A stretch of 64,000 nucleotides of DNA from Natronococcus sp. AD-5 (GTDB taxonomy: Archaea; Halobacteriota; Halobacteria; Halobacteriales; Natrialbaceae), in NCBI RefSeq assembly GCF_030734285.1, contig NZ_CP132294.1:2604001-2668000 (forward strand). Direction: 5' to 3'. The translations under genes were made by a program, and so were the position numbers. This document shows, piece after piece, positions 1 to 64,000 of the stretch (within the stretch, counting starts at the first letter, position 1; each line of letters opens with the position of its first letter). The notes beneath the pieces were generated by a model that worked only from the letters and a program-made list of their open reading frames with translations, had not been told where the DNA came from and did not search any database.

Positions 1-69
1 ATCGAACCCTCTTAAAGCCGAAAGCGAGACACGGCAAGGGATATCGGTCCGTCGTCCACAGTCGGCGGT

Positions 70-567
70 ATGCAACTCGAGCAGCAGTCTCAGGAGAGCC
101 GCTGGCGCGGCACGGTTCCGAGCGCGCTCGACGGTCGCGTGCTCGGGCTGGTCGTCGTGACGGCGGCGCTCGCGGCCTCGCTGAACGTCCCGTACGGCGG
201 ACTCCCGTTCGGGATCGTCGCGTTCGCGGTGCTCGCGGGCGGCGGCGTCGGCGTCCACCTGCTCGGCGAGCGGAAACTGCGACGGATCACGAACGGACTC
301 GTCGAGCGGTGGGACGAAGCCGGAGGGCGGATCGAGGACGTCACGCGGACGAGCGACGGGATGCGGACGGAGTGGGCCGTCCACACCCCCGACGGGACGA
401 TCAGGATCGGCGGTATCGCGCTGGTACCGATCAGCCGACTCTCCGTCGAGTGGCAGGGCGTCGGCGACACCATGGACGCCGGCGAGGCCGAGGCGGAACT
501 GGATCGACTCGCGGACGGCCTGTTCGAGGAAATCTTCGAGATCGGATCGGCCCCGCAGCGATCGTAA
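70..567 (+). CDS. Hypothetical two-helix membrane protein
   Basis: A 165-residue protein with two adjacent hydrophobic helices at about residues 24-43 and 46-66, followed by a basic hinge (ERKLRR) and a roughly 90-residue soluble acidic tail. The N-terminus is polar, so both ends may lie in the cytoplasm. I recognise no catalytic motif. Codons are strongly GC3-biased in this frame only, and the opposite-strand reading is Ser/Arg-rich nonsense, which supports this as the coding frame. Small proteins of this layout are common and uncharacterised in haloarchaea. It stands alone, with a 264-base gap before the acyl-CoA dehydrogenase. Confidence 0.7.
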   Translation: MQLEQQSQESRWRGTVPSALDGRVLGLVVVTAALAASLNVPYGGLPFGIVAFAVLAGGGVGVHLLGERKLRRITNGLVERWDEAGGRIEDVTRTSDGMRTEWAVHTPDGTIRIGGIALVPISRLSVEWQGVGDTMDAGEAEAELDRLADGLFEEIFEIGSAPQRS

Positions 568-601
568 AACCGTCGTCGGCTCGATTCGGCTCTCATCTGC
601 C

Positions 602-631
602 CTCTCTTTCTCGCAGCTCTCTTTCTCGCAG
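602..631. repeat. Tandem duplication of a 15-bp unit
   Basis: The unit ctctctttctcgcag occurs twice in perfect head-to-tail copies in the gap before the acyl-CoA dehydrogenase. It is probably a replication-slippage product. The rest of the 568-831 gap shows no gene. Confidence 0.8.
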
Positions 632-831
632 CGCGGACGAATAGCCCGCTTCTCGCGCGAGCCCGAACCGCACCGATCGGACCGTACTCTGCGTTCTCAC
701 GGGCCGAACGGATACGTCGACGTCGTCGATCGGAGCACGGACGGAATCAAGAGCGGCGGCGAGTGGATCTCGTCGGTCTCGAAGCCGAGGACGGGGCCGA
801 ACGTTAAGACGATCCACACGATCGTCCACGT

Positions 832-2052
832 ATGACAGGAGATCCGATCGGCGGGGTGAGTTTCGACGTCGACGAAGAGACGCGGCTCGTCCTCGACAGC
901 CTCGAGGAGTTCGTCGACCGGGAGGTCGACCCGATCGTCGACGAACTGGGGGATACCCACGCGAACCCCAGGAAAGGCCACCACGAGAACGGCCGCTGGA
1001 CCGAGGAGTTGCTCGAGGCTCGAGAGGAGATCCGGCGGCGATCGGCGGAAACCGGCTTCTACGCGATGAACCTTCCGGAGGCCGTCGGCGGCGGCGACGT
1101 CTCCGCCGTCACCTGGTACCGGGCGAAAAAGCACCTCGCCGCTCAGGGGCCCGGACCGGCCCGCTACGCCCTGGCCGGACCCGAGGGACCGAAGCCGCTG
1201 CTGTTGCAGGCCGAGGGCGACCAGGTCGAGCGCTACCTCGAGCCGACCGTCCGGGCCGAGAAGTCGACGGCGTTCGCCCAGACCGAACCCGGCGTCGGCT
1301 CCGACTCGCCGAACATGGAGACGACCGCCGAAAAGGACGGCGACGAGTGGGTGCTGAACGGACGCAAACAGTGGATCACCAACGCCCCGTACGCGGACTT
1401 CGTCCAAATCTTCGCCCGGACGACTCCCCAGTCGGAAGCCGGCCGTTACGGCGGAATCACCTGCTTCATCGTCGAGCGAGACGAGTACGAGCTCGGCTCG
1501 TTCAACAACGCCGTCGGCGCGGCGGGAACCCAGGCGGAGGTCGTTCTCGACGACGTGCGGATCCCCGAGGATCGCGTGCTCGGCGAGGTCGACGGCGCCT
1601 TCTACGCGGCCATGGAGTTCCTCTCGCTCGGTCGCCTCGAACTCGGCGCCGAGGCGATCGGCTACAGCGAGTTCTTACTCGACGAGGCGAGCGAGTACGT
1701 CACCGAGCGCGAGGCGTTCGGCCGACCGATCGGGAACTTCCAGCAGGTCTCGGAGAAACTCGCACGCGGGAAGGCCAAGACCTACGCCGCAGACGCGGCG
1801 GGGCTCAAACTCGCCTGGAAGATGGAGCGGGACGAGCGGACGGTGATGGACTCGTCGATACTCAAGTGGTTCGCGACGAACGTCATGTGGGAGGTCGCCG
1901 ACGCCGCCGTCCAGGTCAACGGCGCGAACGGCCTGGCGGAGGAAAACCCCTACATGGATCTCCTCCACCAGGCGCGCATCCTGCGAATCGTCGAGGGAAC
2001 CGACGAGATTCAGCTCAACACGATCGCCAAGTCGATGGGAGTCCTGGACTGA
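832..2052 (+). CDS. Acyl-CoA dehydrogenase
   Basis: FAD-dependent alpha,beta-dehydrogenation of acyl-CoA thioesters, passing electrons to electron-transfer flavoprotein. The 406 residues fit the family. Visible are the helical N-terminal domain, the middle beta domain with FAQTEPGVGSDSPNM followed by a DEWVLNGRKQWITNA block, and the C-terminal domain with the EAFGRPIGNFQQV signature. Near the end RIVEGTDEIQ supplies Glu388, which aligns with the catalytic base of medium-chain-type dehydrogenases. The start follows a clear gap. With thiolase and a CoA-transferase/racemase on the same strand within 3 kb, a role in fatty or branched acyl-CoA breakdown is inferred. Chain-length preference cannot be read from the sequence. 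Confidence 0.93.
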   Translation: MTGDPIGGVSFDVDEETRLVLDSLEEFVDREVDPIVDELGDTHANPRKGHHENGRWTEELLEAREEIRRRSAETGFYAMNLPEAVGGGDVSAVTWYRAKKHLAAQGPGPARYALAGPEGPKPLLLQAEGDQVERYLEPTVRAEKSTAFAQTEPGVGSDSPNMETTAEKDGDEWVLNGRKQWITNAPYADFVQIFARTTPQSEAGRYGGITCFIVERDEYELGSFNNAVGAAGTQAEVVLDDVRIPEDRVLGEVDGAFYAAMEFLSLGRLELGAEAIGYSEFLLDEASEYVTEREAFGRPIGNFQQVSEKLARGKAKTYAADAAGLKLAWKMERDERTVMDSSILKWFATNVMWEVADAAVQVNGANGLAEENPYMDLLHQARILRIVEGTDEIQLNTIAKSMGVLD

Positions 2053-2245
2053 CCGACACCGTCGAGATCCGCTCTCGGCGATGGGAACTCGTTAATCGCG
2101 ATCGGTGCAGGGTGAGCAGGTAACGGACTGGCGATCACTTTCGCGGATAGCCGCCGAGACCGCTGTGCCGAATAGAGAGGATGATTCGCCTCATCTCGTC
2201 GGTCCACGGGGGGTTTATCGTCGCATATGACGTGCGTTCATCGTT

Positions 2246-3043
2246 ATGCCGTATATCGAGTGTAATGGGGCGGACCTCTATTACGAAGATCACGGCGACG
2301 GCCGACCGATCGTCTTCCTCCACGGCGTGATGTGCAGCCTCAGGTACTTCGAGCCGCAGTTGAGCGGCCTCTCGAACGAGTACCGCGCGATCGCCGTCGA
2401 TTTCAGAGGGCACGGTCGGTCGGAGAAGACCGAACTCGGACACACCGTCGCGCAATACGCGCGGGATCTTCACGCCTTCGTCGAACAGCGAGACCTCGAG
2501 GATATCGTTCTCGTCGGATGGTCGATGGGCGCGTTCGTTTCGTGGGACTTTGTGGATCAATTTGGCACGGAGCGGGTGCGAGGGCTGGTCGACGTCGATA
2601 TCGAGGCATCGCGGTTCCAGTGGGACGACTACGAGTACGGGCTCACCGATCTGGAGGGGCTCAACGACACGCTCGCACTGGCCCAGTCGGACCGGACGAG
2701 TCTCATCGAACGCTTCACGGAGCAGGTCTTCTCGAACCCTACCGCCGAGATGCGAACCTTGCAATTCGACGAGATGTCGCGAACTCCAGCGCCGATCAAA
2801 AGCGCCATCCTATTCGACGCGCTCACGCGCGATTATCGGACCGTCCTCCCCGAGGTCGACGTCCCCATGTTGGTGTGCGCCGGCGCGGACGAGAGCCGAG
2901 GATCCGTCGCGGCAGTGAGACGCGTCGCGGACCTGGTTCCGGACGCCACGTTCGAATGCTTCGAAGACTGCGGCCACTGTCCGCCTCTCGAGCAGCCCGA
3001 GCGGTTCAATCGGGTAGTGAGCCAGTTCGTCGATTCGCTGTGA
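2246..3043 (+). CDS. Alpha/beta hydrolase
   Basis: A 265-residue alpha/beta-hydrolase-fold enzyme, cytoplasmic. The oxyanion segment FLHGVM is near residues 24-29. The nucleophile elbow GWSMGA places Ser93, and the likely acid and base are Asp215 (GADES) and His244 (DCGHCPP). A TATA-like gtttatcg lies about 30 bases before the ATG, giving a leaderless or very short leader, so this start is well supported. The substrate is unknown. The fold covers esterases, haloperoxidase-like enzymes and C-C hydrolases. Position between acyl-CoA genes hints at thioester or lactone hydrolysis, but that is inference. Confidence 0.88.
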   Translation: MPYIECNGADLYYEDHGDGRPIVFLHGVMCSLRYFEPQLSGLSNEYRAIAVDFRGHGRSEKTELGHTVAQYARDLHAFVEQRDLEDIVLVGWSMGAFVSWDFVDQFGTERVRGLVDVDIEASRFQWDDYEYGLTDLEGLNDTLALAQSDRTSLIERFTEQVFSNPTAEMRTLQFDEMSRTPAPIKSAILFDALTRDYRTVLPEVDVPMLVCAGADESRGSVAAVRRVADLVPDATFECFEDCGHCPPLEQPERFNRVVSQFVDSL

Positions 3044-3048
3044 TCGAT

Positions 3049-3068
3049 GCGCGCCATCTATTCAGCAT
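3049..3068 (+). repeat. Short relic shared with 61596-61615
   Basis: The 20-base stretch gcgccatctattcagcatcg matches 18 of 20 positions at 61596-61615 (gcgctatctattcagcaacg). That second site belongs to a group of tgctgaatac-containing relics elsewhere in the window. It sits directly after the hydrolase stop codon and is probably the end of a lost insertion sequence. Confidence 0.4.
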
Positions 3069-3181
3069 CGAATGAAGGAAAAGTAGTTGGCCTGATGATT
3101 CTCGATCGTGCGCTTGACGGGGTGCATCCGCGGTCGCAGTTCCGGAAATCCGGATGTACTCTGGGCAGCGGCGAGATCGTT

Positions 3182-3424
3182 TCATCCCTCGAGGGCCATT
3201 GCATCGCCGCCGGCGGTCTCGGCGGTTTCGTCGGCGACCCGGCTCGCGCCGTCGGCGTCGACGTCGAGCACCACGACGTCGGCCCCCTCGGCCGCGAGTA
3301 TTCGGCAGTCCGCGCTTCCGATCCGTCCGGCGCAGCCGGTGACGACGGCCGCCTTCTCCCGGAGTCCGAAATCCGCCGGCAGCGCATATTCCACATCCGA
3401 CGATGATATTTTTGGCAGACCCAT
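3182..3424 (-). pseudogene. Truncated short-chain dehydrogenase/reductase (N-terminal relic)
   Basis: About 80 residues read as the first third of an SDR. A Rossmann start, LREKAAVVTGCAGRIGSADC, carries the glycine-rich cofactor loop, and VVVLDVDADGA is the end of beta-2 with the Asp typical of NAD-preferring members. The frame then stops at a TGA just where beta-3 should begin. SDRs are normally about 250 residues, and the catalytic Ser-Tyr-Lys part is absent. I therefore call it a remnant. The adjacent thiolase and acyl-CoA dehydrogenase suggest it was once a 3-hydroxyacyl-CoA-type dehydrogenase, which is inference. Confidence 0.7.
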
Positions 3425-3526
3425 CACGCGCAGACGATCGGCTCCGCTCGTGACCGCGAGTCGATTCCCGCGAATCGAGTCGGACCCAATATCTATTGGT
3501 ATTGTTCCCGAACGATACTGCACACC

Positions 3527-4675
3527 ATGAAGACAGCAGTCGTCGTCGACGCGGTTCGAACCCCCTTCGGAAAACGCGACGGATCGTTCAGGGACACCCA
3601 CCCCCAGGACCTCGCGGCCGCGCCGCTCGAGGCGCTCGAAAAACGGAACGACTTCGCGCCGGAGACGATAGAGGACGTTATCTACGGCTGCGTGACGCCG
3701 ATCGACGAACAGGGGCTGAACATCGGCCGACTCGCGCCGATGGTCGCCGGCTGGGGCGACGTCGTCCCAGGCGTCCAGTTAAACCGGATGTGCGGCTCCG
3801 GCCAGCAGGCCGTCAACTTCGCCGCCGCGAACCTCATGGCCGGCCAGCACGACGTGCTGATCGCCGGCGGCGTCGAGCACATGACCCGCGTGCCGATGGG
3901 GTCGGACGGCGACGGCGTCACCGACACGTACTTCGAGCACTTCGACGAGCTGACGACCCAGGGCGAGGGCGCCGAGCGCATCGCCGAGGAGTACGATCTC
4001 TCGCGGCGCGACGTCGACGAGATCGCCGTCGACTCGCAGCGGCGCTGGGCCGACGCATGGGCGGACGGCCGCTACGACGACCAGGTCGTTCCCGTCGAGA
4101 CCGAACTCGAGGGGGAGACCGTCGTCGTCGACGAGGACGAGCACCCGCGACCGGAGACCGACCTCGAGACCCTCTCGAACCTTCCGCTCTCCTTTCGGGA
4201 CGAGGGCGAGGGCGTCCACCACGCGGGCAACTCGTCGGGAATCGTCGACGGCTCGGCGGCCCTCCTGCTCGCCAGCGAGGAGGCCGCGGAGCGACGCGGC
4301 TGGGAGCCGATGGCCCGGATCGTTCAGACGGAGGTCGTCGGCGTCGACCCCGTGACGATGCTCAAGGGTCCCACCCCCGCGACAGAGCGGGTGATCGAAA
4401 ATTCCGAGTACGAGCTCGCGGACGTCGACCTCTTCGAGGTCAACGAGGCGTTCGCGTCGGTCGTCGCCGCCTGGCTCGAGGAGACCGGCGTCTCCTGGGA
4501 GCGCACGAACGTCAACGGAGGCGCCATCGCCCACGGCCACCCGCTCGGGGCGACGGGTGCGGCGCTGCTGACGAAACTGGTCCACGAACTCGAGCGAACG
4601 GACCAGGACACCGCGCTCTCGACGATGTGTATCGGCTTCGGGCAGGGCGTCGCGACGATCGTCGAGCGGCTGTAA
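3527..4675 (+). CDS. Thiolase (acetyl-CoA C-acyltransferase)
   Basis: Catalyses thiolytic cleavage of 3-ketoacyl-CoA or the reverse Claisen condensation. The 382 residues match the family. The nucleophilic cysteine is in NRMCGSGQQAV (Cys89). The C-terminal catalytic elements are GGAIAHGHPLGATGA (His338) and MCIGFGQG (Cys368). The start ATG follows cgatactgcacacc, and the N-terminus (TAVVVDAVRTPFGK) matches thiolases exactly. Only 41 bases separate it from the downstream CoA-transferase, so the two probably share a transcript. Direction (degradative or biosynthetic) is not determined; the neighbours favour degradation. Confidence 0.94.
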   Translation: MKTAVVVDAVRTPFGKRDGSFRDTHPQDLAAAPLEALEKRNDFAPETIEDVIYGCVTPIDEQGLNIGRLAPMVAGWGDVVPGVQLNRMCGSGQQAVNFAAANLMAGQHDVLIAGGVEHMTRVPMGSDGDGVTDTYFEHFDELTTQGEGAERIAEEYDLSRRDVDEIAVDSQRRWADAWADGRYDDQVVPVETELEGETVVVDEDEHPRPETDLETLSNLPLSFRDEGEGVHHAGNSSGIVDGSAALLLASEEAAERRGWEPMARIVQTEVVGVDPVTMLKGPTPATERVIENSEYELADVDLFEVNEAFASVVAAWLEETGVSWERTNVNGGAIAHGHPLGATGAALLTKLVHELERTDQDTALSTMCIGFGQGVATIVERL

Positions 4676-4716
4676 TCGGGGGCAAGGTAAAGTATCGGTG
4701 CGACGACCCGTCCGGT

Positions 4717-5892
4717 ATGCGATTGGACGGCATCCGGATACTCGATCTCTCGCGGCTGTTGCCCGGCCCGTACGCGACGCAGCTCCTGGCCGACTCTGGG
4801 GCCGAGGTGGTGAAGGTGGAGGACACCGGCGCGGGCGACTACGCCCGGCTGATGGAGCCGCGCACCGCCCGCGGAATCGGCGCGATCTTCGAGATGGTAA
4901 ACCGGGGGAAACGGAGCGTCGCGATCGACCTGAAGGCAGAAGACGGGCGCGCCGCCTTCTACCGGCTCGTCGAGGGCGCCGACGTCGTCCTCGAGGGATT
5001 CCGACCGGGCGTCGCCGAACGGCTGGGTGTCGACTACGAGTCGCTCGCGGCGCACAACGACGACCTCGTCTACTGCTCGCTCACCGGCTACGGCCAGGAC
5101 GGTCCCTGGGCGGACCGGGCCGGCCACGACCTCAACTACGTCGCCCTGGCCGGGTTGCTCGATATGACCCGCGACTCGCCCGACGAGAAGCCGCAGCCGC
5201 CCGGCTACCAGATCGGCGATATGGCCGGCGGACTGTTCGCGGCGTTCGCCGTCGTGGAGGCGCTGCTCTCGCGCGAACTCGGCAACGCCGGCGGCGAGTA
5301 CGTCGACGTCGCGATGGCCGACGTCGTCGCCTCGCTCTCCCAGTCGGTCGCCTACCAGGCCCTCACCGGCGACCCCGCCGAACCCAGACCGGGCGAGACG
5401 CCGCTGACCGGGATGTTGCCGTGGTACGACAGCTACGAGACCGCCGACGGGAAGTGGGTGACGCTGGCCGCCCTCGAGCCGAAGTTCTGGCGCGCGTTCT
5501 GCGAGGCGGTCGGTCGGGACGACCTCGCCGACGAACACGGCTCGCAGGATCCGGCCGTGCGCGCCGCCCTCCGAGACGAGCTCCGGGAGCTGTTCCGCGA
5601 GCGAACGCGAGACGAATGGGAGGCCGCGCTCGCGGACGTCGACGCCACGTTCGCCGGCGTCTACGCGCCCGCGGAGACGGTCGATCACCCCCAGATCCGG
5701 GCGCGGGGGATCGTCGAGCGCCCCGACGACGCGCCGCCGCGGATCGGCTTCCCCGCGCGCCGGAGCGAGGAACCGACGGCGACCGCCGAGACGATCCCCG
5801 AACGGGGCGAACACACCCGGCAGTACCTCGCCGAAGCGGGGTACGACGACGACGAGATCGAGCGACTCCTCGAGTCCGGCGCGGTTCGCTGA
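4717..5892 (+). CDS. CoA-transferase family III (alpha-methylacyl-CoA racemase-like)
   Basis: A 391-residue CaiB/BaiF-type protein. The N-terminal nucleotide-handle-binding part (ILDLSRLLPGPYATQLLADS, AEVVKVED) is typical. AGHDLNYVALAGLL and QIGDMAGGL supply His137 and Asp168, which match the catalytic pair of alpha-methylacyl-CoA racemases rather than the single Asp of formyl-CoA transferases. The frame is open far upstream, but ATG 4717 gives the canonical N-terminus. A racemase would make 2-methyl-branched acyl-CoAs accessible to the neighbouring acyl-CoA dehydrogenase. CoA transfer remains an alternative. Confidence 0.88.
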   Translation: MRLDGIRILDLSRLLPGPYATQLLADSGAEVVKVEDTGAGDYARLMEPRTARGIGAIFEMVNRGKRSVAIDLKAEDGRAAFYRLVEGADVVLEGFRPGVAERLGVDYESLAAHNDDLVYCSLTGYGQDGPWADRAGHDLNYVALAGLLDMTRDSPDEKPQPPGYQIGDMAGGLFAAFAVVEALLSRELGNAGGEYVDVAMADVVASLSQSVAYQALTGDPAEPRPGETPLTGMLPWYDSYETADGKWVTLAALEPKFWRAFCEAVGRDDLADEHGSQDPAVRAALRDELRELFRERTRDEWEAALADVDATFAGVYAPAETVDHPQIRARGIVERPDDAPPRIGFPARRSEEPTATAETIPERGEHTRQYLAEAGYDDDEIERLLESGAVR

Positions 5893-5907
5893 GCGCGAGA
5901 CGTAAGT

Positions 5908-6426
5908 CTACTCGAACAGATCGCCGTGACGCTGGGCCAGGTCCGTGTACTCGCCCGACGAGAACGCCTCGAAGATGGCCTCGGGGTCGATCCCCGTTTC
6001 CTCGAGCGGCGTGATCTCGGCCGGGACGCCGCGGACGAACGACTCCGGCGGGATCTCGTACTCGTCGGGGATCACCGTCCCCGCGGCGACGATGCTGCTG
6101 GTACCGACCGTCACGTCGGTGTTGAGCGTCGCGTTGAACCCGACCAGCGCGCGCTCCTCGACGGTCGCCTCGTTGAGAACGGCGCCGTGACCGACCATCA
6201 CCTGGTCCTCGAGGATCGACGCGTGAAGCGTCGCGTTGTCGCCGACGTGCGTCTCTCTGCCAATGCGAACGGGATCGATATCGCCGCGGAGCACGACGCC
6301 CGGCCAGACGCTCGCGTCCGCCTCGACCGTCACGTCGCCGACGAGCGTCGCGTCTCGGCTCACGCGCGCCTCGTCGTGAATCGACGGCGACGCGCCCTCG
6401 AACTCGTAGGTTCGACTGTCGACCAT
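5908..6426 (-). CDS. Gamma-carbonic-anhydrase-like hexapeptide-repeat protein
   Basis: A 172-residue left-handed beta-helix protein with regular hexapeptide repeats (VGDNATLHASILEDQVMVGH and similar). RGDIDPVRIG carries the Arg and Asp of the gamma-carbonic anhydrase active site. Of the three zinc histidines, two are visible (His68 in TLHA and His80 in VGHGAV). The third, normally in a VLH context, is Asn85 here (AVLNEA). The protein may therefore not hydrate CO2, or may bind metal differently. I chose ATG 6426 (MVDSRTYEFEG) over an upstream ATG because family members begin this way. It ends 16 bases from the convergent CoA-transferase gene. Confidence 0.85.
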   Translation of the reverse strand: MVDSRTYEFEGASPSIHDEARVSRDATLVGDVTVEADASVWPGVVLRGDIDPVRIGRETHVGDNATLHASILEDQVMVGHGAVLNEATVEERALVGFNATLNTDVTVGTSSIVAAGTVIPDEYEIPPESFVRGVPAEITPLEETGIDPEAIFEAFSSGEYTDLAQRHGDLFE

Positions 6427-6554
6427 GGAGAAGCCGACCACGAGGCGAATCATAATGGTTCGTCGTCGAAACCCCGACCGTCACCGCTTCTGAACGGTTA
6501 CGAAGCGATTGACTCGAGCGAATCGTCGGTTCTGATAACCGTCTTTTAACCACT

Positions 6555-6572
6555 TGGTACCATCCAGTACCA
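6555..6572. promoter_or_regulatory. Inverted repeat in a promoter region
   Basis: TGGTAC-catcca-GTACCA is a perfect 6-bp inverted repeat just after a TATA-like cttttaac (6543-6550). It lies in the divergent gap between the carbonic-anhydrase-like gene and the coiled-coil gene. A second TATA-like element, cttata (6597-6602), is closer to the ATG at 6633. It may be a dimeric regulator site; the regulator is unknown. Confidence 0.35.
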
Positions 6573-6632
6573 CTCAGAGGTATGCAAGCCCGAATCTTAT
6601 ACCGTCGGCTGGCGGAGCCTCGCTCGAAGATC

Positions 6633-7466
6633 ATGAGCCAGTCAGAATCGATTCGAGCGATGTTCGACGTGCAGCGAACCGCAGTCAAACAGGGGCAGCA
6701 ACTGTTCAAGCAGAGCCTCGCGGCCCAGCGAAACGCCGACCGCGTCGTCCTCACCGGCCTCAAGAGTCAGGAGTCGCTGCAGCGCCAGCAACTCGAGATC
6801 GTCGAGGCCGCGACCCGCGGCACCGTCAGTGCGATGACCGCGATGATGCCCGGCGGCCAGCCGGCAGCCCGCCAGGGAATCGACGAGCACTTCGCACAGC
6901 TGAAGACGACTCACGAAGCGATCTACGACGCTATCGAGCGCGAACTCGAGCGCAACGTCGAGTCGATCGACGAGCTCTCCGAGGGGGTCGTCGACGCGAT
7001 GGAAGCGGGGACCGAGCAGGTGCTCGAGTCCTCGCACACGGTTGAGGACCAGACGGTCGACAACGTCGGCGAGCTCTCGACGCAGCTTCGCGAACAGCTC
7101 GAGCGGACCCAGGAGATGCAGGACGAGCTCGAAGACCGGCTCGAGCGCCAGAGCGGCGACGTCGAAGAACTGCTCGAGCGGCAGGCCGAACAGATCGAGT
7201 CCTTCCAGCAGCAACTCGAAGAGCAGACCGAGCAGGTCCAGCTGCAGTTCGAAGAGGGTGAGCGAGAGCGGACGAAGATTCGGACCGATCCCGAGCACGC
7301 GCTCGAGGACATCGACGGGATCGGCGCGACGACCCGCGAGCGGCTGGCGGACGCCGGAATCGCGACGATCGACGACCTGACGCGATCAGACCCCGAAACC
7401 GTCGCCGAGGCCGCGGAAGTCTCGACGTCGCGCGCTCGAGAGTGGATCGACCAGGCGGAAGCCTGA
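6633..7466 (+). CDS. Coiled-coil protein with C-terminal helix-hairpin-helix domain
   Basis: 277 residues. The first 90 are amphipathic helices (MFDVQRTAVKQGQQLFKQS...) resembling phasin-type helices. Residues about 95-215 are a long Glu/Gln-rich coiled coil with repeated LERQ/LEEQ heptads. The last 55 (IDGIGATTRERLADAGIATI onward) form a helix-hairpin-helix motif of the kind found in RNA polymerase alpha C-terminal domains and DNA-repair proteins. The start follows a TATA-like atcttata about 31 bases upstream, favouring ATG 6633 over 6582. Function is unknown. The mix suggests a structural scaffold or granule-associated protein touching nucleic acid or protein through the HhH. Confidence 0.8.
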   Translation: MSQSESIRAMFDVQRTAVKQGQQLFKQSLAAQRNADRVVLTGLKSQESLQRQQLEIVEAATRGTVSAMTAMMPGGQPAARQGIDEHFAQLKTTHEAIYDAIERELERNVESIDELSEGVVDAMEAGTEQVLESSHTVEDQTVDNVGELSTQLREQLERTQEMQDELEDRLERQSGDVEELLERQAEQIESFQQQLEEQTEQVQLQFEEGERERTKIRTDPEHALEDIDGIGATTRERLADAGIATIDDLTRSDPETVAEAAEVSTSRAREWIDQAEA

Positions 7467-7479
7467 ATCGGCGGGTCTG

Positions 7480-7955
7480 TTGCTACGGCGGCCCAGTTTC
7501 CGCACGGCACGAGCGCCGTTCGTGTTCGGCGCGCCAGTCGGGTTCGGGCAGCACGCGCTCGCCGAAGTCGCCGATGAACCGTTCTCGCTCCCGGTTGACG
7601 TTGTGAAGGGGGGAGTTTGTCGGCGCCGAGCGATAGGTCCCGCCGGAGCCACTCGAGGTCCGCAGCGACCCGGACGTTCTCCTCCACCTGCTCCCGACCG
7701 ATCTCCTCGCCCAGTTCGTCGTACACCTCGGGCGTTCGGAGCTGCTGGGTCACCGGCCCGGGGGGACGCAGTTCGTCCGCCACTGGTCGTACGCGCCCTC
7801 GAGCGCGGCGTCCTCGTCGGTATCGTAGGAGAGCCGGATCTTGAGATGGACGGGCTTATCGGGCGCGTGCTCCCGGAACGCATCGACCGCCGGGCCACCC
7901 CGTCGTGGGCCGGCGTGCGACATAGATGACGATATCGTTGCGCTCGGCCTAAATC
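7480..7955 (-). pseudogene. Decayed F420-dependent LLM-class oxidoreductase (C-terminal part)
   Basis: Three minus-strand frames must be stitched together. Read from 7923 downward they give APDKPVHLKIRLSYDTDEDA, then EEIGREQVEENVRVAADLEW, then NVNRERERFIGDFGERVLPE. This order matches the C-terminal third of F420-dependent glucose-6-phosphate-dehydrogenase-like LLM oxidoreductases, where a helix ending in DAFGEKVLP closes the protein. At least two frameshifts and loss of the N-terminal two thirds make it non-functional. The assignment comes from remembered family sequences and is not database-checked. Confidence 0.65.
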
Positions 7956-8052
7956 TCGGGCCCTGAATGTGCTTTCGGATACCACGCGGACGTCGGCGGT
8001 GCAGGCAGCGGTCGCCACCAGACGTATTCGGGCCGCGCTCGTCTCATCGGGT

Positions 8053-8688
8053 ATGCTCGTGCTCGGTGACGCTCACGCCTCCGATCCGGAGCGTCGTGAA
8101 GCATTGCTCGACCACTATCGCACCCTCGAGCCGGACGCGGCGTTACAGGTCGGCGACCTCGAGCACTACGAACTGCCGGCTCCGACGTGGTTTATCGCCG
8201 GCAACAACGAGGATTTCGACGTGATCGAGGCGCTGCGAGCGGGCGAGACGGCGGGAACCCGAAACGTCCACCTCCTCGCGAGTACGGTCGCGACGGTCGA
8301 GGGCGTGCGCGTCGCCGGCCTCTCCGGAAATCACGCGCCGACGAAGTACGACCTGCCCAGATCGGAGCTCTCGGGGGAGCGGCGCCGCCACTTCACGCAC
8401 GAAGACGTCGAGCGAGCGGCGTCGCTGTCCGACGTCGACGTCTTCCTCACCCACGAGGCCCCGACGGGACTGCTGTCGTACGGTTACGATCCGGGCTGCG
8501 AGCACGTCGACGACCTCCTCGAGGCGGTCTCGCCTGAGCTCTGTCTGGTCGGACACCACCACCGCCACCGCGAGGCGACGATCGGGGGAACGCGCGTCGT
8601 GAGCCTCGCACCGGCCTGGGAACGGTACTACACGCTCGACCCCGAAACTCTCGCATTCGAGGGTCACGACCCGGGCACGGACGGGTGA
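8053..8688 (+). CDS. Calcineurin-like metallophosphoesterase
   Basis: A 211-residue phosphoesterase with the two-metal signature: GDAH (Asp6, His8), VGDLE (Asp35), GNNED (the usual GNHD/E with Asn in the second position), LTHEAPTG and VGHHHRH. Metals are probably Mn/Fe/Zn and the location cytoplasmic. I chose ATG 8053 because it starts on the first beta strand; upstream in-frame codons add an unconserved Arg/Ala tail. The substrate (phosphodiester, phosphoprotein or nucleotide) cannot be told. It points towards the convergent hydrolase at 8725. Confidence 0.9.
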   Translation: MLVLGDAHASDPERREALLDHYRTLEPDAALQVGDLEHYELPAPTWFIAGNNEDFDVIEALRAGETAGTRNVHLLASTVATVEGVRVAGLSGNHAPTKYDLPRSELSGERRRHFTHEDVERAASLSDVDVFLTHEAPTGLLSYGYDPGCEHVDDLLEAVSPELCLVGHHHRHREATIGGTRVVSLAPAWERYYTLDPETLAFEGHDPGTDG

Positions 8689-8724
8689 CGGCGCGGATCG
8701 ACGCGACGACTCCGCGCGCGGACG

Positions 8725-9372
8725 TCAGCCGAGGTGCGTCGTGAACCAGTCGGCGGCGTGATCGGACACCTCCTCGAGTTCGCCCGGCCCCTCGAAGAGG
8801 TGACCGGCGCCCTCGACGATCCGAAGGTCCGCATCACAGGAGATCGCCTCGTAGACCTCCCGGTTCAGCCCGAGCACCGACTCGTCCTCGCCGCCGACGA
8901 TCAGCAGCGTCGGGGAGGCGAGCTCGTCGAGGACCTCGGAGGCCATGTCGACTCGGCCGCCGCGGGACACCACCGCACCGACGTCCGTTTCGGACCGGGC
9001 GGCGCCTCGAATGGCCGCTGCAGCGCCCGTACTGGCGCCGAAGTAGCCGATCGGATACGCGTCCCCGATCTCGGGTCGTTCGCGAGCCCACGTCGTCGCC
9101 GCGACGAGTCGGTCGGTCAGGAGCGGGATGTCGAAGCGGTTCTCCCGATTCCTGTCCTCCGCTTCCGTGAGCAGGTCGAACAGGAGCGTCCCGAGCCCCC
9201 GTTCGCGCAGCGTCTCGGCGACGGCGTTGTTTCGCGGGCTGTGCCGACTGCTGCCGCTCCCGTGAGCGAAGACGACCAGGCCGCTCGCGTCGGCCGGAAC
9301 GGCGAGTTCGCCCTCGAGCGTCGCGTCCCCGACAGGGATCTCGGTCACGGTGTGGGTCCCGCCGGTCGTCAT
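8725..9372 (-). CDS. Dienelactone-hydrolase-like alpha/beta hydrolase
   Basis: 215 residues. FAHGSGSSRHSPRN is the oxyanion loop typical of the KANL3/Tex30-like or dienelactone-hydrolase-like group. The nucleophile elbow GASTGAAAA gives Ser114. GGEDESVLG and EGAGHLFEGPGE supply the acid and histidine. ATG 9372 gives MTTGGTHTVTE, and an upstream ATG adds an improbable 28-residue tail. In some halophiles and bacteria such proteins sit beside phosphoribosyltransferases; none adjoins it here. The substrate is unknown. Confidence 0.85.
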   Translation of the reverse strand: MTTGGTHTVTEIPVGDATLEGELAVPADASGLVVFAHGSGSSRHSPRNNAVAETLRERGLGTLLFDLLTEAEDRNRENRFDIPLLTDRLVAATTWARERPEIGDAYPIGYFGASTGAAAAIRGAARSETDVGAVVSRGGRVDMASEVLDELASPTLLIVGGEDESVLGLNREVYEAISCDADLRIVEGAGHLFEGPGELEEVSDHAADWFTTHLG

Positions 9373-9452
9373 AGTCGTGACTCCGCCGCGAGAACGGTTG
9401 ACTGTTGTGGCGGGTCGCGTCGGTATCGACGGCGCGATCGGGCCGGCCGCGT

Positions 9453-10250
9453 TCACCGCTTCCGCGGGACGCGCTGGCGCACGAAGTGCCGGACCCGGGA
9501 CGTGTAGGTCCGCGGTCGGTGGAGGTTACAGATGTGGCCGACGCCCGCGAGCACCTCCACGCGAGCGTCCTGCGCGGCTGCCGCGTGCTCCCGCTCGCCG
9601 CGTCGCATGATCTTGTCGTTCTCGCCGTTGAGGATCAACGTCGGTCCGGCGTACGTCGACAGCTTCTCGCGGAAATCCTGCCCGGCGACGACCGGTCCCG
9701 CGTCTCCGAACTGTTTGGGATAGAATCCGGCGTCGATGATCGCCCGCTCGATGTCCGGCGGCAGATCCCGGTTGCGAACCCACCGCGTCGCCAGCCGCTC
9801 GACGGCGCGTTTACCGATATCGGGTTTGGTGAGGAGCCGGGCGATCCCGCCGTTCACCCGCGTGAGCAGGTTCATTCCCCGGACGGGGTTCGCGCTGCTG
9901 CCGGTCAGCACCAGCCCGTCGACGTCCTCGGGGCGGCGGTACGCGTACTCCGTCGCCACGTAACCGCCGAGCGAGAGGCCGACCAGGACCGCGCTCCCGT
10001 CGGTCGCCGTCGCGATTACGTCCCGAAGGCGCTCGATCGCCGGCTCCATCCGAAACGTTTCGTCGCCGTACGTTCCGTGGCCGGGGAGATCGGATGCGAC
10101 GACGCGAAACTCGTCGGCCAGCGCCCGCCGCTGGGGGAGCCACATCGTCCGCGTGAACATCGCACCGTGAACGAACACGATCGCCTGTGCGTTCGACGGG
10201 CCGTCGGCGTCGAGGCCCTCGAGGTCGCTGCCGTCTCCGAACATTGGCAT
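9453..10250 (-). CDS. Alpha/beta hydrolase
   Basis: 265 residues from the chosen ATG. Motifs are VHGAMFTRTMW (oxyanion), GLSLGGYVA (Ser93), NGENDKIM (acid) and AGVGHICNLHRP (catalytic His). The profile resembles small esterases and lipases of the hydrolase_4/6 type. Alternative starts at 10244 and 10268 cannot be excluded. It precedes the dienelactone-hydrolase-like gene on the same strand by 80 bases, so the two hydrolases may be cotranscribed. The substrate is unknown. Confidence 0.86.
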   Translation of the reverse strand: MPMFGDGSDLEGLDADGPSNAQAIVFVHGAMFTRTMWLPQRRALADEFRVVASDLPGHGTYGDETFRMEPAIERLRDVIATATDGSAVLVGLSLGGYVATEYAYRRPEDVDGLVLTGSSANPVRGMNLLTRVNGGIARLLTKPDIGKRAVERLATRWVRNRDLPPDIERAIIDAGFYPKQFGDAGPVVAGQDFREKLSTYAGPTLILNGENDKIMRRGEREHAAAAQDARVEVLAGVGHICNLHRPRTYTSRVRHFVRQRVPRKR

Positions 10251-10879
10251 AGCTGGCTTCCGTACCACGACGAAATCCTTAGTTTACGGGCCGGCGACGC
10301 CGCTCGAGACGAACCGATCCGAGCGGTCGATCGCCGGAGAACCGACGGGACAACCGATGGGTGTGCCGATTTTCCGTCAGCGGCGACGGTCATTGCCGAC
10401 CGATCTCGCCCTTTCGGGGTCTGCACTCGAGTTCAAAGCGAATACCGACCGCGGTACGGCCCGTTCTATCGTAGTCGCCGATTCCGTCCGAACAGCATAT
10501 TTAAAATGAACCTCATAACGGTATATCAAAAATCGGGGCGGAAATCGAGACTACCGATCTCGACGCAGATGGAGTCGGTCCTACAGAATGATCGACCGCC
10601 GCTTCCGAAACGGAACTCGAGATCGGAACGCTACTGACCACGTTCCGAATTACTCGACAACGCTTCTCAAGCGGCGTTATCAGCCGGGCGGTTCGCGTAC
10701 GCTATCCGAGAAGGCGCGGGAGTCGCCTCTCGGACGTGTACGTGATCGTCGAACCACTCACGGAGCGCGTCGGAATCGAGAAGGGGTTACGGACCCTTCC
10801 GTGAGGCGCTCGATCACGCGGCACACGATCGGGTTCCGCTCGTCCCACCGTTCGGAATCTCATCATCGGTCCCTCCGCG
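10251..10879. other. Intergenic, no supported gene
   Basis: About 630 bases between the hydrolase and DoxX genes. An AT-rich segment near 10490-10550 looks like promoter DNA. At 10700-10870 the minus strand can be read with frameshifts as fragments such as VIERLTEGS and REWFDDHVHV, which may be a decayed gene, but I cannot name it. No start, operator or RNA gene is convincing. Confidence 0.4.
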
Positions 10880-11317
10880 TTAGCCACGGAACGGCTGGAG
10901 TCGCCAGCGGCCGTAGGCGACGAGCGCCGAGAGGAGTCCCACGAGTAGCGGAATCAGCGCCAGCACGATATCACCGCCCACCAGCGTGAGTGCCGTCGCT
11001 CCGATCGTGATGACGACCAGTCCGGCGGCAGCCAGCGGCGTCAGGTTCTCCCGAATGTGCAGAAGTCCGGGGATGACCAGACCGATCGCGCCGAGCACTT
11101 CGGCGACGCCGATGAACCGGATGAACAGGCCCGGTAACGGCACCGGCATTTGTGCCGTCATCACTTCGATCGGCGTGACCAACTTCATCCCTCCCGTGAA
11201 CAGAAAGAGGAGCGCGAGCAGCCCCTGCACGGTCCACAGAGTGTAGTTCGTGATCGAGCCCCTCGGTCGTGGTTCGTCGACGTGCTTCCGCACGTTGGTG
11301 AGGATACGCGCCGTCAC
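10880..11317 (-). CDS. DoxX-like membrane protein
   Basis: 145 residues with four transmembrane helices, matching the DoxX/DoxD-like superfamily: YTLWTVQGLLALLFLFTGGM, GLFIRFIGVAEVLGAIGLVI, a LAAAGLVVITIGATALTLV segment and a VLALIPLLVGLLSALVAYG segment. The start is GTG 11317, because its purine-rich gggaggag leader is well placed and the preceding gene's TGA overlaps it (GTGA). That gives translational coupling in an ArsR-AHSA1-DoxX operon. Such cassettes are common in haloarchaea. The DoxX protein probably has a redox or small-molecule role in the membrane; its substrate is unknown. It looks intact although the two upstream genes are damaged. Confidence 0.83.
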   Translation of the reverse strand: MTARILTNVRKHVDEPRPRGSITNYTLWTVQGLLALLFLFTGGMKLVTPIEVMTAQMPVPLPGLFIRFIGVAEVLGAIGLVIPGLLHIRENLTPLAAAGLVVITIGATALTLVGGDIVLALIPLLVGLLSALVAYGRWRLQPFRG

Positions 11318-11481
11318 GTGGTCTCCTCCCTTCCGTTCTGTATGCCAGCCTCTTTCGTGCCGATCACCGCGTCCAGGATACTGCGCGCAGAATCCGTCCA
11401 CGCTTCGCGCGTGCGCCCGTTCGCCGCGTCGACTGTTCGCTGAATTATCACGTCGTACTCGGTCGGTTCGTGGTCTGTCAT
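11314..11481 (-). pseudogene. Truncated AHSA1/SRPBCC-domain gene
   Basis: A 55-codon frame, MTDHEPTEYDVIIQRTVDAA..., resembles the first strand and helix of AHSA1-type START proteins (xxITRTIDAPREAVWEAWTD; here EAWTD is kept). It stops after 55 residues, where the family has about 150. Its ATG overlaps the stop of the ArsR frame (ATGA) and its TGA overlaps the DoxX GTG. The coupling of a three-gene operon is therefore preserved, but the middle domain has been deleted. A short functional peptide cannot be ruled out. Confidence 0.6.
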
Positions 11482-11803
11482 TGGTCCTCCTCCGGATGGT
11501 CTGTGAGCGCACCGAATCGATCCCGCCGGAAGACGCGGTACCGAGTCAGCCAGCCGAAGGCCACCTCAGCGGCGCGGTATTTACGTGACGCCGGTGCACG
11601 CGGCCGTCCTTTGCGACGTCGAGGATGCCCGCGTCCTCGAGCACCTGGAGGTGCGTCGATACCGTTGCGGGCGGCCTGTCGTGGGAGTCGGTCGGTTTGC
11701 CGACGCTCTCGGGACCCTCTGTAAACTGCACAGTGGGCGCTCGCCGGGTCGGCGCCCGGAAGATCGCGACGAGATCCGGATCGTTCGGCGGTCGTTCAAC
11801 CAT
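11478..11803 (-). pseudogene. ArsR-family regulator, frameshifted
   Basis: The N-terminal frame (MVERPPNDPDLVAIFRA...) holds an ArsR winged helix with ATVSTHLQVLEDAGI as recognition helix and DVAKDGRVHRRHVNT as wing. It then runs out of frame at LRWPSAG. The expected C-terminal helix continues in another frame as AFGWLTRYRVFRRDRFGALT, ending in a TGA that overlaps the next ATG. The part before the recognition helix also looks altered: the usual ALADPTRR is shortened. One frameshift near 11550 and a small deletion would explain it. Because DNA-binding residues are intact, a truncated product might still bind. Confidence 0.7.
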
Positions 11804-11829
11804 CCGGTTGAGAGTACGACGCACCCGTG

Positions 11830-11847
11830 TTTAACTATTTAGTTAAA
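11830..11847. promoter_or_regulatory. ArsR-type operator over the TATA box
   Basis: TTTAACTA-tt-TAGTTAAA is a perfect 8-bp inverted repeat centred about 35 bases upstream of the ArsR ATG. It replaces or overlaps the position of a leaderless promoter's TATA box. AT-rich palindromes of this form are typical ArsR-family operators, so autorepression is inferred. Confidence 0.7.
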
Positions 11848-12025
11848 TAAGCCCGAATGACCGCATTACAGTCGGATAGGGTCTTTTCGAGACGATCGCT
11901 ATTCTATCTCGTCGCTCGTCTCGCCCGAAGATTCCACGCCAGTATCGCTATCGCCAAGAGACGGACGCCGATCGCGTCGAGTGGCCGCAAGTCGCCGAAC
12001 AGACGGCTGTGGTTCCGGCCGACGG

Positions 12026-12553
12026 TCAGGACTCGTCCGACTCGGGTTCGACGTCGCTGCGGCGCGCGTCGTCGTCGTCCGGATCGACTGCCGCATCCGT
12101 CCGCCGGAGCTCGTCGTCGGCCGAAACCGTCGCGTCGGTCCGACGGTCGGCCGCCGGCGGATCGAGTTCGGGGTCGGGATCTCGCTCGGCTACCGCATCC
12201 GGATCTACCCTGGCGCCGCGGGTCGCCGTCGCTTCGTCGTCCAGTTCGTCGGCCGCGCTCCCCTCCGCCGTCCGCTCGGAACGATCCGCAGAGCTCGTGT
12301 CGGTCGAGAGCGGGTGGTCGTCCGTCAGCACGATTCGATCGTCGGTGATTTCGCGTACAGACGTCGCCTCGATCGGCCGGGTCTCGTCGACCTCGTTCTC
12401 TATCGACGGCGTGAGCGGATCCGATTCGTCGCTCGTCGGAACCGAACTGACGCGGACGACGGGGCCGTCGATCGCGGCGACGACCCCGACCTCTTCGCCG
12501 TCGTCGGTTTCGACGAGCTTTCCGACGTCGTCGTCCGTGAACGTCGCACCCAT
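12026..12553 (-). CDS. PRC-barrel-like protein with long acidic tail
   Basis: 175 residues. The first 80 (MGATFTDDDVGKLVETDDGE, VGVVAAIDGP, SVREITDDRIVLTDD) match the small PRC-barrel-like beta domain common in haloarchaea. The remaining 95 are a disordered Asp/Glu/Arg-rich tail (RGARVDPDAVAERDPDPELD). ATG 12553 is chosen because the barrel begins there. PRC barrels bind proteins or RNA (RimM, photosynthetic H subunit), but these haloarchaeal versions have no assigned job. A longer version with the same barrel follows upstream at 12660, so this is a tandem pair. Confidence 0.75.
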   Translation of the reverse strand: MGATFTDDDVGKLVETDDGEEVGVVAAIDGPVVRVSSVPTSDESDPLTPSIENEVDETRPIEATSVREITDDRIVLTDDHPLSTDTSSADRSERTAEGSAADELDDEATATRGARVDPDAVAERDPDPELDPPAADRRTDATVSADDELRRTDAAVDPDDDDARRSDVEPESDES

Positions 12554-12659
12554 TTCGTCGGGAGTACCGGCGGTCGATGGAAGGTGGTGGTGCCTGCAAC
12601 AGCCGGTTCGCGCGCCGGACTCCGCGGCTATCCGGCCATCCCGTGAAACGAGCTCGCGC

Positions 12660-13277
12660 TTACTGCTTCGCCGACGAGACGGAGTCCTCGTTGCTGTCGG
12701 TCGGTCGCGCGGCAAGTTCGGAGAAGTCGCGCTCAAGGTGAACCCGCGTGTCGCTGATCTCGCGAACCGAGTCGGCGTCGAGATCGAAGGAGTCGCCCAT
12801 TTCCTTCCGGCCGAGTCGGATCAGAATCTGATCCAGCGCGTCGGGTGCCGGTTCGACGTGAGCCGTCTCGCCGTCGACCGATGCGACGGTTCCAATCACC
12901 TTGCCGTCGGCCCGCTCGACGAGTTTGCCGATCTCGTCGTTCGTAAACGTCCCGGTCATATCGTCACCTACTTCGTCTCGATGCAAAGCGGCACTGCCTG
13001 CACCAGTCTCACCTTCACCGATCTCACCGCCGTCGGCCTCGTTTTCATCGGCCTTGCGTTCGCTGACCTCGCCTCCGTTGGCTTCGAGGGAGAATCCGCC
13101 GCTTGCGGCCGACTCACGCGGTTCGGCCCACGTCGAGGAGACGAGCGGCGCGACGGCGGGAAACACCATCACGAGGACGAACAGCGACAGCATGGCGGTC
13201 GCGACGACCGCGATACCGAATGTCGGGTCGAACGGGACGATACTCGCTACGATGCCACCGGTAGTGAGGAGGCTCAT
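12660..13277 (-). CDS. Membrane-anchored PRC-barrel-like protein
   Basis: 205 residues. A hydrophobic N-terminal anchor (residues about 10-46, including ATAMLSLFVLVMVFPAVAPL) is followed by a 55-residue Glu/Gly linker. A PRC-barrel-like domain follows from about residue 107 (MTGTFTNDEIGKLVERADGK, VIGTVASVDGE, DSVREISDTRVHLERDFSE). It could also be two overlapping genes, since Met107 opens exactly where the neighbouring PRC protein starts, but the frame is continuous and the linker keeps coding bias. The barrel resembles that of 12026-12553, so the pair probably arose by duplication. It likely sits on the inner face of the membrane. Confidence 0.72.
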   Translation of the reverse strand: MSLLTTGGIVASIVPFDPTFGIAVVATAMLSLFVLVMVFPAVAPLVSSTWAEPRESAASGGFSLEANGGEVSERKADENEADGGEIGEGETGAGSAALHRDEVGDDMTGTFTNDEIGKLVERADGKVIGTVASVDGETAHVEPAPDALDQILIRLGRKEMGDSFDLDADSVREISDTRVHLERDFSELAARPTDSNEDSVSSAKQ

Positions 13278-13455
13278 TGACGCTTAATAGCACGTTACGA
13301 CCCCGGTCCTATGAGGATTTCTGTTCGCGGTCGTCCCGACCGGTCCGGTTCCGGCCGCCTGTCGACCGGTGCGACGGTTTCGATCGGCCGCCGTACTCAG
13401 TCGCTGACGCTGGTTCGTCGCTTCTTACCGGCGGGAACGACGCCCGTCGGCGCGA

Positions 13456-14532
13456 TCACTCGATCGGGAACCGCAGGATGGCGCCGATCCCGTCGAACGC
13501 GTCCGCGAATCGGTTTCCGTCCGGGAAGTCGTCGGGAACGACGACCGCGTCGCCGCCCTGCTCTTCCGTTCGCTCGCCCAGGGACTGGAGTTGCGGCGCG
13601 TCGAGCGACGTCGAAAGCAACAGCGTCTCGACCGCGTCGTACGCGAGCGCCTCGTCGACCTCGTCGCGGCCGTACGCGATCTCGCCGGAGCCGACCTCGT
13701 CGAGAAAGGTGTCGAGCGCCTCGCGGGCGTCCCGCCGGTCGCGTTCGTCGATCGCTTCCTGCCCCTTCTCGGCGAGTTGCTCGAGCCCCTGCTCGCTGGC
13801 GTACTCGACGGCGAACTCGCCCTCGATCCTGTCCTCGAGTCGGTGGTCGAGCTCGGCCTCCGCTCGGAACCGCTCGAGCGTTCCCGTCGTTCCCCCGAGG
13901 AGCAGTCCGTCGACCTCCCCTTCCTCCTCGAGAAACGCGTACGCGGCCCGCTCGGCGACCTCGTCGAAGAACTCGCGCTTCCGGCGCTCGCGGTCGCGTT
14001 CGAAGCGCTCGGCCGACTGGCCACCGGCGCTGGATTTCCCCGGGACGTCGCTGTCGAAGGAGTCGATCGTTTCGACGCCCTCGTCGTCGAGCCGTCCCAG
14101 CGCCGCGCCGCCGCGTTCGACGACGAGCAGTCCGTACGTCGAGGACGGTTCGGTGACGTCCTCGAGCGGGGAGAGGTCGAACTCGTTGCCGTGCTCGTAC
14201 ACCGACTCGTCGATCGCCACGGGGAGGTCGTCGAACACCGTCGTGAGCAGGTCGCCGTCGGCGGCGCCGGCGTAGACGACGAGTCCGTTCTCCGGAACCT
14301 CGTCGTACTCGTTCAGGCGACTCCGGACGGCCTCGAGGGCGTCGACGAGCGGCTGGGGGAACGACCGTTCGTCGAGTTGCGTCGCCTCGGCGTAGTCGGT
14401 CTCGACGGGCTGGCGCGCCTCGCCGATCGATTCGTCCGGCGGAACGGCGAGCGTGACGAGGACGTCCCGGTCCGCGGCGGCCGCGGAGAGACGATCGAGT
14501 CGCTCGTGGAGTTCGTAGTTTGAGAGTGGCAT
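13456..14532 (-). CDS. aRF1-like GGQ protein (Vms1/baeRF-type release factor paralogue)
   Basis: 358 residues. GKSSAGGQSAERFERDRERRKREFF carries a full GGQ loop (Gly170-Gly171-Gln172) in the context of archaeal release factor aRF1 (KHSAGGQSARRFERLREE). It is followed by an eRF1 domain-3-like fold ending at DGIGAILRFPIE. The N-terminal domain is only about 130 residues and lacks the NIKS/TASNIKS stop-codon-reading motif. It therefore probably hydrolyses peptidyl-tRNA without codon reading, as proposed for Vms1/ANKZF1 and the bacterial-archaeal baeRF families in ribosome rescue. Function is inference from motif. Another shorter glycine motif, LLLGGTTGTLERF, marks the aRF1 domain-3 start. Confidence 0.82.
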   Translation of the reverse strand: MPLSNYELHERLDRLSAAAADRDVLVTLAVPPDESIGEARQPVETDYAEATQLDERSFPQPLVDALEAVRSRLNEYDEVPENGLVVYAGAADGDLLTTVFDDLPVAIDESVYEHGNEFDLSPLEDVTEPSSTYGLLVVERGGAALGRLDDEGVETIDSFDSDVPGKSSAGGQSAERFERDRERRKREFFDEVAERAAYAFLEEEGEVDGLLLGGTTGTLERFRAEAELDHRLEDRIEGEFAVEYASEQGLEQLAEKGQEAIDERDRRDAREALDTFLDEVGSGEIAYGRDEVDEALAYDAVETLLLSTSLDAPQLQSLGERTEEQGGDAVVVPDDFPDGNRFADAFDGIGAILRFPIE

Positions 14533-14661
14533 GGACTCGAGTACCGATCCGGAAACGAACGAACGTCCGACCGGTAACCGTCCTCGACTACAGGAAGCGA
14601 GCGATTAGAGGGACGGCCGGCGGTGTCAAGCACCGCCGACTCGAGCGCGACGGGTCGGCGC

Positions 14662-15672
14662 TCAATCCGAACGGTACCCCTTCGACTCGTCCGCCACCGA
14701 CGAGCGGTCCTCGGCGCAGCGAGCGTCGCGGTCCGACCGGACGTCCTCGAGGAGGGCGGCCGCGGACGGAAGCCGGGACCGGACGTCGATCGACTCGCTG
14801 CCGAGGATCGCAAAGCCCGCGAAGATCGTCAGGAAGCCGACGATCGCCAGCGGCGCGACTCGTTCGTCGAGAAGCGCCCACCCCCCGAGCGTCGAGACGA
14901 CCGGGACGACGTAGAAGACCAGGTTCGCCCGGATCGCGCCGGTCTCGTCGAGGAGGGCGAAGTACGCGAGGTACGCGAGGACGCCGGCGAAGACGCTGAC
15001 GTATCCGAGCGCCAGGATCGCTTCGGAGCTCCACGCGATCGCCGCCGTCGACTCGCCGCTCGCCAGCGCGAAGGCGTGCGAGAGCGCCGCGGCGAGGGGG
15101 AGTCCCCACGCGATCCGGACGGTGCTCGAGAGCGTCGCGTCGACCCGTCGGATGAGGACCGCTCCGAGCGCGGCGCTCGCCGCGCCGGCGAAGAGGATCG
15201 CGCGACCGAGCGCGTCACCGCCGACGAGCATCGACGGATCGGGACTGACCACGAGCGCGACGCCGAGCAGGCCGAGCACCATCCCGACCGCGCCGCGGGG
15301 GGAGAGCCGCTCGTTCGAGAGGAACACGGCCGCGAAAACCGGCGTCAGGATGGGGTTGAGACTGAAGACGATCGCTCCGACGGCGCTGGTCGCGTACTGC
15401 TGGCCGACGAACAGCAGCGAGTTCGCCAGGCCGATCACGAGTCCGCCGGTCGCGAGGATCCCGACGACGTCGCCGGCGGTCCGCGGCGTCAGGTCCGTCC
15501 GCGAGAAGCGGATCGCCGCGTACGCGGCCGTGATGACGGCCGCGATGTCGAACCGGAAGGCGACGAACAGCAGCGGCGGGAAGTACTCGAGGCCGGCCTT
15601 CGCGGCGACGAACGTGCCGCCGAAGAAGACACTCGAGAGCGCGAACAGGGCGAGCGTTCGACGGGCGATCAC
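14662..15672 (-). CDS. DMT-superfamily (EamA) transporter
   Basis: 336 residues with about ten transmembrane helices in two EamA repeats. The first has FALSSVFFGGTFVAAKAGLE and SAVGAIVFSLNPILTPVFAA; the second has ILALGYVSVFAGVLAYLAYF and ANLVFYVVPVVSTLGG. A 45-residue polar tail ends the protein. EamA proteins export amino acids, metabolites or drugs; the substrate is not predictable. The gene is divergent from a FilR1-type regulator, and the shared 205-base gap holds repeated palindromes (15777-15845), so that regulator probably controls this exporter. Confidence 0.9.
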   Translation of the reverse strand: MIARRTLALFALSSVFFGGTFVAAKAGLEYFPPLLFVAFRFDIAAVITAAYAAIRFSRTDLTPRTAGDVVGILATGGLVIGLANSLLFVGQQYATSAVGAIVFSLNPILTPVFAAVFLSNERLSPRGAVGMVLGLLGVALVVSPDPSMLVGGDALGRAILFAGAASAALGAVLIRRVDATLSSTVRIAWGLPLAAALSHAFALASGESTAAIAWSSEAILALGYVSVFAGVLAYLAYFALLDETGAIRANLVFYVVPVVSTLGGWALLDERVAPLAIVGFLTIFAGFAILGSESIDVRSRLPSAAALLEDVRSDRDARCAEDRSSVADESKGYRSD

Positions 15673-15776
15673 CGGCCGTACACCTCCGCTCGATCACACA
15701 CGGAGAGTAAACGTTCCAGAAGCGTCATCTCGTTTTCCCGTACGAGCGCCGGGTATATAGTTTCGTTCAGAAAATA

Positions 15777-15845
15777 TTTCACAGCAAGAAAGATGCGAGA
15801 TCCGCGCGGATATTTCGTAGCGTGAAATTATTTCACGGTGCGAAA
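15777..15845. promoter_or_regulatory. Cluster of three TTTC-N7-GAAA operators
   Basis: Three 15-bp inverted repeats: 15777-15791 (tttcacagcaagaaa), 15813-15827 (tttcgtagcgtgaaa) and 15831-15845 (tttcacggtgcgaaa). Their centres are 36 and 18 bases apart, multiples of 18, which would place bound dimers in a regular helical register. The last repeat ends 5 bases before a TATA-like tttatt (15850-15855) serving the regulator at 15878. A weaker element, tttcgttcagaaaa, is at 15761. They sit between the DMT exporter and the regulator. Confidence 0.7.
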
Positions 15846-15877
15846 GCGATTTATTCGAAGCGTTCGGAGGAGGGAGT

Positions 15878-16672
15878 ATGAAACCGGCGCTCGAGGAGAT
15901 CGAGTTTCTCGCGCTCTCCGCGAATCGCGTCGAGGTGCTCCGCCTCCTCGCCGAGGGGCGACGCAGCCGCGGCGAACTGGCCGACGCGACCGGCGCCTCG
16001 CAGGCGACGCTCGGCCGGATCCTGAGCGACTTCGAGGACCGTTCGTGGATCAGACGCGACGGGGACGCCTACGCGGCGACGGCGACGGGACGGCTCGTCG
16101 CCGCGGGATTCACCGATCTCCGAGAGATTCTCGAGACGGAGATGCGGCTCCGGGAGGTCATCGACTACCTGCCAACGCACGCGATGGACGTCGACCTCCG
16201 ACGGCTGGCCGACGCGACGATCACCGTCCCCTCCCAGATGCGGCCGAACGCGCCGCTCTCGCGCCTGCTCGACTTGCTTCGGGAGGGAGACGAGATTCGG
16301 ACGTTCTCGCACGCGTTCAACGAACAGACGCTCGCGGTCGTCCGGGAGCGGACGGCGACGGGCGACCAGCGGTTTAGGGGCGTTTTCTCGCGGAACGCCA
16401 TCGACGCACTCGCCGACGAGCCGGAACTCGCCCGCCGGCTCCGGACGCTTCTCGAGACCGACGGCGTCGAGATCAGGGTCCGCGACGAGGGCGTGCCGCT
16501 GGCGGTGATGATCGTCGACGACGTCGTCTACCTGCTCCTGCGCGACGAGAACGGCGTGCTCCAGGCCTCGATCGACACCGACGATCCGGCCGTGCGCTCG
16601 TGGGCCCAGGACACCGCCGATCACTACTGGCGAACGGCGCGGCCGCTCGAGCCGGACGCGTTTCCCTCGTAA
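15878..16672 (+). CDS. FilR1-type HTH transcriptional regulator
   Basis: 264 residues. An N-terminal winged helix-turn-helix (EFLALSANRVEVLRLLAEGR, then ELADATGASQATLGRILSDF) is followed by the mixed alpha/beta sensor domain of the methanogenesis regulator FilR1/DUF1724 group (DATITVPSQMRPNAPLSRLL, RFRGVFSRNAIDAL, then LAVMIVDDVVYLLLRDENGV). ATG 15878 is preceded by ggaggaggg and a TATA element 26 bases upstream. It is divergent from the DMT exporter, and three like palindromes lie next to its promoter. Autoregulation and control of the exporter are inferred. The ligand is unknown. Confidence 0.88.
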   Translation: MKPALEEIEFLALSANRVEVLRLLAEGRRSRGELADATGASQATLGRILSDFEDRSWIRRDGDAYAATATGRLVAAGFTDLREILETEMRLREVIDYLPTHAMDVDLRRLADATITVPSQMRPNAPLSRLLDLLREGDEIRTFSHAFNEQTLAVVRERTATGDQRFRGVFSRNAIDALADEPELARRLRTLLETDGVEIRVRDEGVPLAVMIVDDVVYLLLRDENGVLQASIDTDDPAVRSWAQDTADHYWRTARPLEPDAFPS

Positions 16673-16783
16673 CGCAGTCGTTACGCGCCGGTTACCCCGC
16701 GAAGAGCGCGGCGGTCGCCAAAAGGCGGCCCGACAGCCGGTCGCGCGTGACGAGAGCTCCCGCCGGCTTGAGCGGTCGCGGTT

Positions 16784-16963
16784 CTATCCGCTCCACTCGC
16801 CGGTGAGGTCGTCCGCGAGGTTCGTTCGCCAGGTTTCGAAGTGGGATTCGCAGGCGTCGTTCTCGTCGATGTGATCGATGAAGCCGGCGCCGGGGTCGGA
16901 CAGTTCGCTGCCGCAGAAGGGGCAGGTACCGGGATCGGACCAGTTCGTCGCGTTCACGGACAT
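16784..16963 (-). CDS. Small zinc-finger protein
   Basis: 59 residues. CPFCGSELSDPGAGFIDHID supplies a CxxC, and C44 with H46 (DACESHFETW) complete a C2-(C/H)2 zinc site. Single-domain zinc proteins like this are widespread in haloarchaea and often have regulatory or ribosome-linked roles, but this one is uncharacterised. ATG 16963 is preferred over 16981 because MSVNATNWSDPGTCPFC is the compact form. It lies alone between the FilR1-type regulator and coaD. Confidence 0.75.
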   Translation of the reverse strand: MSVNATNWSDPGTCPFCGSELSDPGAGFIDHIDENDACESHFETWRTNLADDLTGEWSG

Positions 16964-17084
16964 GAGTACCCGGGTGGTCACCGAACCGCTATATAACGCT
17001 ATCCGGTAAATATACGAGATTCCTAGTACATCATTATATTTCCCTTATAGCAGAAATCGAACTACAGCGTGCCGCTCGCGATCG

Positions 17085-17552
17085 CTACTCGAGCATCGCG
17101 CCGTGTTCGTCGATCTCTCCGCGAACGATCCGCGTCGAGGAGATGCGCTCGCCGTCTTCGGCGAGTACGTACGGAGCGACGATCCCGGTCAGCGGATCGA
17201 GTCCTCGGTTTCTCCGGGTTTCGTTGACCGCCTCGAGTTCGTCGACGGTTTCGGGCGAGGTGACCAGTGCGTCGATCGCGGGGTCGTCGGAGATGATCCC
17301 CTGCGGATCGTCGAGTTCGCGGATCGTGGCGGCGCGATCCCACTCGTCGATGGCGTCTACGACCGACTCGAGGGATTCCTTTCGCTCCTCGTACGGCGGG
17401 ATCGGCCGCGGGACGGAGCGCGTCTCGACGGCGAGCTCGTCGCTCGTCAACCCGACGATCACGCCCGCCTCGCCGAACCGGAGGGCGTGCGACAACAGCA
17501 CCCGATGTCCGTCGTGGATCGGTCCGAACGTACCGGCGACTGCAGCGCGCAT
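17085..17552 (-). CDS. coaD: Phosphopantetheine adenylyltransferase
   Basis: Fourth step of coenzyme A synthesis: 4'-phosphopantetheine plus ATP gives dephospho-CoA. The 155 residues match the archaeal/eukaryotic-type enzyme of the nucleotidyltransferase superfamily. AGTFGPIHDGHRVLLSHAL holds the (H/T)xGH motif, VGLTSDELAV follows, and ISSTRIVRGEIDEHG is the second ATP-binding (ISSTxxR) motif. Cytoplasmic. The start ATG gives MRAAVAGTFG, with the first beta strand at the N-terminus as expected. No other CoA-biosynthesis gene adjoins it. Confidence 0.92.
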   Translation of the reverse strand: MRAAVAGTFGPIHDGHRVLLSHALRFGEAGVIVGLTSDELAVETRSVPRPIPPYEERKESLESVVDAIDEWDRAATIRELDDPQGIISDDPAIDALVTSPETVDELEAVNETRRNRGLDPLTGIVAPYVLAEDGERISSTRIVRGEIDEHGAMLE

Positions 17553-17661
17553 ACCGCTTCGACGAGGCCGAGGAGCAAGAAGGCCACGTCGTCGAACGAA
17601 GGGGGCCTTCTGCGACTCGCTGATGACGGTGGTCGACGCGCGGCGAGTTCGCTCCGGAACG

Positions 17662-17926
17662 AAAAAACGGCGGACGAACGCCGCGTTTGGAGCCGAACGG
17701 GAGCGCGTTTCTGCGACCCTTTCGGCCGTCGTTCGCGAACCTCGCTTGCGTGGGATCCGCTACTGAGCCTTCCCACCATCCGCGATCGCGGACGGGTTAC
17801 GGGTCGCTTCGGTCTCCTTCGAGGCGTTTACCTTGTCCCCGTATGACCGGGTCTTCAGTTGTACCTCTCGCTCGATTAGTTCGTAATCGAGTCGTTCGGT
17901 GTCTCCTCGCGGCTTCGTCCGCTACA
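17662..17926 (-). ncRNA. Candidate small RNA
   Basis: A minus-strand TATA-like caaagtttatgtgcataggt (17941-17960) has no gene behind it. About 265 bases on, a hairpin (cggcg-ttcgtc-cgccg) followed by six T residues lies at 17662-17683, a plausible terminator. No coding-like frame fills the interval. The transcript start is estimated from TATA spacing. It matches no RNA family I recognise (not tRNA, 7S or RNase P). Confidence 0.3.
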
Positions 17927-18154
17927 GTATGTAGTATGCTACCTATGCACATAAACTTTGCTCGTCTCAGTCTTCCCGGAACGCCGGATACGGGGGACGA
18001 TCCTCAAGAAACCGATTATTCGATTCGACCTCGCCGAACCTCGCACCGGGATCGAATACCGGGGGCGAACGAATCGAGGACGAGCGATCCGTCGCTGTGA
18101 GCGATTCCGCGACGTTCTTATTAGCGCACGGGACGTACTGTGATACCAAATAGC

Positions 18155-18520
18155 ATGTTCGAGGAGTTCTCGGCCGGCTACTACATCGGTCGACTCCGCG
18201 TCGCGGCGTACGACGGGGAACACGCGGTCATGGAGCGCACGCAGCACGAAGCGGCGAACGAGCAGGTGTACGACGTCGGCGACGGCATCGGACGATCGGA
18301 TCAGCCGCTTCTCGTGAAGGTAGACGAACGTCACTTCCCCGTCCTCGGGGCCGACGACGTGCCGTCGGGGACGCTCGCCGTTCCCGACGGCGTCCTCGAG
18401 GCGACTCGAGTCGACGAGCCGCCGACGATGCGGGCGGTTCTGGTCGCGAAAGCGGACCGGGCGACTCAGTTCCTGGAGTGGTTCACGCCCTACACGGTAA
18501 ACGAGCCCGACTACGCGTAG
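18155..18520 (+). CDS. DUF5802-type haloarchaeal protein
   Basis: 121 residues, beginning MFEEFSAGYYIGRLRVAAYD, with a beta-rich body (PLLVKVDERHFPVLGADDVP, then GTLAVPDGVLEAT). It matches the small haloarchaeal family I know as DUF5802; the function is unknown. ATG 18155 is chosen over 18140 because family members begin at MFEEFS. No membrane segment or metal motif. The stop codon lies within a hairpin (18502-18525) with a following T-rich run, so the message probably ends there. Confidence 0.8.
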   Translation: MFEEFSAGYYIGRLRVAAYDGEHAVMERTQHEAANEQVYDVGDGIGRSDQPLLVKVDERHFPVLGADDVPSGTLAVPDGVLEATRVDEPPTMRAVLVAKADRATQFLEWFTPYTVNEPDYA

Positions 18521-18531
18521 GCTCGGGTTTT
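18502..18531 (+). terminator. Hairpin with T-run after the DUF5802 gene
   Basis: cgagcc pairs with ggctcg across a 12-base loop containing the end of the gene, followed by ggttttat. The loop is long and the T-run short, so confidence is moderate. Confidence 0.4.
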
Positions 18532-18766
18532 ATAGCGAGGAGAAGACCGAGCGGTCCGGAACCGCCGTCGGTGAGCGCGGCGGCTCAGTCGTCGCTCGGA
18601 CTCCTCGCCGGTTTCGGTCGACGTGCTACGGCCATCACGTTTCGAATCGGTATACGAAAAGTTTCGCAACCACGCCCATCTGGCGGCTCAGCCCGCGCGC
18701 TTCTACACACGGTCGCGGGCATTTTAACGGTCGACGGCGTGGCGGGTCACACGACGGTGCGTCCGT

Positions 18767-19312
18767 CTAGTGGACGCTCACGACGCCGTCTTCGACGGTG
18801 ATATCGATGAGGCTCGTCGCCTCGAACTCCGTCTCGTCGAGCGCGGAGTCGCCGACCTTCCGCATGACGACGACGATATCGGTGATCTCGGCGCCGATGT
18901 CGGAGAGCGATTCGCAGATCGCCGCCAGCGTCCCGCCGGTCGAGAGCATGTCGTCGATGACGACCACGCGGTCTCCCTCCTCGATGTCGTTGATGTACAT
19001 CTCCGATTCCGAGTAGCCCGTCTCCTGGTGGAGCGACACCTCTCCCTCGAGGCCGTACGGGCGTTTGCGGATCACGACCAACGGAACGTCGGTCTGGAGC
19101 GAGACGGCGGTCGCGAGGTGGATCCCCATCGCCTCGGGCGCGACGATCTTGTCGACGTTCAGGTCGGCGGTCTTCATGACCTCGATGACGACCTCTCGCA
19201 GGAGGGCGGGGTCGAGCATCGGCACGCCGTTACTGATCGGGTGCACGAGGTACTCGTAGCCGTCCTTGTCGATGACCGGTGCGTCGTCGAGGGAGTCGAG
19301 AAGTCGCTCCAT
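18767..19312 (-). CDS. hpt: Hypoxanthine/guanine phosphoribosyltransferase
   Basis: Purine salvage: transfers phosphoribosyl from PRPP to hypoxanthine or guanine. The 181 residues correspond to archaeal HGPRTase, which is related to adenine phosphoribosyltransferases. [20 protein letters not shown] is the PRPP-binding loop. [20 protein letters not shown] and [15 protein letters not shown] are archaeal-type active-site flanks. Cytoplasmic. The assignment between HGPRT and APRT rests on overall similarity to the archaeal HGPRT group. It is divergent from the MEDS histidine kinase with a 125-base gap. Confidence 0.9.
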
Positions 19313-19437
19313 ACCGTGGGTTCGAATAATCCGAGTAAAAGCGGTTCGTTCTCGAGAACTCGCGCCGTGCGATCGATCCTCGCGGCGGCGATATTAGCTA
19401 CAGTACGTTTAACCGTTTCGCGCGAAAAGGGCTGTTA

Positions 19438-21876
19438 ATGAGTCAACAGGCCGAAGGCGGAACCGGCGAGGAGATGCTAGGCCTCGAAAGCGGACTCGAC
19501 GCGCTCCGCCAGAGTCAGGATTTTCGCGGACCCGTCGAATCGCTCGACGACCACGAGCGCGCGAACGATCACTTCGCGCTGATCTACGAGAGCCGCGAGG
19601 ACCAGTTCGCGGCCGTCATGCCCTTCATCCGCCAGGGTCTCGAGCGGGGCGAGCAGTGTCTGTACATCGCCGACGAGAACTCCAGGGCGGAGATTCTCGC
19701 GGCGATGCGCGAGTACGGCATCGACGCGGACGCCGCGCTCGAATCGGGCGCGCTGATGGTTCACACCAAGCAGGATACCTACCTCCGGGGCGGATCCTTC
19801 GATCCCGACGAGATGATCGCGTTCCTCGCCGACGCCGTCGACGATGCGATCGAAGAGCACGAGGGACTGCGAGTCACGGGCGAGATGACCTGGGTCTTCG
19901 GTGACGACCCCGACGTCGACGACCTCATGGAGTACGAGGGGAAGCTCAACCGCCTCTTTCCCGGCGTGAACGGGATCGCGCTCTGTCAGTACAACCGCGA
20001 GCGGTTTTCTCCGGAGATCGTCCGGGACGTCGTCCGGACCCACCCCCACATCATCCACGACAACGTCGTCTCTCACAACTTCTACTACACGCCGCCCGAG
20101 GAGTTCTTCGGCCCCGACCAGCCCGCCAACGAAGTCGATCGGATGCTCGGAACGCTGCGCGATCGCACCGAGGCGAAAGCGAAACTGGAGGATCACCAGC
20201 AGTTCCTGCGCAAGCAGAACGAAGTGACGGCCGATCCGAATCGCTCGTTCGAGGAGAAGCTCCAGACGCTGTTCGAGCTCGGGTGCGAGCGGTTCGATCT
20301 CGAACTCGGGGCGATGGCCCGCGTCGACGCCGAGGACGACTGGTTCGAGGTCGAGCACGTCAGCGACGAGCACGAGCACTTCGAGCCCGGCGTCGAACTG
20401 CCGCTCTCGGAGACCTACTGCACCGCCGCCACCGAAATCAAGGCTGCGGGGAGCGTCTCGGATCCTCGAGCGGAAGGATACGACGACATCACCGTCTACC
20501 AGCAGTTCGGCATCCGGGCGTATCTCGGCACCTACGTGGCGGTCGAGGGCGGCACCGATCGGACGTTCTTCTTCGTCTCGTCCGAACCGCGCGAGGACGG
20601 CTTCTCCGAGGACGAACGCGCGTTTCTCCAGCTGATGGGCCAGTGGGTCCAGTACGAGCTCAGGCACCGCCGGCGCGAACGAGAGCAACAGACGCTGTAC
20701 GAGATCGCCGCCGATACGGACCGGACGTTCGACGAGAAAATCCAGATGCTGTTCGACCTCGGCTGTGACCGGTTCGACCTCGAACTGGGCGGTATCGCCC
20801 GAATCGATCCGTCGACCGATCTGTTCGAGGTCGAATCCGTCAGCGACGAGCACGAACACCTCGTGCAGGGGGTGCAGGTCGACCTCTCGGAGACGTACTG
20901 TCGCGTCCTCACGTCCGAAGGGCAGACGGCCGGCATCACGAACCCCACGGACGACGGCTTCGAAGACGCCCTCGCGTACGAGGAGTTCGGCGTAAACGCC
21001 TACCTCGGGACGCGCATCGGGCTCGAGGGCGATTTCGACAGGACGCTGTTCTTCGTCGCGTCCGACCCGCGGGACGTGACGTTCTCGGAGGCCGAACGCA
21101 CCTTCCTCCACCTGATGGGGCAGTGGGTCCAGTACGAACTCGAGTACCAGCACCGCGAACGAGCGCTCAGGGAGACGGTCGACCAGTTACAGCAGTCGAA
21201 CGACCGGCTGAAACAGTTCGCCTACGCCGCCTCCCACGACCTTCAGGAGCCGCTGCGGATGGTCTCGAGCTACCTGCAATTGCTCGAGAGCCAGTACGGC
21301 GACGAACTCGACGAGGAGGCGGCGGAGTACATCGACTTCGCGGTCGACGGCGCGGGCCGAATGCGAGCGATGGTCGACGACCTCCTCGCGTACTCGCGGG
21401 TCGAACAGTCCGTCGGCGAGTTCGAACCGGTCGACTGCAACGCGGTCCTCGAGCGGGTCAGGAACGATCTTCAGGTACAGATCGAGGAGAGCGACGCGGA
21501 GATCGTCACCGACTCCCTCCCGACGGTGAGCGGTAATTGCGAGCAACTCGAGCAACTGTTCACCAACCTGCTCTCGAACGCCATCAAGTACAGCGGCGAC
21601 GACGCGCCCCGCGTCGAGATCACCGTCAGCCGGCGGTCCGACCGGTGGGAGTTCGCGGTCGCCGACGACGGAATCGGCATCGAACCGGAGAAGACCGAGA
21701 AAATATTCGAGGTCTTCAAGCGACTCCACCACGACGACGAGTATCCGGGGACGGGAATCGGACTCTCGTTGTGCCAGGAGATCGTCGAGAACCACGGCGG
21801 CGAGATCCGGGTCGACTCCGAACCCGACGAGGGCTCGACGTTCTCCTTTACCCTCCCACAGCGGAGGACACAGTGA
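19438..21876 (+). CDS. MEDS-GAF-GAF sensor histidine kinase
   Basis: 812 residues. About 45-215 is a MEDS/DICT-like sensor (YESREDQFAAVMPFIRQGLE, GLRVTGEMTWVFGD). Two GAF domains follow (about 260-415 and 425-575) that are clear duplicates: FDLELGAMARVDAED and FDLELGGIARIDPST, both followed by VSDEHEH and by LSETYC. Then come HisKA (YAASHDLQEPLRMVSSYLQ, phospho-accepting His600) and HATPase_c (LLSNAIKYSG, DDGIGIEPEKTEKIF, PGTGIGLSLCQEI). There is no membrane segment, so it is a cytoplasmic sensor. The downstream response regulator begins 11 bases after its stop and is the obvious partner. The ligand is unknown. Cysteines in the GAFs (one per repeat at SETYC) could bind a cofactor. Confidence 0.9.
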   Translation: MSQQAEGGTGEEMLGLESGLDALRQSQDFRGPVESLDDHERANDHFALIYESREDQFAAVMPFIRQGLERGEQCLYIADENSRAEILAAMREYGIDADAALESGALMVHTKQDTYLRGGSFDPDEMIAFLADAVDDAIEEHEGLRVTGEMTWVFGDDPDVDDLMEYEGKLNRLFPGVNGIALCQYNRERFSPEIVRDVVRTHPHIIHDNVVSHNFYYTPPEEFFGPDQPANEVDRMLGTLRDRTEAKAKLEDHQQFLRKQNEVTADPNRSFEEKLQTLFELGCERFDLELGAMARVDAEDDWFEVEHVSDEHEHFEPGVELPLSETYCTAATEIKAAGSVSDPRAEGYDDITVYQQFGIRAYLGTYVAVEGGTDRTFFFVSSEPREDGFSEDERAFLQLMGQWVQYELRHRRREREQQTLYEIAADTDRTFDEKIQMLFDLGCDRFDLELGGIARIDPSTDLFEVESVSDEHEHLVQGVQVDLSETYCRVLTSEGQTAGITNPTDDGFEDALAYEEFGVNAYLGTRIGLEGDFDRTLFFVASDPRDVTFSEAERTFLHLMGQWVQYELEYQHRERALRETVDQLQQSNDRLKQFAYAASHDLQEPLRMVSSYLQLLESQYGDELDEEAAEYIDFAVDGAGRMRAMVDDLLAYSRVEQSVGEFEPVDCNAVLERVRNDLQVQIEESDAEIVTDSLPTVSGNCEQLEQLFTNLLSNAIKYSGDDAPRVEITVSRRSDRWEFAVADDGIGIEPEKTEKIFEVFKRLHHDDEYPGTGIGLSLCQEIVENHGGEIRVDSEPDEGSTFSFTLPQRRTQ

Positions 21877-21886
21877 GGCGTGCCAG

Positions 21887-22333
21887 ATGGTGACGGACGA
21901 CATCGACATCTTGCTGGTCGAGGACAATCACGGCGACGTTCATCTGGTGGAACGATCCTTCACCGCCCGAGAGCTCCCGGGGACGCTACACGCGGTCCAG
22001 ACGGGTGACGAAGCGCTCGACTGGCTCTACCGGCGGAACGACTTCGCGGACGCGCCGCGCCCCGATCTCGTGTTGCTGGACCTGAATCTGCCGGCGACCA
22101 GCGGTCACACCGTGCTGGAGGCGATCAAAACCGATCCGGTCCTGAAGCAGATCCCGGTGACCATCCTGACGAGTTCGCGGGCCGAAGACGACCTGACCGA
22201 GGCCTACGAATCGTACGCCAACGCGTGTTTGATCAAGCCCGTCGATCCCGACGAGTTCGCGGATCGCATCCAGGCGTTCGTGGATTTTTGGGTCTCCACC
22301 GCGACGCTACCGCCGGCTTCGGAGACGGAGTGA
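21887..22333 (+). CDS. Response regulator (Rcp1-like single receiver domain)
   Basis: 148 residues forming one CheY-like receiver. ILLVEDNHGDVHLVERSF holds the acidic pair, LVLLDLNLPATSG the phospho-accepting Asp65, TSSRAEDD the Thr/Ser switch, and CLIKPVDPDEF the conserved Lys. The LPATSGHTVLEAIK style is that of phytochrome-partner (Rcp1) regulators. There is no output domain, so signalling is by protein contact. It follows the histidine kinase by 11 bases and is probably cotranscribed with it. Confidence 0.92.
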   Translation: MVTDDIDILLVEDNHGDVHLVERSFTARELPGTLHAVQTGDEALDWLYRRNDFADAPRPDLVLLDLNLPATSGHTVLEAIKTDPVLKQIPVTILTSSRAEDDLTEAYESYANACLIKPVDPDEFADRIQAFVDFWVSTATLPPASETE

Positions 22334-22334
22334 C

Positions 22335-22590
22335 GGCCGCCTAATCTGCGTCCACGACGAGAGGATCGGTATCGACCCCGACGAACACGAGCGGATCTTC
22401 GACGCCTTCGATCGACTCCACGGTCGCGAGGAGGACGACGGAACGGGGGTCGGACTCGCGCTCTGTGAGCGGATCGTCGAACGCCACGGCGGCGACATCC
22501 GGGTCGAGTCCGAACCGGGACGCGGATCCACGTTCTCGCTCACGCTTCCGACGCTGACCGACGGCGACCGATACCGTCGTGAGACCCCCT
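22335..22590 (+). pseudogene. Histidine kinase HATPase relic
   Basis: Immediately after the response regulator, one frame reads GIDPDEHERIFDAFDRLHGR, then a GTGVGLALCERIVERHGG block and ending STFSLTLPTLTDGD. This is the G1-G2 part of a HATPase_c domain, homologous to the C-terminus of the intact kinase at 19438. No start, HisKA domain or N-box remains. It is the tail of a deleted second kinase, or a leftover of a duplicated kinase-regulator unit. The frame is open further on, but homology stops here. Confidence 0.75.
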
Positions 22591-22716
22591 CCCTCGGGTG
22601 CCGGACGCTCGAGCGCGCCGCTCGTCGATCCCGAGCCGCGCTGCGAGCGACGGCCCGATCCCCGCCCCCGAAGAGCAAAGCCGCTGCTCGAGGTAGCGTG
22701 CCGACTGGACGAGACC

Positions 22717-23913
22717 ATGCTAGGAGAGAACACTGCTCAAACGAGACGAACGTTCCTCCGAACGGTCGGCGTCGCGGGACTCGCCGGCGTCGCCGTCCCG
22801 TCCGGAGCGCGGACCGGACGTGCGAGCTACGAGACGATCACCGTACCCGACGACCGTTCGACGATTCAGGCGGCCGTCGACGACGCCGAGCCCGGAACCC
22901 TCGTCCTCCTCGAGCCGGGCACGTACGAGGAGTCCGTCGAGGTCGCGACGCCGGAGCTCACGATCCGAGGAACGGACCGCAACGGGGTCGTCATGGACGG
23001 CGGGTTCGACCGGGATCACGGGTTCGCCGTCGAAGCGGACGGCGTCGCGCTGGAGAACGTGACCGCGCGACACTACCGGGTCAACGGCTTCTACTGGCGG
23101 ACCGTCGACGGATTCCGGGGGAGCTACCTCACGGCGTACAACAACGGCGACTACGGCGTCTACGCCTACCGCTCGCGCGACGGCCGGTTCGAGCACAGCT
23201 ACGCGTCGGGACACGTCAGCGCCGGGTTCTACCTCGGACGGAACCACCCGTTCGAGGCGGTGATCGAGAACGTCGTGGCCGAACACAACAACCTGGGGTA
23301 CTCCGGGACGAGCGCGGGCGGCGACCTGACGATCCGGGACTCGACCTGGCGGTACAACAGGGCCGGAATCGTTCCGAACACGCTGGACGACCTCGACCCG
23401 CCACAGGAATCGAACCGTATCGTGAACAACGAGGTCTCCGAGAACCACAACGCCGAGGCGCCCGCGAAGGAGCTCACCTACCCGGCGTTCGGGACGGGAA
23501 TCCTCCTCTGGGGCGGCTTGGACAACCTCGTCGAGGGCAACGACGTGTGCGACCACGAGAACTTCGGCATCGCCGTCGAACCGAACGTCGTCGAGCCGTC
23601 GGGAAACGTGGTGCGGGAGAACGACGTCGGCGGGTCCGGAGTCGCCGATCTGGCGCTCGGGCGTCCCGCGGGAGACGGCAACCGGTTCGCGGGCAACGAG
23701 TTCCGCTCGAGCCTTCCCCCAGACGTCGAGACCGATGCGAGCGACGGGGACGACCGAGTTACCGCGGTGTACGAAGACCAGGAGGAACGCGCCGAGGGCG
23801 ACGTCGCGGCCGGCGACTGGCGCGACCAGCCGACGCCGGACGACCGACCGACGATGCCGGATCCGGAGGGGCCGCCCCGGCCCGCGGAGAAGGGAGCGTC
23901 GTGGGAGACGTAA
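22717..23913 (+). CDS. Secreted parallel beta-helix (PbH1) protein
   Basis: 398 residues. A Tat signal, TRRTFLRTVGVAGLAGVAVP, lies at residues 9-28. YETITVPDDRSTIQAAVDDA then begins a right-handed beta-helix of NosD/pectate-lyase-like repeats (DGVALENVTARHYRVNGFYW, GTGILLWGGLDNLVEGNDVC). The last 60 residues are low-complexity Asp/Pro. The TIQAAVDDAEPGTLVLLEPG block is typical of surface carbohydrate-binding or polysaccharide-lyase-fold proteins. No catalytic site is evident. It is exported folded, probably to the cell surface. ATG 22717 is chosen because the Tat motif then sits at the right distance. Confidence 0.85.
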   Translation: MLGENTAQTRRTFLRTVGVAGLAGVAVPSGARTGRASYETITVPDDRSTIQAAVDDAEPGTLVLLEPGTYEESVEVATPELTIRGTDRNGVVMDGGFDRDHGFAVEADGVALENVTARHYRVNGFYWRTVDGFRGSYLTAYNNGDYGVYAYRSRDGRFEHSYASGHVSAGFYLGRNHPFEAVIENVVAEHNNLGYSGTSAGGDLTIRDSTWRYNRAGIVPNTLDDLDPPQESNRIVNNEVSENHNAEAPAKELTYPAFGTGILLWGGLDNLVEGNDVCDHENFGIAVEPNVVEPSGNVVRENDVGGSGVADLALGRPAGDGNRFAGNEFRSSLPPDVETDASDGDDRVTAVYEDQEERAEGDVAAGDWRDQPTPDDRPTMPDPEGPPRPAEKGASWET

Positions 23914-24156
23914 CCGGGAGACGAAACGCGGATTACCCGTCTAGAAACCGCTCTCCCTCGAGACGAGCCGTCACGGCGTCGCCGACGCCGGTGAGGAAGG
24001 GAAACCCCAGCCTGCGACTGCGATCGGCGCGTCGTATCGAACACGGTGTCGGACGTCGTATCGTCGAGCCCGTGCCGGACCGGGGAGTCTCGAGGCCGAC
24101 CGACCGACCACCCGACGCTCATATGTGGGCTCCGGCCGAATACACGGCATCACACG

Positions 24157-24792
24157 ATGATGGCAACGACCCACGCGTTCGCGGCACTCGCGCTCGCCGC
24201 CGCCCTCGCGCTCGTCGCGCCGCAGTTCGCGGTCGTCGTCGCCGTCGCAGCGATCGTCGGAGGACTGTTTCCCGATTTCGACCTCTACGCGGGCCACCGA
24301 CGGACGCTTCACTTTCCCGTCTACTACTGGCTGCTCGCAGCGCCGGCGTCCGCCGTCGCGGTGCTCGTCCCGACCCGAACGACCGTCGCCGTCGCGGTCT
24401 TCCTCCTCGCGGCCGCGCTCCACTCGGTCACGGACGTGTTCGGCGGCGGACTCGAGTTGAGGCCGTGGCGGGGAATCTCCGACCGGGCGGTCTACAGCCA
24501 CTACCACGGCCGCTGGCTCGAGCCGCGACGCTGGGTTCGATACGACGGGTCGCCGGCGGACCTCGCGCTCGCCGGCGCGTTGGCAGTTCCCGGGCTGGTG
24601 GTCTTCGACGGCGTCGTCCGGACCGTCGTGATCGCGCTACTCGCCGTTTCGGCGGGCTACGCGCTCGTGCGAAAGCCGCTCGTCGCGGTCGCCGAGCGAC
24701 TGCTCGAGCGAGTCCCCGAGCCAGTCCTGGCGTGCCTCCCCGATCGGTTCTTGCCGATCGACGAATCGGATCTCGAGCGCATCGGCGACTGA
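24157..24792 (+). CDS. YdjM-like membrane-bound metal-dependent hydrolase (DUF457-like)
   Basis: 211 residues with about five transmembrane segments. MATTHAFAALALAAALALVA and GGLFPDFDLYAGHRRTLHFP carry conserved His and Asp residues of the LexA-binding membrane hydrolase (YdjM) family, and HSVTDVFGGGLELRPWRG holds another. The buried His/Asp set implies a metal. The reaction is unestablished; many relatives have no assigned substrate. The start could be either of two adjacent Met codons (24157, 24160). A TATA element is not obvious. Confidence 0.85.
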   Translation: MMATTHAFAALALAAALALVAPQFAVVVAVAAIVGGLFPDFDLYAGHRRTLHFPVYYWLLAAPASAVAVLVPTRTTVAVAVFLLAAALHSVTDVFGGGLELRPWRGISDRAVYSHYHGRWLEPRRWVRYDGSPADLALAGALAVPGLVVFDGVVRTVVIALLAVSAGYALVRKPLVAVAERLLERVPEPVLACLPDRFLPIDESDLERIGD

Positions 24793-24845
24793 AGCGGACG
24801 TCGCAAAGCGGCGCAGCCGCATCGTTCGAAGCGTCGACGATCGGG

Positions 24846-25937
24846 CTACGACAGCCGCCCGGAGCCGAGTTCGTCGGCCGCGATCATCGCATCGCGGACC
24901 TCGTCGCTACCGACGTCGAACGCGTTGTGAATGGTCTCCTCCTCGGCGACCGCCACCTCCGCAACCCGGTCGAGGTCGTCGTGTGACGGGTCCTCGACGC
25001 CGAGTTCGGCGAGCGTTACGGGAAGATCGACTTCCGCCGAGAAGTCGATCACGTCCTCGACGAAGGCGTTGCTCCGCCCCTCGAGGACGAGTTGCGTGAT
25101 CGTCCCGAAGTTCACCTTCTCGCCGTGGGTCGCGTGGTGAGTCTCCTCGAGTTGCGTGAGCCCGTTGTGAACCGAGTGCGCGGCCGCGATGCCGCCGTTT
25201 TCGAACCCGAGCCCGCTCAGGAGCGTGTTCGCCTCGGTGACCGCCTCGACGCTCTCGGTAACGATATTCCGCTCGAGGGCCCGTATCGACGAGACGGCGT
25301 GATCCCGCAACAGGTCGTAGCACAGCCTCGAGAGCGAGTGGGCGGCGTAGGTCGGGTCCTCGTCGAAGAAGTTCTCCCCGTCCGTTCGGCGAACCGCGTC
25401 GGCCTCGAACCACGTCGCCATCGCGTCCGCGATCCCCGATTTGAAGAACCGGACGGGGGCGCCGGCGATAACCGACGTGTCGACGAGCACCAGGTCCGGG
25501 TGCGTTTCGTAGAACCGGTACCGTTCGAACTCGCCCTCCTCGGAGTAGATCACGGAGAGACTCGAGGTCGGCGCGTCGGTCGAGGCGATCGTCGGCATCG
25601 AAACCATCGCGCCGCCCGCGTTTTCCCTGACGGCTTTCGCGGTATCGAGCGCTTTCCCGCCACCGGCGCCGACGATCACCCCCGCGTCGACCTCCCGGGC
25701 GACCTCCGTTATGCGATCGATCTCCACCTCGGAGGCCTCCCCGCCGAACTCCTCGAGCGTCGTGTCGACGTCGCTCCCCTCGAGGCTCGCTTCGGCCCCC
25801 CCGCCGACGATCTCGAGGACGTCCGCGTCGCCGAGTACCAGCGCCGACTCCGCGAGCGGCTCGACTCGTTCGCCGAGCTGGTCGAGCGCATCGCGTCCCT
25901 GAACGTACTCCATCGGAGATTTAAACGAGCGAATCAC
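24846..25937 (-). CDS. gldA: Glycerol dehydrogenase
   Basis: Oxidises glycerol to dihydroxyacetone with NAD+, feeding the haloarchaeal glycerol/DHA route. 363 residues in the iron-containing-alcohol-dehydrogenase family. GAGGGKALDTAKAV is the NAD loop. SMPTIASTDAPTSSLSVIY is diagnostic for GldA rather than glycerol-1-phosphate dehydrogenase. Zinc ligands are likely Asp in GIADAMATWFEAD, His in AAAHSVHNGL and His in HATHGEKVNFG. I chose GTG 25937 because MIRSFKSPMEYVQG matches the usual N-terminus; ATG 25913 would shorten it by eight residues. Confidence 0.88.
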   Translation of the reverse strand: MIRSFKSPMEYVQGRDALDQLGERVEPLAESALVLGDADVLEIVGGGAEASLEGSDVDTTLEEFGGEASEVEIDRITEVAREVDAGVIVGAGGGKALDTAKAVRENAGGAMVSMPTIASTDAPTSSLSVIYSEEGEFERYRFYETHPDLVLVDTSVIAGAPVRFFKSGIADAMATWFEADAVRRTDGENFFDEDPTYAAHSLSRLCYDLLRDHAVSSIRALERNIVTESVEAVTEANTLLSGLGFENGGIAAAHSVHNGLTQLEETHHATHGEKVNFGTITQLVLEGRSNAFVEDVIDFSAEVDLPVTLAELGVEDPSHDDLDRVAEVAVAEEETIHNAFDVGSDEVRDAMIAADELGSGRLS

Positions 25938-26234
25938 GACTTCTCGAAGGCGATCGGAAGAGAAATAGGCGTATGCTTGCAATGGGAGCCACCGACTCGT
26001 CGATCGCGATATCCTTCGCTGGAGCGTGCACAACGGGACGGAGTGCGGTACGTGATTACTCCCGTGAACTGTCACCCGTCGCACCGGCGGTGGGTCGATT
26101 TCCCGGACTCGTGATCGCCACACCGGACCGCTCAGCAGCGGCTACCGACCTTATTTTCGGATCGATATTCTCATGTGTTATCCTATGGAAGGTTTATGAT
26201 CATCTCCGATGGTAATGGGGACGGAGGTAGCAAT
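25938..26234. other. Divergent intergenic promoter region
   Basis: About 300 bases between glycerol dehydrogenase and the small ORF at 26235. An AT-rich TATA-like segment near 26150-26200 and the purine-rich gacggaggt just before 26235 are the only signals seen. Confidence 0.4.
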
Positions 26235-26465
26235 ATGAACTACGAATCGTCTATCGGACCACCGTGCGAGCGACTCGGTGATCGCGAGCGATACGGGTGG
26301 GCGGCGCTTTCGCGGGATAGAGCGTACAACGAGGTGCTCCACTTCGCCCGGGCAACGGAAACGACGCTCGAGTTAGCCACGGTCGAAGAAGGGGCGGAGC
26401 TCCCACGACGCGACCACCCGTCGGAAATCGGCGAAATCGGCGAAGAAAACCGCCGCGAGCGATGA
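26235..26465 (+). CDS. Small hypothetical protein coupled to the thermonuclease
   Basis: 76 residues (MNYESSIGPPCERLGDRERY...; tail EIGEIGEENRRER). A strong Shine-Dalgarno-like ggaggt lies 6 bases before the ATG, unusual in this mostly leaderless genome, which supports the start. It ends three bases before the thermonuclease ATG, so cotranscription and coupling are likely. There is no signal peptide, membrane helix or known motif. It might modulate or chaperone the nuclease, but that is speculation. Confidence 0.5.
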   Translation: MNYESSIGPPCERLGDRERYGWAALSRDRAYNEVLHFARATETTLELATVEEGAELPRRDHPSEIGEIGEENRRER

Positions 26466-26468
26466 CCG

Positions 26469-27407
26469 ATGTCGGACGCTCACATTCGGGGAACGTCGCT
26501 GGACGTCGACGTCGTGCGGGCGGTGGATGGTGACACCATCAAAATCGACCTCGACGGTGAAGAAACGAACGTGCGCATCCTCGCGCTCGATACGGAGGAA
26601 TCCCGCGCCGGCGGCGACAAGCCAGTCACTCCCTGGGGAACGGCGGCCAAAGAGAAGGCGAGGGAGGTGTTTCCCGAGGGGTCCGTCGCGACGATCGAGT
26701 TTCCGGGGACCGAACCGCTCGAAGAGTGTCTTCGACGGTACCGAGATAACTACGGCCGTCCGCTGACGTACGTCCACACGGAAGGCGACGACTACCAGGA
26801 GTTAATGATTCGCGAGGGGTACAGCCCGTACTTCACTAAGTACGGCTACGCTCACTTCGACACCCACGATCGTCGGTACAGAGAGGCCGAACGACGGGCG
26901 CAAGCCGACGCGATCGGGGTCTGGAACCAGTTACAGGTCAACGGCGCGGAGATGCGGGACTACGGCTCGTTGTCCGCGTGGTGGGAACTGCGCGCGGAGA
27001 TCGTCGAAACGTTTCGCCGAGCCAGGCAGGAAGGGACGGACGATCCCCTGGACAGCAGGCTCGATTACGACGCCCTCAGAGACCGGGAGGGCGAGCACGC
27101 GGTCGTGTTTACCGAGCTCCGTTCGTACCGGCGGGTCGGGCAGCGTCACGCCGTCGTCGATATCGGCTCTCAGGCCCAGCCGTTCAAACTGTTCCTTCCA
27201 AACGCCCTCGAAACGAGCGAGGGGCAGCGGATTCTTTCGCTACTCGACCGGCGTTACATCGCCAAATCCGACGGTACCACCGTCGAAGCACCGCTGCGCA
27301 GCTACGCCTACGTCTCCGGCGACATCGCGCTCTATCGAGGACAACCGGAAATACCGATCACGGCTCCCGACCAGATAACCGACAGACCGCCGTCCCTATC
27401 GCGGTAA
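26469..27407 (+). CDS. Thermonuclease (SNase) domain protein with extra C-terminal domain
   Basis: 312 residues. Residues about 10-155 form the staphylococcal-nuclease OB fold: VVRAVDGDTIKIDL, VRILALDTEESR (catalytic Arg/Glu region), and a variant of the RYGR segment in ECLRRYRDNYGRPLTYV, ending ADAIGVWNQ. The remaining 150 residues (residues about 165-312) are an additional domain not in plain SNases. It has a helical segment AWWELRAEIVETFRRARQEG and a beta-rich part HAVVDIGSQAQPFKLFLPNA. There is no clear signal peptide, so it appears intracellular. Calcium-dependent DNA/RNA cleavage is inferred from family. Confidence 0.85.
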   Translation: MSDAHIRGTSLDVDVVRAVDGDTIKIDLDGEETNVRILALDTEESRAGGDKPVTPWGTAAKEKAREVFPEGSVATIEFPGTEPLEECLRRYRDNYGRPLTYVHTEGDDYQELMIREGYSPYFTKYGYAHFDTHDRRYREAERRAQADAIGVWNQLQVNGAEMRDYGSLSAWWELRAEIVETFRRARQEGTDDPLDSRLDYDALRDREGEHAVVFTELRSYRRVGQRHAVVDIGSQAQPFKLFLPNALETSEGQRILSLLDRRYIAKSDGTTVEAPLRSYAYVSGDIALYRGQPEIPITAPDQITDRPPSLSR

Positions 27408-27569
27408 CCCGTACGTGGTAGCCGCTCTCGTTTCGGAGGACGCCGCGTATAGGTGACAGAGAACGAACGTACAGTTCGTCAGGGGCCGAGTGAGAACCGC
27501 GAGTCGGAGAGATGACGAACTCGGAATCGGTCGCACACTCGTCGCAAGGCAGCGTTTTTTCGTGCAGCC

Positions 27570-29018
27570 GTGGTCGAGATCCGTGTGCGGACCCTATACG
27601 TACGAGTTCCGGACCGTTCCCGGGACGAGGTCTTCGAAACGCTCGCCGAACTGGACGTCGAGTACGCGACGCTAACTACCGAATCACCGGCGAACGTCCC
27701 CGAGACGGGCGGACCGATCACCGATGAAGCCGACGGGGCCGTTTTGCTTCAGATCCCGCTTCCAACCGACGCGATCGGGCCGGTGCTAGAAGCGCTCGAG
27801 GACGCCGGCGTCGATACGCGCCGGTACACCATCGTCTCCAGCGGCGAAACCGCGATGACGTCGACGTGGGAGACGTTGGAGAAGCGACACGCGAGGGATT
27901 ACGACCCTCTCACGACGCCCGAACTCAGGTCGAAGGTGATGGACCTCAGTCCGGATCCCGTCTCGTACTACGCGCTGATGGTCCTCAGCGCGCTGATCGC
28001 AACGGTGGGGTTGCTCGAGGATTCGCCGGCGATCGTCGTCGGATCGATGGTGATCGCCCCCGTCGTCGGGCCGGTGTTGACCGCGAGCGTCGGGGGACTC
28101 ACCGGCGACCGTCGAATGGTAACCGACAGCCTCCGAATGCAGGCGATCGGACTCGCGGTTGCCGTTCTCGCCGCGGCGGCGCTCGGTCTCGTCTTACAAG
28201 CGTTCCGGTTCTCGCCGCCGGTGATCGATTTGGGGACGATCGACCTGATCGGCGTGCGACTCGCTCCGAACACGCTCGCGCTGATCGTGGGTCTGGCTGC
28301 GGGCGCAGCGGGCGGGATCGGACTCACGACGAAAGGCCCGATGTCGCTGATCGGCGTGATGATCGCCGCAGCGCTGATCCCCACCGCCGCCGCGTCCGGA
28401 ATCGGGTTCGTCTGGGATCGCCCGCTCATCGGAATCGGAACGCTCGCCCTGCTGATCGTCACGATCGTCGCGATCAACGCGGCCTGCTTCGCGGCGCTGT
28501 GGGTGCTCTACCGCCCTCCGCTCGGCTCGGACGGTGGCGTTCTCGATTTCCGGTCGTCGCGAGAGGCGGCGATCGTTATCGCGGTGCTCGCCGTCCTCGC
28601 GACGGTCGTCGTCGCCACCGCTGGCGCTTCGATCCAGCAAATCGCGTTCGAGCGAAACGTCACCGACGCGGTCCACGACGTCGTCGACGATCCCGCCCGC
28701 GAGAATCTGACGGTCGTGGCGATCCGCAGCGAGTACGCCGATCCCTCGCCGTTCACCGCCCCCCAATCCGTCACGGTGGTGCTTAGCGACACGAATCCCG
28801 CCGACTCGCCGCCGCCGGATCTCGCCGACGAGATCGCCGACGAGATCGAGTCTCGAACCGATCAGTCGGTGACCGTTCGCGTACGGTTCGTCGAGTATCA
28901 GGAAACGACGGCGGCGGAACCCGAACGGCTCGGGGCGCGCGGGGATCACTCGAGCCGAATCGATGTCCGTGCCAGTTCGCACGTCCCTCAGAAACCCTCC
29001 TGCGAACGGGTGAGGTGA
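27570..29018 (+). CDS. TIGR00341/DUF389 membrane protein
   Basis: 482 residues. About 120 N-terminal soluble residues (VRTLYVRVPDRSRDEVFETL) are followed by DUF389 with about six transmembrane helices. Conserved stretches include LSALIATVGLLEDSPAIVVG, SMVIAPVVGPVLT and GLTTKGPMSLIGVMIAAALI. A roughly 100-residue soluble tail follows. The GTG start at 27570 gives VEIRVRTLYV; a second GTG at 27585 is also possible. The family is widespread and uncharacterised; transport has been guessed. It is next to the thermonuclease on the same strand with a 160-base gap. Confidence 0.88.
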   Translation: MVEIRVRTLYVRVPDRSRDEVFETLAELDVEYATLTTESPANVPETGGPITDEADGAVLLQIPLPTDAIGPVLEALEDAGVDTRRYTIVSSGETAMTSTWETLEKRHARDYDPLTTPELRSKVMDLSPDPVSYYALMVLSALIATVGLLEDSPAIVVGSMVIAPVVGPVLTASVGGLTGDRRMVTDSLRMQAIGLAVAVLAAAALGLVLQAFRFSPPVIDLGTIDLIGVRLAPNTLALIVGLAAGAAGGIGLTTKGPMSLIGVMIAAALIPTAAASGIGFVWDRPLIGIGTLALLIVTIVAINAACFAALWVLYRPPLGSDGGVLDFRSSREAAIVIAVLAVLATVVVATAGASIQQIAFERNVTDAVHDVVDDPARENLTVVAIRSEYADPSPFTAPQSVTVVLSDTNPADSPPPDLADEIADEIESRTDQSVTVRVRFVEYQETTAAEPERLGARGDHSSRIDVRASSHVPQKPSCERVR

Positions 29019-29044
29019 CGATACGCCTCGGCGCTATCAGCCGG

Positions 29045-30373
29045 TTATTTCGTCCGCTGGCCCTCTCTTCGGATAACGACCGTGGAAATTCGCGCTCCGT
29101 CCACGCGGTCGACTTCGAGACGATAGCTGTCGATTTCAACCCGATCACCGACCTCCGGAGCGCGGCCCAATCGGGACAACACCAGTCCGCCGATAGTCTC
29201 GAACTCGTCGCTCTCGAATTCCGCATCTAGTGCGTCGTTGACTTTCGTAATCGTGATGCTTCCGTCGACGAGATACGTTCCGCCGTCGCGTCGGTTGATC
29301 GACGGTTCGCGCTCGTCGACGTCGAACTCGTCGCGGATGTCACCGACGATCACCTCGACGACGTCCTCGACCGTTGCGATTCCCTCGAACGCCCCCCACT
29401 CGTCGATGACCGCGGCCATCTGTCGTTGTTCGGTTTGGAACTGGCTTAAGAGATCGATGACTCGTCCGGTTTCCGGGATAACGAGCATCTCGCGCGCGAT
29501 GTCCGCCGCGGTAACGGAGTCCGCTTCGACGGCATCCGATTCGCTCGCGCGCAGTACGTCTTTGACGTCGACGAAACCGATCACTTGGTCGCCCTCCCCG
29601 TCGACGACCGGATACCGGGTGTGCCCCGCTTCGGTTATGAGCGACCGGAGGTCGCCGAGGGGAAGATCGGCGGGCAGGCTCACCACGTCCGGACGCGGGA
29701 CCATGACTTCGCGAACGGAGATGTCGTCGAGATCGAACACGTGTTCGATCATTTCCACCTCTTCCGTATCGATGGCCCCCTCTCGCTGAGAGTGCGTCAG
29801 AACGGTCAGGATTTCCTCTTCGGTGAGCGTCTCTTCGCTTTCCGAGGCCGGCGGAATACCGATCAGTCGCGTAAAGAAGTTGGCCGTGCCGTTAAAGACG
29901 ATAATTCCGGGAATGAATAGGTAGTAGAACGCTTTCATGGGCGCAGCGACGAAGAGCGCGATCCGTTCGGCCTGGGCGATCGCGACCGTCTTCGGCGCGA
30001 GTTCGCCGAAGACGACGTGGAGGAACGTGATGGAGCCGAATCCGATGGCGAAGGCCGCAAAGTGTATCGCACTCCCGGGAAGGAGCGATTCCAGAATCGG
30101 TTCGATGAGCGCTGCGACCGCCGGCTCCCCGATCCAACCCAGTCCCAGCGAGGAGATCGTAATACCGAGTTGCGTCACCGCCAGATAATCGTCGAGGTTT
30201 TGCAGGGCTTCCTGGAGTATGCCTGCACCGGATCTGCCTTCTTCGGCGAGCGTCTCGACGGACGTCGATCGAACTCGCACGAACGAGAACTCCGCGGCTA
30301 CGAAAAACCCGTTCAAAAACACCAAAAAGAAGGCGAGCAGGAGGCGAGCCGCCGAGAACGCGATATCTACCAT
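29045..30373 (-). CDS. CNNM/HlyC-CorC family CBS-domain membrane protein
   Basis: 442 residues. Residues about 1-180 are the DUF21 membrane domain (ARLLLAFFLVFLNGFFVAAE, GITISSLGLGWIGEPAVAAL). Two CBS domains follow (RYPVVDGEGDQVIGFVDVKD, QRQMAAVIDEWGAFEGIATV). The C-terminus is a CorC_HlyC domain (DGSITITKVNDAL). Related proteins (CNNM, CorC, MpfA) export or regulate Mg2+, with ATP/Mg sensed by the CBS pair. Plasma membrane. ATG 30373 places the first helix correctly; the open frame further upstream is unconserved. It is convergent with the DUF389 gene. Confidence 0.9.
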   Translation of the reverse strand: MVDIAFSAARLLLAFFLVFLNGFFVAAEFSFVRVRSTSVETLAEEGRSGAGILQEALQNLDDYLAVTQLGITISSLGLGWIGEPAVAALIEPILESLLPGSAIHFAAFAIGFGSITFLHVVFGELAPKTVAIAQAERIALFVAAPMKAFYYLFIPGIIVFNGTANFFTRLIGIPPASESEETLTEEEILTVLTHSQREGAIDTEEVEMIEHVFDLDDISVREVMVPRPDVVSLPADLPLGDLRSLITEAGHTRYPVVDGEGDQVIGFVDVKDVLRASESDAVEADSVTAADIAREMLVIPETGRVIDLLSQFQTEQRQMAAVIDEWGAFEGIATVEDVVEVIVGDIRDEFDVDEREPSINRRDGGTYLVDGSITITKVNDALDAEFESDEFETIGGLVLSRLGRAPEVGDRVEIDSYRLEVDRVDGARISTVVIRREGQRTK

Positions 30374-30823
30374 GTACCGTCTAGGTCGTTCAAACGTGTA
30401 AGCGTTCCCGCGACGAGCCGGGATGATCGACCGCAATCGCGCGAGCGATCCCCAGCTTTCATGACGAAGATCGGTACGACGGCTGGACGTCAGAACCGAG
30501 GCGCTAGAACGGGGGTACACGTCTCGAATCGTTACGTACTGCAGGATACCCGGCGGATTAGTACTGCCGTTCGAAGCCGAGTTCGTGGTGTCCGTACGAG
30601 TACGATTTAACACCGGTTGGAACCATTGGAAAATCGATTTGGTCGCTCGAACGGTATTGCTCGAGCCCCGGTTAAAATAACGCGTAGGCGTCGGACCGAC
30701 GCGAGTTACGATCACTGGTAGGACGTTCGGGGAGAACAGAATCGGGAATCCATCAAGCGGAGGATAGCCGGTAGGCCGAACCGCTACGGCTTGACTGACT
30801 ACGCGTCTTGCGAGCAGAGTCCC
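30374..30823. other. Intergenic, no supported gene
   Basis: 450 bases of mid-GC DNA between the CNNM-type gene and the HTH gene. No frame shows coding bias and no RNA cloverleaf or operator is seen. Confidence 0.4.
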
Positions 30824-31222
30824 TCAACTAACACACGAGGTATCGGGCAATTCGATACTCGCACAATAATCGAGAAACCTCACGACGGGATCCGGCGGGT
30901 GTCGGAAACACACCGATCTCCGTCGACGATCGTATCCGATTATCCCCGCTTCCTCGAGCTTGGGGAGTTGAGCGTGATGCAGATTGATCCGAATATTCTT
31001 TTGCAGTTGATCGTCCAGTCCTTCTGGCAGCATTTTGGCCTCCCAGACGGCGACTTGCTCGGTTACGTCGTCGAACTCGGCGTTTTGTTCGCTTCGAAGA
31101 TAGTACAGCACGTATCGCCGCCGTTTATCGGATAGCGCGTCGACGAACTCGCGTAGCTGAATTCCTCCGTCCGCGACGAGTCGCTCCCCGTCGGCGTGAG
31201 TTGTTTCGTAATTCCTGACCAT
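30824..31222 (-). CDS. Small DUF7344-like winged-helix protein
   Basis: 132 residues from ATG 31222 (an ATG at 31252 would add 10). LREFVDALSDKRRRYVLYYL then VTEQVAVWEAKMLPEGLDDQ and NLHHAQLPKLEEAGIIGYDR form the winged helix typical of the haloarchaeal DUF7344 family. These are regulator-like domains related to ArsR/TrmB-type folds but lacking known ligands. The same architecture recurs twice in the window (45955, 54110). There is no linked target gene. Confidence 0.75.
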   Translation of the reverse strand: MVRNYETTHADGERLVADGGIQLREFVDALSDKRRRYVLYYLRSEQNAEFDDVTEQVAVWEAKMLPEGLDDQLQKNIRINLHHAQLPKLEEAGIIGYDRRRRSVCFRHPPDPVVRFLDYCASIELPDTSCVS

Positions 31223-31252
31223 GCTTTCTGTTCTGTGATTGTAGATTTCCAC

Positions 31253-31861
31253 AGCTCATCGGTCGGTAGCCGTTTGACCTTCGTCCCGTCAAGGTGGGTG
31301 ACCCAACGGTAAAGGTACGATTCCTAAAGAATGTACCTCTACCGTATTACTTACATATTCTCGTTCTTTTCGCCACTAACTGTCGCATACGGTCGTGGAA
31401 GTCCGAATTACAAATATTTAGTATCGGACACCCGTTTCAGACCCGGGATTTTGTTACACGTCCACGGATCTTTTTCCGGTCGCCGACGACGCTCGCCTAC
31501 ACGAATTGGTCTCCGTCGGAATCGAGTACTCGCCTGGATCGGTACCAGGGCCGATCCTCTCAAAGCTCACCGGTAGGAATTACGGGCGGTGTTGGGACGG
31601 TACGAACGGGCCACCGGTCGATTACTGCAGATAACCGTGCTGCTTCGGCGGCTACCGAAGGGGAGACGTCCGTGACGCCCGCCGAACTGGATCCGGGATC
31701 TAACACAGATAGGCATCCCATCCTCAGCTATACGGCGCCGAAATGGCCGGCCTAATCACCTAAATTCATCGACCCAATCGGGACGTGCCGACAGGTCGGT
31801 TACGACCGCGAGACGTCGCGTAAACGGCCGCTACCGGGCAGAAAGGTGGATGGCCTCCGCA
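31253..31861. other. Lower-GC intergenic region
   Basis: About 600 bases between the DUF7344-like and Bat genes. The sequence near 31310-31430 is AT-rich. Frames such as YSPGSVPGPILSKLTGRN are open near 31560 but have no start or coding bias, so no gene is called. Confidence 0.4.
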
Positions 31862-34800
31862 TCACGAAATCGGTGCATCGTCGATGAACGTTTCGACGAG
31901 TTTCTGTACGCCCTCGCGGGTGTGCTGGTGGAACGTAGCCGGCGCGACATCGAGCGAATCGGCCACGTCTTCGCCGGAACTGTCCCGCGGCCACTCGAAG
32001 TATCCCGCGTAGTACGCGGTTTCGAGCGTCGATCGTTGACGCTCGGTGAGCATCTCCTCGAGCGCCGTCTGGAACTCCCGGTTCGAGCGAACCGACCGCT
32101 CGCGCTCCCGCTTGCTAACGAGATCGGTCCGCGCAAACGTCGACTGGATGGCCTCGACGACGTTCCTGACGTCGGCCGCCTGGGAGAAGGCCGCGACGAC
32201 GGTTCCCTTCCCCTCGGTAAACCTGGCGGTGTGGATCGTTCCACCGTACTCGGCCAGGGCGGTTGCCAGCGACGGGCCGCTAACGACGAACTCGAGGAGA
32301 GCGCCGTCTTCGTGATCGGTGACGACGCGCGCCTGCTCGATGCTCGGATCGTCGTCGGCGAATTCGAGTATTCGGTCCGGCGAGACGCCGGTTACCGTGA
32401 AGTACTGGAGATACGAACCGTCGGATTGCGAAGTGATACCTTCTATCTCGAATTCGGCGGCGAGATCGTCCGACGCGCTCACGAAGAACACGTTCCGGTC
32501 GTAGATACCGAACTCGAGTTCGACGATCTCGTCGGTGAGCAGGGCCTCCTTCCGTTCGACCGCGTTGATCGCGAGCCCGATCGTTTTACCGAGTTCGAAT
32601 AACACGGCCTGCTCCCGAATGCTGAACGCGTTCGCACGCGACGAGTACGCGACGAGGACGTCGTAGACCGTCTCCTGATAGATCACCGGGATCACCGCCG
32701 CGGAGGACTGCCAGCGCCCGAACGCTTCGTCGTCGCTCGAGTCGGAAACGGCCAGTCCCGACGGGAGCGCGTCGACACTGCGGATGATCTGGATGTCGCT
32801 CGATTCGACCGCCATCGAAATCGCGTCCACCGCGTCGATATCGAACGATCTATCGAACGAATCGGTCCCGAGTCCGTCGCCGGCCGTCGGCGTAATGTCT
32901 CGGATACCGGTATCGACGTCTCCGATCCACGCGGCGTGGTACAGTTTCGAATCGGTGAGCGTTTCGCAGACCTGGCGTTCGATCTCCTCGCGGGTGGCCG
33001 CCTGGACCAACTCCTGGTTGATCCGTCGGATGACGGTATTGATCTGGTTGAGCGTTTCCAGTTCGTCGCGCTGGCGGCCGAGTTCGAGTTGCTGTTCTTT
33101 CACTTCGGTGATGTCGTCGATGACGCCGACGAATCGGTACACCTCGCCGTCGTCGTCTTGCAGCGGGAACGCGAAGCTATTGACCCACCGGATGGAGCCG
33201 TCGGGCTGGACGACTCGGTACTTCTCCTGGAATCTGATCGCGGTGACGTCGTCTCTCGACGCTCGGGTCGCTTCCTTCACCGCCGTCTCGACCCGGTGCC
33301 GATCCTGCGGATAGACCGCGTCCAGGTGGTTCATCAGGTTGTCGTACACCGAGTCCCGCGAGCGGCCGGTGATCTTCTCGTAGGCGGGATTGATGTACAG
33401 AACTTCGCTCAGATCCGCGTCGGCCATCCAGATGGCGCTGTTGATGTTTTCGGTGATCTGGCGGAGGCGGGCCTCGCTCTCGCGCAACCGTTTCTCGCGC
33501 TCTTTGCGGTCGGAAACGTCCGTCGCGATGACGACCGCCTTCTCGACGTCCCCGTCCGGGTTCGCGATCGGTGCGATGCTGAGGGCGGTCCAGACGCGCT
33601 CGCCGTCGGGACGCTCCAGCCTGAACTCGGAGTTGAGAACGCGCTCGCGGTCCTCGAACACCCGACTCAACAGATCCTCGGGTTGCACCTGCTGTCCGCT
33701 GACCTCGTAGAACCGGCGCTGAGAGACGTCCAGCGTCTGGTTCGTGATTTCCTCGATGGTCAGACCGAGCAACTCCTCGGCCTGGTCGTTGACCCGGGAG
33801 ATGTCGCCGTCGGGCGTGATCACGCCGATGCCGACCGGGCTGGTCCCGAGAATGTGCTCGATGACGTCGCGCTCTTCTCGGAGCGTCTCCTCGCGTTCCT
33901 TCCGATCGGTGATATCGGTCGCGATGATGGCGGCCTTCTCGACGTCCCCGGCGGCGTCCGTCATCGGCGCGATACTGATGGACGCCCAGACGTGGTCGCC
34001 GTCCGGCCGTTCGAGGGTGAATTCGGTGTCGATGACTTGCTCGCGGTCGTCGAACACTCGACTCAGCAGGCCCTCGGGCGATACCCGTCGACCCTCGGAA
34101 TCGTACAGTTTTCGCTGGGACGCGTCGAAGGTCTGATTAGAGAGTTCCTCCATGGTCAGACCGAGCAACTCCTCGGCCTGGTCGTTGACCCGGGAGATGT
34201 CGCCGTCGGGCGTGATCACGCCGATGCCGACCGGGCTGGTCTCGAGGACGTGTTCGATCAATCCTCGTTCTTTCCGGAGTTCCTCGGCGCGTTTCCGCCG
34301 TTCGGAAACGTCTCGAACGATGCCGACGGTTCCCCGCACCGAACCTCCGGAACAGAGCGACGTAATCTGCGCCTCGCAGGGAATCGTCTCCCCGTCGGCG
34401 GCACGTGCGTCGAACTCGACCGTCGCAACCTGTTCATCCTCGTCGTCGAGCACGCCCTTGATAGCGTTCACGAACGCGGAGAGATCGCCCTCGTCGACGA
34501 CCATCGACGCGTGCTCTCCCAGCAATTCCTCGCGCGAGTACCCGAACGCCTCGATGATCGTTCCGTTGACCATTTCGAAGTTCCCGTTACGATCCAGTTG
34601 ATAGATGCCGTATCCCGTCGTTCGGGTGATCGCCTCGTAGCGGTCGATCGTCCGGTCGTACGTCTCACGATCTGTGGAATCGCGGATAAATACCGCGTAG
34701 AGCCGTCGATCCTCGAGTTCGACGGCTCGAACATCGGCGCGGACGCGGACCTCACCACCATCTGCGTGCCGTGCGAACACGTCCAGCCGATCGTTTCTCT

Positions 34801-35068
34801 CGCCGTCGGATACGATAGACGAGAGATCCTCGTCGACGAAGTCCGCGAGAGAGTTACCCACGAGCGCGTCTGGCGAGTACCCGAGGACGGTCGTAATCGA
34901 CTCGCTGGCAAATACGATGATTTCATCGGTATCGACGAGGATGGTCTCGATCGGCGCGCTTTCGACTACGCTTCGGAAGAGCACCGAACCGTCCAGTTTC
35001 TCGGAGCCGAGTTCGGAGTCGTCGTTCCCGTCGATTCCTCCTGTATCCGGTGGTGAGTCGTCAGGCAT
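31862..35068 (-). CDS. Bat-like multi-PAS transcriptional regulator (HTH_10)
   Basis: 1068 residues. Five PAS domains at about 30-135, 145-260, 270-390, 400-520 and 530-655 are followed by a GAF-like domain (about 670-815) and the bacterio-opsin-activator region (about 825-990). A C-terminal HTH_10 (LTERQRSTLETAYYAGYFEW, SLDVAPATFHQHTREGVQKL) binds DNA. PAS3 and PAS4 are nearly identical and share an 89-bp perfect DNA repeat. Homologues activate light- or oxygen-regulated genes; here no opsin gene is near, so the target is unknown. No kinase domain is present. It senses light, redox or ligand in the cytoplasm and is likely a transcription activator. Confidence 0.9.
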   Translation of the reverse strand: MPDDSPPDTGGIDGNDDSELGSEKLDGSVLFRSVVESAPIETILVDTDEIIVFASESITTVLGYSPDALVGNSLADFVDEDLSSIVSDGERNDRLDVFARHADGGEVRVRADVRAVELEDRRLYAVFIRDSTDRETYDRTIDRYEAITRTTGYGIYQLDRNGNFEMVNGTIIEAFGYSREELLGEHASMVVDEGDLSAFVNAIKGVLDDEDEQVATVEFDARAADGETIPCEAQITSLCSGGSVRGTVGIVRDVSERRKRAEELRKERGLIEHVLETSPVGIGVITPDGDISRVNDQAEELLGLTMEELSNQTFDASQRKLYDSEGRRVSPEGLLSRVFDDREQVIDTEFTLERPDGDHVWASISIAPMTDAAGDVEKAAIIATDITDRKEREETLREERDVIEHILGTSPVGIGVITPDGDISRVNDQAEELLGLTIEEITNQTLDVSQRRFYEVSGQQVQPEDLLSRVFEDRERVLNSEFRLERPDGERVWTALSIAPIANPDGDVEKAVVIATDVSDRKEREKRLRESEARLRQITENINSAIWMADADLSEVLYINPAYEKITGRSRDSVYDNLMNHLDAVYPQDRHRVETAVKEATRASRDDVTAIRFQEKYRVVQPDGSIRWVNSFAFPLQDDDGEVYRFVGVIDDITEVKEQQLELGRQRDELETLNQINTVIRRINQELVQAATREEIERQVCETLTDSKLYHAAWIGDVDTGIRDITPTAGDGLGTDSFDRSFDIDAVDAISMAVESSDIQIIRSVDALPSGLAVSDSSDDEAFGRWQSSAAVIPVIYQETVYDVLVAYSSRANAFSIREQAVLFELGKTIGLAINAVERKEALLTDEIVELEFGIYDRNVFFVSASDDLAAEFEIEGITSQSDGSYLQYFTVTGVSPDRILEFADDDPSIEQARVVTDHEDGALLEFVVSGPSLATALAEYGGTIHTARFTEGKGTVVAAFSQAADVRNVVEAIQSTFARTDLVSKRERERSVRSNREFQTALEEMLTERQRSTLETAYYAGYFEWPRDSSGEDVADSLDVAPATFHQHTREGVQKLVETFIDDAPIS
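33756..33844. repeat. 89-bp perfect direct repeat, copy 1 (PAS4)
   Basis: Identical to 34152-34240, 396 bases (132 codons) away. It encodes the TSPVGIGVITPDGDISRVND segment of PAS4, showing recent duplication or conversion of a PAS domain in the Bat-like protein. Confidence 0.85.
34152..34240. repeat. 89-bp perfect direct repeat, copy 2 (PAS3)
   Basis: Second copy of the repeat at 33756-33844, encoding the matching segment of PAS3. Divergence begins immediately after it (first copy cccgag, second ctcgag). Confidence 0.85.
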
Positions 35069-35459
35069 CGGTCCTTATGATTGCACGTAAGGTAAGAAGT
35101 GTATCTGTAAAAGTCGTATTTATTCACTAACAACTATTATTTCAGAAACACACCGTTAGAAACGAGTGTTCGGAGACCGGAACAGTGTTCCGACACCGGT
35201 TATCAGTCCTAACCGGACGTGCGAGGGGAAACTACGGGCGTTATTTTGATCTCGCCGCGACCGATTCGGCCTCCGCACAGGGTTCCGCCCGGAGATTCGG
35301 GGTGGCGAGTCCGGTGTCGTCGTGACTCGCGAGACGGATCTACCGGACGTGATTTTTCAATAGTGGAACGCAATGCTTGCAGCAACGCAAACCGAGGGGG
35401 AGATTCGGATACCGATCCGCTCCTCACGAGAGGGATAGTCGAAACCGCGTTCTTTTTAT
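35069..35459. other. Divergent promoter region of the Bat-like gene
   Basis: About 390 bases. The first 100 bases upstream of the Bat ATG are AT-rich and contain gaataaatac on the minus strand (TATA-like). The part nearer 35400-35459 leads into the amphi-Trp promoter. No gene. Confidence 0.4.
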
Positions 35460-35475
35460 TTTAGGTAGACCTAAA
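35452..35475 (+). promoter_or_regulatory. TATA box plus DtxR-type operator
   Basis: tctttttatt (35451-35460) is TATA-like, centred about 28 bases before the ATG at 35484. It directly abuts TTTAGGTAGACCTAAA (35460-35475), a perfect 7-bp inverted repeat with a 2-base spacer. This is the TTAGGnnnnCCTAA form of DtxR/IdeR/Idr-type metal-repressor sites. A repressor here would block TBP and polymerase, so metal-dependent (iron or manganese) repression is inferred. Confidence 0.65.
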
Positions 35476-35483
35476 CACGGCCG

Positions 35484-35651
35484 ATGCCCGCCGATACGCT
35501 GTCGCATACCGATTCCAAATTCGATGCGGAACTGCCTTCGATCCCCGAAATAGCGGTCTGCGAAAGCCGCCCCGGAAATATGGTTTTCACCGAATCCGGG
35601 AATACCGATGGATGGATTGCAAGCGACCACACCGTTGACGTCGTTCGATAA
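35484..35651 (+). CDS. Small DUF7331-like protein
   Basis: 55 residues: MPADTLSHTDSKFDAELPSI... with a C-terminal NTDGWIASDHTVDV block. The ending resembles the haloarchaeal DUF7331 family (xLAWVEADxAVxL, recalled, not searched). Its TAA overlaps the next ATG (TAATG), so translation is coupled to the amphi-Trp protein. It follows a perfect DtxR-like operator and TATA box with a leader of only about ten bases. No metal-binding motif. Confidence 0.6.
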   Translation: MPADTLSHTDSKFDAELPSIPEIAVCESRPGNMVFTESGNTDGWIASDHTVDVVR

Positions 35652-35944
35652 TGCCAGACGAAGAATCCAGTCCGGACGATCTGACGACGATTCGATCGGG
35701 ACGCAAATTCGAACAAGGGTACCGTCTCGATGCGAGCGACGCAGGCGAGTTCCTGATCGAATTGGGCGAGCAACTCCGCGATAACGACGAACTCACGCTC
35801 GTCGGTGATGAATGGGAACTCCCGTTCGCCTTCGGCGAGCCGATCGAACTGGAGATCGACTTCGACGGCGTCGGCGAACCGGAACTCGAAATCGAGATGG
35901 AACTCCCCGGGCGCACCGACGACAAAGCCCCCGATATCGCCTAA
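35651..35944 (+). CDS. Amphi-Trp domain protein
   Basis: 97 residues. RSGRKFEQGYRLDASDAGEF, LIELGEQLRDNDELTLVGDE and a WELPFAFGEP block are the amphi-Trp domain, a small haloarchaeal domain with alternating charged and Trp/Tyr residues. The N- and C-tails are acidic. Function is unknown. It overlaps the small upstream gene by one base and shares its DtxR-like promoter, suggesting a metal- or iron-controlled two-gene operon. No transporter or siderophore gene adjoins it. Confidence 0.85.
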   Translation: MPDEESSPDDLTTIRSGRKFEQGYRLDASDAGEFLIELGEQLRDNDELTLVGDEWELPFAFGEPIELEIDFDGVGEPELEIEMELPGRTDDKAPDIA

Positions 35945-36559
35945 AATCGGGCCGGACAGCGAGTTACTCCGCTGACTCGAGGAGCAGCGTATCGTCCTCG
36001 AGAGTGGTCGACCAGTGACGTGCTCACCGAGGACCTCGACAGCGGGAGAGTGAAACAGCAGCTCGCATCCGATCGGGGACCGGTAGCGGTGCCATTTCGA
36101 CGCGGCGGATCGACGAGCGTGAAGAAGAGCCGTTTCTCCACTACGCTCACGCCGCGATGGAATAACCGATGGGAGTCCTGCGGCCTCGGATCACCGGGCG
36201 TACATTGTCAGCGTTCGGGCGATACGTTCGCCGGCGCGGCCGTCCATCGGGATACCTAGCTCCTCAAGGAACGTCGGACCGCCGACGGTTTCGATCCGAA
36301 ATACAGAGGACAACGATCCGGGCCAGATAACAGCGCGTTAGTGATGTCCGTAATCCACCCCCCGATAAGACCTCGGTACTCGCATACCGAACTATCCTTG
36401 CCCGGATGATCGAAATTCCCGAGAGAGGGAGCGGTACACGTAAATCGATGGCCTCGAGACTCGCGACTTCGAGTCTATCTCCAGTGCGCGGAGAGCGGCG
36501 GTGGCAGCCAAATACGGGCTTCCCAACCGGCTTGGAGTAGCAAGTGCGCTGCCGAGCAA
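35945..36559. other. Intergenic with a possible decayed gene end
   Basis: 615 bases. Apart from the short relic at 36191-36305 no coding bias is evident. Upstream and downstream are transcribed away from it or into it (amphi-Trp +, sulfatase -). Confidence 0.4.
36191..36305 (-). pseudogene. Possible C-terminal relic of a UDP-GlcNAc 2-epimerase-like gene
   Basis: The minus frame ends TFLEELGIPMDGRAGERIAR... then TGA. FGDGxAxERI ends many UDP-GlcNAc 2-epimerases, so this may be the tail of a deleted homologue. The resemblance is short and unverified, and the rest of the gene is absent. Confidence 0.25.
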
Positions 36560-38122
36560 CTACGTCCGCTGGCCGGACAACGCGAGTCGATCGTACTGCT
36601 CTTGCGGAGCCTCGAGTTCCTGGAGGGCTTCGGTCAGGAGGCTGCGCATGCGGGTCTCGATCCCCTGATCGGTTCCGATCAGATTCGTCAGTTGATTCGG
36701 ATCCTCGCGAACGTCGAATAGTAACGGATTCTCGTGGCGAGCGTGCGATTCCGCGGGATAGCGCCAGACGGGGGCCTCCGCGTACGGAAGGAACGCCCCG
36801 CATTCGGCGTCGGGCTTCGCCCGGCGCGGTTCGAACTGGTCCGGATACGGGTTCATCATCGACGCCGAGTAACAGTAGGTCGATTCGTCGTCCTCACACG
36901 GGTGTAAATACGTGTACCGTCCGTCGGTGACGTTGACGGACGATCCCCAGTAGCCGTACATCGCCCACTCTCTGACCCGTCCGGTCGATCCCTGGAGCAG
37001 CGGGAACAGGCTCCGGCCGTGTCGTCGATCCGCGTCGATCCCGAGCGCGTCGAGAATCGTCGCGTAGACGTCTACGGCCGACGTGAGAGCGTCGATCGTT
37101 TCGCCCGTGCGGGTAGTCTCCGGGTGCCAGATGAAAAGGGGCGTCCGGGCGAGTACGTCGTAAAGCGGGGCGAACGGCTTCCCCATCCACCCGTGGTCGC
37201 CGAGGTAGTGGCCGTGATCCGACGTGACGATGATCATCGTTTCCTCCCAGAGGTCCCGCTCGTCGAGCGTCTCGAGAACGCGGCCGAACCAGCGATCGGT
37301 CATCGTCGTTTTGGCGGCGAACTGAGCTTTCACGAAATCGACCTGCCGATCGGAGAGTCGCTCACCGCCCCTGCCGGGAGAGTCCGTTCCGTCCCTCTCG
37401 CCGTCGATGCGCCCGTAGAACGGCCAGATCGTGAGTTCGGGATCGTCGGGATCCTCGTCGGTATACATCGACGCGTACGGTTCGGGGACGTCAAACGGCT
37501 CGTGAACGTCGAAGCTATCGACGTAGCAGAACCACTCGTCCCACTCGCGGTTCTCCGTTAACCACTCCGCGGTTCGCGCGAATACCCGGGGCGCGAAGTA
37601 ATCGCGTTCATCCTCGAAGCCCGCGACGTTTCGCGCGTAGACCGTCCGGTTCACCGGATCGTACGGATCCGACTCCTCGACGTTGAGTTGACTCGCGAAC
37701 GCCCGGTCGGGCGGCGTTCGCGGATTTGTCCGGTGGGCGTCCCACTCGTGACCGCGAACGAACTCGTACCCGTTGAAGTCCTCGTAATAGCCGTTGCTTC
37801 CGTGTTGAAAGTAGTGATAGTGGTCGGTAATCAGTTGCGTGACGATGCCCGACGCCCTCGCCAGCCGGGGAATCGGCTCGTCGAAGGGTTCGATCGGTCC
37901 CCACGACCGCCACAGGAACTCCTGCGTTCCGGTCAACCACTCGCGTCGAGCGGGCATACACGGGAGGCTCCCGGCGTAGTGCGTTTCGAACACCGCCGCT
38001 CGCTCCGCGAAGCGATCGAGGTTCGGCGTCTCCACCTGATACCCGAATCCCGACGGTTCGTCCTGGTACGCATCCAACACGTCTCGTCGGAGACTGTCTA
38101 TCGAGATCAACAATACGTTCAT
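36560..38122 (-). CDS. Sulfatase
   Basis: 520 residues of the type I sulfatase superfamily. MNVLLISIDSLRRDVLDAYQ is the metal-binding N-terminus. GSLPCMPARREWLTG is the Cys-type signature (C-x-P-x-R...LTG), where Cys55 would be oxidised to formylglycine. SDHGHYLGDHGWMGK carries metal ligands. A formylglycine-generating enzyme is not in the window. There is no signal peptide, so it is probably cytoplasmic or leaderless-exported. Substrates could be sulfated polysaccharides or alkyl sulfates. ATG 38122 is preferred over 38152, because the extra residues break the N-terminal strand. Confidence 0.9.
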   Translation of the reverse strand: MNVLLISIDSLRRDVLDAYQDEPSGFGYQVETPNLDRFAERAAVFETHYAGSLPCMPARREWLTGTQEFLWRSWGPIEPFDEPIPRLARASGIVTQLITDHYHYFQHGSNGYYEDFNGYEFVRGHEWDAHRTNPRTPPDRAFASQLNVEESDPYDPVNRTVYARNVAGFEDERDYFAPRVFARTAEWLTENREWDEWFCYVDSFDVHEPFDVPEPYASMYTDEDPDDPELTIWPFYGRIDGERDGTDSPGRGGERLSDRQVDFVKAQFAAKTTMTDRWFGRVLETLDERDLWEETMIIVTSDHGHYLGDHGWMGKPFAPLYDVLARTPLFIWHPETTRTGETIDALTSAVDVYATILDALGIDADRRHGRSLFPLLQGSTGRVREWAMYGYWGSSVNVTDGRYTYLHPCEDDESTYCYSASMMNPYPDQFEPRRAKPDAECGAFLPYAEAPVWRYPAESHARHENPLLFDVREDPNQLTNLIGTDQGIETRMRSLLTEALQELEAPQEQYDRLALSGQRT

Positions 38123-38601
38123 ACGTATCACGGCAGCCAACGTCCACTTCACTCTACGGACCGTTCGGAAGTCGAGAACGATTCGAGCGAATCGACTCGG
38201 GGAGACGGCCGACGGTTCCGTATCCGAAATGCTCGTGACGTCCGTTGAAGTTCGCGCGCGGTCTTCGGGTTTCCGCCGGAGAACTCGATCGAAGGGGTCG
38301 AGACTACGGCGAGCCGCAGCTCTCCACGATTTCTCGAGCTCGATCGGAATTCGACCGCCGCGTCGCGTACTCGTCCGACGCGCTTCCCGAATCCGCGTTT
38401 GACGCGTCGTCGGCGGTGGACGCCGAACTGATCGGGTCCGCGGATATCGTGGCCGGGGCCGGTTCCCCTCGCTCCGTCCTTCCCCGCGAAATCTTCACCG
38501 GGTAAGTACGCCCTCTTCAGGCCAAAATATCCGCGTTGAGCGCGGATTTTTCGGGTTCTCGGCTCCCCCGAGCGCGACGGTTTATACCCGCCCGTAGCGA
38601 C
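38123..38601. other. Intergenic region
   Basis: 480 bases between the sulfatase and BBE oxidase genes, both on the minus strand. It contains the oxidase terminator (38529-38551); otherwise no gene is supported. Confidence 0.4.
38529..38551 (-). terminator. Hairpin terminator after the BBE oxidase
   Basis: atccgcg pairs with cgcggat around ttgag, a 7-bp GC-rich stem flanked by T-runs on either strand (tttt on +, attttgg on -). It sits about 50-70 bases past the oxidase stop and could terminate that transcript. Confidence 0.65.
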
Positions 38602-39990
38602 TCACGGTGCCGGCTCGATGTTCTGGTTCACGTGGAAGAAGTTGTCCGGATCGTACTTCGCCTTGATCTCCTGCAGCCGCTCGTAGTTGTCGCCGTAGGT
38701 GGCCTGAATCCGGTCACGTCCCTCTTCCATCAGGAAGTTGACGTACGAACCCCCGACCGTGTGGGGGTGGACCGCTTCCCAGTAATCGCGAGCCCAGTCC
38801 GTGATCAGTTCACGGTTAGCCGGGTCCGGATCGATACCCGCCATGACCATCGACCAGGTAACGTCACGTTGCGCCCAGGCGGTCTCGTCCTCGGCGACAC
38901 GATGGACGGCGCCATTGATGGGATAGAGGTGCATTCCCGACTGAGGCGTCGGCACCTCGGCAAACCGCCGATGTTCGGCGATGGCGTCGTCGGTCAGTTC
39001 ACGCACGAAGTCGCCCTTCCAGTACCACTGGTCGCCGGACGGATAAAGATCGTCGAACATGCTCTGGAGCGCGAGGTAGGGCATCGGCCCAATATGTTCG
39101 AATAGCGGCTCAGCGACGTCTCGCGCCGGTTGGATCTCGGCTTCGGCCCGGTCTTCCGGCCCCAGATAGCACCACATCAGTCCGCAGACGTTCTCGCCGT
39201 GGATCTCTTCGGGGAAGGGATCGCCTGGGACCTCGTGTATCAAGTAGAAGGCGTACACGTCCTCCGGTGCCTCCGGCAACCACTCCCGATACCAGCGCAT
39301 GGTGTCTTCGAGTTCGTCGATCGGCCAGAACATCGGCCCGGCGACCACGGTTTCGACCGGATGCAGCTGAAACTCGAACGAGGTGACCACACCGAAGTTG
39401 CCGCCACCGCCGCGCAGCGCCCAGAACAGGTCCGGGTCCTCGGTCTCGCTCGCGCGAACCAGGCGGCCGTCGGCCAGCACGACGTCCGCGCTCACCAGAT
39501 TGTCGATGGCCAGGCCGTACTTGCGGGTCAGATAGCCGTGCCCGCCACCGAGAGTCAGCCCGCCGACGCCGGTCGTGGAGACGATTCCGCTGACCGTTGC
39601 CAGTCCGAAGGCGTGCGTGGCGTGATCGACGTCGCCCCAGGTACAGCCCGGTTCGACGTGAACGGTCTTCGTCTCGAGATCGACGCGGGTGCCGGTCATG
39701 TTCGAAAGGTCGATGACCAGTCCGTCGTCGACCGTGCACAGGCCGGGCCCGCTGTGGCCACCGCTGCGGATCGCCGTTTCGAGTTCGCGTTCGCGCCCGA
39801 AATTCACGGCTGCGATTACGTCTGCGACGTCGGTACACCGGGCGATCAGCCGCGGGTGCTTATCGATCATCCCGTTGTAGATGGCGCGCGCGTCGTCGAA
39901 CTCCGGGTCGTCGGGTCGGATCAGATCGCCTCGGAGCGTTCCGTCTAATCGCTCGATCTCCGCGTCATCGTCTGTTGATGCTGTTGCCAT
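38602..39990 (-). CDS. FAD-binding oxidase (BBE family)
   Basis: 462 residues. A PCMH-type FAD domain holds RSGGHSGPG, where His79 is the usual covalent FAD attachment. SGIVSTTGVGGLTLGGGHGY follows, lacking the Cys of bicovalent berberine-bridge-type enzymes, so attachment is monocovalent at most. The substrate domain ends in YGDNYERLQEIKAKYDPDNF, the BBE signature. It oxidises sugars or secondary metabolites with O2. The start ATG 39990 is preceded by gggagggagaa, a good Shine-Dalgarno. No signal peptide. The substrate is unknown. Confidence 0.9.
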   Translation of the reverse strand: MATASTDDDAEIERLDGTLRGDLIRPDDPEFDDARAIYNGMIDKHPRLIARCTDVADVIAAVNFGRERELETAIRSGGHSGPGLCTVDDGLVIDLSNMTGTRVDLETKTVHVEPGCTWGDVDHATHAFGLATVSGIVSTTGVGGLTLGGGHGYLTRKYGLAIDNLVSADVVLADGRLVRASETEDPDLFWALRGGGGNFGVVTSFEFQLHPVETVVAGPMFWPIDELEDTMRWYREWLPEAPEDVYAFYLIHEVPGDPFPEEIHGENVCGLMWCYLGPEDRAEAEIQPARDVAEPLFEHIGPMPYLALQSMFDDLYPSGDQWYWKGDFVRELTDDAIAEHRRFAEVPTPQSGMHLYPINGAVHRVAEDETAWAQRDVTWSMVMAGIDPDPANRELITDWARDYWEAVHPHTVGGSYVNFLMEEGRDRIQATYGDNYERLQEIKAKYDPDNFFHVNQNIEPAP

Positions 39991-40496
39991 GATTTCTCCC
40001 TCCCATCCTCCCTTTTGGGGAACGGTTAACGGATTCAGTAGCATGTTGGTTGCTACCGTCCTACATGAAATCTACTACAGTATTACTTGGATCTTCTGTT
40101 CGAAATCTATTGGTAATCGTATCAGACCATTCGTCGGTGAATCCAGTCGTTCGACTATCGACGGTATGGGTCGACGGTTTATCGTGCAACGGGAACTGAT
40201 ACTATCCGATCACTTCGTAGCGCTCGATGGGAGGCGAGCGCACTCTGCTCGGCAGGTTAGTACGCCGACTGGACGAATCTGAATTCGGTCGAGTCGGCCA
40301 CACTGTTATCAGTTTTCTGCTGTTCCATAAAGGGGAAATCGGCCACGTTCTCCCGATAGAATTCAATTATGTGGCCTCGGCACTCATAGGGCTCGTCACC
40401 ACCGGGTGCCGAGTCCGGTTCGGAGCGGGTGCATCGTCATCGGCCGTTCGGGCATAGGCCAGTCCGACCAAAGACGGTTTGGATCCGACGACGCCG
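39991..40496. other. Intergenic, no supported gene
   Basis: 505 bases upstream of the BBE oxidase. AT-rich patches near 40050-40120 and 40310-40380 could be promoter DNA. No frame has coding bias. Confidence 0.4.
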
Positions 40497-40694
40497 TCAC
40501 TCGGTCGACGCGGCGAAGCCGGCGTTCCACTCGTCGATGAGATTCTCGAGTCGCTCGCGGTTCCCGCGCGAGAACGTCGCCGGTGCCCTGTCGGTCGCCG
40601 ACGTGTTCGGATCCGACGGCGGCGTCGCAGCAGGGCTCGGTGTGGGACGGTCGGTAGTCGATTCGGGCTGTCGGAAGTGGCGTCGTGTGCTCAT
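40497..40694 (-). CDS. Small hypothetical protein
   Basis: 65 residues. A Ser/Thr/Pro-rich, probably disordered N-terminus (PESTTDRPTPSP) is followed by a short amphipathic helix (FSRGNRERLENLIDEWNAGF). Codon third positions are GC-rich in this frame, and no competing frame looks better, so it is plausibly real. No motif is known. Flanks show no operon. Confidence 0.4.
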   Translation of the reverse strand: MSTRRHFRQPESTTDRPTPSPAATPPSDPNTSATDRAPATFSRGNRERLENLIDEWNAGFAASTE

Positions 40695-40935
40695 TGTCGG
40701 TCGTGATCGGATCGTTCGGCGGCGGACGGTGCTGGCTCGAGCAAAATTAGGCGGGTACGGGTACGTGTACGTGTGCGACCGACATCTGTACCCCTTCCTT
40801 TCGGCCGTACAGTCATAAAAGTTCGTGATGGATCAATTGTGCCCGATACAGCGAAATCCGTCGAACGATGGCGCGCGTCGGCGTTTGCGGCCCGATACGT
40901 TATGGCGACGCGCGACGGAGCACTCGAGCACGACG
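40695..40935. other. Short promoter gap before the glycosyltransferase
   Basis: 241 bases, with AT-rich segments at 40750-40830 only. Nothing else is seen. Confidence 0.35.
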
Positions 40936-41604
40936 ATGGCAGCGACAGAGCCGGACGCGAGTTTCGTCGTCCCCGCGAAGAACGAGGCCGACTACCTTCG
41001 CGGAACGCTCGCGAGCATCGCGGCCCTCGAGACGACCGCCGCGTACGAGGTGTTCGTCGTCGACGGCGACTCGACGGACGAGACGCCCGCGATCGCCCGC
41101 GAGTACGACGCGACCCTGGTCGCCGGCGACGGCTCGAGCATCGCCGCGGACAGGAACCGCGGCGCAGCGCGCGCGAGCGGCGAGTGGCTGGCGTTCGTCG
41201 ACGCCGACACCCGCGTCCGGCCGACCTACCTGACCGAGATGCTCGGGTTCGTCGAGGCGAACGGGCTGGCGGCCGCGAGTTCGGCCTGTCGGATCACCGG
41301 TCCCCGACGGGCGAAGCTCATGGAGGCGACGATCAACCACGTCTTCCCGCGACTCGAGTACCCTGTTCTCCCCGGGTTCAACTTCTTCGTCCGCCACGCC
41401 ACCTTCGAGGAGGCGGGCGGCTTCCCGGAGGTACCCAACGAGGACACCGCGCTCAGCCGCCGGCTCGCCCGACAGGTGCCGACCGACTACCACCCGGCGG
41501 TCCTCGTGGAGAGTTCGGGCCGGCGGATCGCCGACGACGGCCTGACGGGGACGCTCTGGCACTACGCGACGCTGGATCTCGAGCGGATCCGCGCGAGCGA
41601 CTGA
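40936..41604 (+). CDS. Family 2 glycosyltransferase
   Basis: 222 residues of a GT-A fold. DASFVVPAKNEADYLRGTLA, VDGDSTDET and ADRNRGAARASGEWLAFVDA (with DADT) are the nucleotide- and metal-binding motifs of GT2. RLARQVPTDYHPAVLVESSG is a plausible acceptor segment. There is no membrane helix, so it is cytoplasmic or peripheral. Nucleotide-sugar donor and acceptor are unknown. The start at 40936 gives MAATEPDASF, and upstream residues are unconserved. No glycosylation cluster adjoins it. Confidence 0.88.
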   Translation: MAATEPDASFVVPAKNEADYLRGTLASIAALETTAAYEVFVVDGDSTDETPAIAREYDATLVAGDGSSIAADRNRGAARASGEWLAFVDADTRVRPTYLTEMLGFVEANGLAAASSACRITGPRRAKLMEATINHVFPRLEYPVLPGFNFFVRHATFEEAGGFPEVPNEDTALSRRLARQVPTDYHPAVLVESSGRRIADDGLTGTLWHYATLDLERIRASD

Positions 41605-41691
41605 GCCGGCGTCGGCTCCGGCCAGCGGCAGCGGTCCCTCTCGGCACCGTCAGGGCGACCGCTTTTGCGGATGCGAGCGGGTTCTAGCACC

Positions 41692-42078
41692 GTGACGACG
41701 GTTCCATCGGAGGCCGAACGGTTACTCGAGAGCGAACCGGTGATGGCCCACTTCGGCACCTGCGTCGACGGCCGGCCCCACGTCGCGCCCGTCTGGTACC
41801 GGTACGAGGACGACGCGGTCGAGATCGTCACGACCGGACGAAAGCTCGAGAACGTGCGGGAGAACCCGCGCGTCTCCCTCTCGATACAGGCCGACGACGC
41901 GGGACGGACGAAGTGGATGGTCACGCTGCTCGGGACCGCGACCGTCGTCGACGACGAGGACGAGACGGCCGCGGCCCTGCGGCGGATCAACGAAAAGTAC
42001 GACGTGCCGCCGGACGCCTACGCCGAGAACACGCTGGTCCGGATCGAGATCGGCTCGGCGACCTACCGGACGTACTGA
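41692..42078 (+). CDS. Pyridoxamine 5'-phosphate oxidase-like (FMN/F420-binding) protein
   Basis: 128 residues with the split-barrel fold. EPVMAHFGTCVDGRPHVAPV and YEDDAVEIVTTGRKLENVRE, with NPRVSLSI, are typical of PPOX/F420-binding family members. Location cytoplasmic. It binds FMN or F420; the substrate is unknown. I chose GTG 41692 (MTTVPSEAERLLES) because relatives start there; ATG 41665 is possible. It is convergent with the TrxR-like gene. Confidence 0.85.
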   Translation: MTTVPSEAERLLESEPVMAHFGTCVDGRPHVAPVWYRYEDDAVEIVTTGRKLENVRENPRVSLSIQADDAGRTKWMVTLLGTATVVDDEDETAAALRRINEKYDVPPDAYAENTLVRIEIGSATYRTY

Positions 42079-42138
42079 GGCCGCGCTCGGCTCCCGGCGC
42101 CGACGGAATCGATCCTGCCTGGGATCGACCTCGCCCGA

Positions 42139-43218
42139 TCAGTCCCGTTCCGGCGACGGGCCGCGCAGTCCCGGGTGGGTTTTCAGGCCGCGTACCCGAC
42201 GCATCTGGGCTCGGAGATCGGGCGGCGTCCCCGGCGCCGCGTCGTCTATCGCGGTTCCGTCGGCCTCGAGTTCCTCGAGCGTCTTCGGGAAGCGACGCAG
42301 GTCCTTGTGAATCGCGAGTCCGGCGTACGCGCCGTCGCCGATCGCGATCGTCGTCTGGTTCTGGCCGTGGGTGACGTCGCCGACCGCGTAGACGCCGTCG
42401 ACGCTCGTCTCCCGGTTTTCGTCGACGTCGATCGCGCCGTCGTCGGCGAGCGCACAGTCGAGGGCGGCGGCGAGGTCGGCGTTGTAGGCCGTGCCGTACA
42501 TCGCGAAGCCGCCGAGGTAGTCCCGCTCGGTCCCGTCCCCGAAGGAGAGCCCCCCGATCCACGGCGGTTCGTCCTCGTCGATGCGCTCGTCCGCGTACGC
42601 CGACACGACGCTCGTGTCGACGCGATCGAGCGGGTGCGCCCGCAGCTGCGCGTCGGTCTCCTCGCTCCACTCCGGTTCCCGGCCGTCCAGCAGGAGGTCG
42701 ACGTCGGCCGTGAAGTTGAGCATCGTCATCGCGACGTGGGCCGCGCTCTCGTCGTGCCCGAGGACGAAGACGGGGCCGTCGCCCAGCGTGTAGGCGTCGC
42801 AGTGCAGACAGTAGTGTAACCCTCGGCCGGTGAATCGCTCGAGTTCCGGAACGTCGGGACTGCGATCCCGGAAGCCGGTGGCGAAGACCACCCTGTCGGT
42901 TTCGACGGTGGCGTGGGCGGCTTCGAGGCGGAATCGCGGCTCGTCGTCGCCGATCTCCGCGACGGAGTCGACCGCGTCGGGGTAGAAGTCGCCGCCGTAG
43001 TGCTCGAACTGGGCGACGGCGTGCGCCGCCAGTTCGCTCCCCGAGACGTCCTCGGAGACGCCGAGCAGGTTGTGGACGTGGTTGACCGCCGCGTGACGCC
43101 CCCCTTCCTTCTCGAAGACGGCGGTGCGGTGGCCGAGGCGGGTCGCGTACAGCGCGGCCGTGAGGCCGGCCGGCCCCCCGCCGACGACGACGACCTCGTA
43201 CTCGGGGTGATCGCTCAT
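42139..43218 (-). CDS. Thioredoxin reductase-like FAD oxidoreductase
   Basis: 359 residues. The FAD start VVVGGGPAGLTAALYATRLG, the redox-active CLHCDAYTLGD (CxxC) and the second FAD motif GVYAVGDVTHGQNQTTIAIG (AVGD) place it in the low-molecular-weight TrxR/AhpF-like class. A 50-residue C-terminal tail (TAIDDAAPGTPPDLRAQMRR) is unusual. The NADPH site (VFVLGHDESAAHVAMTML) departs from GxGxxA, so the electron donor may differ (NADPH or another). ATG 43218 is supported by the first beta strand. Confidence 0.88.
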   Translation of the reverse strand: MSDHPEYEVVVVGGGPAGLTAALYATRLGHRTAVFEKEGGRHAAVNHVHNLLGVSEDVSGSELAAHAVAQFEHYGGDFYPDAVDSVAEIGDDEPRFRLEAAHATVETDRVVFATGFRDRSPDVPELERFTGRGLHYCLHCDAYTLGDGPVFVLGHDESAAHVAMTMLNFTADVDLLLDGREPEWSEETDAQLRAHPLDRVDTSVVSAYADERIDEDEPPWIGGLSFGDGTERDYLGGFAMYGTAYNADLAAALDCALADDGAIDVDENRETSVDGVYAVGDVTHGQNQTTIAIGDGAYAGLAIHKDLRRFPKTLEELEADGTAIDDAAPGTPPDLRAQMRRVRGLKTHPGLRGPSPERD

Positions 43219-43451
43219 GATGACGCCTACTCCGCGCTCCAGTCGGTTGAGGGTGAACCGCGCATGTGCACCCACGACGCCTCCGCCGGAGCGGCCGCGG
43301 CCGTTACCGCCGCAGTCCGGACGCTCGTAATTGAGTTCCCCGGCCCTACTGGGTGGCTTCGATCCGGAGCGGTCGCAGCGTCGCATCAACGACGGCGTCA
43401 GTCACTCGAAGGCGATACGAGGTTGAAGCGCCGACGCGGCGTAGGGGTACC

Positions 43452-44327
43452 ATGAGTCAGCCACCCGATCTCGAGCTTTCGGTAGAGCCGCCCGAAGACG
43501 CCGACCTCGAGCGCGGCTCGATCTTCTTCGTCGGAACCGCGACGGTGATCCTCCGCTACGTCGGCTTCACGGTCCTCACGGATCCGAACTTTTTGCACCG
43601 CGGCGATCACGTCCACCTCGGCTACGGGATCACGTCTCGACGGCGAACGGATCCCGCCCTCGAAATCGGTGACCTGCCGCCGATCGACCTCGTCTTGCTC
43701 TCGCACTACCACGGCGATCACTTCGACCGCGTCGCCGAGGAGAAACTCGACGCGGACTTGCCGATCGTAACGACGCCGCACGCGGCCGGCGAGCTCGCGG
43801 CCAAGGGCTTTCGCGAGACCTATCCGCTCGAGACGTGGGACGAGTTCCGAGTTCGAAAGGGTGACGCCGAACTCGCGATCACGGCGACGCCCGGTCGCCA
43901 CGGTCCGCCCGTCCTCTCGAAAGGGTTGCCGCCGGTGATGGGGAGCGTACTCGGGTTCCGTCCCACGGACGCCGGCCCGGAGGCGCCGCCGCTGCTCAGG
44001 CTCTACGTCTCGGGCGATACGCTGGTCTACGACGCGCTCGAGGAGATTCCCGAGCGCTATCCCGACGTCGACCTCGCGTTGCTCCACCTGGGCGGGACGC
44101 GGATCCTCGGCGTGCTCCTGACGATGGACGCCGCGCAGGGGGTCGAGGCGGTCGACCTGATCGACGCGGAGACGACGATTCCGATCCACTACAACGACTA
44201 CGAGGTGTTCCGCTCGCCGCTGTCGAACTTCAAGCGGGCGGTCGAGAAGGCCGGCCTCGAGGATCGGGTGGCGTACCTCGAGCACGGCGAGACGTTCGAG
44301 TTCGAGGCTTCCGATCGCCGAGAGTAG
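43452..44327 (+). CDS. MBL-fold metal-dependent hydrolase
   Basis: 291 residues of the metallo-beta-lactamase fold, UlaG-like subgroup. LLSHYHGDHFDRV is the HxHxDH metal motif. VSGDTLVYD and TIPIHYNDYEVF give further metal ligands. Two metals (Zn/Mn) are likely. The substrate is unknown; phosphodiester or lactone hydrolysis occurs in relatives. ATG 43452 (MSQPPDLELS) follows tagggtacc. It diverges from the TrxR-like gene by about 230 bases. Confidence 0.9.
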   Translation: MSQPPDLELSVEPPEDADLERGSIFFVGTATVILRYVGFTVLTDPNFLHRGDHVHLGYGITSRRRTDPALEIGDLPPIDLVLLSHYHGDHFDRVAEEKLDADLPIVTTPHAAGELAAKGFRETYPLETWDEFRVRKGDAELAITATPGRHGPPVLSKGLPPVMGSVLGFRPTDAGPEAPPLLRLYVSGDTLVYDALEEIPERYPDVDLALLHLGGTRILGVLLTMDAAQGVEAVDLIDAETTIPIHYNDYEVFRSPLSNFKRAVEKAGLEDRVAYLEHGETFEFEASDRRE

Positions 44328-44506
44328 TCGACGGGCCACGGGCTGCTTACAACGAATGGAGTGGCGGCTCACACTGGCGACGGGGATTTCCACGCCCTCT
44401 CCAGCCGATTCGCTCGTGCAGGTTCGGACCGCGACTCGCTATTCGCTCGTCGCGATCCAGCGCGCACCCCGCAGGCGTTCGTTACCCCGCTCGAGCGACG
44501 GGTTGG

Positions 44507-45556
44507 TTATCCGTCGAGTCGCTCGCGCGCCGCTGCCACGACGAGCGGGAGCGTGATCGTCGCGTCGCCGTAGACCGAGGCGTTCTCGGCGTCCTTCTCG
44601 AGTTTACCCCAGGAACGGGCCTCCTCGAGCGTCGCGCCCGAGAGACCGCCCGTCTGTTTGGGGTCCATCGTCAGCTGGACGGCGTAATCGTAGGCTCCCG
44701 GCGCGACGAGCATCGTCTGGAGGGTGAAGTTCTTGGGGACGCCGCCGCCGACGACGAACGCGCCGGCTTCCTCGGCCTCGAACGCGAGGTCGGTCAGCGC
44801 CGTCATGTCCGCGAGCGCGTCGAGCGAGAACGGCGAGGTCTGGGAGTACATCCACGCCTGGAGGCCGAGCACGGAATCCTGCACCGCGGGGCAGTAGATC
44901 GGGACGTCGTGCTCGTAAGCCGCGGCGGCGACGCCGGGGCCCTCGTCGACGTCGTCGCGCTCGTTGACCTCGGCGTTGGCCCGCCCGAGTTCGCGGGTGA
45001 GCCGTTCGATCGAGACCGGCCCCGACTCCTCGGCTTCGGCCTCGAGCACGGGGAAAACCTCCTCGCGCAGGTGCGACTCGAACGTCGCGAAGTACTCCTG
45101 GGGGAGGTAAACGTTGTAGATGCGGTCGACGCCCTCGTCGCGGAGCGTCTCGTCGTGTTCGCGCTCGGTCTTCCCCTCGGCGCGGACGCAGCCGTGGTGG
45201 TGCTTGCCGCCGATCGCCTCGATCGAGTCGTGGGTGAGGTTCGCCCCGGTCGTGACGAGCGCGTCGACGTGGCCGTCCCGGATCAGGTCGGCGACGATCC
45301 GTCGCATCCCCGTCGGGACCATCGCCCCCGCGAGCCCGAAGAAGACGGTCACGTCGTCGTCGAACATCGCCTCCGTCACGCCGACCGCCTCGTGCAGGTC
45401 CGCCGCGCCGACGCCCGCGTTGCCGTACTCGTCGGCCAGTTCGCCGACGGTCATCCCGGTGCGCGCCTCCGCGTGACCGACCGGGTCGTGTTCGAACGTC
45501 TCCCGCTCGGGCTCGCGGTGTTCGTGGCCGTCCCCGTCGTCGTGCTCCTCGGTCAT
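44507..45556 (-). CDS. dys: Deoxyhypusine synthase
   Basis: Transfers a butylamine (from spermidine, or an agmatine-derived group in haloarchaea) to a lysine of eIF5A, the first hypusination step. 349 residues. FFGLAGAMVPTGMRRIVADL and ALVTTGANLTHDSIEAIGGK are NAD/polyamine motifs, and GGGVPKNFTLQ holds catalytic Lys275. The N-terminus is a haloarchaeal His/Asp/Glu-rich extension. The substrate protein eIF5A is encoded at 55617, with the agmatinase-like gene overlapping it. Cytoplasmic. Confidence 0.93.
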   Translation of the reverse strand: MTEEHDDGDGHEHREPERETFEHDPVGHAEARTGMTVGELADEYGNAGVGAADLHEAVGVTEAMFDDDVTVFFGLAGAMVPTGMRRIVADLIRDGHVDALVTTGANLTHDSIEAIGGKHHHGCVRAEGKTEREHDETLRDEGVDRIYNVYLPQEYFATFESHLREEVFPVLEAEAEESGPVSIERLTRELGRANAEVNERDDVDEGPGVAAAAYEHDVPIYCPAVQDSVLGLQAWMYSQTSPFSLDALADMTALTDLAFEAEEAGAFVVGGGVPKNFTLQTMLVAPGAYDYAVQLTMDPKQTGGLSGATLEEARSWGKLEKDAENASVYGDATITLPLVVAAARERLDG

Positions 45557-45954
45557 GTCCTCGAGTCGGCGGGCCAGCGCTTTGAACGCCGCGGTCTCGC
45601 CTCGTGCACCGCCGACCAGCGTTACGTATAGGTCAAACAGTTACCGGAGCAGCAATTGATCTCCCCGGTAGCTGTCAGAAACAGCGTGGTGAATACGGAG
45701 TTTCTGTACAGTACGACAGCCCTATGTATTCCCTGCGTTTGTCCCTGAACTATCCGTTAGAGAAACTGTTTATTGGCCGCTGTATTGCTCGAATTTCGTC
45801 GAGTAGATCGCAAATGAGCGGGTAGTAAGCAGAAGGAGTTCTCCAAACGCTAGACTCTAGCGGGGGGACGATACTGAAGACGAGTTTATTTTGATGTTTA
45901 TTTTCAATGTGTTACTTCATTCGAATATCTGTAGGTGGAGAGGGGAAAACAGCT
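45557..45954. other. AT-rich gap with relic repeats
   Basis: About 400 bases at the start of a low-GC island. A repeat copy (acagcgtggtgaatac at 45680-45695) and a TATA-like gtttatttt (45884-45892) are visible. No gene. Confidence 0.5.
45679..45725 (+). repeat. IS-relic segment (copy C)
   Basis: aaacagcgtggtgaatac, with the following bases aligning loosely to 46912-46950 and 61644-61690. Probably a fragment of an unidentified insertion element. Confidence 0.4.
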
Positions 45955-46431
45955 ATGATAGAGTATGACAAACCGAAGATTATGGGCGGACGTAATAACT
46001 CTGAAGAGGAGTCCTCTCCTCAGCCTGACGACGACTGTGAACGCCCGCAGATCTCCCCGGCTGTCCTCAGGGTTGATTACGTCTTTGAGGCACTCGCCCA
46101 TCCTCGCCGCCGCTATCTCCTGTACACGCTGGCAGTCGAGACAGAGTGGTCCCTTCGCGAATTAGCTACCAAAATCGTTGCGTGGGAACAGAACATCCCC
46201 GAGGAAACCGTCCGCCCAGACGAACGAGATAAGGTCTATCTCTCGTTGTACCATACGCACATCCCAAAACTGGAGAAGTGCCAGATTATCTCCTTTAACG
46301 CGCGAACGGAAACCATCGAAACTGCATCAAGCGCTGAGCAAGTCATTGCAGCGTTGGAAGGCGCCGGAACCAGTATCGACAGTGAACAAGAATCACACGC
46401 ACACCGTGACAACCATGAGTGGTTTACCTGA
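45955..46431 (+). CDS. DUF7344-like winged-helix regulator
   Basis: 158 residues. VFEALAHPRRRYLLYTLAVE, ELATKIVAWEQNIPEETVRP and YHTHIPKLEKCQIISFNART form the winged helix of the DUF7344-like group, with an acidic N-terminal tail and a Ser/Glu-rich C-terminus. Lower GC than its surroundings suggests recent acquisition. A purine-rich ggtggagagggg precedes ATG 45955; an upstream ATG (45907) is less likely. Its last 17 bases overlap the HalOD1 gene, so the two are coupled. DNA binding is inferred; the ligand is unknown. Confidence 0.78.
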   Translation: MIEYDKPKIMGGRNNSEEESSPQPDDDCERPQISPAVLRVDYVFEALAHPRRRYLLYTLAVETEWSLRELATKIVAWEQNIPEETVRPDERDKVYLSLYHTHIPKLEKCQIISFNARTETIETASSAEQVIAALEGAGTSIDSEQESHAHRDNHEWFT

Positions 46432-46762
46432 TGACGAGTTCACCAATTCCACGTCCGAACCGGCAGACGAGAGCTGGCAGACGGTCGTCCAAGCCCATTA
46501 CGACCACGACGACCGCCACGATCTCACAACGACGATTATCCTTGCAATCGCGGAGGCCGAAGGGGTTCCCCCAACAGCAATCAAATCGCCGCGACTGGAC
46601 GACCTAATAGATGTCCCAGCGGTCGAAGAGGCTCTGTTCGACGCTCGCACGGATACTCAAGAGATCGACAGGGAGGAATCGTTCACGTTCCGGTACAGCG
46701 ACTACCAGGTTCGCATCCAATCCGATGGCTGGGTACTCGTCTCCGCTCCTGTCGAGAGGTGA
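46415..46762 (+). CDS. HalOD1 output-domain protein
   Basis: 115 residues. WQTVVQAHYDHDDRHDLTTT, LAIAEAEGVPPTAIKSPRLD, VPAVEEALFDAR and FTFRYSDYQVRIQSDGWVLV give the HalOD1 (halobacterial output domain 1) pattern of helix-strand-strand. No sensor or other domain is fused. HalOD1 often accompanies receiver or HTH domains; here its gene overlaps a DUF7344-like regulator by 17 bases, suggesting that the two act as separate subunits. The domain's biochemical role is unknown. Confidence 0.8.
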   Translation: MSGLPDDEFTNSTSEPADESWQTVVQAHYDHDDRHDLTTTIILAIAEAEGVPPTAIKSPRLDDLIDVPAVEEALFDARTDTQEIDREESFTFRYSDYQVRIQSDGWVLVSAPVER

Positions 46763-46865
46763 GCGAACGTCACGGTGGCAGTAATAAGATTGTCCACTGC
46801 GTTATATATCCCTCTGTATCGAGCAATCCGACTTGGCGATTGTTAGAAGATAGGCCGTGCTGCAT

Positions 46866-46970
46866 ACACGCTATCTATTGAAGCTCTAAGTGAACTGCCG
46901 GGTTTTGCCCTAAACAGCGTACTGAATACAGGGAATGTGTGTAACACGGCACCTACTTTTAACTCAACTG
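46866..46970 (+). repeat. IS-relic segment (copy A)
   Basis: cgctatctattgaagctcta ... aaacagcgtactgaatacag, alignable with copy B at 61596-61700 and less well with C (45679) and D (63735). AT-rich, no open frame. Confidence 0.45.
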
Positions 46971-47033
46971 TCATTATCCGACCCAACCAGTCAATAGGTG
47001 TTCGAACTGATTATGGAGCCAGCCGTATAAGCA

Positions 47034-47340
47034 TTAATCGAAACTGATAGCTAACTCCCCTCCGTCAATCTGAATCCCGTAATTGTCAGCATTGAAAGAC
47101 ATTTCGATGCGGTCGGCGGTGCTGACAAGCGTATTAAGTGCTTCGGAATCGATATAATCAAACAAAGTGGTGTTAAGTTCTGTCGAGATATTGATCGAAT
47201 CAACAGTTTCAACGGCAGCAATGCCATTGATGATTGCAATACTCGGGCCTGTGTCCGACCAATCGAACTCACCTACGATCGAGTTGTTTTCCTGTCTGAA
47301 TCCCCCGTGCTTCCCGTGGCTACTGATTTAGTTGAAGCTG
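47034..47340 (-). pseudogene. HalOD1 gene lacking a start
   Basis: The minus frame reads SIVGEFDWSDTGPSIAIING, then IAAVETVDSINISTELNTTL, FDYIDSEALNTLVS and EMSFNADNYGIQIDGGELAI, ending at TAA. It is a second HalOD1 domain, low-GC like its neighbour. The frame has no ATG, GTG or TTG in the right place; upstream it fuses to an IS-relic-like stretch (LTPRVLSNSDNGW). It looks 5'-truncated by an insertion event. An atypical start codon cannot be excluded. Confidence 0.6.
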
Positions 47341-47369
47341 TTTTGACTATTTGAATGACATCACGCCCT

Positions 47370-47442
47370 ATATACAGCGCGACTCTCCAGCCGTTATCGC
47401 TATTTGACAGAACCCGCGGCGTTAGGTGCGCATCTCTACGTA
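47370..47442 (-). repeat. IS-relic segment (copy F)
   Basis: cgttaggtgcgcatctctacgta (47420-47442) matches cgttaggttcgccctctctacgta at 63791-63814 apart from two substitutions and one indel. The minus-strand reading contains AHLTP, similar to ANLTQ in copy D. Confidence 0.45.
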
Positions 47443-47503
47443 GCGAATCGTTCAGTTCAGATCCGCTCTCGATTCCGGATAAAAACCGTAGCGCTATCTA
47501 CGG

Positions 47504-48391
47504 CTACAGGTACGTCTCCAGAAGATTCGTCGGAAGGGTGACGGGATCGACTCCGACCGGGACCGGGAACGGACACGACGTCTCGACGGCGCTGGTTCGT
47601 TCGGCGAGCAGTTCGCCCTCGCGGAAGAGCCGGACGGCGATCTCGCCGTCGGGCGCCTCGACGGAGAAACACGTCGTCATCCCTGCCGGCACCGTCAGCG
47701 TCTCGAGCGGGTCGTCGGGCTCCGGATCGTCAGCGGGGCCCGCATCGTCGCGCTTCTCGTTCGTTTCCCGGTCGCAATCGCCGGCGTCCGCCGCGTCCGA
47801 ACCGCCGCCGAGGATGATCTCGCCGAAGAACTCCTCCTGGCAGGCGTCGAACTCGGGGTTCGACGCCGTCAAATCGCCGGCGCCGGGGACGGCGGGATCG
47901 TCGCGGAACGCCTCGGCAGTACCGACGACGGCGTCGTCGGGAATTCGCTCGAGTTCGCGCGCGTCGAACGTCCGCTCTCCGTCGACCGCGCCGACCGGCT
48001 CGATCACGTTCCCGATTTCGCCGTCGGCGGCGACGAACGTCGCCTCGAGGATCACGTCGACGAAGTCGCCGACGACGCGGACCGTCCGGCAGTCGACGAA
48101 CTCGATGCGCTCCTCGGGCGGGGTTACGGATCGCCACTCGAGCGTAACGTCGTCGGTACCGTCGTTAGTAACGCAGAAAATCGCCGCGTCGCGTTTCTCG
48201 TCCACGCACGCGGGAGTGAGTCTGACGCCCTCGTTGTCACAGCCGTCCCGATCGCCGGCCGACGTCTCGCCGGTCTTTCGATCGTCGCCGACAGCGACGC
48301 CCGCGACGGTTCCCGGCGCACTACCGATCACCGCGGTCGTAACGGTGACCCTTCGCAACCACTCTCGTCTGGAAGGGGTCTCTTGTGTCAT
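47504..48391 (-). CDS. Tat-exported hypothetical protein
   Basis: 295 residues. SRREWLRRVTVTTAVIGSAP is a twin-arginine signal. The mature part has several Cys residues (GCDNEGVRLTPACVDEKRDA, FVDCRTVRVVGD, EFDACQEEFFGE, MTTCFSVEAPD) and beta-strand stretches, with an acidic linker. Cys pairs suggest disulfides or metal. There is no known domain. ATG 48391 sets the Tat signal. Probably secreted and cell-wall or extracellular. Flanked by the low-GC island and the NIF3 gene. Confidence 0.72.
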   Translation of the reverse strand: MTQETPSRREWLRRVTVTTAVIGSAPGTVAGVAVGDDRKTGETSAGDRDGCDNEGVRLTPACVDEKRDAAIFCVTNDGTDDVTLEWRSVTPPEERIEFVDCRTVRVVGDFVDVILEATFVAADGEIGNVIEPVGAVDGERTFDARELERIPDDAVVGTAEAFRDDPAVPGAGDLTASNPEFDACQEEFFGEIILGGGSDAADAGDCDRETNEKRDDAGPADDPEPDDPLETLTVPAGMTTCFSVEAPDGEIAVRLFREGELLAERTSAVETSCPFPVPVGVDPVTLPTNLLETYL

Positions 48392-48664
48392 TGGTCGGTC
48401 TCCCCGGGAACGGCCCCGAGAACGCGAGTGAGTTGCGACGCATCGACCATTGTTATCGACAGTCTGCACGGGGTTCACGACGGCCAACAGCATCCCGGCG
48501 CGCGAACGACACCGGGTCGTGGCCGTTCTTCCGCTCGAGGCACCCGTCTGACGGTGACGGCTCATCTCGGCCGAACGCGACGAGCCTGTACGCCGTCGTT
48601 ACGCGTCGCTACGCGGGCGTATGCGCTTCCAACTTCCGTCAAGGAGACCGTACAGCGAGTCGAG

Positions 48665-49432
48665 TCAGAGTCCGGTCGGGACCTCGAGATAGGTCGTCTC
48701 GAGCCCCCACCCGTCGACGAGGTCCCGGAGCGCTCGCACGCCGAACGTCTCGGTGGCGTAGTGGCCCGCCAGCGCGACGTTGATACCCGCCTCCCGGGCC
48801 TCGTGGTAGACCTTCCCTTTGCCCTCGCCCGTGACGAGCGCGTCCGCGCCCGCCGCGACGGCCTCGTCGAGCCAGTCGGCGCCGCTGCCGGTGACGATCG
48901 CGATCTCTTCGATCTCGTCGGGGCCGAACTCGAGGAGCCGGACCGGCTGGTCGTCGGTCTCGAGTTCCGACTCGAGGCGCCGTCGCAACTCATCGGGCGC
49001 GTACGGATCGGCCGCCGTCCCGCGCTGGCCGATGTACTCCGGCCCCAGCTCGCCGAAGGCGGCGCGGCTCTCGAGGTCGAGGACGTCGGCGACGCCGGCG
49101 GCGTTGCCGAGCTCCCGGTGACCGTCGAGCGGGAGGTGCGAGACGTACAGCGCGAGGCCCTCCTCGAGCAGGGGCTCGAGCCGGTCGTAGGTGCGGCCGG
49201 TCACGCTGTCGAAGCCGCCCCAGGAGATGCCGTGGTGGACGACGAGCGCGTCCGCGCCGGCGTCGATGGCGCGCTCGAAGGTCTCGGCGACGCCGTCGAC
49301 GGCGAACGCGACGTGCTCGACGGTGCCCTCGTCGGGGCCGACCTGGAGTCCGTTCGCGCTGGCGTCGATATCGGCGTAGTCGTCCGTGCGTAGCTCCTCG
49401 TCGAGTCGGTCGACGAACGTCGGGAGGTCCAT
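48665..49432 (-). CDS. NIF3-like dinuclear metal protein
   Basis: 255 residues. LVVHHGISWGGFDSVTGRTY, YVSHLPLDGHRELGNAAGVA and LVTGEGKGKVYHEAREAGIN carry the His/Asp/Glu dimetal site of NIF3/GTP cyclohydrolase I type 2-like proteins, which form hexamers. The cellular role is debated (GTP cyclohydrolase activity in some, metal chaperone in others). Cytoplasmic. Start ATG 49432. Confidence 0.9.
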   Translation of the reverse strand: MDLPTFVDRLDEELRTDDYADIDASANGLQVGPDEGTVEHVAFAVDGVAETFERAIDAGADALVVHHGISWGGFDSVTGRTYDRLEPLLEEGLALYVSHLPLDGHRELGNAAGVADVLDLESRAAFGELGPEYIGQRGTAADPYAPDELRRRLESELETDDQPVRLLEFGPDEIEEIAIVTGSGADWLDEAVAAGADALVTGEGKGKVYHEAREAGINVALAGHYATETFGVRALRDLVDGWGLETTYLEVPTGL

Positions 49433-49522
49433 GACTCGAAATGGTCTCGCGACCGCCTTGTATCCGAGTGGTTCCGCGTCGCCCGGTCGCCGACGAAGCG
49501 GGTCGAGGAACCCGCGGCCGCG

Positions 49523-51991
49523 CTACATCAGGTAGAACAGCGGGAACAGGATGACCCACACGATGTCGACGAAGTGCCAGTAGACGCCGAAGAACTCGAC
49601 CGGCCGCTGGTCCCCGAGGTAGGCGTCGACCGACCAGATTCGATAGAGCAGGAATCCGGCGATCAACAGGCCGAAGATCACGTGCAGCGCGTGTAGTCCG
49701 GTGGTCACGAAGTACGTGGAGTACTGCAGTTCAGTGAACCAGTAGGCGCCGTGTTCGAACTCGTAGCTCCACTCCCAGCCCTTCACGACGAGGAACGTGA
49801 ACCCGAGCAGCATCGTCGCGCCGAGGGCTCCGAGCAGTCCCCGTTTGTTCCGGCGCTCGGCCATCACGAGCGCGAGCACGACCGTAAAACTCGAGGTCAA
49901 CAGGACGTACGTGTTGAGGAGTCCGACCACCGCTGACGGGGGAACGGGCTCCCAGGCGCCCCATCCCGTGTGGAGGCGCAAGAAGACGTAGCCCCCGATC
50001 ACGGCGCCGAATAGGACGACGTCCGACGCCAGGAAGATCCAGACGCCGAGCTTCGTTCGTCCGACGCCCTCGAACGGCCAGCGTTCGGCGATGGCCATCT
50101 CCGGCGCGTGGAACCGTTCGCGCCCGTACTCGAAGAGGGCATACCCGAGCAACGCCGCGCCGAGCAGGGTGAAGATCGGATACAGGATGCTCTTCTCGGC
50201 TTCGGTTCCCACCAGTCTGTCCGACACGGCGCCGGTCCCCTCGGCGAACTCGATGACGTACGGCGTGAGTCCCGCCAGCCCGAGGAAGAACACGAACGTT
50301 CCGGCTCCGATGACGAGCGGCCAGATGCTCGCGTGGTCCGCGTGACCCGCGTGGGCCGCGTTCTCGGTTTCGTGCGCCGTCGCACCGCCGTCGGTCGCAG
50401 CCGTCGAGTCGTCGACGACCTCGAGGTGACCGCTGGCGTAGCTGGGACGACCGTCCCAGTTCTCGAGCGGCGGCGGCGAGGGAACCGTCCACTCGGCCGT
50501 GCGCGAGTACTCCCAGGGATTGTCGGGGGCGCGGGGCCCTGCGATCCAGCTGTAGGCGAGCGTCACGAAGATCAGGACCCACGACGCGGCGAGGACGAAC
50601 GCCCCGACGGTCGCGATCTGGTGGTAGAACTCCATCCCTTCGCCGTAGTGGAAGACGCGTCGCGGGGTCTCCCAGGCGAGGAACATCGGGAAGTACAGCA
50701 GGTTGAAGCCGACGAAGTAGACCGCGAAGCTGAGCTTGCCCAGCGTCTCGGAGTACATCTTGCCCGTGATCTTCGGCCACCAGTAGTAGAGGCCGGCGAT
50801 CAGGGCGGTCACGCCCGCGACCATCACGTAGTGGAAGTGGGCGACGACCCAGTAGGTGCCGCGGAACTCGTAGTCGAGCACGACGGCACCGAGGAACACG
50901 CCGGTGATCCCGCCGAGGATGAACAGCACGAGCGCACCCATCGAGAAGAGAAACGGCGTCGTGAATCGGACCCGCCCCTTGACCATCGTGTAGATCAGCG
51001 CGAACACGATGAGATCGAAGGGGAGGGAGATCCCGATGGTCGTCGCCATGAACAGCGTCTTGATCTCGAGGTTGATGGTCGTCAGGAACATGTGGTGCAT
51101 CCAGACCAAAAAGGACTGGACGGCCACGAGGACCATCGCGATGATGACCCACTTGCGACCGATGAGCCGCCGCCCCGTGAACGTCTGGAACGTCTCGAAC
51201 ATGACTCCCAGCGCGGGGAAGAAGACGATGTACACCTCCGGATGGCCGAAGAACCAGAACAGGTGGGCCCACATCAGGCTCGAGCCCTGTTCCGTCGCGA
51301 AGTACTGGGTCAGGAGGATGCGATCGCTCGAGAGCATCAGGAGTGCGGCCAGCAGCGCGGCGAACGCGAAGAGCATCATCCAGACCGTCAGCAGCCACGA
51401 CCAGGTGAAAAGCGGCATGTTCCACAGCCCGAGTCCCTCCGCGCGCGAGTAGTGGATCGTGGTGAGGAAGTTCACCGAACTGAGCGTGATCGAGAGCACG
51501 AACATGACCAGCGCGAGGATGGTCGCGTTGCTGCCGGTCGTCGCCTCCATCGCCGGATGGTATATCGGTACGTTCAACGGCGCGTACATGTACCAGCCGC
51601 CGGCGAACGCGCTCTCCTGAAAGAACGCGATCGCGAACAGGATCCCCGAGAACAGGTAGAACCAGTAGCTCAGGGCGTTCAACCGGGGGAACGCGAGGTC
51701 TTTCGCTCCGATCTGTAACGGGACGAGGTAGTTCGCAAAGCCGGCCGCGAACGGCGAGAGGAACCAGAACACCATCAGCAGGCCGTGGGTCGTCACCGCC
51801 TGGTTGTACTCGATGCTCGTGAGCAGGTCCGTTCCGCCGCTCTCCCACAGGTGGGCGCGGAACAGAAGCGACATGACGCCGCCGAGGACGAGGAAGAACA
51901 GCGCCGTTATCAGGTAGAGGATCCCGACGTCCTTGTGGTTGGTCGTGACGAGCCAGCGCTTGACGGTCGTCTTCGGCGGCAGCTCACTCAT
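49523..51991 (-). CDS. Fused cytochrome c oxidase subunits I and III
   Basis: 822 residues. Subunit I (about 1-565): NHKDVGILYLITALFFLVLG, WFFGHPEVYIVFFPALGVMF with the His-Tyr cross-link pair, VWMHHMF (CuB), and VAHFHYVMVAG (heme axial His). A linker of about 60 residues (TAATDGGATAHETENAAHAG) leads to subunit III (about 620-822; LGVWIFLASDVVLFGAVIGG, FTELQYSTYFVTTGLHALHV, WHFVDIVWVILFPLFYL). The fusion is typical of several aa3-type oxidases. It reduces O2 and pumps protons in the membrane. The ATG lies within an upstream small gene's end (51984), suggesting coupling. Confidence 0.95.
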   Translation of the reverse strand: MSELPPKTTVKRWLVTTNHKDVGILYLITALFFLVLGGVMSLLFRAHLWESGGTDLLTSIEYNQAVTTHGLLMVFWFLSPFAAGFANYLVPLQIGAKDLAFPRLNALSYWFYLFSGILFAIAFFQESAFAGGWYMYAPLNVPIYHPAMEATTGSNATILALVMFVLSITLSSVNFLTTIHYSRAEGLGLWNMPLFTWSWLLTVWMMLFAFAALLAALLMLSSDRILLTQYFATEQGSSLMWAHLFWFFGHPEVYIVFFPALGVMFETFQTFTGRRLIGRKWVIIAMVLVAVQSFLVWMHHMFLTTINLEIKTLFMATTIGISLPFDLIVFALIYTMVKGRVRFTTPFLFSMGALVLFILGGITGVFLGAVVLDYEFRGTYWVVAHFHYVMVAGVTALIAGLYYWWPKITGKMYSETLGKLSFAVYFVGFNLLYFPMFLAWETPRRVFHYGEGMEFYHQIATVGAFVLAASWVLIFVTLAYSWIAGPRAPDNPWEYSRTAEWTVPSPPPLENWDGRPSYASGHLEVVDDSTAATDGGATAHETENAAHAGHADHASIWPLVIGAGTFVFFLGLAGLTPYVIEFAEGTGAVSDRLVGTEAEKSILYPIFTLLGAALLGYALFEYGRERFHAPEMAIAERWPFEGVGRTKLGVWIFLASDVVLFGAVIGGYVFLRLHTGWGAWEPVPPSAVVGLLNTYVLLTSSFTVVLALVMAERRNKRGLLGALGATMLLGFTFLVVKGWEWSYEFEHGAYWFTELQYSTYFVTTGLHALHVIFGLLIAGFLLYRIWSVDAYLGDQRPVEFFGVYWHFVDIVWVILFPLFYLM

Positions 51992-52202
51992 CGGCTCTCT
52001 CCTCGGGGCGGCCGCGGCGTCTGGCGTGGCGATCCCGTCTCCGATCGGCGCTCGGGCGCTGATTCGCTGGCAGCCGGTCTGTGGCGAGACGCCGATCGAA
52101 GAGTGAAACGAGGACCATCAACAAGGGAACGCTCTCGACCGTTACGGGTATGAAGGTATCCAGTTGCGCTTGCAAGGCCAGGATTCCGTACGGCGGTGGC
52201 AC
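51984..52202 (-). CDS. Small membrane protein upstream of the oxidase
   Basis: 72 residues from GTG 52202. One hydrophobic helix (TFIPVTVESVPLLMVLVSLF) is followed by an Arg-rich tail. Its stop overlaps the oxidase ATG by 8 bases, so coupled translation is likely. Haloarchaeal oxidase operons often contain a short accessory membrane protein, but I do not recognise this one. An open frame formed by chance is possible. Confidence 0.45.
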   Translation of the reverse strand: MPPPYGILALQAQLDTFIPVTVESVPLLMVLVSLFDRRLATDRLPANQRPSADRRRDRHARRRGRPEERADE

Positions 52203-52223
52203 TCCCGACTCGAGCGCCGCCGC

Positions 52224-52916
52224 TCAGTCCGACGGCGATCGAAACGCCCTGATCGTGTGATACTCGAGCGACGCGGCGTCGCGCTCGAGTTCGGTCCACC
52301 CGAGCTCGGTGAAGATGCGACGCCAGTCGCGGACGTACAGCGGCACGCCGTCGACGTTCCGCGTTTCGCGCGCGGCCGATCCAGGGTCGTCCGCGCCCCC
52401 CTCCGCGGATGGCTCGCCGCCGCCCGCGCTCGTCTCCGCGGACGAGTCGTCGGCCGCGCTCCCGGCGTCGGTTTCCGCCGTGATGAGGAGCGTTTCGGTC
52501 AGGCGGGTCAGTTCGTCGAACACCCACTCCGCGTCGGAGTGAAGGTGCTGTAACGTCTCGACCGAGTAGACGACGTCGAAGCGATCGTCGTCGGCGTCGC
52601 GGACGATTTCCTCGAGGGGAGCGCGGTAGAACGTCCCGGTCTCCGCGAGGTCGGGGTAGGTGCGCTCCATCACGTCGAAGGCCGCGTCGTTGATGTCGAC
52701 CCCGTACAGGTTCTCGTAGCCGTGCTCGCGGAGGTGTGCGAGGTGGCGGCCCGAACTACAGCCGAGTTCCAGTACGTCGGCGTCGGAACCGACGACGCGA
52801 TCCAGCGTTCGTCGGATTCGTTCGCTCGTTTCGTTCGGTCCGTAATAGGCGTAGTACGCCGGGGAGTACGCACCCGTCCGGGTCGCCCACCGGTCGTGTA
52901 TTTCGTTTCCGTCCAT
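52224..52916 (-). CDS. SAM-dependent methyltransferase (class I)
   Basis: 230 residues. VLELGCSSGRHLAHLREHGY and YGVDINDAAFDVMERTYPDL are SAM-binding motifs I and II, and FDVVYSVETLQHL is motif IV. A 40-residue low-complexity Ala/Gly/Ser/Glu insert lies between about 150 and 185 (ETSAGGGEPSAEGGADD). The target is unknown; quinone/ubiquinone-like and protein methylases share this pattern. Cytoplasmic. It precedes the small membrane protein and oxidase by 22 bases, so it may be part of the oxidase operon. Confidence 0.85.
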   Translation of the reverse strand: MDGNEIHDRWATRTGAYSPAYYAYYGPNETSERIRRTLDRVVGSDADVLELGCSSGRHLAHLREHGYENLYGVDINDAAFDVMERTYPDLAETGTFYRAPLEEIVRDADDDRFDVVYSVETLQHLHSDAEWVFDELTRLTETLLITAETDAGSAADDSSAETSAGGGEPSAEGGADDPGSAARETRNVDGVPLYVRDWRRIFTELGWTELERDAASLEYHTIRAFRSPSD

Positions 52917-53071
52917 GGTCGTCGGAATCCGCTGGTCGCTGTCGCCGCTCGCGGGACTCGAGCGCGAGTGCGACGAGGCGATCGCGCTACGCGAGTACGG
53001 TCGTAGCCACCGTCGGGCGTCGCTCTTTCGGACGGCGACGATCGGGACGTCGTCGGGCCGGCGACCGTCCG

Positions 53072-53266
53072 CTACAGCCGCGTGAGGTTCTTCGCCCGCG
53101 GGCCTTTCTCCGCCTGTTCGATCTCGAACTCTACCTCCTGGCCCTCTTCGAGGTCCGCGCCGCCGACGTCCTCCATGTGGAAGAAGACGTCGTCGTCGAT
53201 CTCATCGGTCTCGATGAAGCCGTAGCCGCCAGTGTCGTTGAAGAACGCAACCGTTCCGGTTGGCAT
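53072..53266 (-). CDS. cspA: Cold-shock protein
   Basis: 64 residues. TGTVAFFNDTGGYGFIETDE is RNP1-like and DDVFFHMEDVGGADLEEGQE RNP2-like, with GPRAKNLTRL at the end. This is the standard CspA OB fold that binds single-stranded RNA/DNA. ATG 53266 is preferred; an upstream open frame adds nonsense. Haloarchaeal CspA proteins are commonly induced in cold or salt stress. It is the only Csp in the window. Confidence 0.93.
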   Translation of the reverse strand: MPTGTVAFFNDTGGYGFIETDEIDDDVFFHMEDVGGADLEEGQEVEFEIEQAEKGPRAKNLTRL

Positions 53267-53408
53267 CGGTTGATCTCCACCGCCCGAGCATATATATCCG
53301 AGGCCGGAGAGTGCTACGAGGTACCACCCCGCGACGGACGGGCCGGTATTTCGGCGTATCGCCGCTCGAGGGATCCATTTACCACCCCGTCCGCTGATAG
53401 ACCGAGTC

Positions 53409-54062
53409 TGTCGCGACGGACCATCACGGACGAGGAAGGCGTCGTCTACGAGTTTACCCCCGATCTCGAGGCGATCGCCACCGTCGAATCGGGAGCGGAA
53501 CCGACGATCGGGACGCGAGACAGCTTTGAGGGCGAGGTTCGGACCGAATCGGACGTCGTCGAGTCGGTTCCCGAGGAGGTCAACGCCGCGACGGAGCCGA
53601 TCGAGGGACCGTCGCGTTCTCCCCGTCTTCCAGGACGGGGCGATGCTCGCGATGGGCGACTGCAAGGCCGCGATGGCCGACGGCGAGATGAGCGGGACGG
53701 GTGCGGAGATCGCGACGGACATCGACGTCACCGTCGAGGTCCTCTCGGATCCCGAGACGCAACTCGAGCGGCCGCTGCTCGAGACGGAAGACGCCTGGAA
53801 GACCGTCGCTAGCGCGGAGAGCCTCGAGGAGGCCTGCGAACTGGCGAACCGGGACGCGGTCGAGCTGCTGGCGGCCGACCGCGGATTCGACCGGGCCGAC
53901 GCCTACACGTTCTCGAGCTTGGTCGGCGTCGCCAGAACTCTTTGAGTTCTGGCTGCCCGTCGAACGGGGTTCGACGACGGCCTCGAGATCAGCCGGGTCG
54001 TCGACCCGCTCGTGACGGTGCGGAACGCGGTTCCGAAGGCGTACCTCTCGTCGCCGTTTTGA
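53409..54062 (+). pseudogene. Acetamidase/formamidase (FmdA/AmdA), decayed
   Basis: The N-part (EEGVVYEFTPDLEAIATVES, TIGTRDSFEGEVRTESDVVE) resembles FmdA N-termini. A frame shift and large deletion follow. The next frame (FQDGAMLAMGDCKAAMADGE, MSGTGAEIATDIDVTVEVLS) matches the FmdA middle. A third piece (LEISRVVDPLVTVRNAVPKA) is the C-terminus, ending TGA. At least three breaks, with a 23-bp palindrome at the second one. Amide hydrolysis is lost. Confidence 0.75.
53931..53953. repeat. Perfect 23-bp hairpin inside the acetamidase pseudogene
   Basis: gccagaactc and gagttctggc are 10-bp arms around ttt. It sits exactly where the reading frame of the FmdA relic breaks. It could be a terminator-like insertion or a site of slippage. 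Confidence 0.75.
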
Positions 54063-54109
54063 CCGCGAGTCGAGATCGGCGCCGATGCACTACGACGGAT
54101 CGAGTACGG

Positions 54110-54454
54110 TTACGAGTCGAGGGTGGTGCGCTCGAGGTGATCCTCGAGCGGACGGAGGGTGTCGCGATCGTTCGTCAGTACGACGCTGCTCTCCTGCGGA
54201 GCGTACGTGATGACGCCGTAGTCGGCGAGCCGCGGAAGGTGGTTGTGGACGAGCGAAATCTCGATTCGTCGACGAGCGGCGCGATCGACGGCGGAGAGCG
54301 TCCGTTCTCGCTCCCGGGCGACGAGTCCGATCACCTCGTCGACGGTCGTTCGTTCGCCCGGATTCAGCCGAGAGAGCAGCCGCCGTCGACAGGGGTCGGA
54401 CAGTATCCGACGGACGGTCTCCGGACTCAGTTTGGCGGACTCCGTGCCTGCCAT
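54110..54454 (-). CDS. DUF7344-like winged-helix protein
   Basis: 114 residues: LSPETVRRILSDPCRRRLLS, then VDEVIGLVARERE and EISLVHNHLPRLADYGVITY. These match the helix-turn-helix-wing pattern of DUF7344-like regulators, with a Cys in the first helix. No partner domain. It is the third such gene in the window, but the most divergent. The start gives MAGTESAKLSPETVRRI. It is convergent with the acetamidase relic. Confidence 0.72.
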   Translation of the reverse strand: MAGTESAKLSPETVRRILSDPCRRRLLSRLNPGERTTVDEVIGLVARERERTLSAVDRAARRRIEISLVHNHLPRLADYGVITYAPQESSVVLTNDRDTLRPLEDHLERTTLDS

Positions 54455-54684
54455 ACGACCCGATTCGGCGCCGAACGATTCAACCGTGGTCCCTAACGAG
54501 TGTGGTATCTCACGGACGACGACTGTCGCTTCGGGAGGTATTTCAACCGGTATTACGGGAGAGTTACCCTCGGCCTGCTCGCGTTATCGCGGTCGGCCCG
54601 ATGGCGTGGCTGCCGTGCGGACAGTCCGAAAGCGAGGTCAGTTACTGGACAGCGTTCCTGAGAAGATCGCTCGACGACGGTCCG

Positions 54685-55617
54685 TCACCGTCGTTCGGCC
54701 GCGTGGCTGTAGACGAATTCCCGCACCAGTTTCCCCGCGAGCGCCGCGGCCTGGCCGTCGTCCCGGTCGTTGACCTCGACGACGTCGAACCCCGTGGCGG
54801 CGGGCGCGAGCGCGCGTACGACGTCGCGCATCTCGCGGGGCTCGAGGCCGAACGGTTCCGCGGTGCCCGTTCCCGGCGCGTAGGCGGGATCGGCGGCGTC
54901 GACGTCGACGCTGCAGTAGACGTCCCGCGCCGCGAGGTCCGCGTCGGGCTCCCAGTCGGCGACGTCCTCGGGCGGGACGACGGTCACGTCGTCCGCGGTC
55001 GCCCGGTTCCACTCCTCCTCGCTGCCGGTCCGCGCGCCGAGAACGACGGCCTCCTCGACGGAGTCGACCTCCTCGAGGATGCGCCGCGTCACGCAGGCGT
55101 GGGACAGCGGGTTGCCGTCGTACTCGTCGCGCAGGTCGAGGTGAGCGTCGAGCGTGACGACGACCTCCGGCTCGACGGCGCGGGCGCCAGCGAGCGAGAC
55201 GGTGTGTTCGCCGCCCAGCACCAGGGGGACGGCGTCGTCCCAGACGACGTCGCGCAGCGTCCCCTCGAGCCACTCGAGGTACTCGTCGACGTCGTCCCAG
55301 GCCCGGACGTCGCCGTGGTCGGCGACGCCGAGATCGGAAAAGTACTGGTCCGTTCGGTGGTCGTAGTCGTCGAACGTCTCGGAAAAATGACGGATGCGCC
55401 GAGGGCCGAACCGGGCCCCCGGCCGAAAGGTCGTCGACGCGTCCAGGGGCGCACCGACGACCACGAAGTTCGCGCCTCCACGGTCGGGCGTTCGCCCTCG
55501 CGTGTCGGTGTGGCCTCCGCGGTCGGCCTCCCGGCCTTCCGCGTTGGTGCCGCCGTCGCGGTCGGACTGTGCCGCCGCGTCGGCCCGCTCGCGTTCGTCG
55601 GTCGCCCCGGGAAACAT
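54685..55617 (-). CDS. speB: Agmatinase-like ureohydrolase
   Basis: 310 residues. LVLGGEHTVSLAG, VVTLDAHLDLRDEYD and SVDVDAADPAYAPGTGTAEP carry the Mn2+ ligands (GGxH, DxHxD, DxD). The N-terminal 45 residues are an Asp/Arg-rich extension. In Haloferax volcanii the homologue next to eIF5A takes part in the agmatine-based hypusine pathway, where it removes urea from an agmatinylated intermediate (established knowledge, recalled). The ATG overlaps the eIF5A stop (TGATG), so the two are coupled. Confidence 0.9.
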   Translation of the reverse strand: MFPGATDERERADAAAQSDRDGGTNAEGREADRGGHTDTRGRTPDRGGANFVVVGAPLDASTTFRPGARFGPRRIRHFSETFDDYDHRTDQYFSDLGVADHGDVRAWDDVDEYLEWLEGTLRDVVWDDAVPLVLGGEHTVSLAGARAVEPEVVVTLDAHLDLRDEYDGNPLSHACVTRRILEEVDSVEEAVVLGARTGSEEEWNRATADDVTVVPPEDVADWEPDADLAARDVYCSVDVDAADPAYAPGTGTAEPFGLEPREMRDVVRALAPAATGFDVVEVNDRDDGQAAALAGKLVREFVYSHAAERR

Positions 55618-55991
55618 CAGACGATCTTTCGCTGGTCTTCCATCTCGAGGAACTCGATGTTGTCGTCGGGCGAGACGTCCTCGTCCTCGGGAACGCGCAT
55701 CGTCATCGTCTCGTAGGTCTCGAGGTCCATGACCTGCATGTCGTTGCCGTCGACGGAGACGACCTGGCCCTGTTTGCGTTCGATGATCGGGACCCAGATC
55801 TTCGCGTCGACCGGCTGCGAGAGCGACCGCTTCTTGCCGTCGAAGACGCCGCGGGCCTCGATACGGGCCTTGGCGCTGCCGTGTTTGCCCGGCTTGGCCG
55901 TCGAGTAGGAGTCGATCTTACACGCCGCGTCGTCGATGAGTACGTAGCTTCCTTCCTGGAGGTCGCGAACTTCTTGCTGCTGTTTCGCCAT
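55617..55991 (-). CDS. eif5A: Translation initiation factor 5A
   Basis: 124 residues of aIF5[24 protein letters not shown] holds the modified lysine, Lys36. A C-terminal OB fold follows ([20 protein letters not shown]). Promotes translation of proline-rich stretches. Modification uses deoxyhypusine synthase at 44507 and the coupled agmatinase-like enzyme. Transcribed upstream of that gene. The start is [17 protein letters not shown]. Confidence 0.96.
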
Positions 55992-56141
55992 GTCCCGGGG
56001 TAATCAACCGATCGCCATAAACCGTTTGGAATGGGCGCTCTGGTGGGTGCGATCCGCTACCACGCCGCCACCGTCCCGACGGGTCCAACGGTCCTCACGG
56101 GTTCCTCGAGAGAACGCTCCTCGTCGGTCGACGACGAACGG

Positions 56142-56369
56142 ATGGGTGATGCGAACCGGCCTCCTCGCGCTGTCGTCGCCGCCCTCGCGAGCGCCGCGCT
56201 CCTCGTCCGCTACGGGCTGTCGTCGCGGAATCGACCGGCTCTCGCGGACGACCTCGACGAGCGACTCGCCGAGACGCTGTCGCCGAGGATGGAATCCCAC
56301 CTCGAGCGGGCTCCGACGGTCGTCCACCGATCCGTCGCGCACCGAGTGATGTCGGGACGGGGGAGTTAA
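56142..56369 (+). CDS. Small hypothetical membrane-like protein
   Basis: 75 residues with one short hydrophobic segment (AVVAALASAALLVRYG) then a Leu/Asp/Arg-rich helix. Third-codon GC bias is strong in this frame. The start ATG 56142 is internal to a longer open frame but gives a sensible membrane N-terminus. No family known. It lies between the eIF5A gene and the PQQ lipoprotein. Confidence 0.45.
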   Translation: MGDANRPPRAVVAALASAALLVRYGLSSRNRPALADDLDERLAETLSPRMESHLERAPTVVHRSVAHRVMSGRGS

Positions 56370-56412
56370 CAGAAAAGCTATTACTGGGCAGTCGTCACCG
56401 TGGATATCACCC

Positions 56413-57690
56413 ATGCACACCAGACGCGCCGTTCTCGCGGCCGGCGGGAGCATGCTCCTCGCCGGCTGTGGCGCGCTCGAAATGACCGCTGACGCGACGG
56501 GGTCGTGGCCGCAGCGGGGATACGACAGCGCCCGGACCGGTCACCCCGCCGATCGGGAGGGACCCGAGCCGTCCCTGACGACCGGCTGGACCGCCGAGTA
56601 CCCTCGTTACGGCGGGACGCCGACGTCGCCCGTGCTCGCCGACGGATCGGTCTACATCGCCTACACGGACGGCCCGCCGCCGATCGGAGACGGCGAACGA
56701 ACCGTTTCCGTCGCGGCGTTCGATCCGGAGTCGGGCGACCGCCGGTGGACGACGACCGCGACGACGAGCCGGGAAACCAGCGGCACCGAGTACCACGCCG
56801 ATTCGCTCGCGGTCGCCGGGGAGACGATACTGATCCAGACCGCGAACGGACTCCGTGCGATCAGTACCGACGGCGATCCGCGGTGGCAGTTCGACAACGT
56901 CGGCGACGGCCACCTCAGTATCGGGGCGATCGATCCGAGCTTCGACGCCGACGCCGTCTACGTCGGCCACTACCGACAGTCTCGGGACGAGTACGAGCCG
57001 GCGTTCTACGCGATCGATCGCGCGGACGGGACCGAGCGCTGGCGCCACGAGTTCGACGACTGGGAGAGTCGCGTCGTCTACTCCTCGGCCGTCGTCGACG
57101 GCGTGGTCTATCTCGCGGCGTACGACGACGGCGTCAAAGCGCTCGACGCGAGCGACGGAACCGAGCGCTGGCGATCGTCGGCCCCCGTCAACAGCACGCC
57201 GACCGTCGCGGACGGGGCCGTCTTCGTCGGCACGAACCGGGACGACGAAAGCGGCGTCGTCGCACTCGAGGCCGACACCGGCGAGGTTCGCTGGTCCCGC
57301 ACGGACGCCGGCGAATCGTGGGCGCCGCGTCACCTCGCGGCGACCGAGGACGCCGTCTACTACCCGGAGAACGACCGGCTCGTCGCTCGAGATATCGAGA
57401 CGGGAGACCCGCTCTGGGAGGACCGCGCCGGCTGTCTCGGGGCCGAAGGCGAGTTCGTCGGCGGCGGAACCCCGGCGATCGTCGGCGAGCGCATCTACGC
57501 CGGCGGATCTGGCGTCTACGTGATCGATCGAGAGAGCGGCGACGTGCTCGAGCGACACGGGCTGAACGGTAGTACGGTCCGGAACTCGATCGCGGTGGTC
57601 GACGGGTGGCTGTACGCGAACGCGAACGGCCGGACGCTGTACGGGCTCACCGACTGCGAAACGGAGGTCGTCGGTCGCTGCCTTCGCTAG
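56413..57690 (+). CDS. PQQ-like beta-propeller lipoprotein
   Basis: 425 residues. HTRRAVLAAGGSMLLAGC is a Tat plus lipobox signal with lipid-modified Cys19. The rest is a beta-propeller of PQQ/quinoprotein-like blades (DGTERWRHEFDDWESRVVYS, DGTERWRSSAPVNSTPTVAD, SGVVALEADTGEVRWSRTDA). There is no clear active-site set, so it is a binding or assembly protein (BamB-like) rather than a known dehydrogenase. Anchored at the outer face of the membrane. A decayed paralogue follows at 57819. Confidence 0.88.
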   Translation: MHTRRAVLAAGGSMLLAGCGALEMTADATGSWPQRGYDSARTGHPADREGPEPSLTTGWTAEYPRYGGTPTSPVLADGSVYIAYTDGPPPIGDGERTVSVAAFDPESGDRRWTTTATTSRETSGTEYHADSLAVAGETILIQTANGLRAISTDGDPRWQFDNVGDGHLSIGAIDPSFDADAVYVGHYRQSRDEYEPAFYAIDRADGTERWRHEFDDWESRVVYSSAVVDGVVYLAAYDDGVKALDASDGTERWRSSAPVNSTPTVADGAVFVGTNRDDESGVVALEADTGEVRWSRTDAGESWAPRHLAATEDAVYYPENDRLVARDIETGDPLWEDRAGCLGAEGEFVGGGTPAIVGERIYAGGSGVYVIDRESGDVLERHGLNGSTVRNSIAVVDGWLYANANGRTLYGLTDCETEVVGRCLR

Positions 57691-57818
57691 CGCGCACCCG
57701 TTTTCGACGTCGGGGTCCGAGCATCCGCTCGGCGAGTCCGATCGCTCGCCGTCCTCGATCGCCGATAAATGTATGTTATCCGCACGTAACGGAGTTTTAT
57801 CACTCGAGCGTTCTCACT

Positions 57819-58962
57819 GTGACCATCGTGCCCTCCCGACGCGCCGTCCTCGCGACCTGCACGAGCGCGTTGCTCGGTGGCTGCAGTGCGCTCGAGCGCG
57901 ATCCGCCCGGAAGCGGCTCCTGGCCCCAGTACGGAGCCGACCGCACCCGAACCGGAGGTCGTGACGTCGTCGGTCCCGAGCACCCGTTCCGATTCGTCTC
58001 GCGGGCGCTGCTCGAGGGAGTGCGTATCGACGACCTATCGAGCGTTCCGTCCGAGGAGCGGGTCGCCAATCGTCGCCGACGGCACCGCCTATACGGTGTA
58101 CGCGGCGAATCCGCACGCGGACGAGGTCGCCGTCGAACTCGCCGCGATCGACGCGGAAACCGGCGAGTCTCGGTGGGCGACAACGGTCACGACCGTCGCC
58201 GAGCCGCTCCAGGAAACGATGCCCTTCGCCGACTCGCTCGCGCTCGCGGACGACGCCGTGCTGGTTTAGACCGCGAACGGACTGTTCGCGGTCGACCTCG
58301 CTGACGGCATCGAGCGCTGGCGGTACGACCTGGACGAGTGGGACGAACGCCTCGTCTACTCGCCCGCGGTCAGCGACGGCGTCGTCTACGTCGTGGTCGG
58401 TGGCGGCGGCGTCGAAGCGCTCGACGCGGCCGACGGCACCGACCTGTGGAGCGAGCCGCTTCCGGCCTACGGCGCACCGGCGGTCTCGAGTGACGCGGTA
58501 TTCGTCCCGCTCGACACCGCCGACGCGGGCGGCGCCGGCGGCTCGCCGCCGAGACCGGTGAAGTCCGCTGGATCCGCGAGAGCGACGATCCCGATTCCCG
58601 GCTTCCCGCACACGTCGCCGTCTCCGACGGAACCGTCTTCTACGACGTGGGGACGCACGTCGTCGCTCGAGACGCCGCGACCGGCGACCGGGTATGGAGC
58701 GCCGACGACCCGTTCGGAACGGAGGAGGCGCGGACCGGAATCGCCGCGCCCGCGGTCGCCGACGACCGCCCCTACGTCTCCGGCTCGGAGCTGTTCGTGC
58801 TCGATCGTACAGACGGCACGCTCCTCGGAAGCGAACCGGTCGAAAGCCTCCGCGGCTCGCCGGCCGTCACGGACGACCTCGTCTACGTCGCGTCAGCCGG
58901 CGAGTTACGCGCACTAACTGCGTGTGAGAGCGAACTGTTCGGGCACTGCCGCGGTAGTGACG
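57819..58962 (+). pseudogene. Second PQQ-propeller lipoprotein, decayed
   Basis: A GTG start gives TIVPSRRAVLATCTSALLGG then CSALERDPPG (Tat-lipoprotein signal). The propeller is then read in fragments: IVADGTAYTVYAANPHADEV, TGESRWATTVTTVAE, an in-frame TAG at 58267-58269 after ALADDAVLV, then TANGLFAVDLADGIERWRYD and GVEALDAADGTDLWSEPLPA, a shift near 58540, and lastly VVARDAATGDRVWSADDPFG and ELRALTACESELFGHC. It parallels the intact 56413 gene, including the final Cys-rich end. At least three lesions. Confidence 0.85.
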
Positions 58963-58965
58963 AAA

Positions 58966-60057
58966 TCACTCGAGCACCCGCTCGATCCGACGCAGTCCCT
59001 CCTCGAGTTCGTCCGTCGGCAGCCCGAATCCGATCCGGAATCGGTCCGGGTGGCCGAAGAACTCGCCGGGCGCGAGGACGACACCCTCCTCGAGGACCGC
59101 GCGGCAGAACGCCTTCCCGTTCTCGAAGCCGTCGGGGACCGTCGCGAAGCCGTTGACGCCGACTGGGTCGTACCACTCGAGGCCGCGTCGCTCGAGAAAC
59201 TCCGCTACTCGATCGTGATGATCGGCCACGAGGTCGCGGTTCTCCGCGAGGATCCTCCCTTCCTGCTCGCCCAGCGCCTGTTTCGCGACGTGCTGGCCGA
59301 AGATCGAGGGCGAGATCGTGGTGTAGTCCTTCCAGTTCCAGGCCGTCTCGAGCAGATCGCTGTCGCCGACGAGCCAGCCGAAGCGCAGGCCCGCGAGCCC
59401 GTAGGCCTTCGACAGGCTCGCCGTCGAGAGGCCGTGTGGCCCCAAGCTCGCGACCGGCGGGAGGGGATTCTCGGCGAGCAGGCGGTACACCTCGTCGCAG
59501 AGCAGGTAGGCGTCTTCGTCCGCCGCCAGGTCGTACAGCGCCTCGATCTTCTCGAGCGAGTGGTACCGTCCGGTCGGGTTGTTCGGGTTGTTGAGCACGA
59601 TCAGCTTCGTCTCGGGACGGGTCGCGTCGGCGACGGCGTCGACGTCGAGTTCCCAGTTCGGCGGCTCGAGCGAGACCGTCGTTACCTCGCCGACGCTGTC
59701 GGGAACGGCGTGCAGCGCCTGGTAGGTCGGGGTGACGACGACCGCGTGCGCGTTCCGCGTCGCGGAACGGGACGACGAGGCGTCATCGGCGCCGAGTGCC
59801 GACAGGAACGCCAGGAAGTTCGCCTCCTGCGTCCCGCAGGTGCACAGCACTTCGTCGGCCTCGCGGTCGTAGCGGTCGGCGAGCCTCGAGCGGAGGTCGG
59901 GATCGCCGTTCGTCGGGATCACGTAGCCGAGTTCGCCGGGGTCGGTGTCGAAGCGGTCCGTCGAGAGGCTTCGGACGCCGCTCTCGGCGAGCATGACGTC
60001 CGCCTCGTGTTCGTACTCGGCGAACCAGCGCTCGAGGCCGAAGGTGTCGATCTGCAT
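58966..60057 (-). CDS. PLP-dependent aminotransferase class I/II
   Basis: 363 residues. PTYQALHAVPDSVGEV, VLNNPNNPTGRYHSLEKIEA and LCDEVYRLL, then SLSKAYGLAGLRFGWLVG with the PLP-lysine, are fold type I aminotransferase motifs. LAPGEFFGHPDRFRIGFGLP near the end is the substrate Arg segment. Specificity is unclear; relatives include aspartate, tyrosine and branched-chain aminotransferases. ATG 60057 gives MQIDTFGLERWFAEY; the longer open frame upstream is not conserved. Cytoplasmic. Confidence 0.9.
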   Translation of the reverse strand: MQIDTFGLERWFAEYEHEADVMLAESGVRSLSTDRFDTDPGELGYVIPTNGDPDLRSRLADRYDREADEVLCTCGTQEANFLAFLSALGADDASSSRSATRNAHAVVVTPTYQALHAVPDSVGEVTTVSLEPPNWELDVDAVADATRPETKLIVLNNPNNPTGRYHSLEKIEALYDLAADEDAYLLCDEVYRLLAENPLPPVASLGPHGLSTASLSKAYGLAGLRFGWLVGDSDLLETAWNWKDYTTISPSIFGQHVAKQALGEQEGRILAENRDLVADHHDRVAEFLERRGLEWYDPVGVNGFATVPDGFENGKAFCRAVLEEGVVLAPGEFFGHPDRFRIGFGLPTDELEEGLRRIERVLE

Positions 60058-60451
60058 GCTCGAGGGTTGGCGTGAGTCCGTAATACGGGTTGCTCTTCGT
60101 CGTAGAACCGGAGGACTCGAGAACGGAGCGAACGATACGCCGATCGAACCGCGACGCGGTGGCGTACGCTGGTCGACGGTGAGCGAAGGCGAGGCGTGAG
60201 CATCGCGAACGCCTTGATATCGAGGGCAGCGAGCGGTGACCGCAAGGAACCGCGAGCCGATCGCGAACCGCCGTCCAATCCCGTGCAAGAGATGAGCGAA
60301 CGAACGGAGTGGGGTGGGCGTTGACGCGGAACCGAAGGTCCCACGAGCCGCGCAAACGGTCGCTGCGCGCCCGTGAGCAGAAATCGGCTGGGGAGTGTGT
60401 GGCGCGATCTCCTGTACCAGTGTGAGCCCGATTAGCTTATCGAATTCACCC
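60058..60451. other. Intergenic, no supported gene
   Basis: 394 bases rich in ggagcgaacg/gcgaacgc-type words between the aminotransferase and the lipoprotein. No promoter or RNA gene was identified. Confidence 0.35.
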
Positions 60452-61390
60452 TTACTGCTCGTCAGTTTCTTCAGTACGGTGTTCGCCTCGGAGGCGGTCA
60501 CGACACGAGGTCGAGGTGCCGGTCCACGATGCAGCGGTGTCGCTCGCGATCTCCCACTCGAACGTTTCCGTAGATCCCGTTTCCAATTTGGCTTCCACCT
60601 CGTACGTTCCTCGTCGCTGCACCAAATTGGAGAGGACAGCGAGAGACGGTGGTGTGCCCACCGTCTCGGAACACACCTCCTCGGGTTGAGAATCGTCCGT
60701 GAACCGTACCGTTACGTCGACTTTGTACTCGTCTCCGATCACGTTATAGACCTGGAGTTGAGCGGCCGAATCGCGCTCTGAGATCTCGACGTTCTCAGCA
60801 TCGTCTGAACTCCTATACGGATCGTCGGTACCGGCGCAGGTGTACCAGTTGTACGGGATCCGCATATGGAAGTTCGAACCGACAAAATGCACTATCGTGT
60901 GGTTGTTTATACCGGTACTACTTCCACATCCGTGACCGTATTCTTCATCACCGGCTTCGTCTTCTCGTTTCTCTCCTCCTCTCGGTGACTCGTCTTCGCA
61001 CCAGTGCTCCGCTCTCCCACTGATCGAGGTGATGAAATAGTAGCCGTGGCCGGCTTCCCGTAACAGTTCGATCTCAATCGGGTTGATATCGAGTTCGACT
61101 ACGTCTCGATCGTCGCCGATTCCTACGTGGCCTTCGTGGTCTTCGCTCGTATCTTCCCCAAGCAATTCGTTATGGATTCGGTGCTCTTCGTACATCTCCA
61201 CGTACGCTTGAGCCGAGTCGCGGTCCACTGATTCGGGCGGCTCCGGCATCTCCTTGAGGTCGTCGTAGACGTGGACGTCTGAGGGGGCGGTGTAATTCTT
61301 CCCGCCAGAATTAGCGGGTGTTGAGTCCGACTCTGACAAGCATCCTGCAAGTACCGCAGGAGTAAGGGCGAGGAGGGCACGACGTCGCAT
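60452..61390 (-). CDS. Cysteine-containing secreted lipoprotein, hypothetical
   Basis: 312 residues. MRRRALLALTPAVLAGC gives a lipobox with Cys17. After a disordered acidic segment, HGYYFITSISGRAEHWCEDE, YGHGCGSSTGINNHTIVHFV and YNWYTCAGTDDP supply three Cys. A beta-rich C-terminus (KVDVTVRFTDDSQPEEVCSE, TYEVEAKLETGSTETFEWEI) follows. Cys/His spacing would suit a metal or disulfide site. No known domain. Likely anchored outside the cell. It is next to the low-GC relic region. Confidence 0.7.
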   Translation of the reverse strand: MRRRALLALTPAVLAGCLSESDSTPANSGGKNYTAPSDVHVYDDLKEMPEPPESVDRDSAQAYVEMYEEHRIHNELLGEDTSEDHEGHVGIGDDRDVVELDINPIEIELLREAGHGYYFITSISGRAEHWCEDESPRGGEKREDEAGDEEYGHGCGSSTGINNHTIVHFVGSNFHMRIPYNWYTCAGTDDPYRSSDDAENVEISERDSAAQLQVYNVIGDEYKVDVTVRFTDDSQPEEVCSETVGTPPSLAVLSNLVQRRGTYEVEAKLETGSTETFEWEIASDTAASWTGTSTSCRDRLRGEHRTEETDEQ

Positions 61391-61595
61391 ACCCGTTAGT
61401 TACAAAAACAGATCGATGAGTTTTCGTGATCGGGAATCTGCCTGAAAATTCTATCCGGGAGCAAAAAACTGAGCCCGCGATCGTCGATAGTAACCGGTCA
61501 TCCCGCACCACAATCTGAATCGCGTTTGATGCATACATACCCTGTACTGACCGTTCAGCCTTCTGTGTTAATCGCCCTTAGTTCGTGCCACATTC

Positions 61596-61700
61596 GCGCT
61601 ATCTATTCAGCAACGGCTGGGGGTGCTATGTGATTTCGGACACAAACAGGTGCTGAATATAGAGCATCTATGCAAGACGGTGTCTCCATTTATTTCACTC
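61596..61700 (+). repeat. IS-relic segment (copy B)
   Basis: gcgctatctattcagcaacg followed by aaacaggtgctgaatatag (61644-61662), alignable with copy A at 46866-46970. Inverted-repeat-like ends (ctatctattcagca and tgctgaatatagag) suggest a mini-element or IS termini. AT-rich and without a gene. Confidence 0.5.
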
Positions 61701-61789
61701 GGGATGTACTGTACTAACCGGTCAGTACATATGCAAATGGAACGCCGGAAAACTCTCCCAAATATCGGATGAGTTCGACAGCCCCGCGG

Positions 61790-63448
61790 TCACGAGGTGG
61801 CGACCGTTCGCTCGAATTCCTGAATCGCCTCGTCGCTTCCCGCGACGAATATGTCGTCGTCGGCCTTGATGGCGGTACGTTCGTCGGTATGGACGGTCCC
61901 GTCGCGCGAGACGCCGATCACGGTCCACCCGCGCTCGGTGTCGCGACGGGCCTCCGCCACCGTCTCGCCGGCGAACGGAGCCGCATTGGCTCGAACGAGG
62001 CGGATCTGACTCACTGGATCCATGATACGTTCACCGTGGACCTCCGCCGCAACCAGTCGAGCGGACACTCGCTGGATGGAAAGGACGTAGTCAGCGCCCG
62101 CTCTGAACGCCGGCCTCGTCTTCTCTCCATCGGTCACGCGAGCGAGAATCTCCACGCCGCTGGAGAGCGAGCGGGCGACGGCGATGGTCATCAATGCGGT
62201 CGAATCGTCGTCGACGGTGACGACCAGCGCCGAGGCATCGTCGATGCCGGCTTCGCGGAGCGTTTCGGGTTCAGTAACATCGCCGACGATGTCGGGATTG
62301 CGCCCTTCCGATCGGTCGACGGTCGTCACGGAGACGTCCGGCGGGAGTGCCTCGACGGCGGCGGTTCCGCCCTCGCCGAACCCGGCGACGACCACCTTCG
62401 ATGGGGTCGCGATGGGCCGTGATTGGACGCCGCCGATCTCGGTCGTCATCTCGTCGATCTCGTGCTCCGGCCCGGCGACGGCCAGGACGGTGTTCGGCGT
62501 GAGTTCGTCGTCGGGGGACGGCGGCAGCCGCAGTGCACCGTCGAACCATCCGGCAACCAGCGTCAGATTCGGATGGTTCGCGATCGGCGAGTCACGCACC
62601 CGAACGCCGTGGAGCGGACTATCCCGCCGGACGAGTATCTCACGGATATCGATTTCGTCCTCTTCGGACCGTTCATCGACCGTGACGGGCATCGTCGCTT
62701 TCTCCGCCAGTCGCCGGCCGATCAGCGCGTGTGGAGCGACGCTGCGGTCGACGCCGATTTCCGCGAGCGCTTTGCTATGGCGCGTTGACTCTGTGAAACT
62801 GATCACCCGCAGGTCCTCATGGGCCTCCAATGCGGTTAGGACGATGCTCGCGGTTTTGTCGCCAGCATCGGTGATGAGTAGTGACGCTCGCTCGATCGCA
62901 GCACGGTCGAGGTCGGCCCGGTCCTCCGGATTGCCGTTGATAGCCTGATACCCGTCATCCGAGAGGCGCTTCGCCTCCTCCATGTCGGATTCGATGAGGA
63001 CGTAATCGATATCGAGTTCTTCGAGTTCGTCGAGCAGTATGTCGGTGTCGCGCTGGTACTCCGCGATGACGACGTGATCGGCCTTGCTCGTGAGGCGGCC
63101 GGCGAGGTTCAGCGGCGTCTGCTCGAATAGCGGGATGACCAAGACGCGCAACGCGACGAACCCGATGACGATGCCGGTCAACTGGATCGTTACCATCAGG
63201 GCGTTCATCACCGGCGTCGCCCAAGGCGAATCCGCACCGAACCCGGTCGTCGTCATCGTCTCGACAACCGTTTGGAACGACCGAAAGATAGACTGGGGGC
63301 GATTTTCGAGCGCTCGCATCCCCCAGTTGTAGACGAGCGTGTAGAAGAGAACGACCACGCCGAGACTGACCACGAAGATCACTAACAGCCGTTGACGCTG
63401 TGTAAGATCGCGCGGATGCAGTCCCTCGATGTCCCGGAGCTCGCGCAT
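61790..63448 (-). CDS. K+ channel with two RCK (TrkA-N/TrkA-C) domains
   Basis: 552 residues. Helix 1 (19-41, LLVIFVVSLGVVVLFYTLVY) precedes a pore with filter TTTGFG (about 66-71). Helix 2 (about 82-106) is followed by RCK1 (VVIAEYQRDTDILLDELEEL, lacking GxGxxG), TrkA-C, RCK2 (VVVAGFGEGGTAAVEALPPD, intact) and TrkA-C. The channel conducts K+ in the membrane; RCK gating by NAD(H) or nucleotides is likely only at RCK2. Chosen start ATG 63448, because residues upstream are unconserved. Confidence 0.88.
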   Translation of the reverse strand: MRELRDIEGLHPRDLTQRQRLLVIFVVSLGVVVLFYTLVYNWGMRALENRPQSIFRSFQTVVETMTTTGFGADSPWATPVMNALMVTIQLTGIVIGFVALRVLVIPLFEQTPLNLAGRLTSKADHVVIAEYQRDTDILLDELEELDIDYVLIESDMEEAKRLSDDGYQAINGNPEDRADLDRAAIERASLLITDAGDKTASIVLTALEAHEDLRVISFTESTRHSKALAEIGVDRSVAPHALIGRRLAEKATMPVTVDERSEEDEIDIREILVRRDSPLHGVRVRDSPIANHPNLTLVAGWFDGALRLPPSPDDELTPNTVLAVAGPEHEIDEMTTEIGGVQSRPIATPSKVVVAGFGEGGTAAVEALPPDVSVTTVDRSEGRNPDIVGDVTEPETLREAGIDDASALVVTVDDDSTALMTIAVARSLSSGVEILARVTDGEKTRPAFRAGADYVLSIQRVSARLVAAEVHGERIMDPVSQIRLVRANAAPFAGETVAEARRDTERGWTVIGVSRDGTVHTDERTAIKADDDIFVAGSDEAIQEFERTVATS

Positions 63449-64000
63449 TCGATAGCCTCCCGTTGTCAGTGATAGGTCCTCTGATCGATTAAATAATTGG
63501 TCGGCTGTTGCGAGGAGACAGGAGGAAGCGGCTGCACCGACGGTGATCGACCCGTGACTTGAGTGGTCGAACGATCGATGAGTCCCTTTTACGGCCGTTC
63601 CAACGCGGCCGAATCGAGAGCGGAAGACGTCTTCTTTGATACGCTCGGAACGAGAATCGTCTACTTCCGGATGGCGCGGTATGCGATTCCCTCGTACTGA
63701 CCGCTTACCATGGACCTCTGAATGAGTATTGGAGCGTGCTGTATTCAGCACGGCTTTGCCAACAGTATCGGCAGCTGATAGAAGCAACTGCGTTAGGTTC
63801 GCCCTCTCTACGTAACAGATCGGCTTTTTCACTACCTCACACCGGCAACAAGGGATCCGCCGCGCCCTCCCCAGTCGATTCGCTCACTCACCCCGTTCGT
63901 TCGCTCACCCCTCGCACGGTGTCGTCGATCAGTTCTCGCTATCGCTCGAACATTGATCGACAGCGCGCGCCACCACAAGGGTCAACCACGTGTCGTAGGT
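63449..64000. other. Region upstream of the channel, with IS relic
   Basis: 552 bases. The channel frame stays open 128 codons upstream but has no membrane-protein composition. Repeat copy D lies at 63735-63815. The rest, up to the window end, is repetitive cgctc/gttcg-type DNA with no gene. Confidence 0.4.
63735..63815 (-). repeat. IS-relic segment (copy D)
   Basis: The minus strand reads caaagccgtgctgaatacag, matching the tgctgaatac core of copies A, B and C. Its cgttaggttcgccctctctacgta matches copy F. The minus-strand translation (VERANLTQLLLSAADTVGKA) could be the start of a transposase. Confidence 0.45.

Follow-up and report, generated by a model that had tools for sequence, protein, structure and literature searches.

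A predicted DtxR/Idr-type operator and a putative iron-regulated DUF7331-like/amphi-Trp operon in Natronococcus and other haloarchaea

Known DtxR-family systems and the locus

The DtxR/IdeR operators of Actinobacteria are inverted repeats of the TTAGG...CCTAA type that serve to block the promoter. Here we describe a repeat of the same type in Natronococcus sp. AD-5, which departs from the actinobacterial arrangement in lying within an archaeal TBP/TFB promoter, with a repressor and a metal that are both putative. Among haloarchaea, DtxR-family regulators govern iron homeostasis, and in Haloferax volcanii the iuc cluster is switched on when iron is limiting (PMC11349517). The locus resembles these haloarchaeal regulons (Idr1/Idr2 in Halobacterium; Idr, SirR and TroR in Haloferax volcanii) in that one inverted repeat is shared by siderophore and transporter promoters, and in that the operator overlaps the core promoter. 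The type of regulation is therefore already known, and the targets are undescribed as far as we have checked: no description of DUF7331-like or amphi-Trp genes as DtxR-family targets was found in the literature searched, which did not extend to the 2024 primary paper on TroR or the 2015 comparative-genomics paper on DtxR, and a literature search for amphi-Trp or DUF7331 found no mention of either.

A single perfect operator site occurs in the window, the whole 64,000-nt stretch of DNA that was analysed. This predicted DtxR/Idr-type operator, TTTAGGTAGACCTAAA, lies at 35460-35475 on the + strand (core TTAGGN4CCTAA, 35461-35474); its arms, TTTAGGT and ACCTAAA, are perfect, and self-complementarity fails at the two central bases alone. 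On one side stand a BRE-like CGAAACC (35440-35446) and a TATA-like TTTTTA (35453-35458), together forming a predicted promoter on the + strand whose arrangement recurs class-wide before DUF7331-like genes; on the other stands the ATG at 35484, 8 bp from the 16-mer and 9 bp from the 14-bp core. Both the perfect repeat and its position between TATA box and start codon are as the original prediction had them. With the TATA-like box centred about 28 bp from the start codon, a distance read against archaeal promoter spacing, the mRNA is probably leaderless. Divergent from the operon is the gene for a multi-PAS/GAF regulator of 1068 aa that also has BAT and HTH_10 domains (31862-35068, - strand); this gene gives no sign of sharing the operator.

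The operon itself consists of two ORFs, for a 55-aa DUF7331-like protein (35484..35651, + strand) and a 97-aa amphi-Trp domain protein (35651..35944, + strand), which overlap by one base at a TAATG junction with the second ATG at 35651; the overlap had been noted in the original prediction, and the two gene identities given there also stand, the first of them on a score below the family threshold. Specifically, the 55-aa protein, which has homologues class-wide, reaches 21.2 bits against DUF7331 (PF24018) and a dps-linked homologue 25.1 bits, both short of the Pfam gathering cut-off of 27; judged by these scores, the group is related to DUF7331 but separate, and "DUF7331-like" is the right name for it. 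The 97-aa protein, placed behind the DUF7331-like gene as in other genomes, passes the NCBIfam amphi-Trp model TIGR04354 (41.1 bits; cut-off 31) and scores 18.4 bits against the broader Pfam amphi-Trp family PF20068, below its cut-off of 27. The DUF7331-like protein has a conserved core of about VFxExxNxDGWIxTDxxV; 42 aligned homologues contain no invariant cysteine, and the homologue alignment shows no invariant set of metal ligands. AlphaFold2 predicts a beta-hairpin at residues 23-37 of this protein (pLDDT 68), and its model of the amphi-Trp protein, built from only three usable sequences, has a pLDDT of 38, so that neither model is strong enough to point to a function; a search for a solved relative found none.

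Conservation of the operator across Halobacteria

Relatives of the 55-aa protein are present in 125 of 125 genomes of the family and in 276 of 292 genomes sampled from the class. Among the 91 family loci that we read, with the twenty weakest matches included, 90 carry a perfect TTAGGN4CCTAA, placed exactly 9 bp before the start in 83; the one locus that does not, L111, matches most weakly of the 91 and resembles another DUF7331 member. Class-wide, a perfect site is found at 69 of 80 named loci and a one-mismatch site at the other 11, most of which are Halorubrum-like and have the site upstream of the TATA box. Neither the reversed pattern nor any of 29 permuted half-site palindromes occurs in the DUF7331-like promoter windows. 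Invariance of the arms within the perfect set is by construction, and 90 of the 91 loci belong to that set; the spacer has about 60% identity across loci, and the flanks vary too. Arms that hold constant in 90 of 91 promoters while spacer and flanks drift are, on this comparative evidence, under selection, and the DUF7331-like gene is the most constant operator target.

A modified form of the site precedes the DUF7331-like gene at L246, L251, L258, L259, L263, L265 and L267, mostly from Halorubrum: the operator there has the sequence TTAGGNNNNCCGAA, shifted and changed relative to the common one, and is found only on the upstream side of the TATA box.

The amphi-Trp genes were followed across Halobacteria at 125 loci where a close relative of the 97-aa protein is encoded, in windows of 700 bp upstream. 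A site upstream of amphi-Trp orthologues, the check proposed in the original prediction, was present in perfect form at 69 of the 125 and missing from about 45%: a one-mismatch site is seen at one further locus and no site at 55, and permuted palindromes occur at most once in the same windows. All 53 of the 53 amphi-Trp loci directly after a DUF7331-like gene have the perfect operator, and these pairs span at least five families. Another 16 have it with no DUF7331-like gene detected, and in nine of them (L275, L278, L285, L316, L322, L337, L350, L351 and L354) an amphi-Trp start in frame follows the operator by 6-18 bp. The profile used to detect DUF7331-like genes derives mostly from site-bearing proteins, a mild circularity that leaves the nine direct cases unaffected. 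Within the genome studied here, none of the eight other amphi-Trp matches is near an operator site. Given these and the roughly 45% of relatives that lack one, the iron link suggested by the sites is confined to a subset of amphi-Trp genes. We considered and rejected the operator as a general trait of the amphi-Trp and DUF7331 families, since the other members in this genome are not near sites. The proposal that metal regulates amphi-Trp genes, which had named iron or manganese, accordingly stands in a narrower form: siderophore and transporter sites and a dtxR gene in the cassette (both described below) favour iron, manganese is less supported, and only the subset is concerned.

Sites elsewhere in the genome

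Perfect TTAGGYNNRCCTAA sites number 12 in the 5.17-Mb genome, against two for the reversed control pattern, and eight congeneric genomes hold 2-11 perfect sites each against 0-2 for that control. Four of the 12 fall in a siderophore gene cluster, whose genes encode a Peripla_BP_2 binding protein, an ABC ATPase, a class III aminotransferase, an acetyltransferase and a Lys/Orn N-monooxygenase. Four more perfect sites fall within 8 kb of an ABC transporter region (permease plus solute-binding protein; L010:9256-16988, C1 2,864,255-2,871,987), at the transporter genes and also at two genes of glycosyltransferase type and a gluconate-dehydrogenase-3/GMC oxidoreductase pair. One further site is at an ABC ATPase gene. 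Apart from the siderophore transporter, the metal specificity of the ABC transporters is a putative assignment from family matches. A perfect site and, next to it, a site with a single mismatch lie upstream of a methyltransferase gene (L011 about 3023-3070, C1 3,465,322-3,465,369), and this gene is an unexpected candidate for membership of the iron regulon.

A second DUF7331-like gene of the same genome (L007:2879-3103, C1 about 847,080-847,303) is convergent with dpsA and has a perfect operator together with an imperfect one across its TATA box; at dpsA-linked loci family-wide, the TATA box is bracketed by the operator and by an additional, imperfect site, TTAGGNNGACCAAA, on its upstream side. 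The operon in the window thus shares its site with iron-acquisition genes of its own genome, and the distribution of sites, as predicted from their sequence, is the profile of an iron regulon. DtxR-family repressor genes that could act on it are available, the genome having at least two, with two full-length candidates among them.

The Dps neighbourhood and possible roles of the two proteins

In many relatives the gene order is dtxR, operator, DUF7331-like gene, amphi-Trp gene and convergent dps. The cassette dtxR passes the Fe_dep_repress cut-off (48-53 bits against 26) and is itself preceded by tandem operators in L135, L137 and L139; among the 53 DUF7331-like/amphi-Trp pairs, a convergent dps is found at 43 and an upstream dtxR at 29. 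In the window the cassette is reduced: the operator and the two ORFs are intact, and there is no dtxR. What follows the operon is a truncated 3' remnant, about 59 bp, of a convergent, ferritin-like dps (35964..36022, - strand), recognised by an 11-aa match, at 82% identity, to the C-terminus of the Dps of G094. In that closest relative the dps beside the operon is intact, and its DNA matches the window at 85% over 589 bp until homology stops inside the dps tail, at about 36022. With only a remnant beside the operon, the local pairing with Dps has been lost here; the dpsA of this genome is elsewhere, adjoining the second DUF7331-like copy.

Beyond this locus, a convergent dps lies within a few hundred bp of most DUF7331-like genes, and the two genes tend to occur together: dps is present in 50 of 52 genomes with a DUF7331-like gene (29 of 30 in a first sample, 21 of 22 in a further one) and in 4 of 16 without it, the other 12 lacking both. 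Fisher's test on the first sample (30 and 16 genomes) gives p = 5e-7, a value that overstates the evidence, as the genomes are related and a single deletion can remove neighbouring genes together. The absences are spread over several genera that also include genomes with both genes. Several genomes keep a DUF7331-like gene and dps unlinked and far apart, four have a divergent dps and no DUF7331-like gene, and at least one shows the reverse. We take this co-occurrence as support for a partnership between the DUF7331-like protein and Dps rather than proof of one.

We think it likely that the window holds a DtxR-type iron-regulon operon that is induced by iron starvation and whose products probably act on Dps storage. 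Its operator and the conservation of that operator, its regulon membership, the dtxR/dps cassette and the co-occurrence with dps are the parts supported by comparison. Iron control of the operon is very probable, although the metal, its binding and the direction of regulation are read from sequence; an action of the products on iron storage by Dps is a more tentative suggestion. Under iron sufficiency, a DtxR-family repressor carrying Fe(II) would occupy TTTAGGTnnACCTAAA, between the TATA box and the mRNA start, and block transcription. When iron is short, the repressor would come off and a bicistronic DUF7331-like/amphi-Trp mRNA would be made, translation of its two ORFs probably being coupled through the TAATG overlap. 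The products would then most likely act on Dps/ferritin, by releasing stored iron or by restraining Dps during starvation. In Halobacterium, DpsA is reported to be lower under iron deficiency (PMC3600143), the opposite of the behaviour expected of the operon, and this fits a release factor or a Dps antagonist.

The operon could also be iron-controlled and yet encode iron-sparing or general starvation factors with other targets (e.g., translation or enzymes), dps being a mere neighbour through iron biology. The lack of conserved cysteine and of an invariant metal-ligand set in the DUF7331-like protein is compatible with such targets, as are the nine operator-controlled amphi-Trp genes without a DUF7331-like gene, most of which have no dps nearby; we nevertheless regard this as doubtful, given the convergent dps beside most DUF7331-like genes and the joint absence of the two.

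A rather improbable alternative is that the transcripts matter more than the small proteins, low-iron derepression sending RNA polymerase convergently toward dps and lowering its expression through antisense RNA or collision. In its favour are a strongly conserved tail-to-tail gene order, the lack of an operator-like site at the dps promoter of this genome, and the reported fall of DpsA; however, stop-to-stop distances range between a few bp and more than 1.8 kb, the proteins are conserved, both genes are kept in several genomes where they are unlinked, and in the window the operator and both ORFs are intact beside a dps that is only a remnant.

DtxR-family proteins include manganese sensors, and with at least two family members in this genome the regulator might be one of these (SirR/MntR type) rather than an iron sensor. 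Such a reading can point to the SirR of Halobacterium, which is Mn-dependent (PMC3600143), but identical sites at siderophore synthesis and transporter genes, and an iron-storage protein as neighbour, leave it with little likelihood, and iron appears the better supported metal for the operon. A chance palindrome without function, for which one might cite the lack of enrichment in the window at up to two mismatches (3 matches against 5.06 expected), is ruled out, for practical purposes, by the finding that 159 of 171 homologous promoters carry the site in perfect form, permuted control palindromes numbering zero.

If the products do act on Dps, a functional parallel is bacterioferritin-associated ferredoxin (Bfd), a tiny iron-repressed protein encoded beside an iron-storage protein. 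The comparison extends to how the system might work and no further: the DUF7331-like protein is likewise small, predicted to be iron-repressed and encoded beside an iron-storage gene, but it lacks conserved Fe-S cysteines, and its putative partner is Dps, not bacterioferritin. Without a conserved cysteine in its core, a Bfd-like role as Fe-S ferredoxin seems unlikely, and we rejected a Bfd-like ferredoxin identity for want of ligands for a [2Fe-2S] cluster. One speculative extension, which we hold less firmly than action on Dps as such, is that the DUF7331-like protein might be a near-universal haloarchaeal partner of Dps in iron starvation, releasing or redirecting iron without an Fe-S cluster, with the amphi-Trp protein as accessory subunit in many lineages.

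These comparisons place two protein groups without an assigned role in a concrete setting, the control and storage of iron. The DUF7331-like gene in particular, found in 276 of the 292 genomes behind a very constant promoter site, probably belongs to the core of the iron response in haloarchaea, easily overlooked for its small size; were the partnership with Dps to prove true, it would represent a module of a new kind, one that unloads or regulates ferritin. At L147 (G032) the neighbourhood differs: two tandem Dps-like genes with 43-45% identity to DpsA lie upstream of the pair, on the same strand (-1495 to -423 from amphi-Trp), in place of the usual convergent dps.
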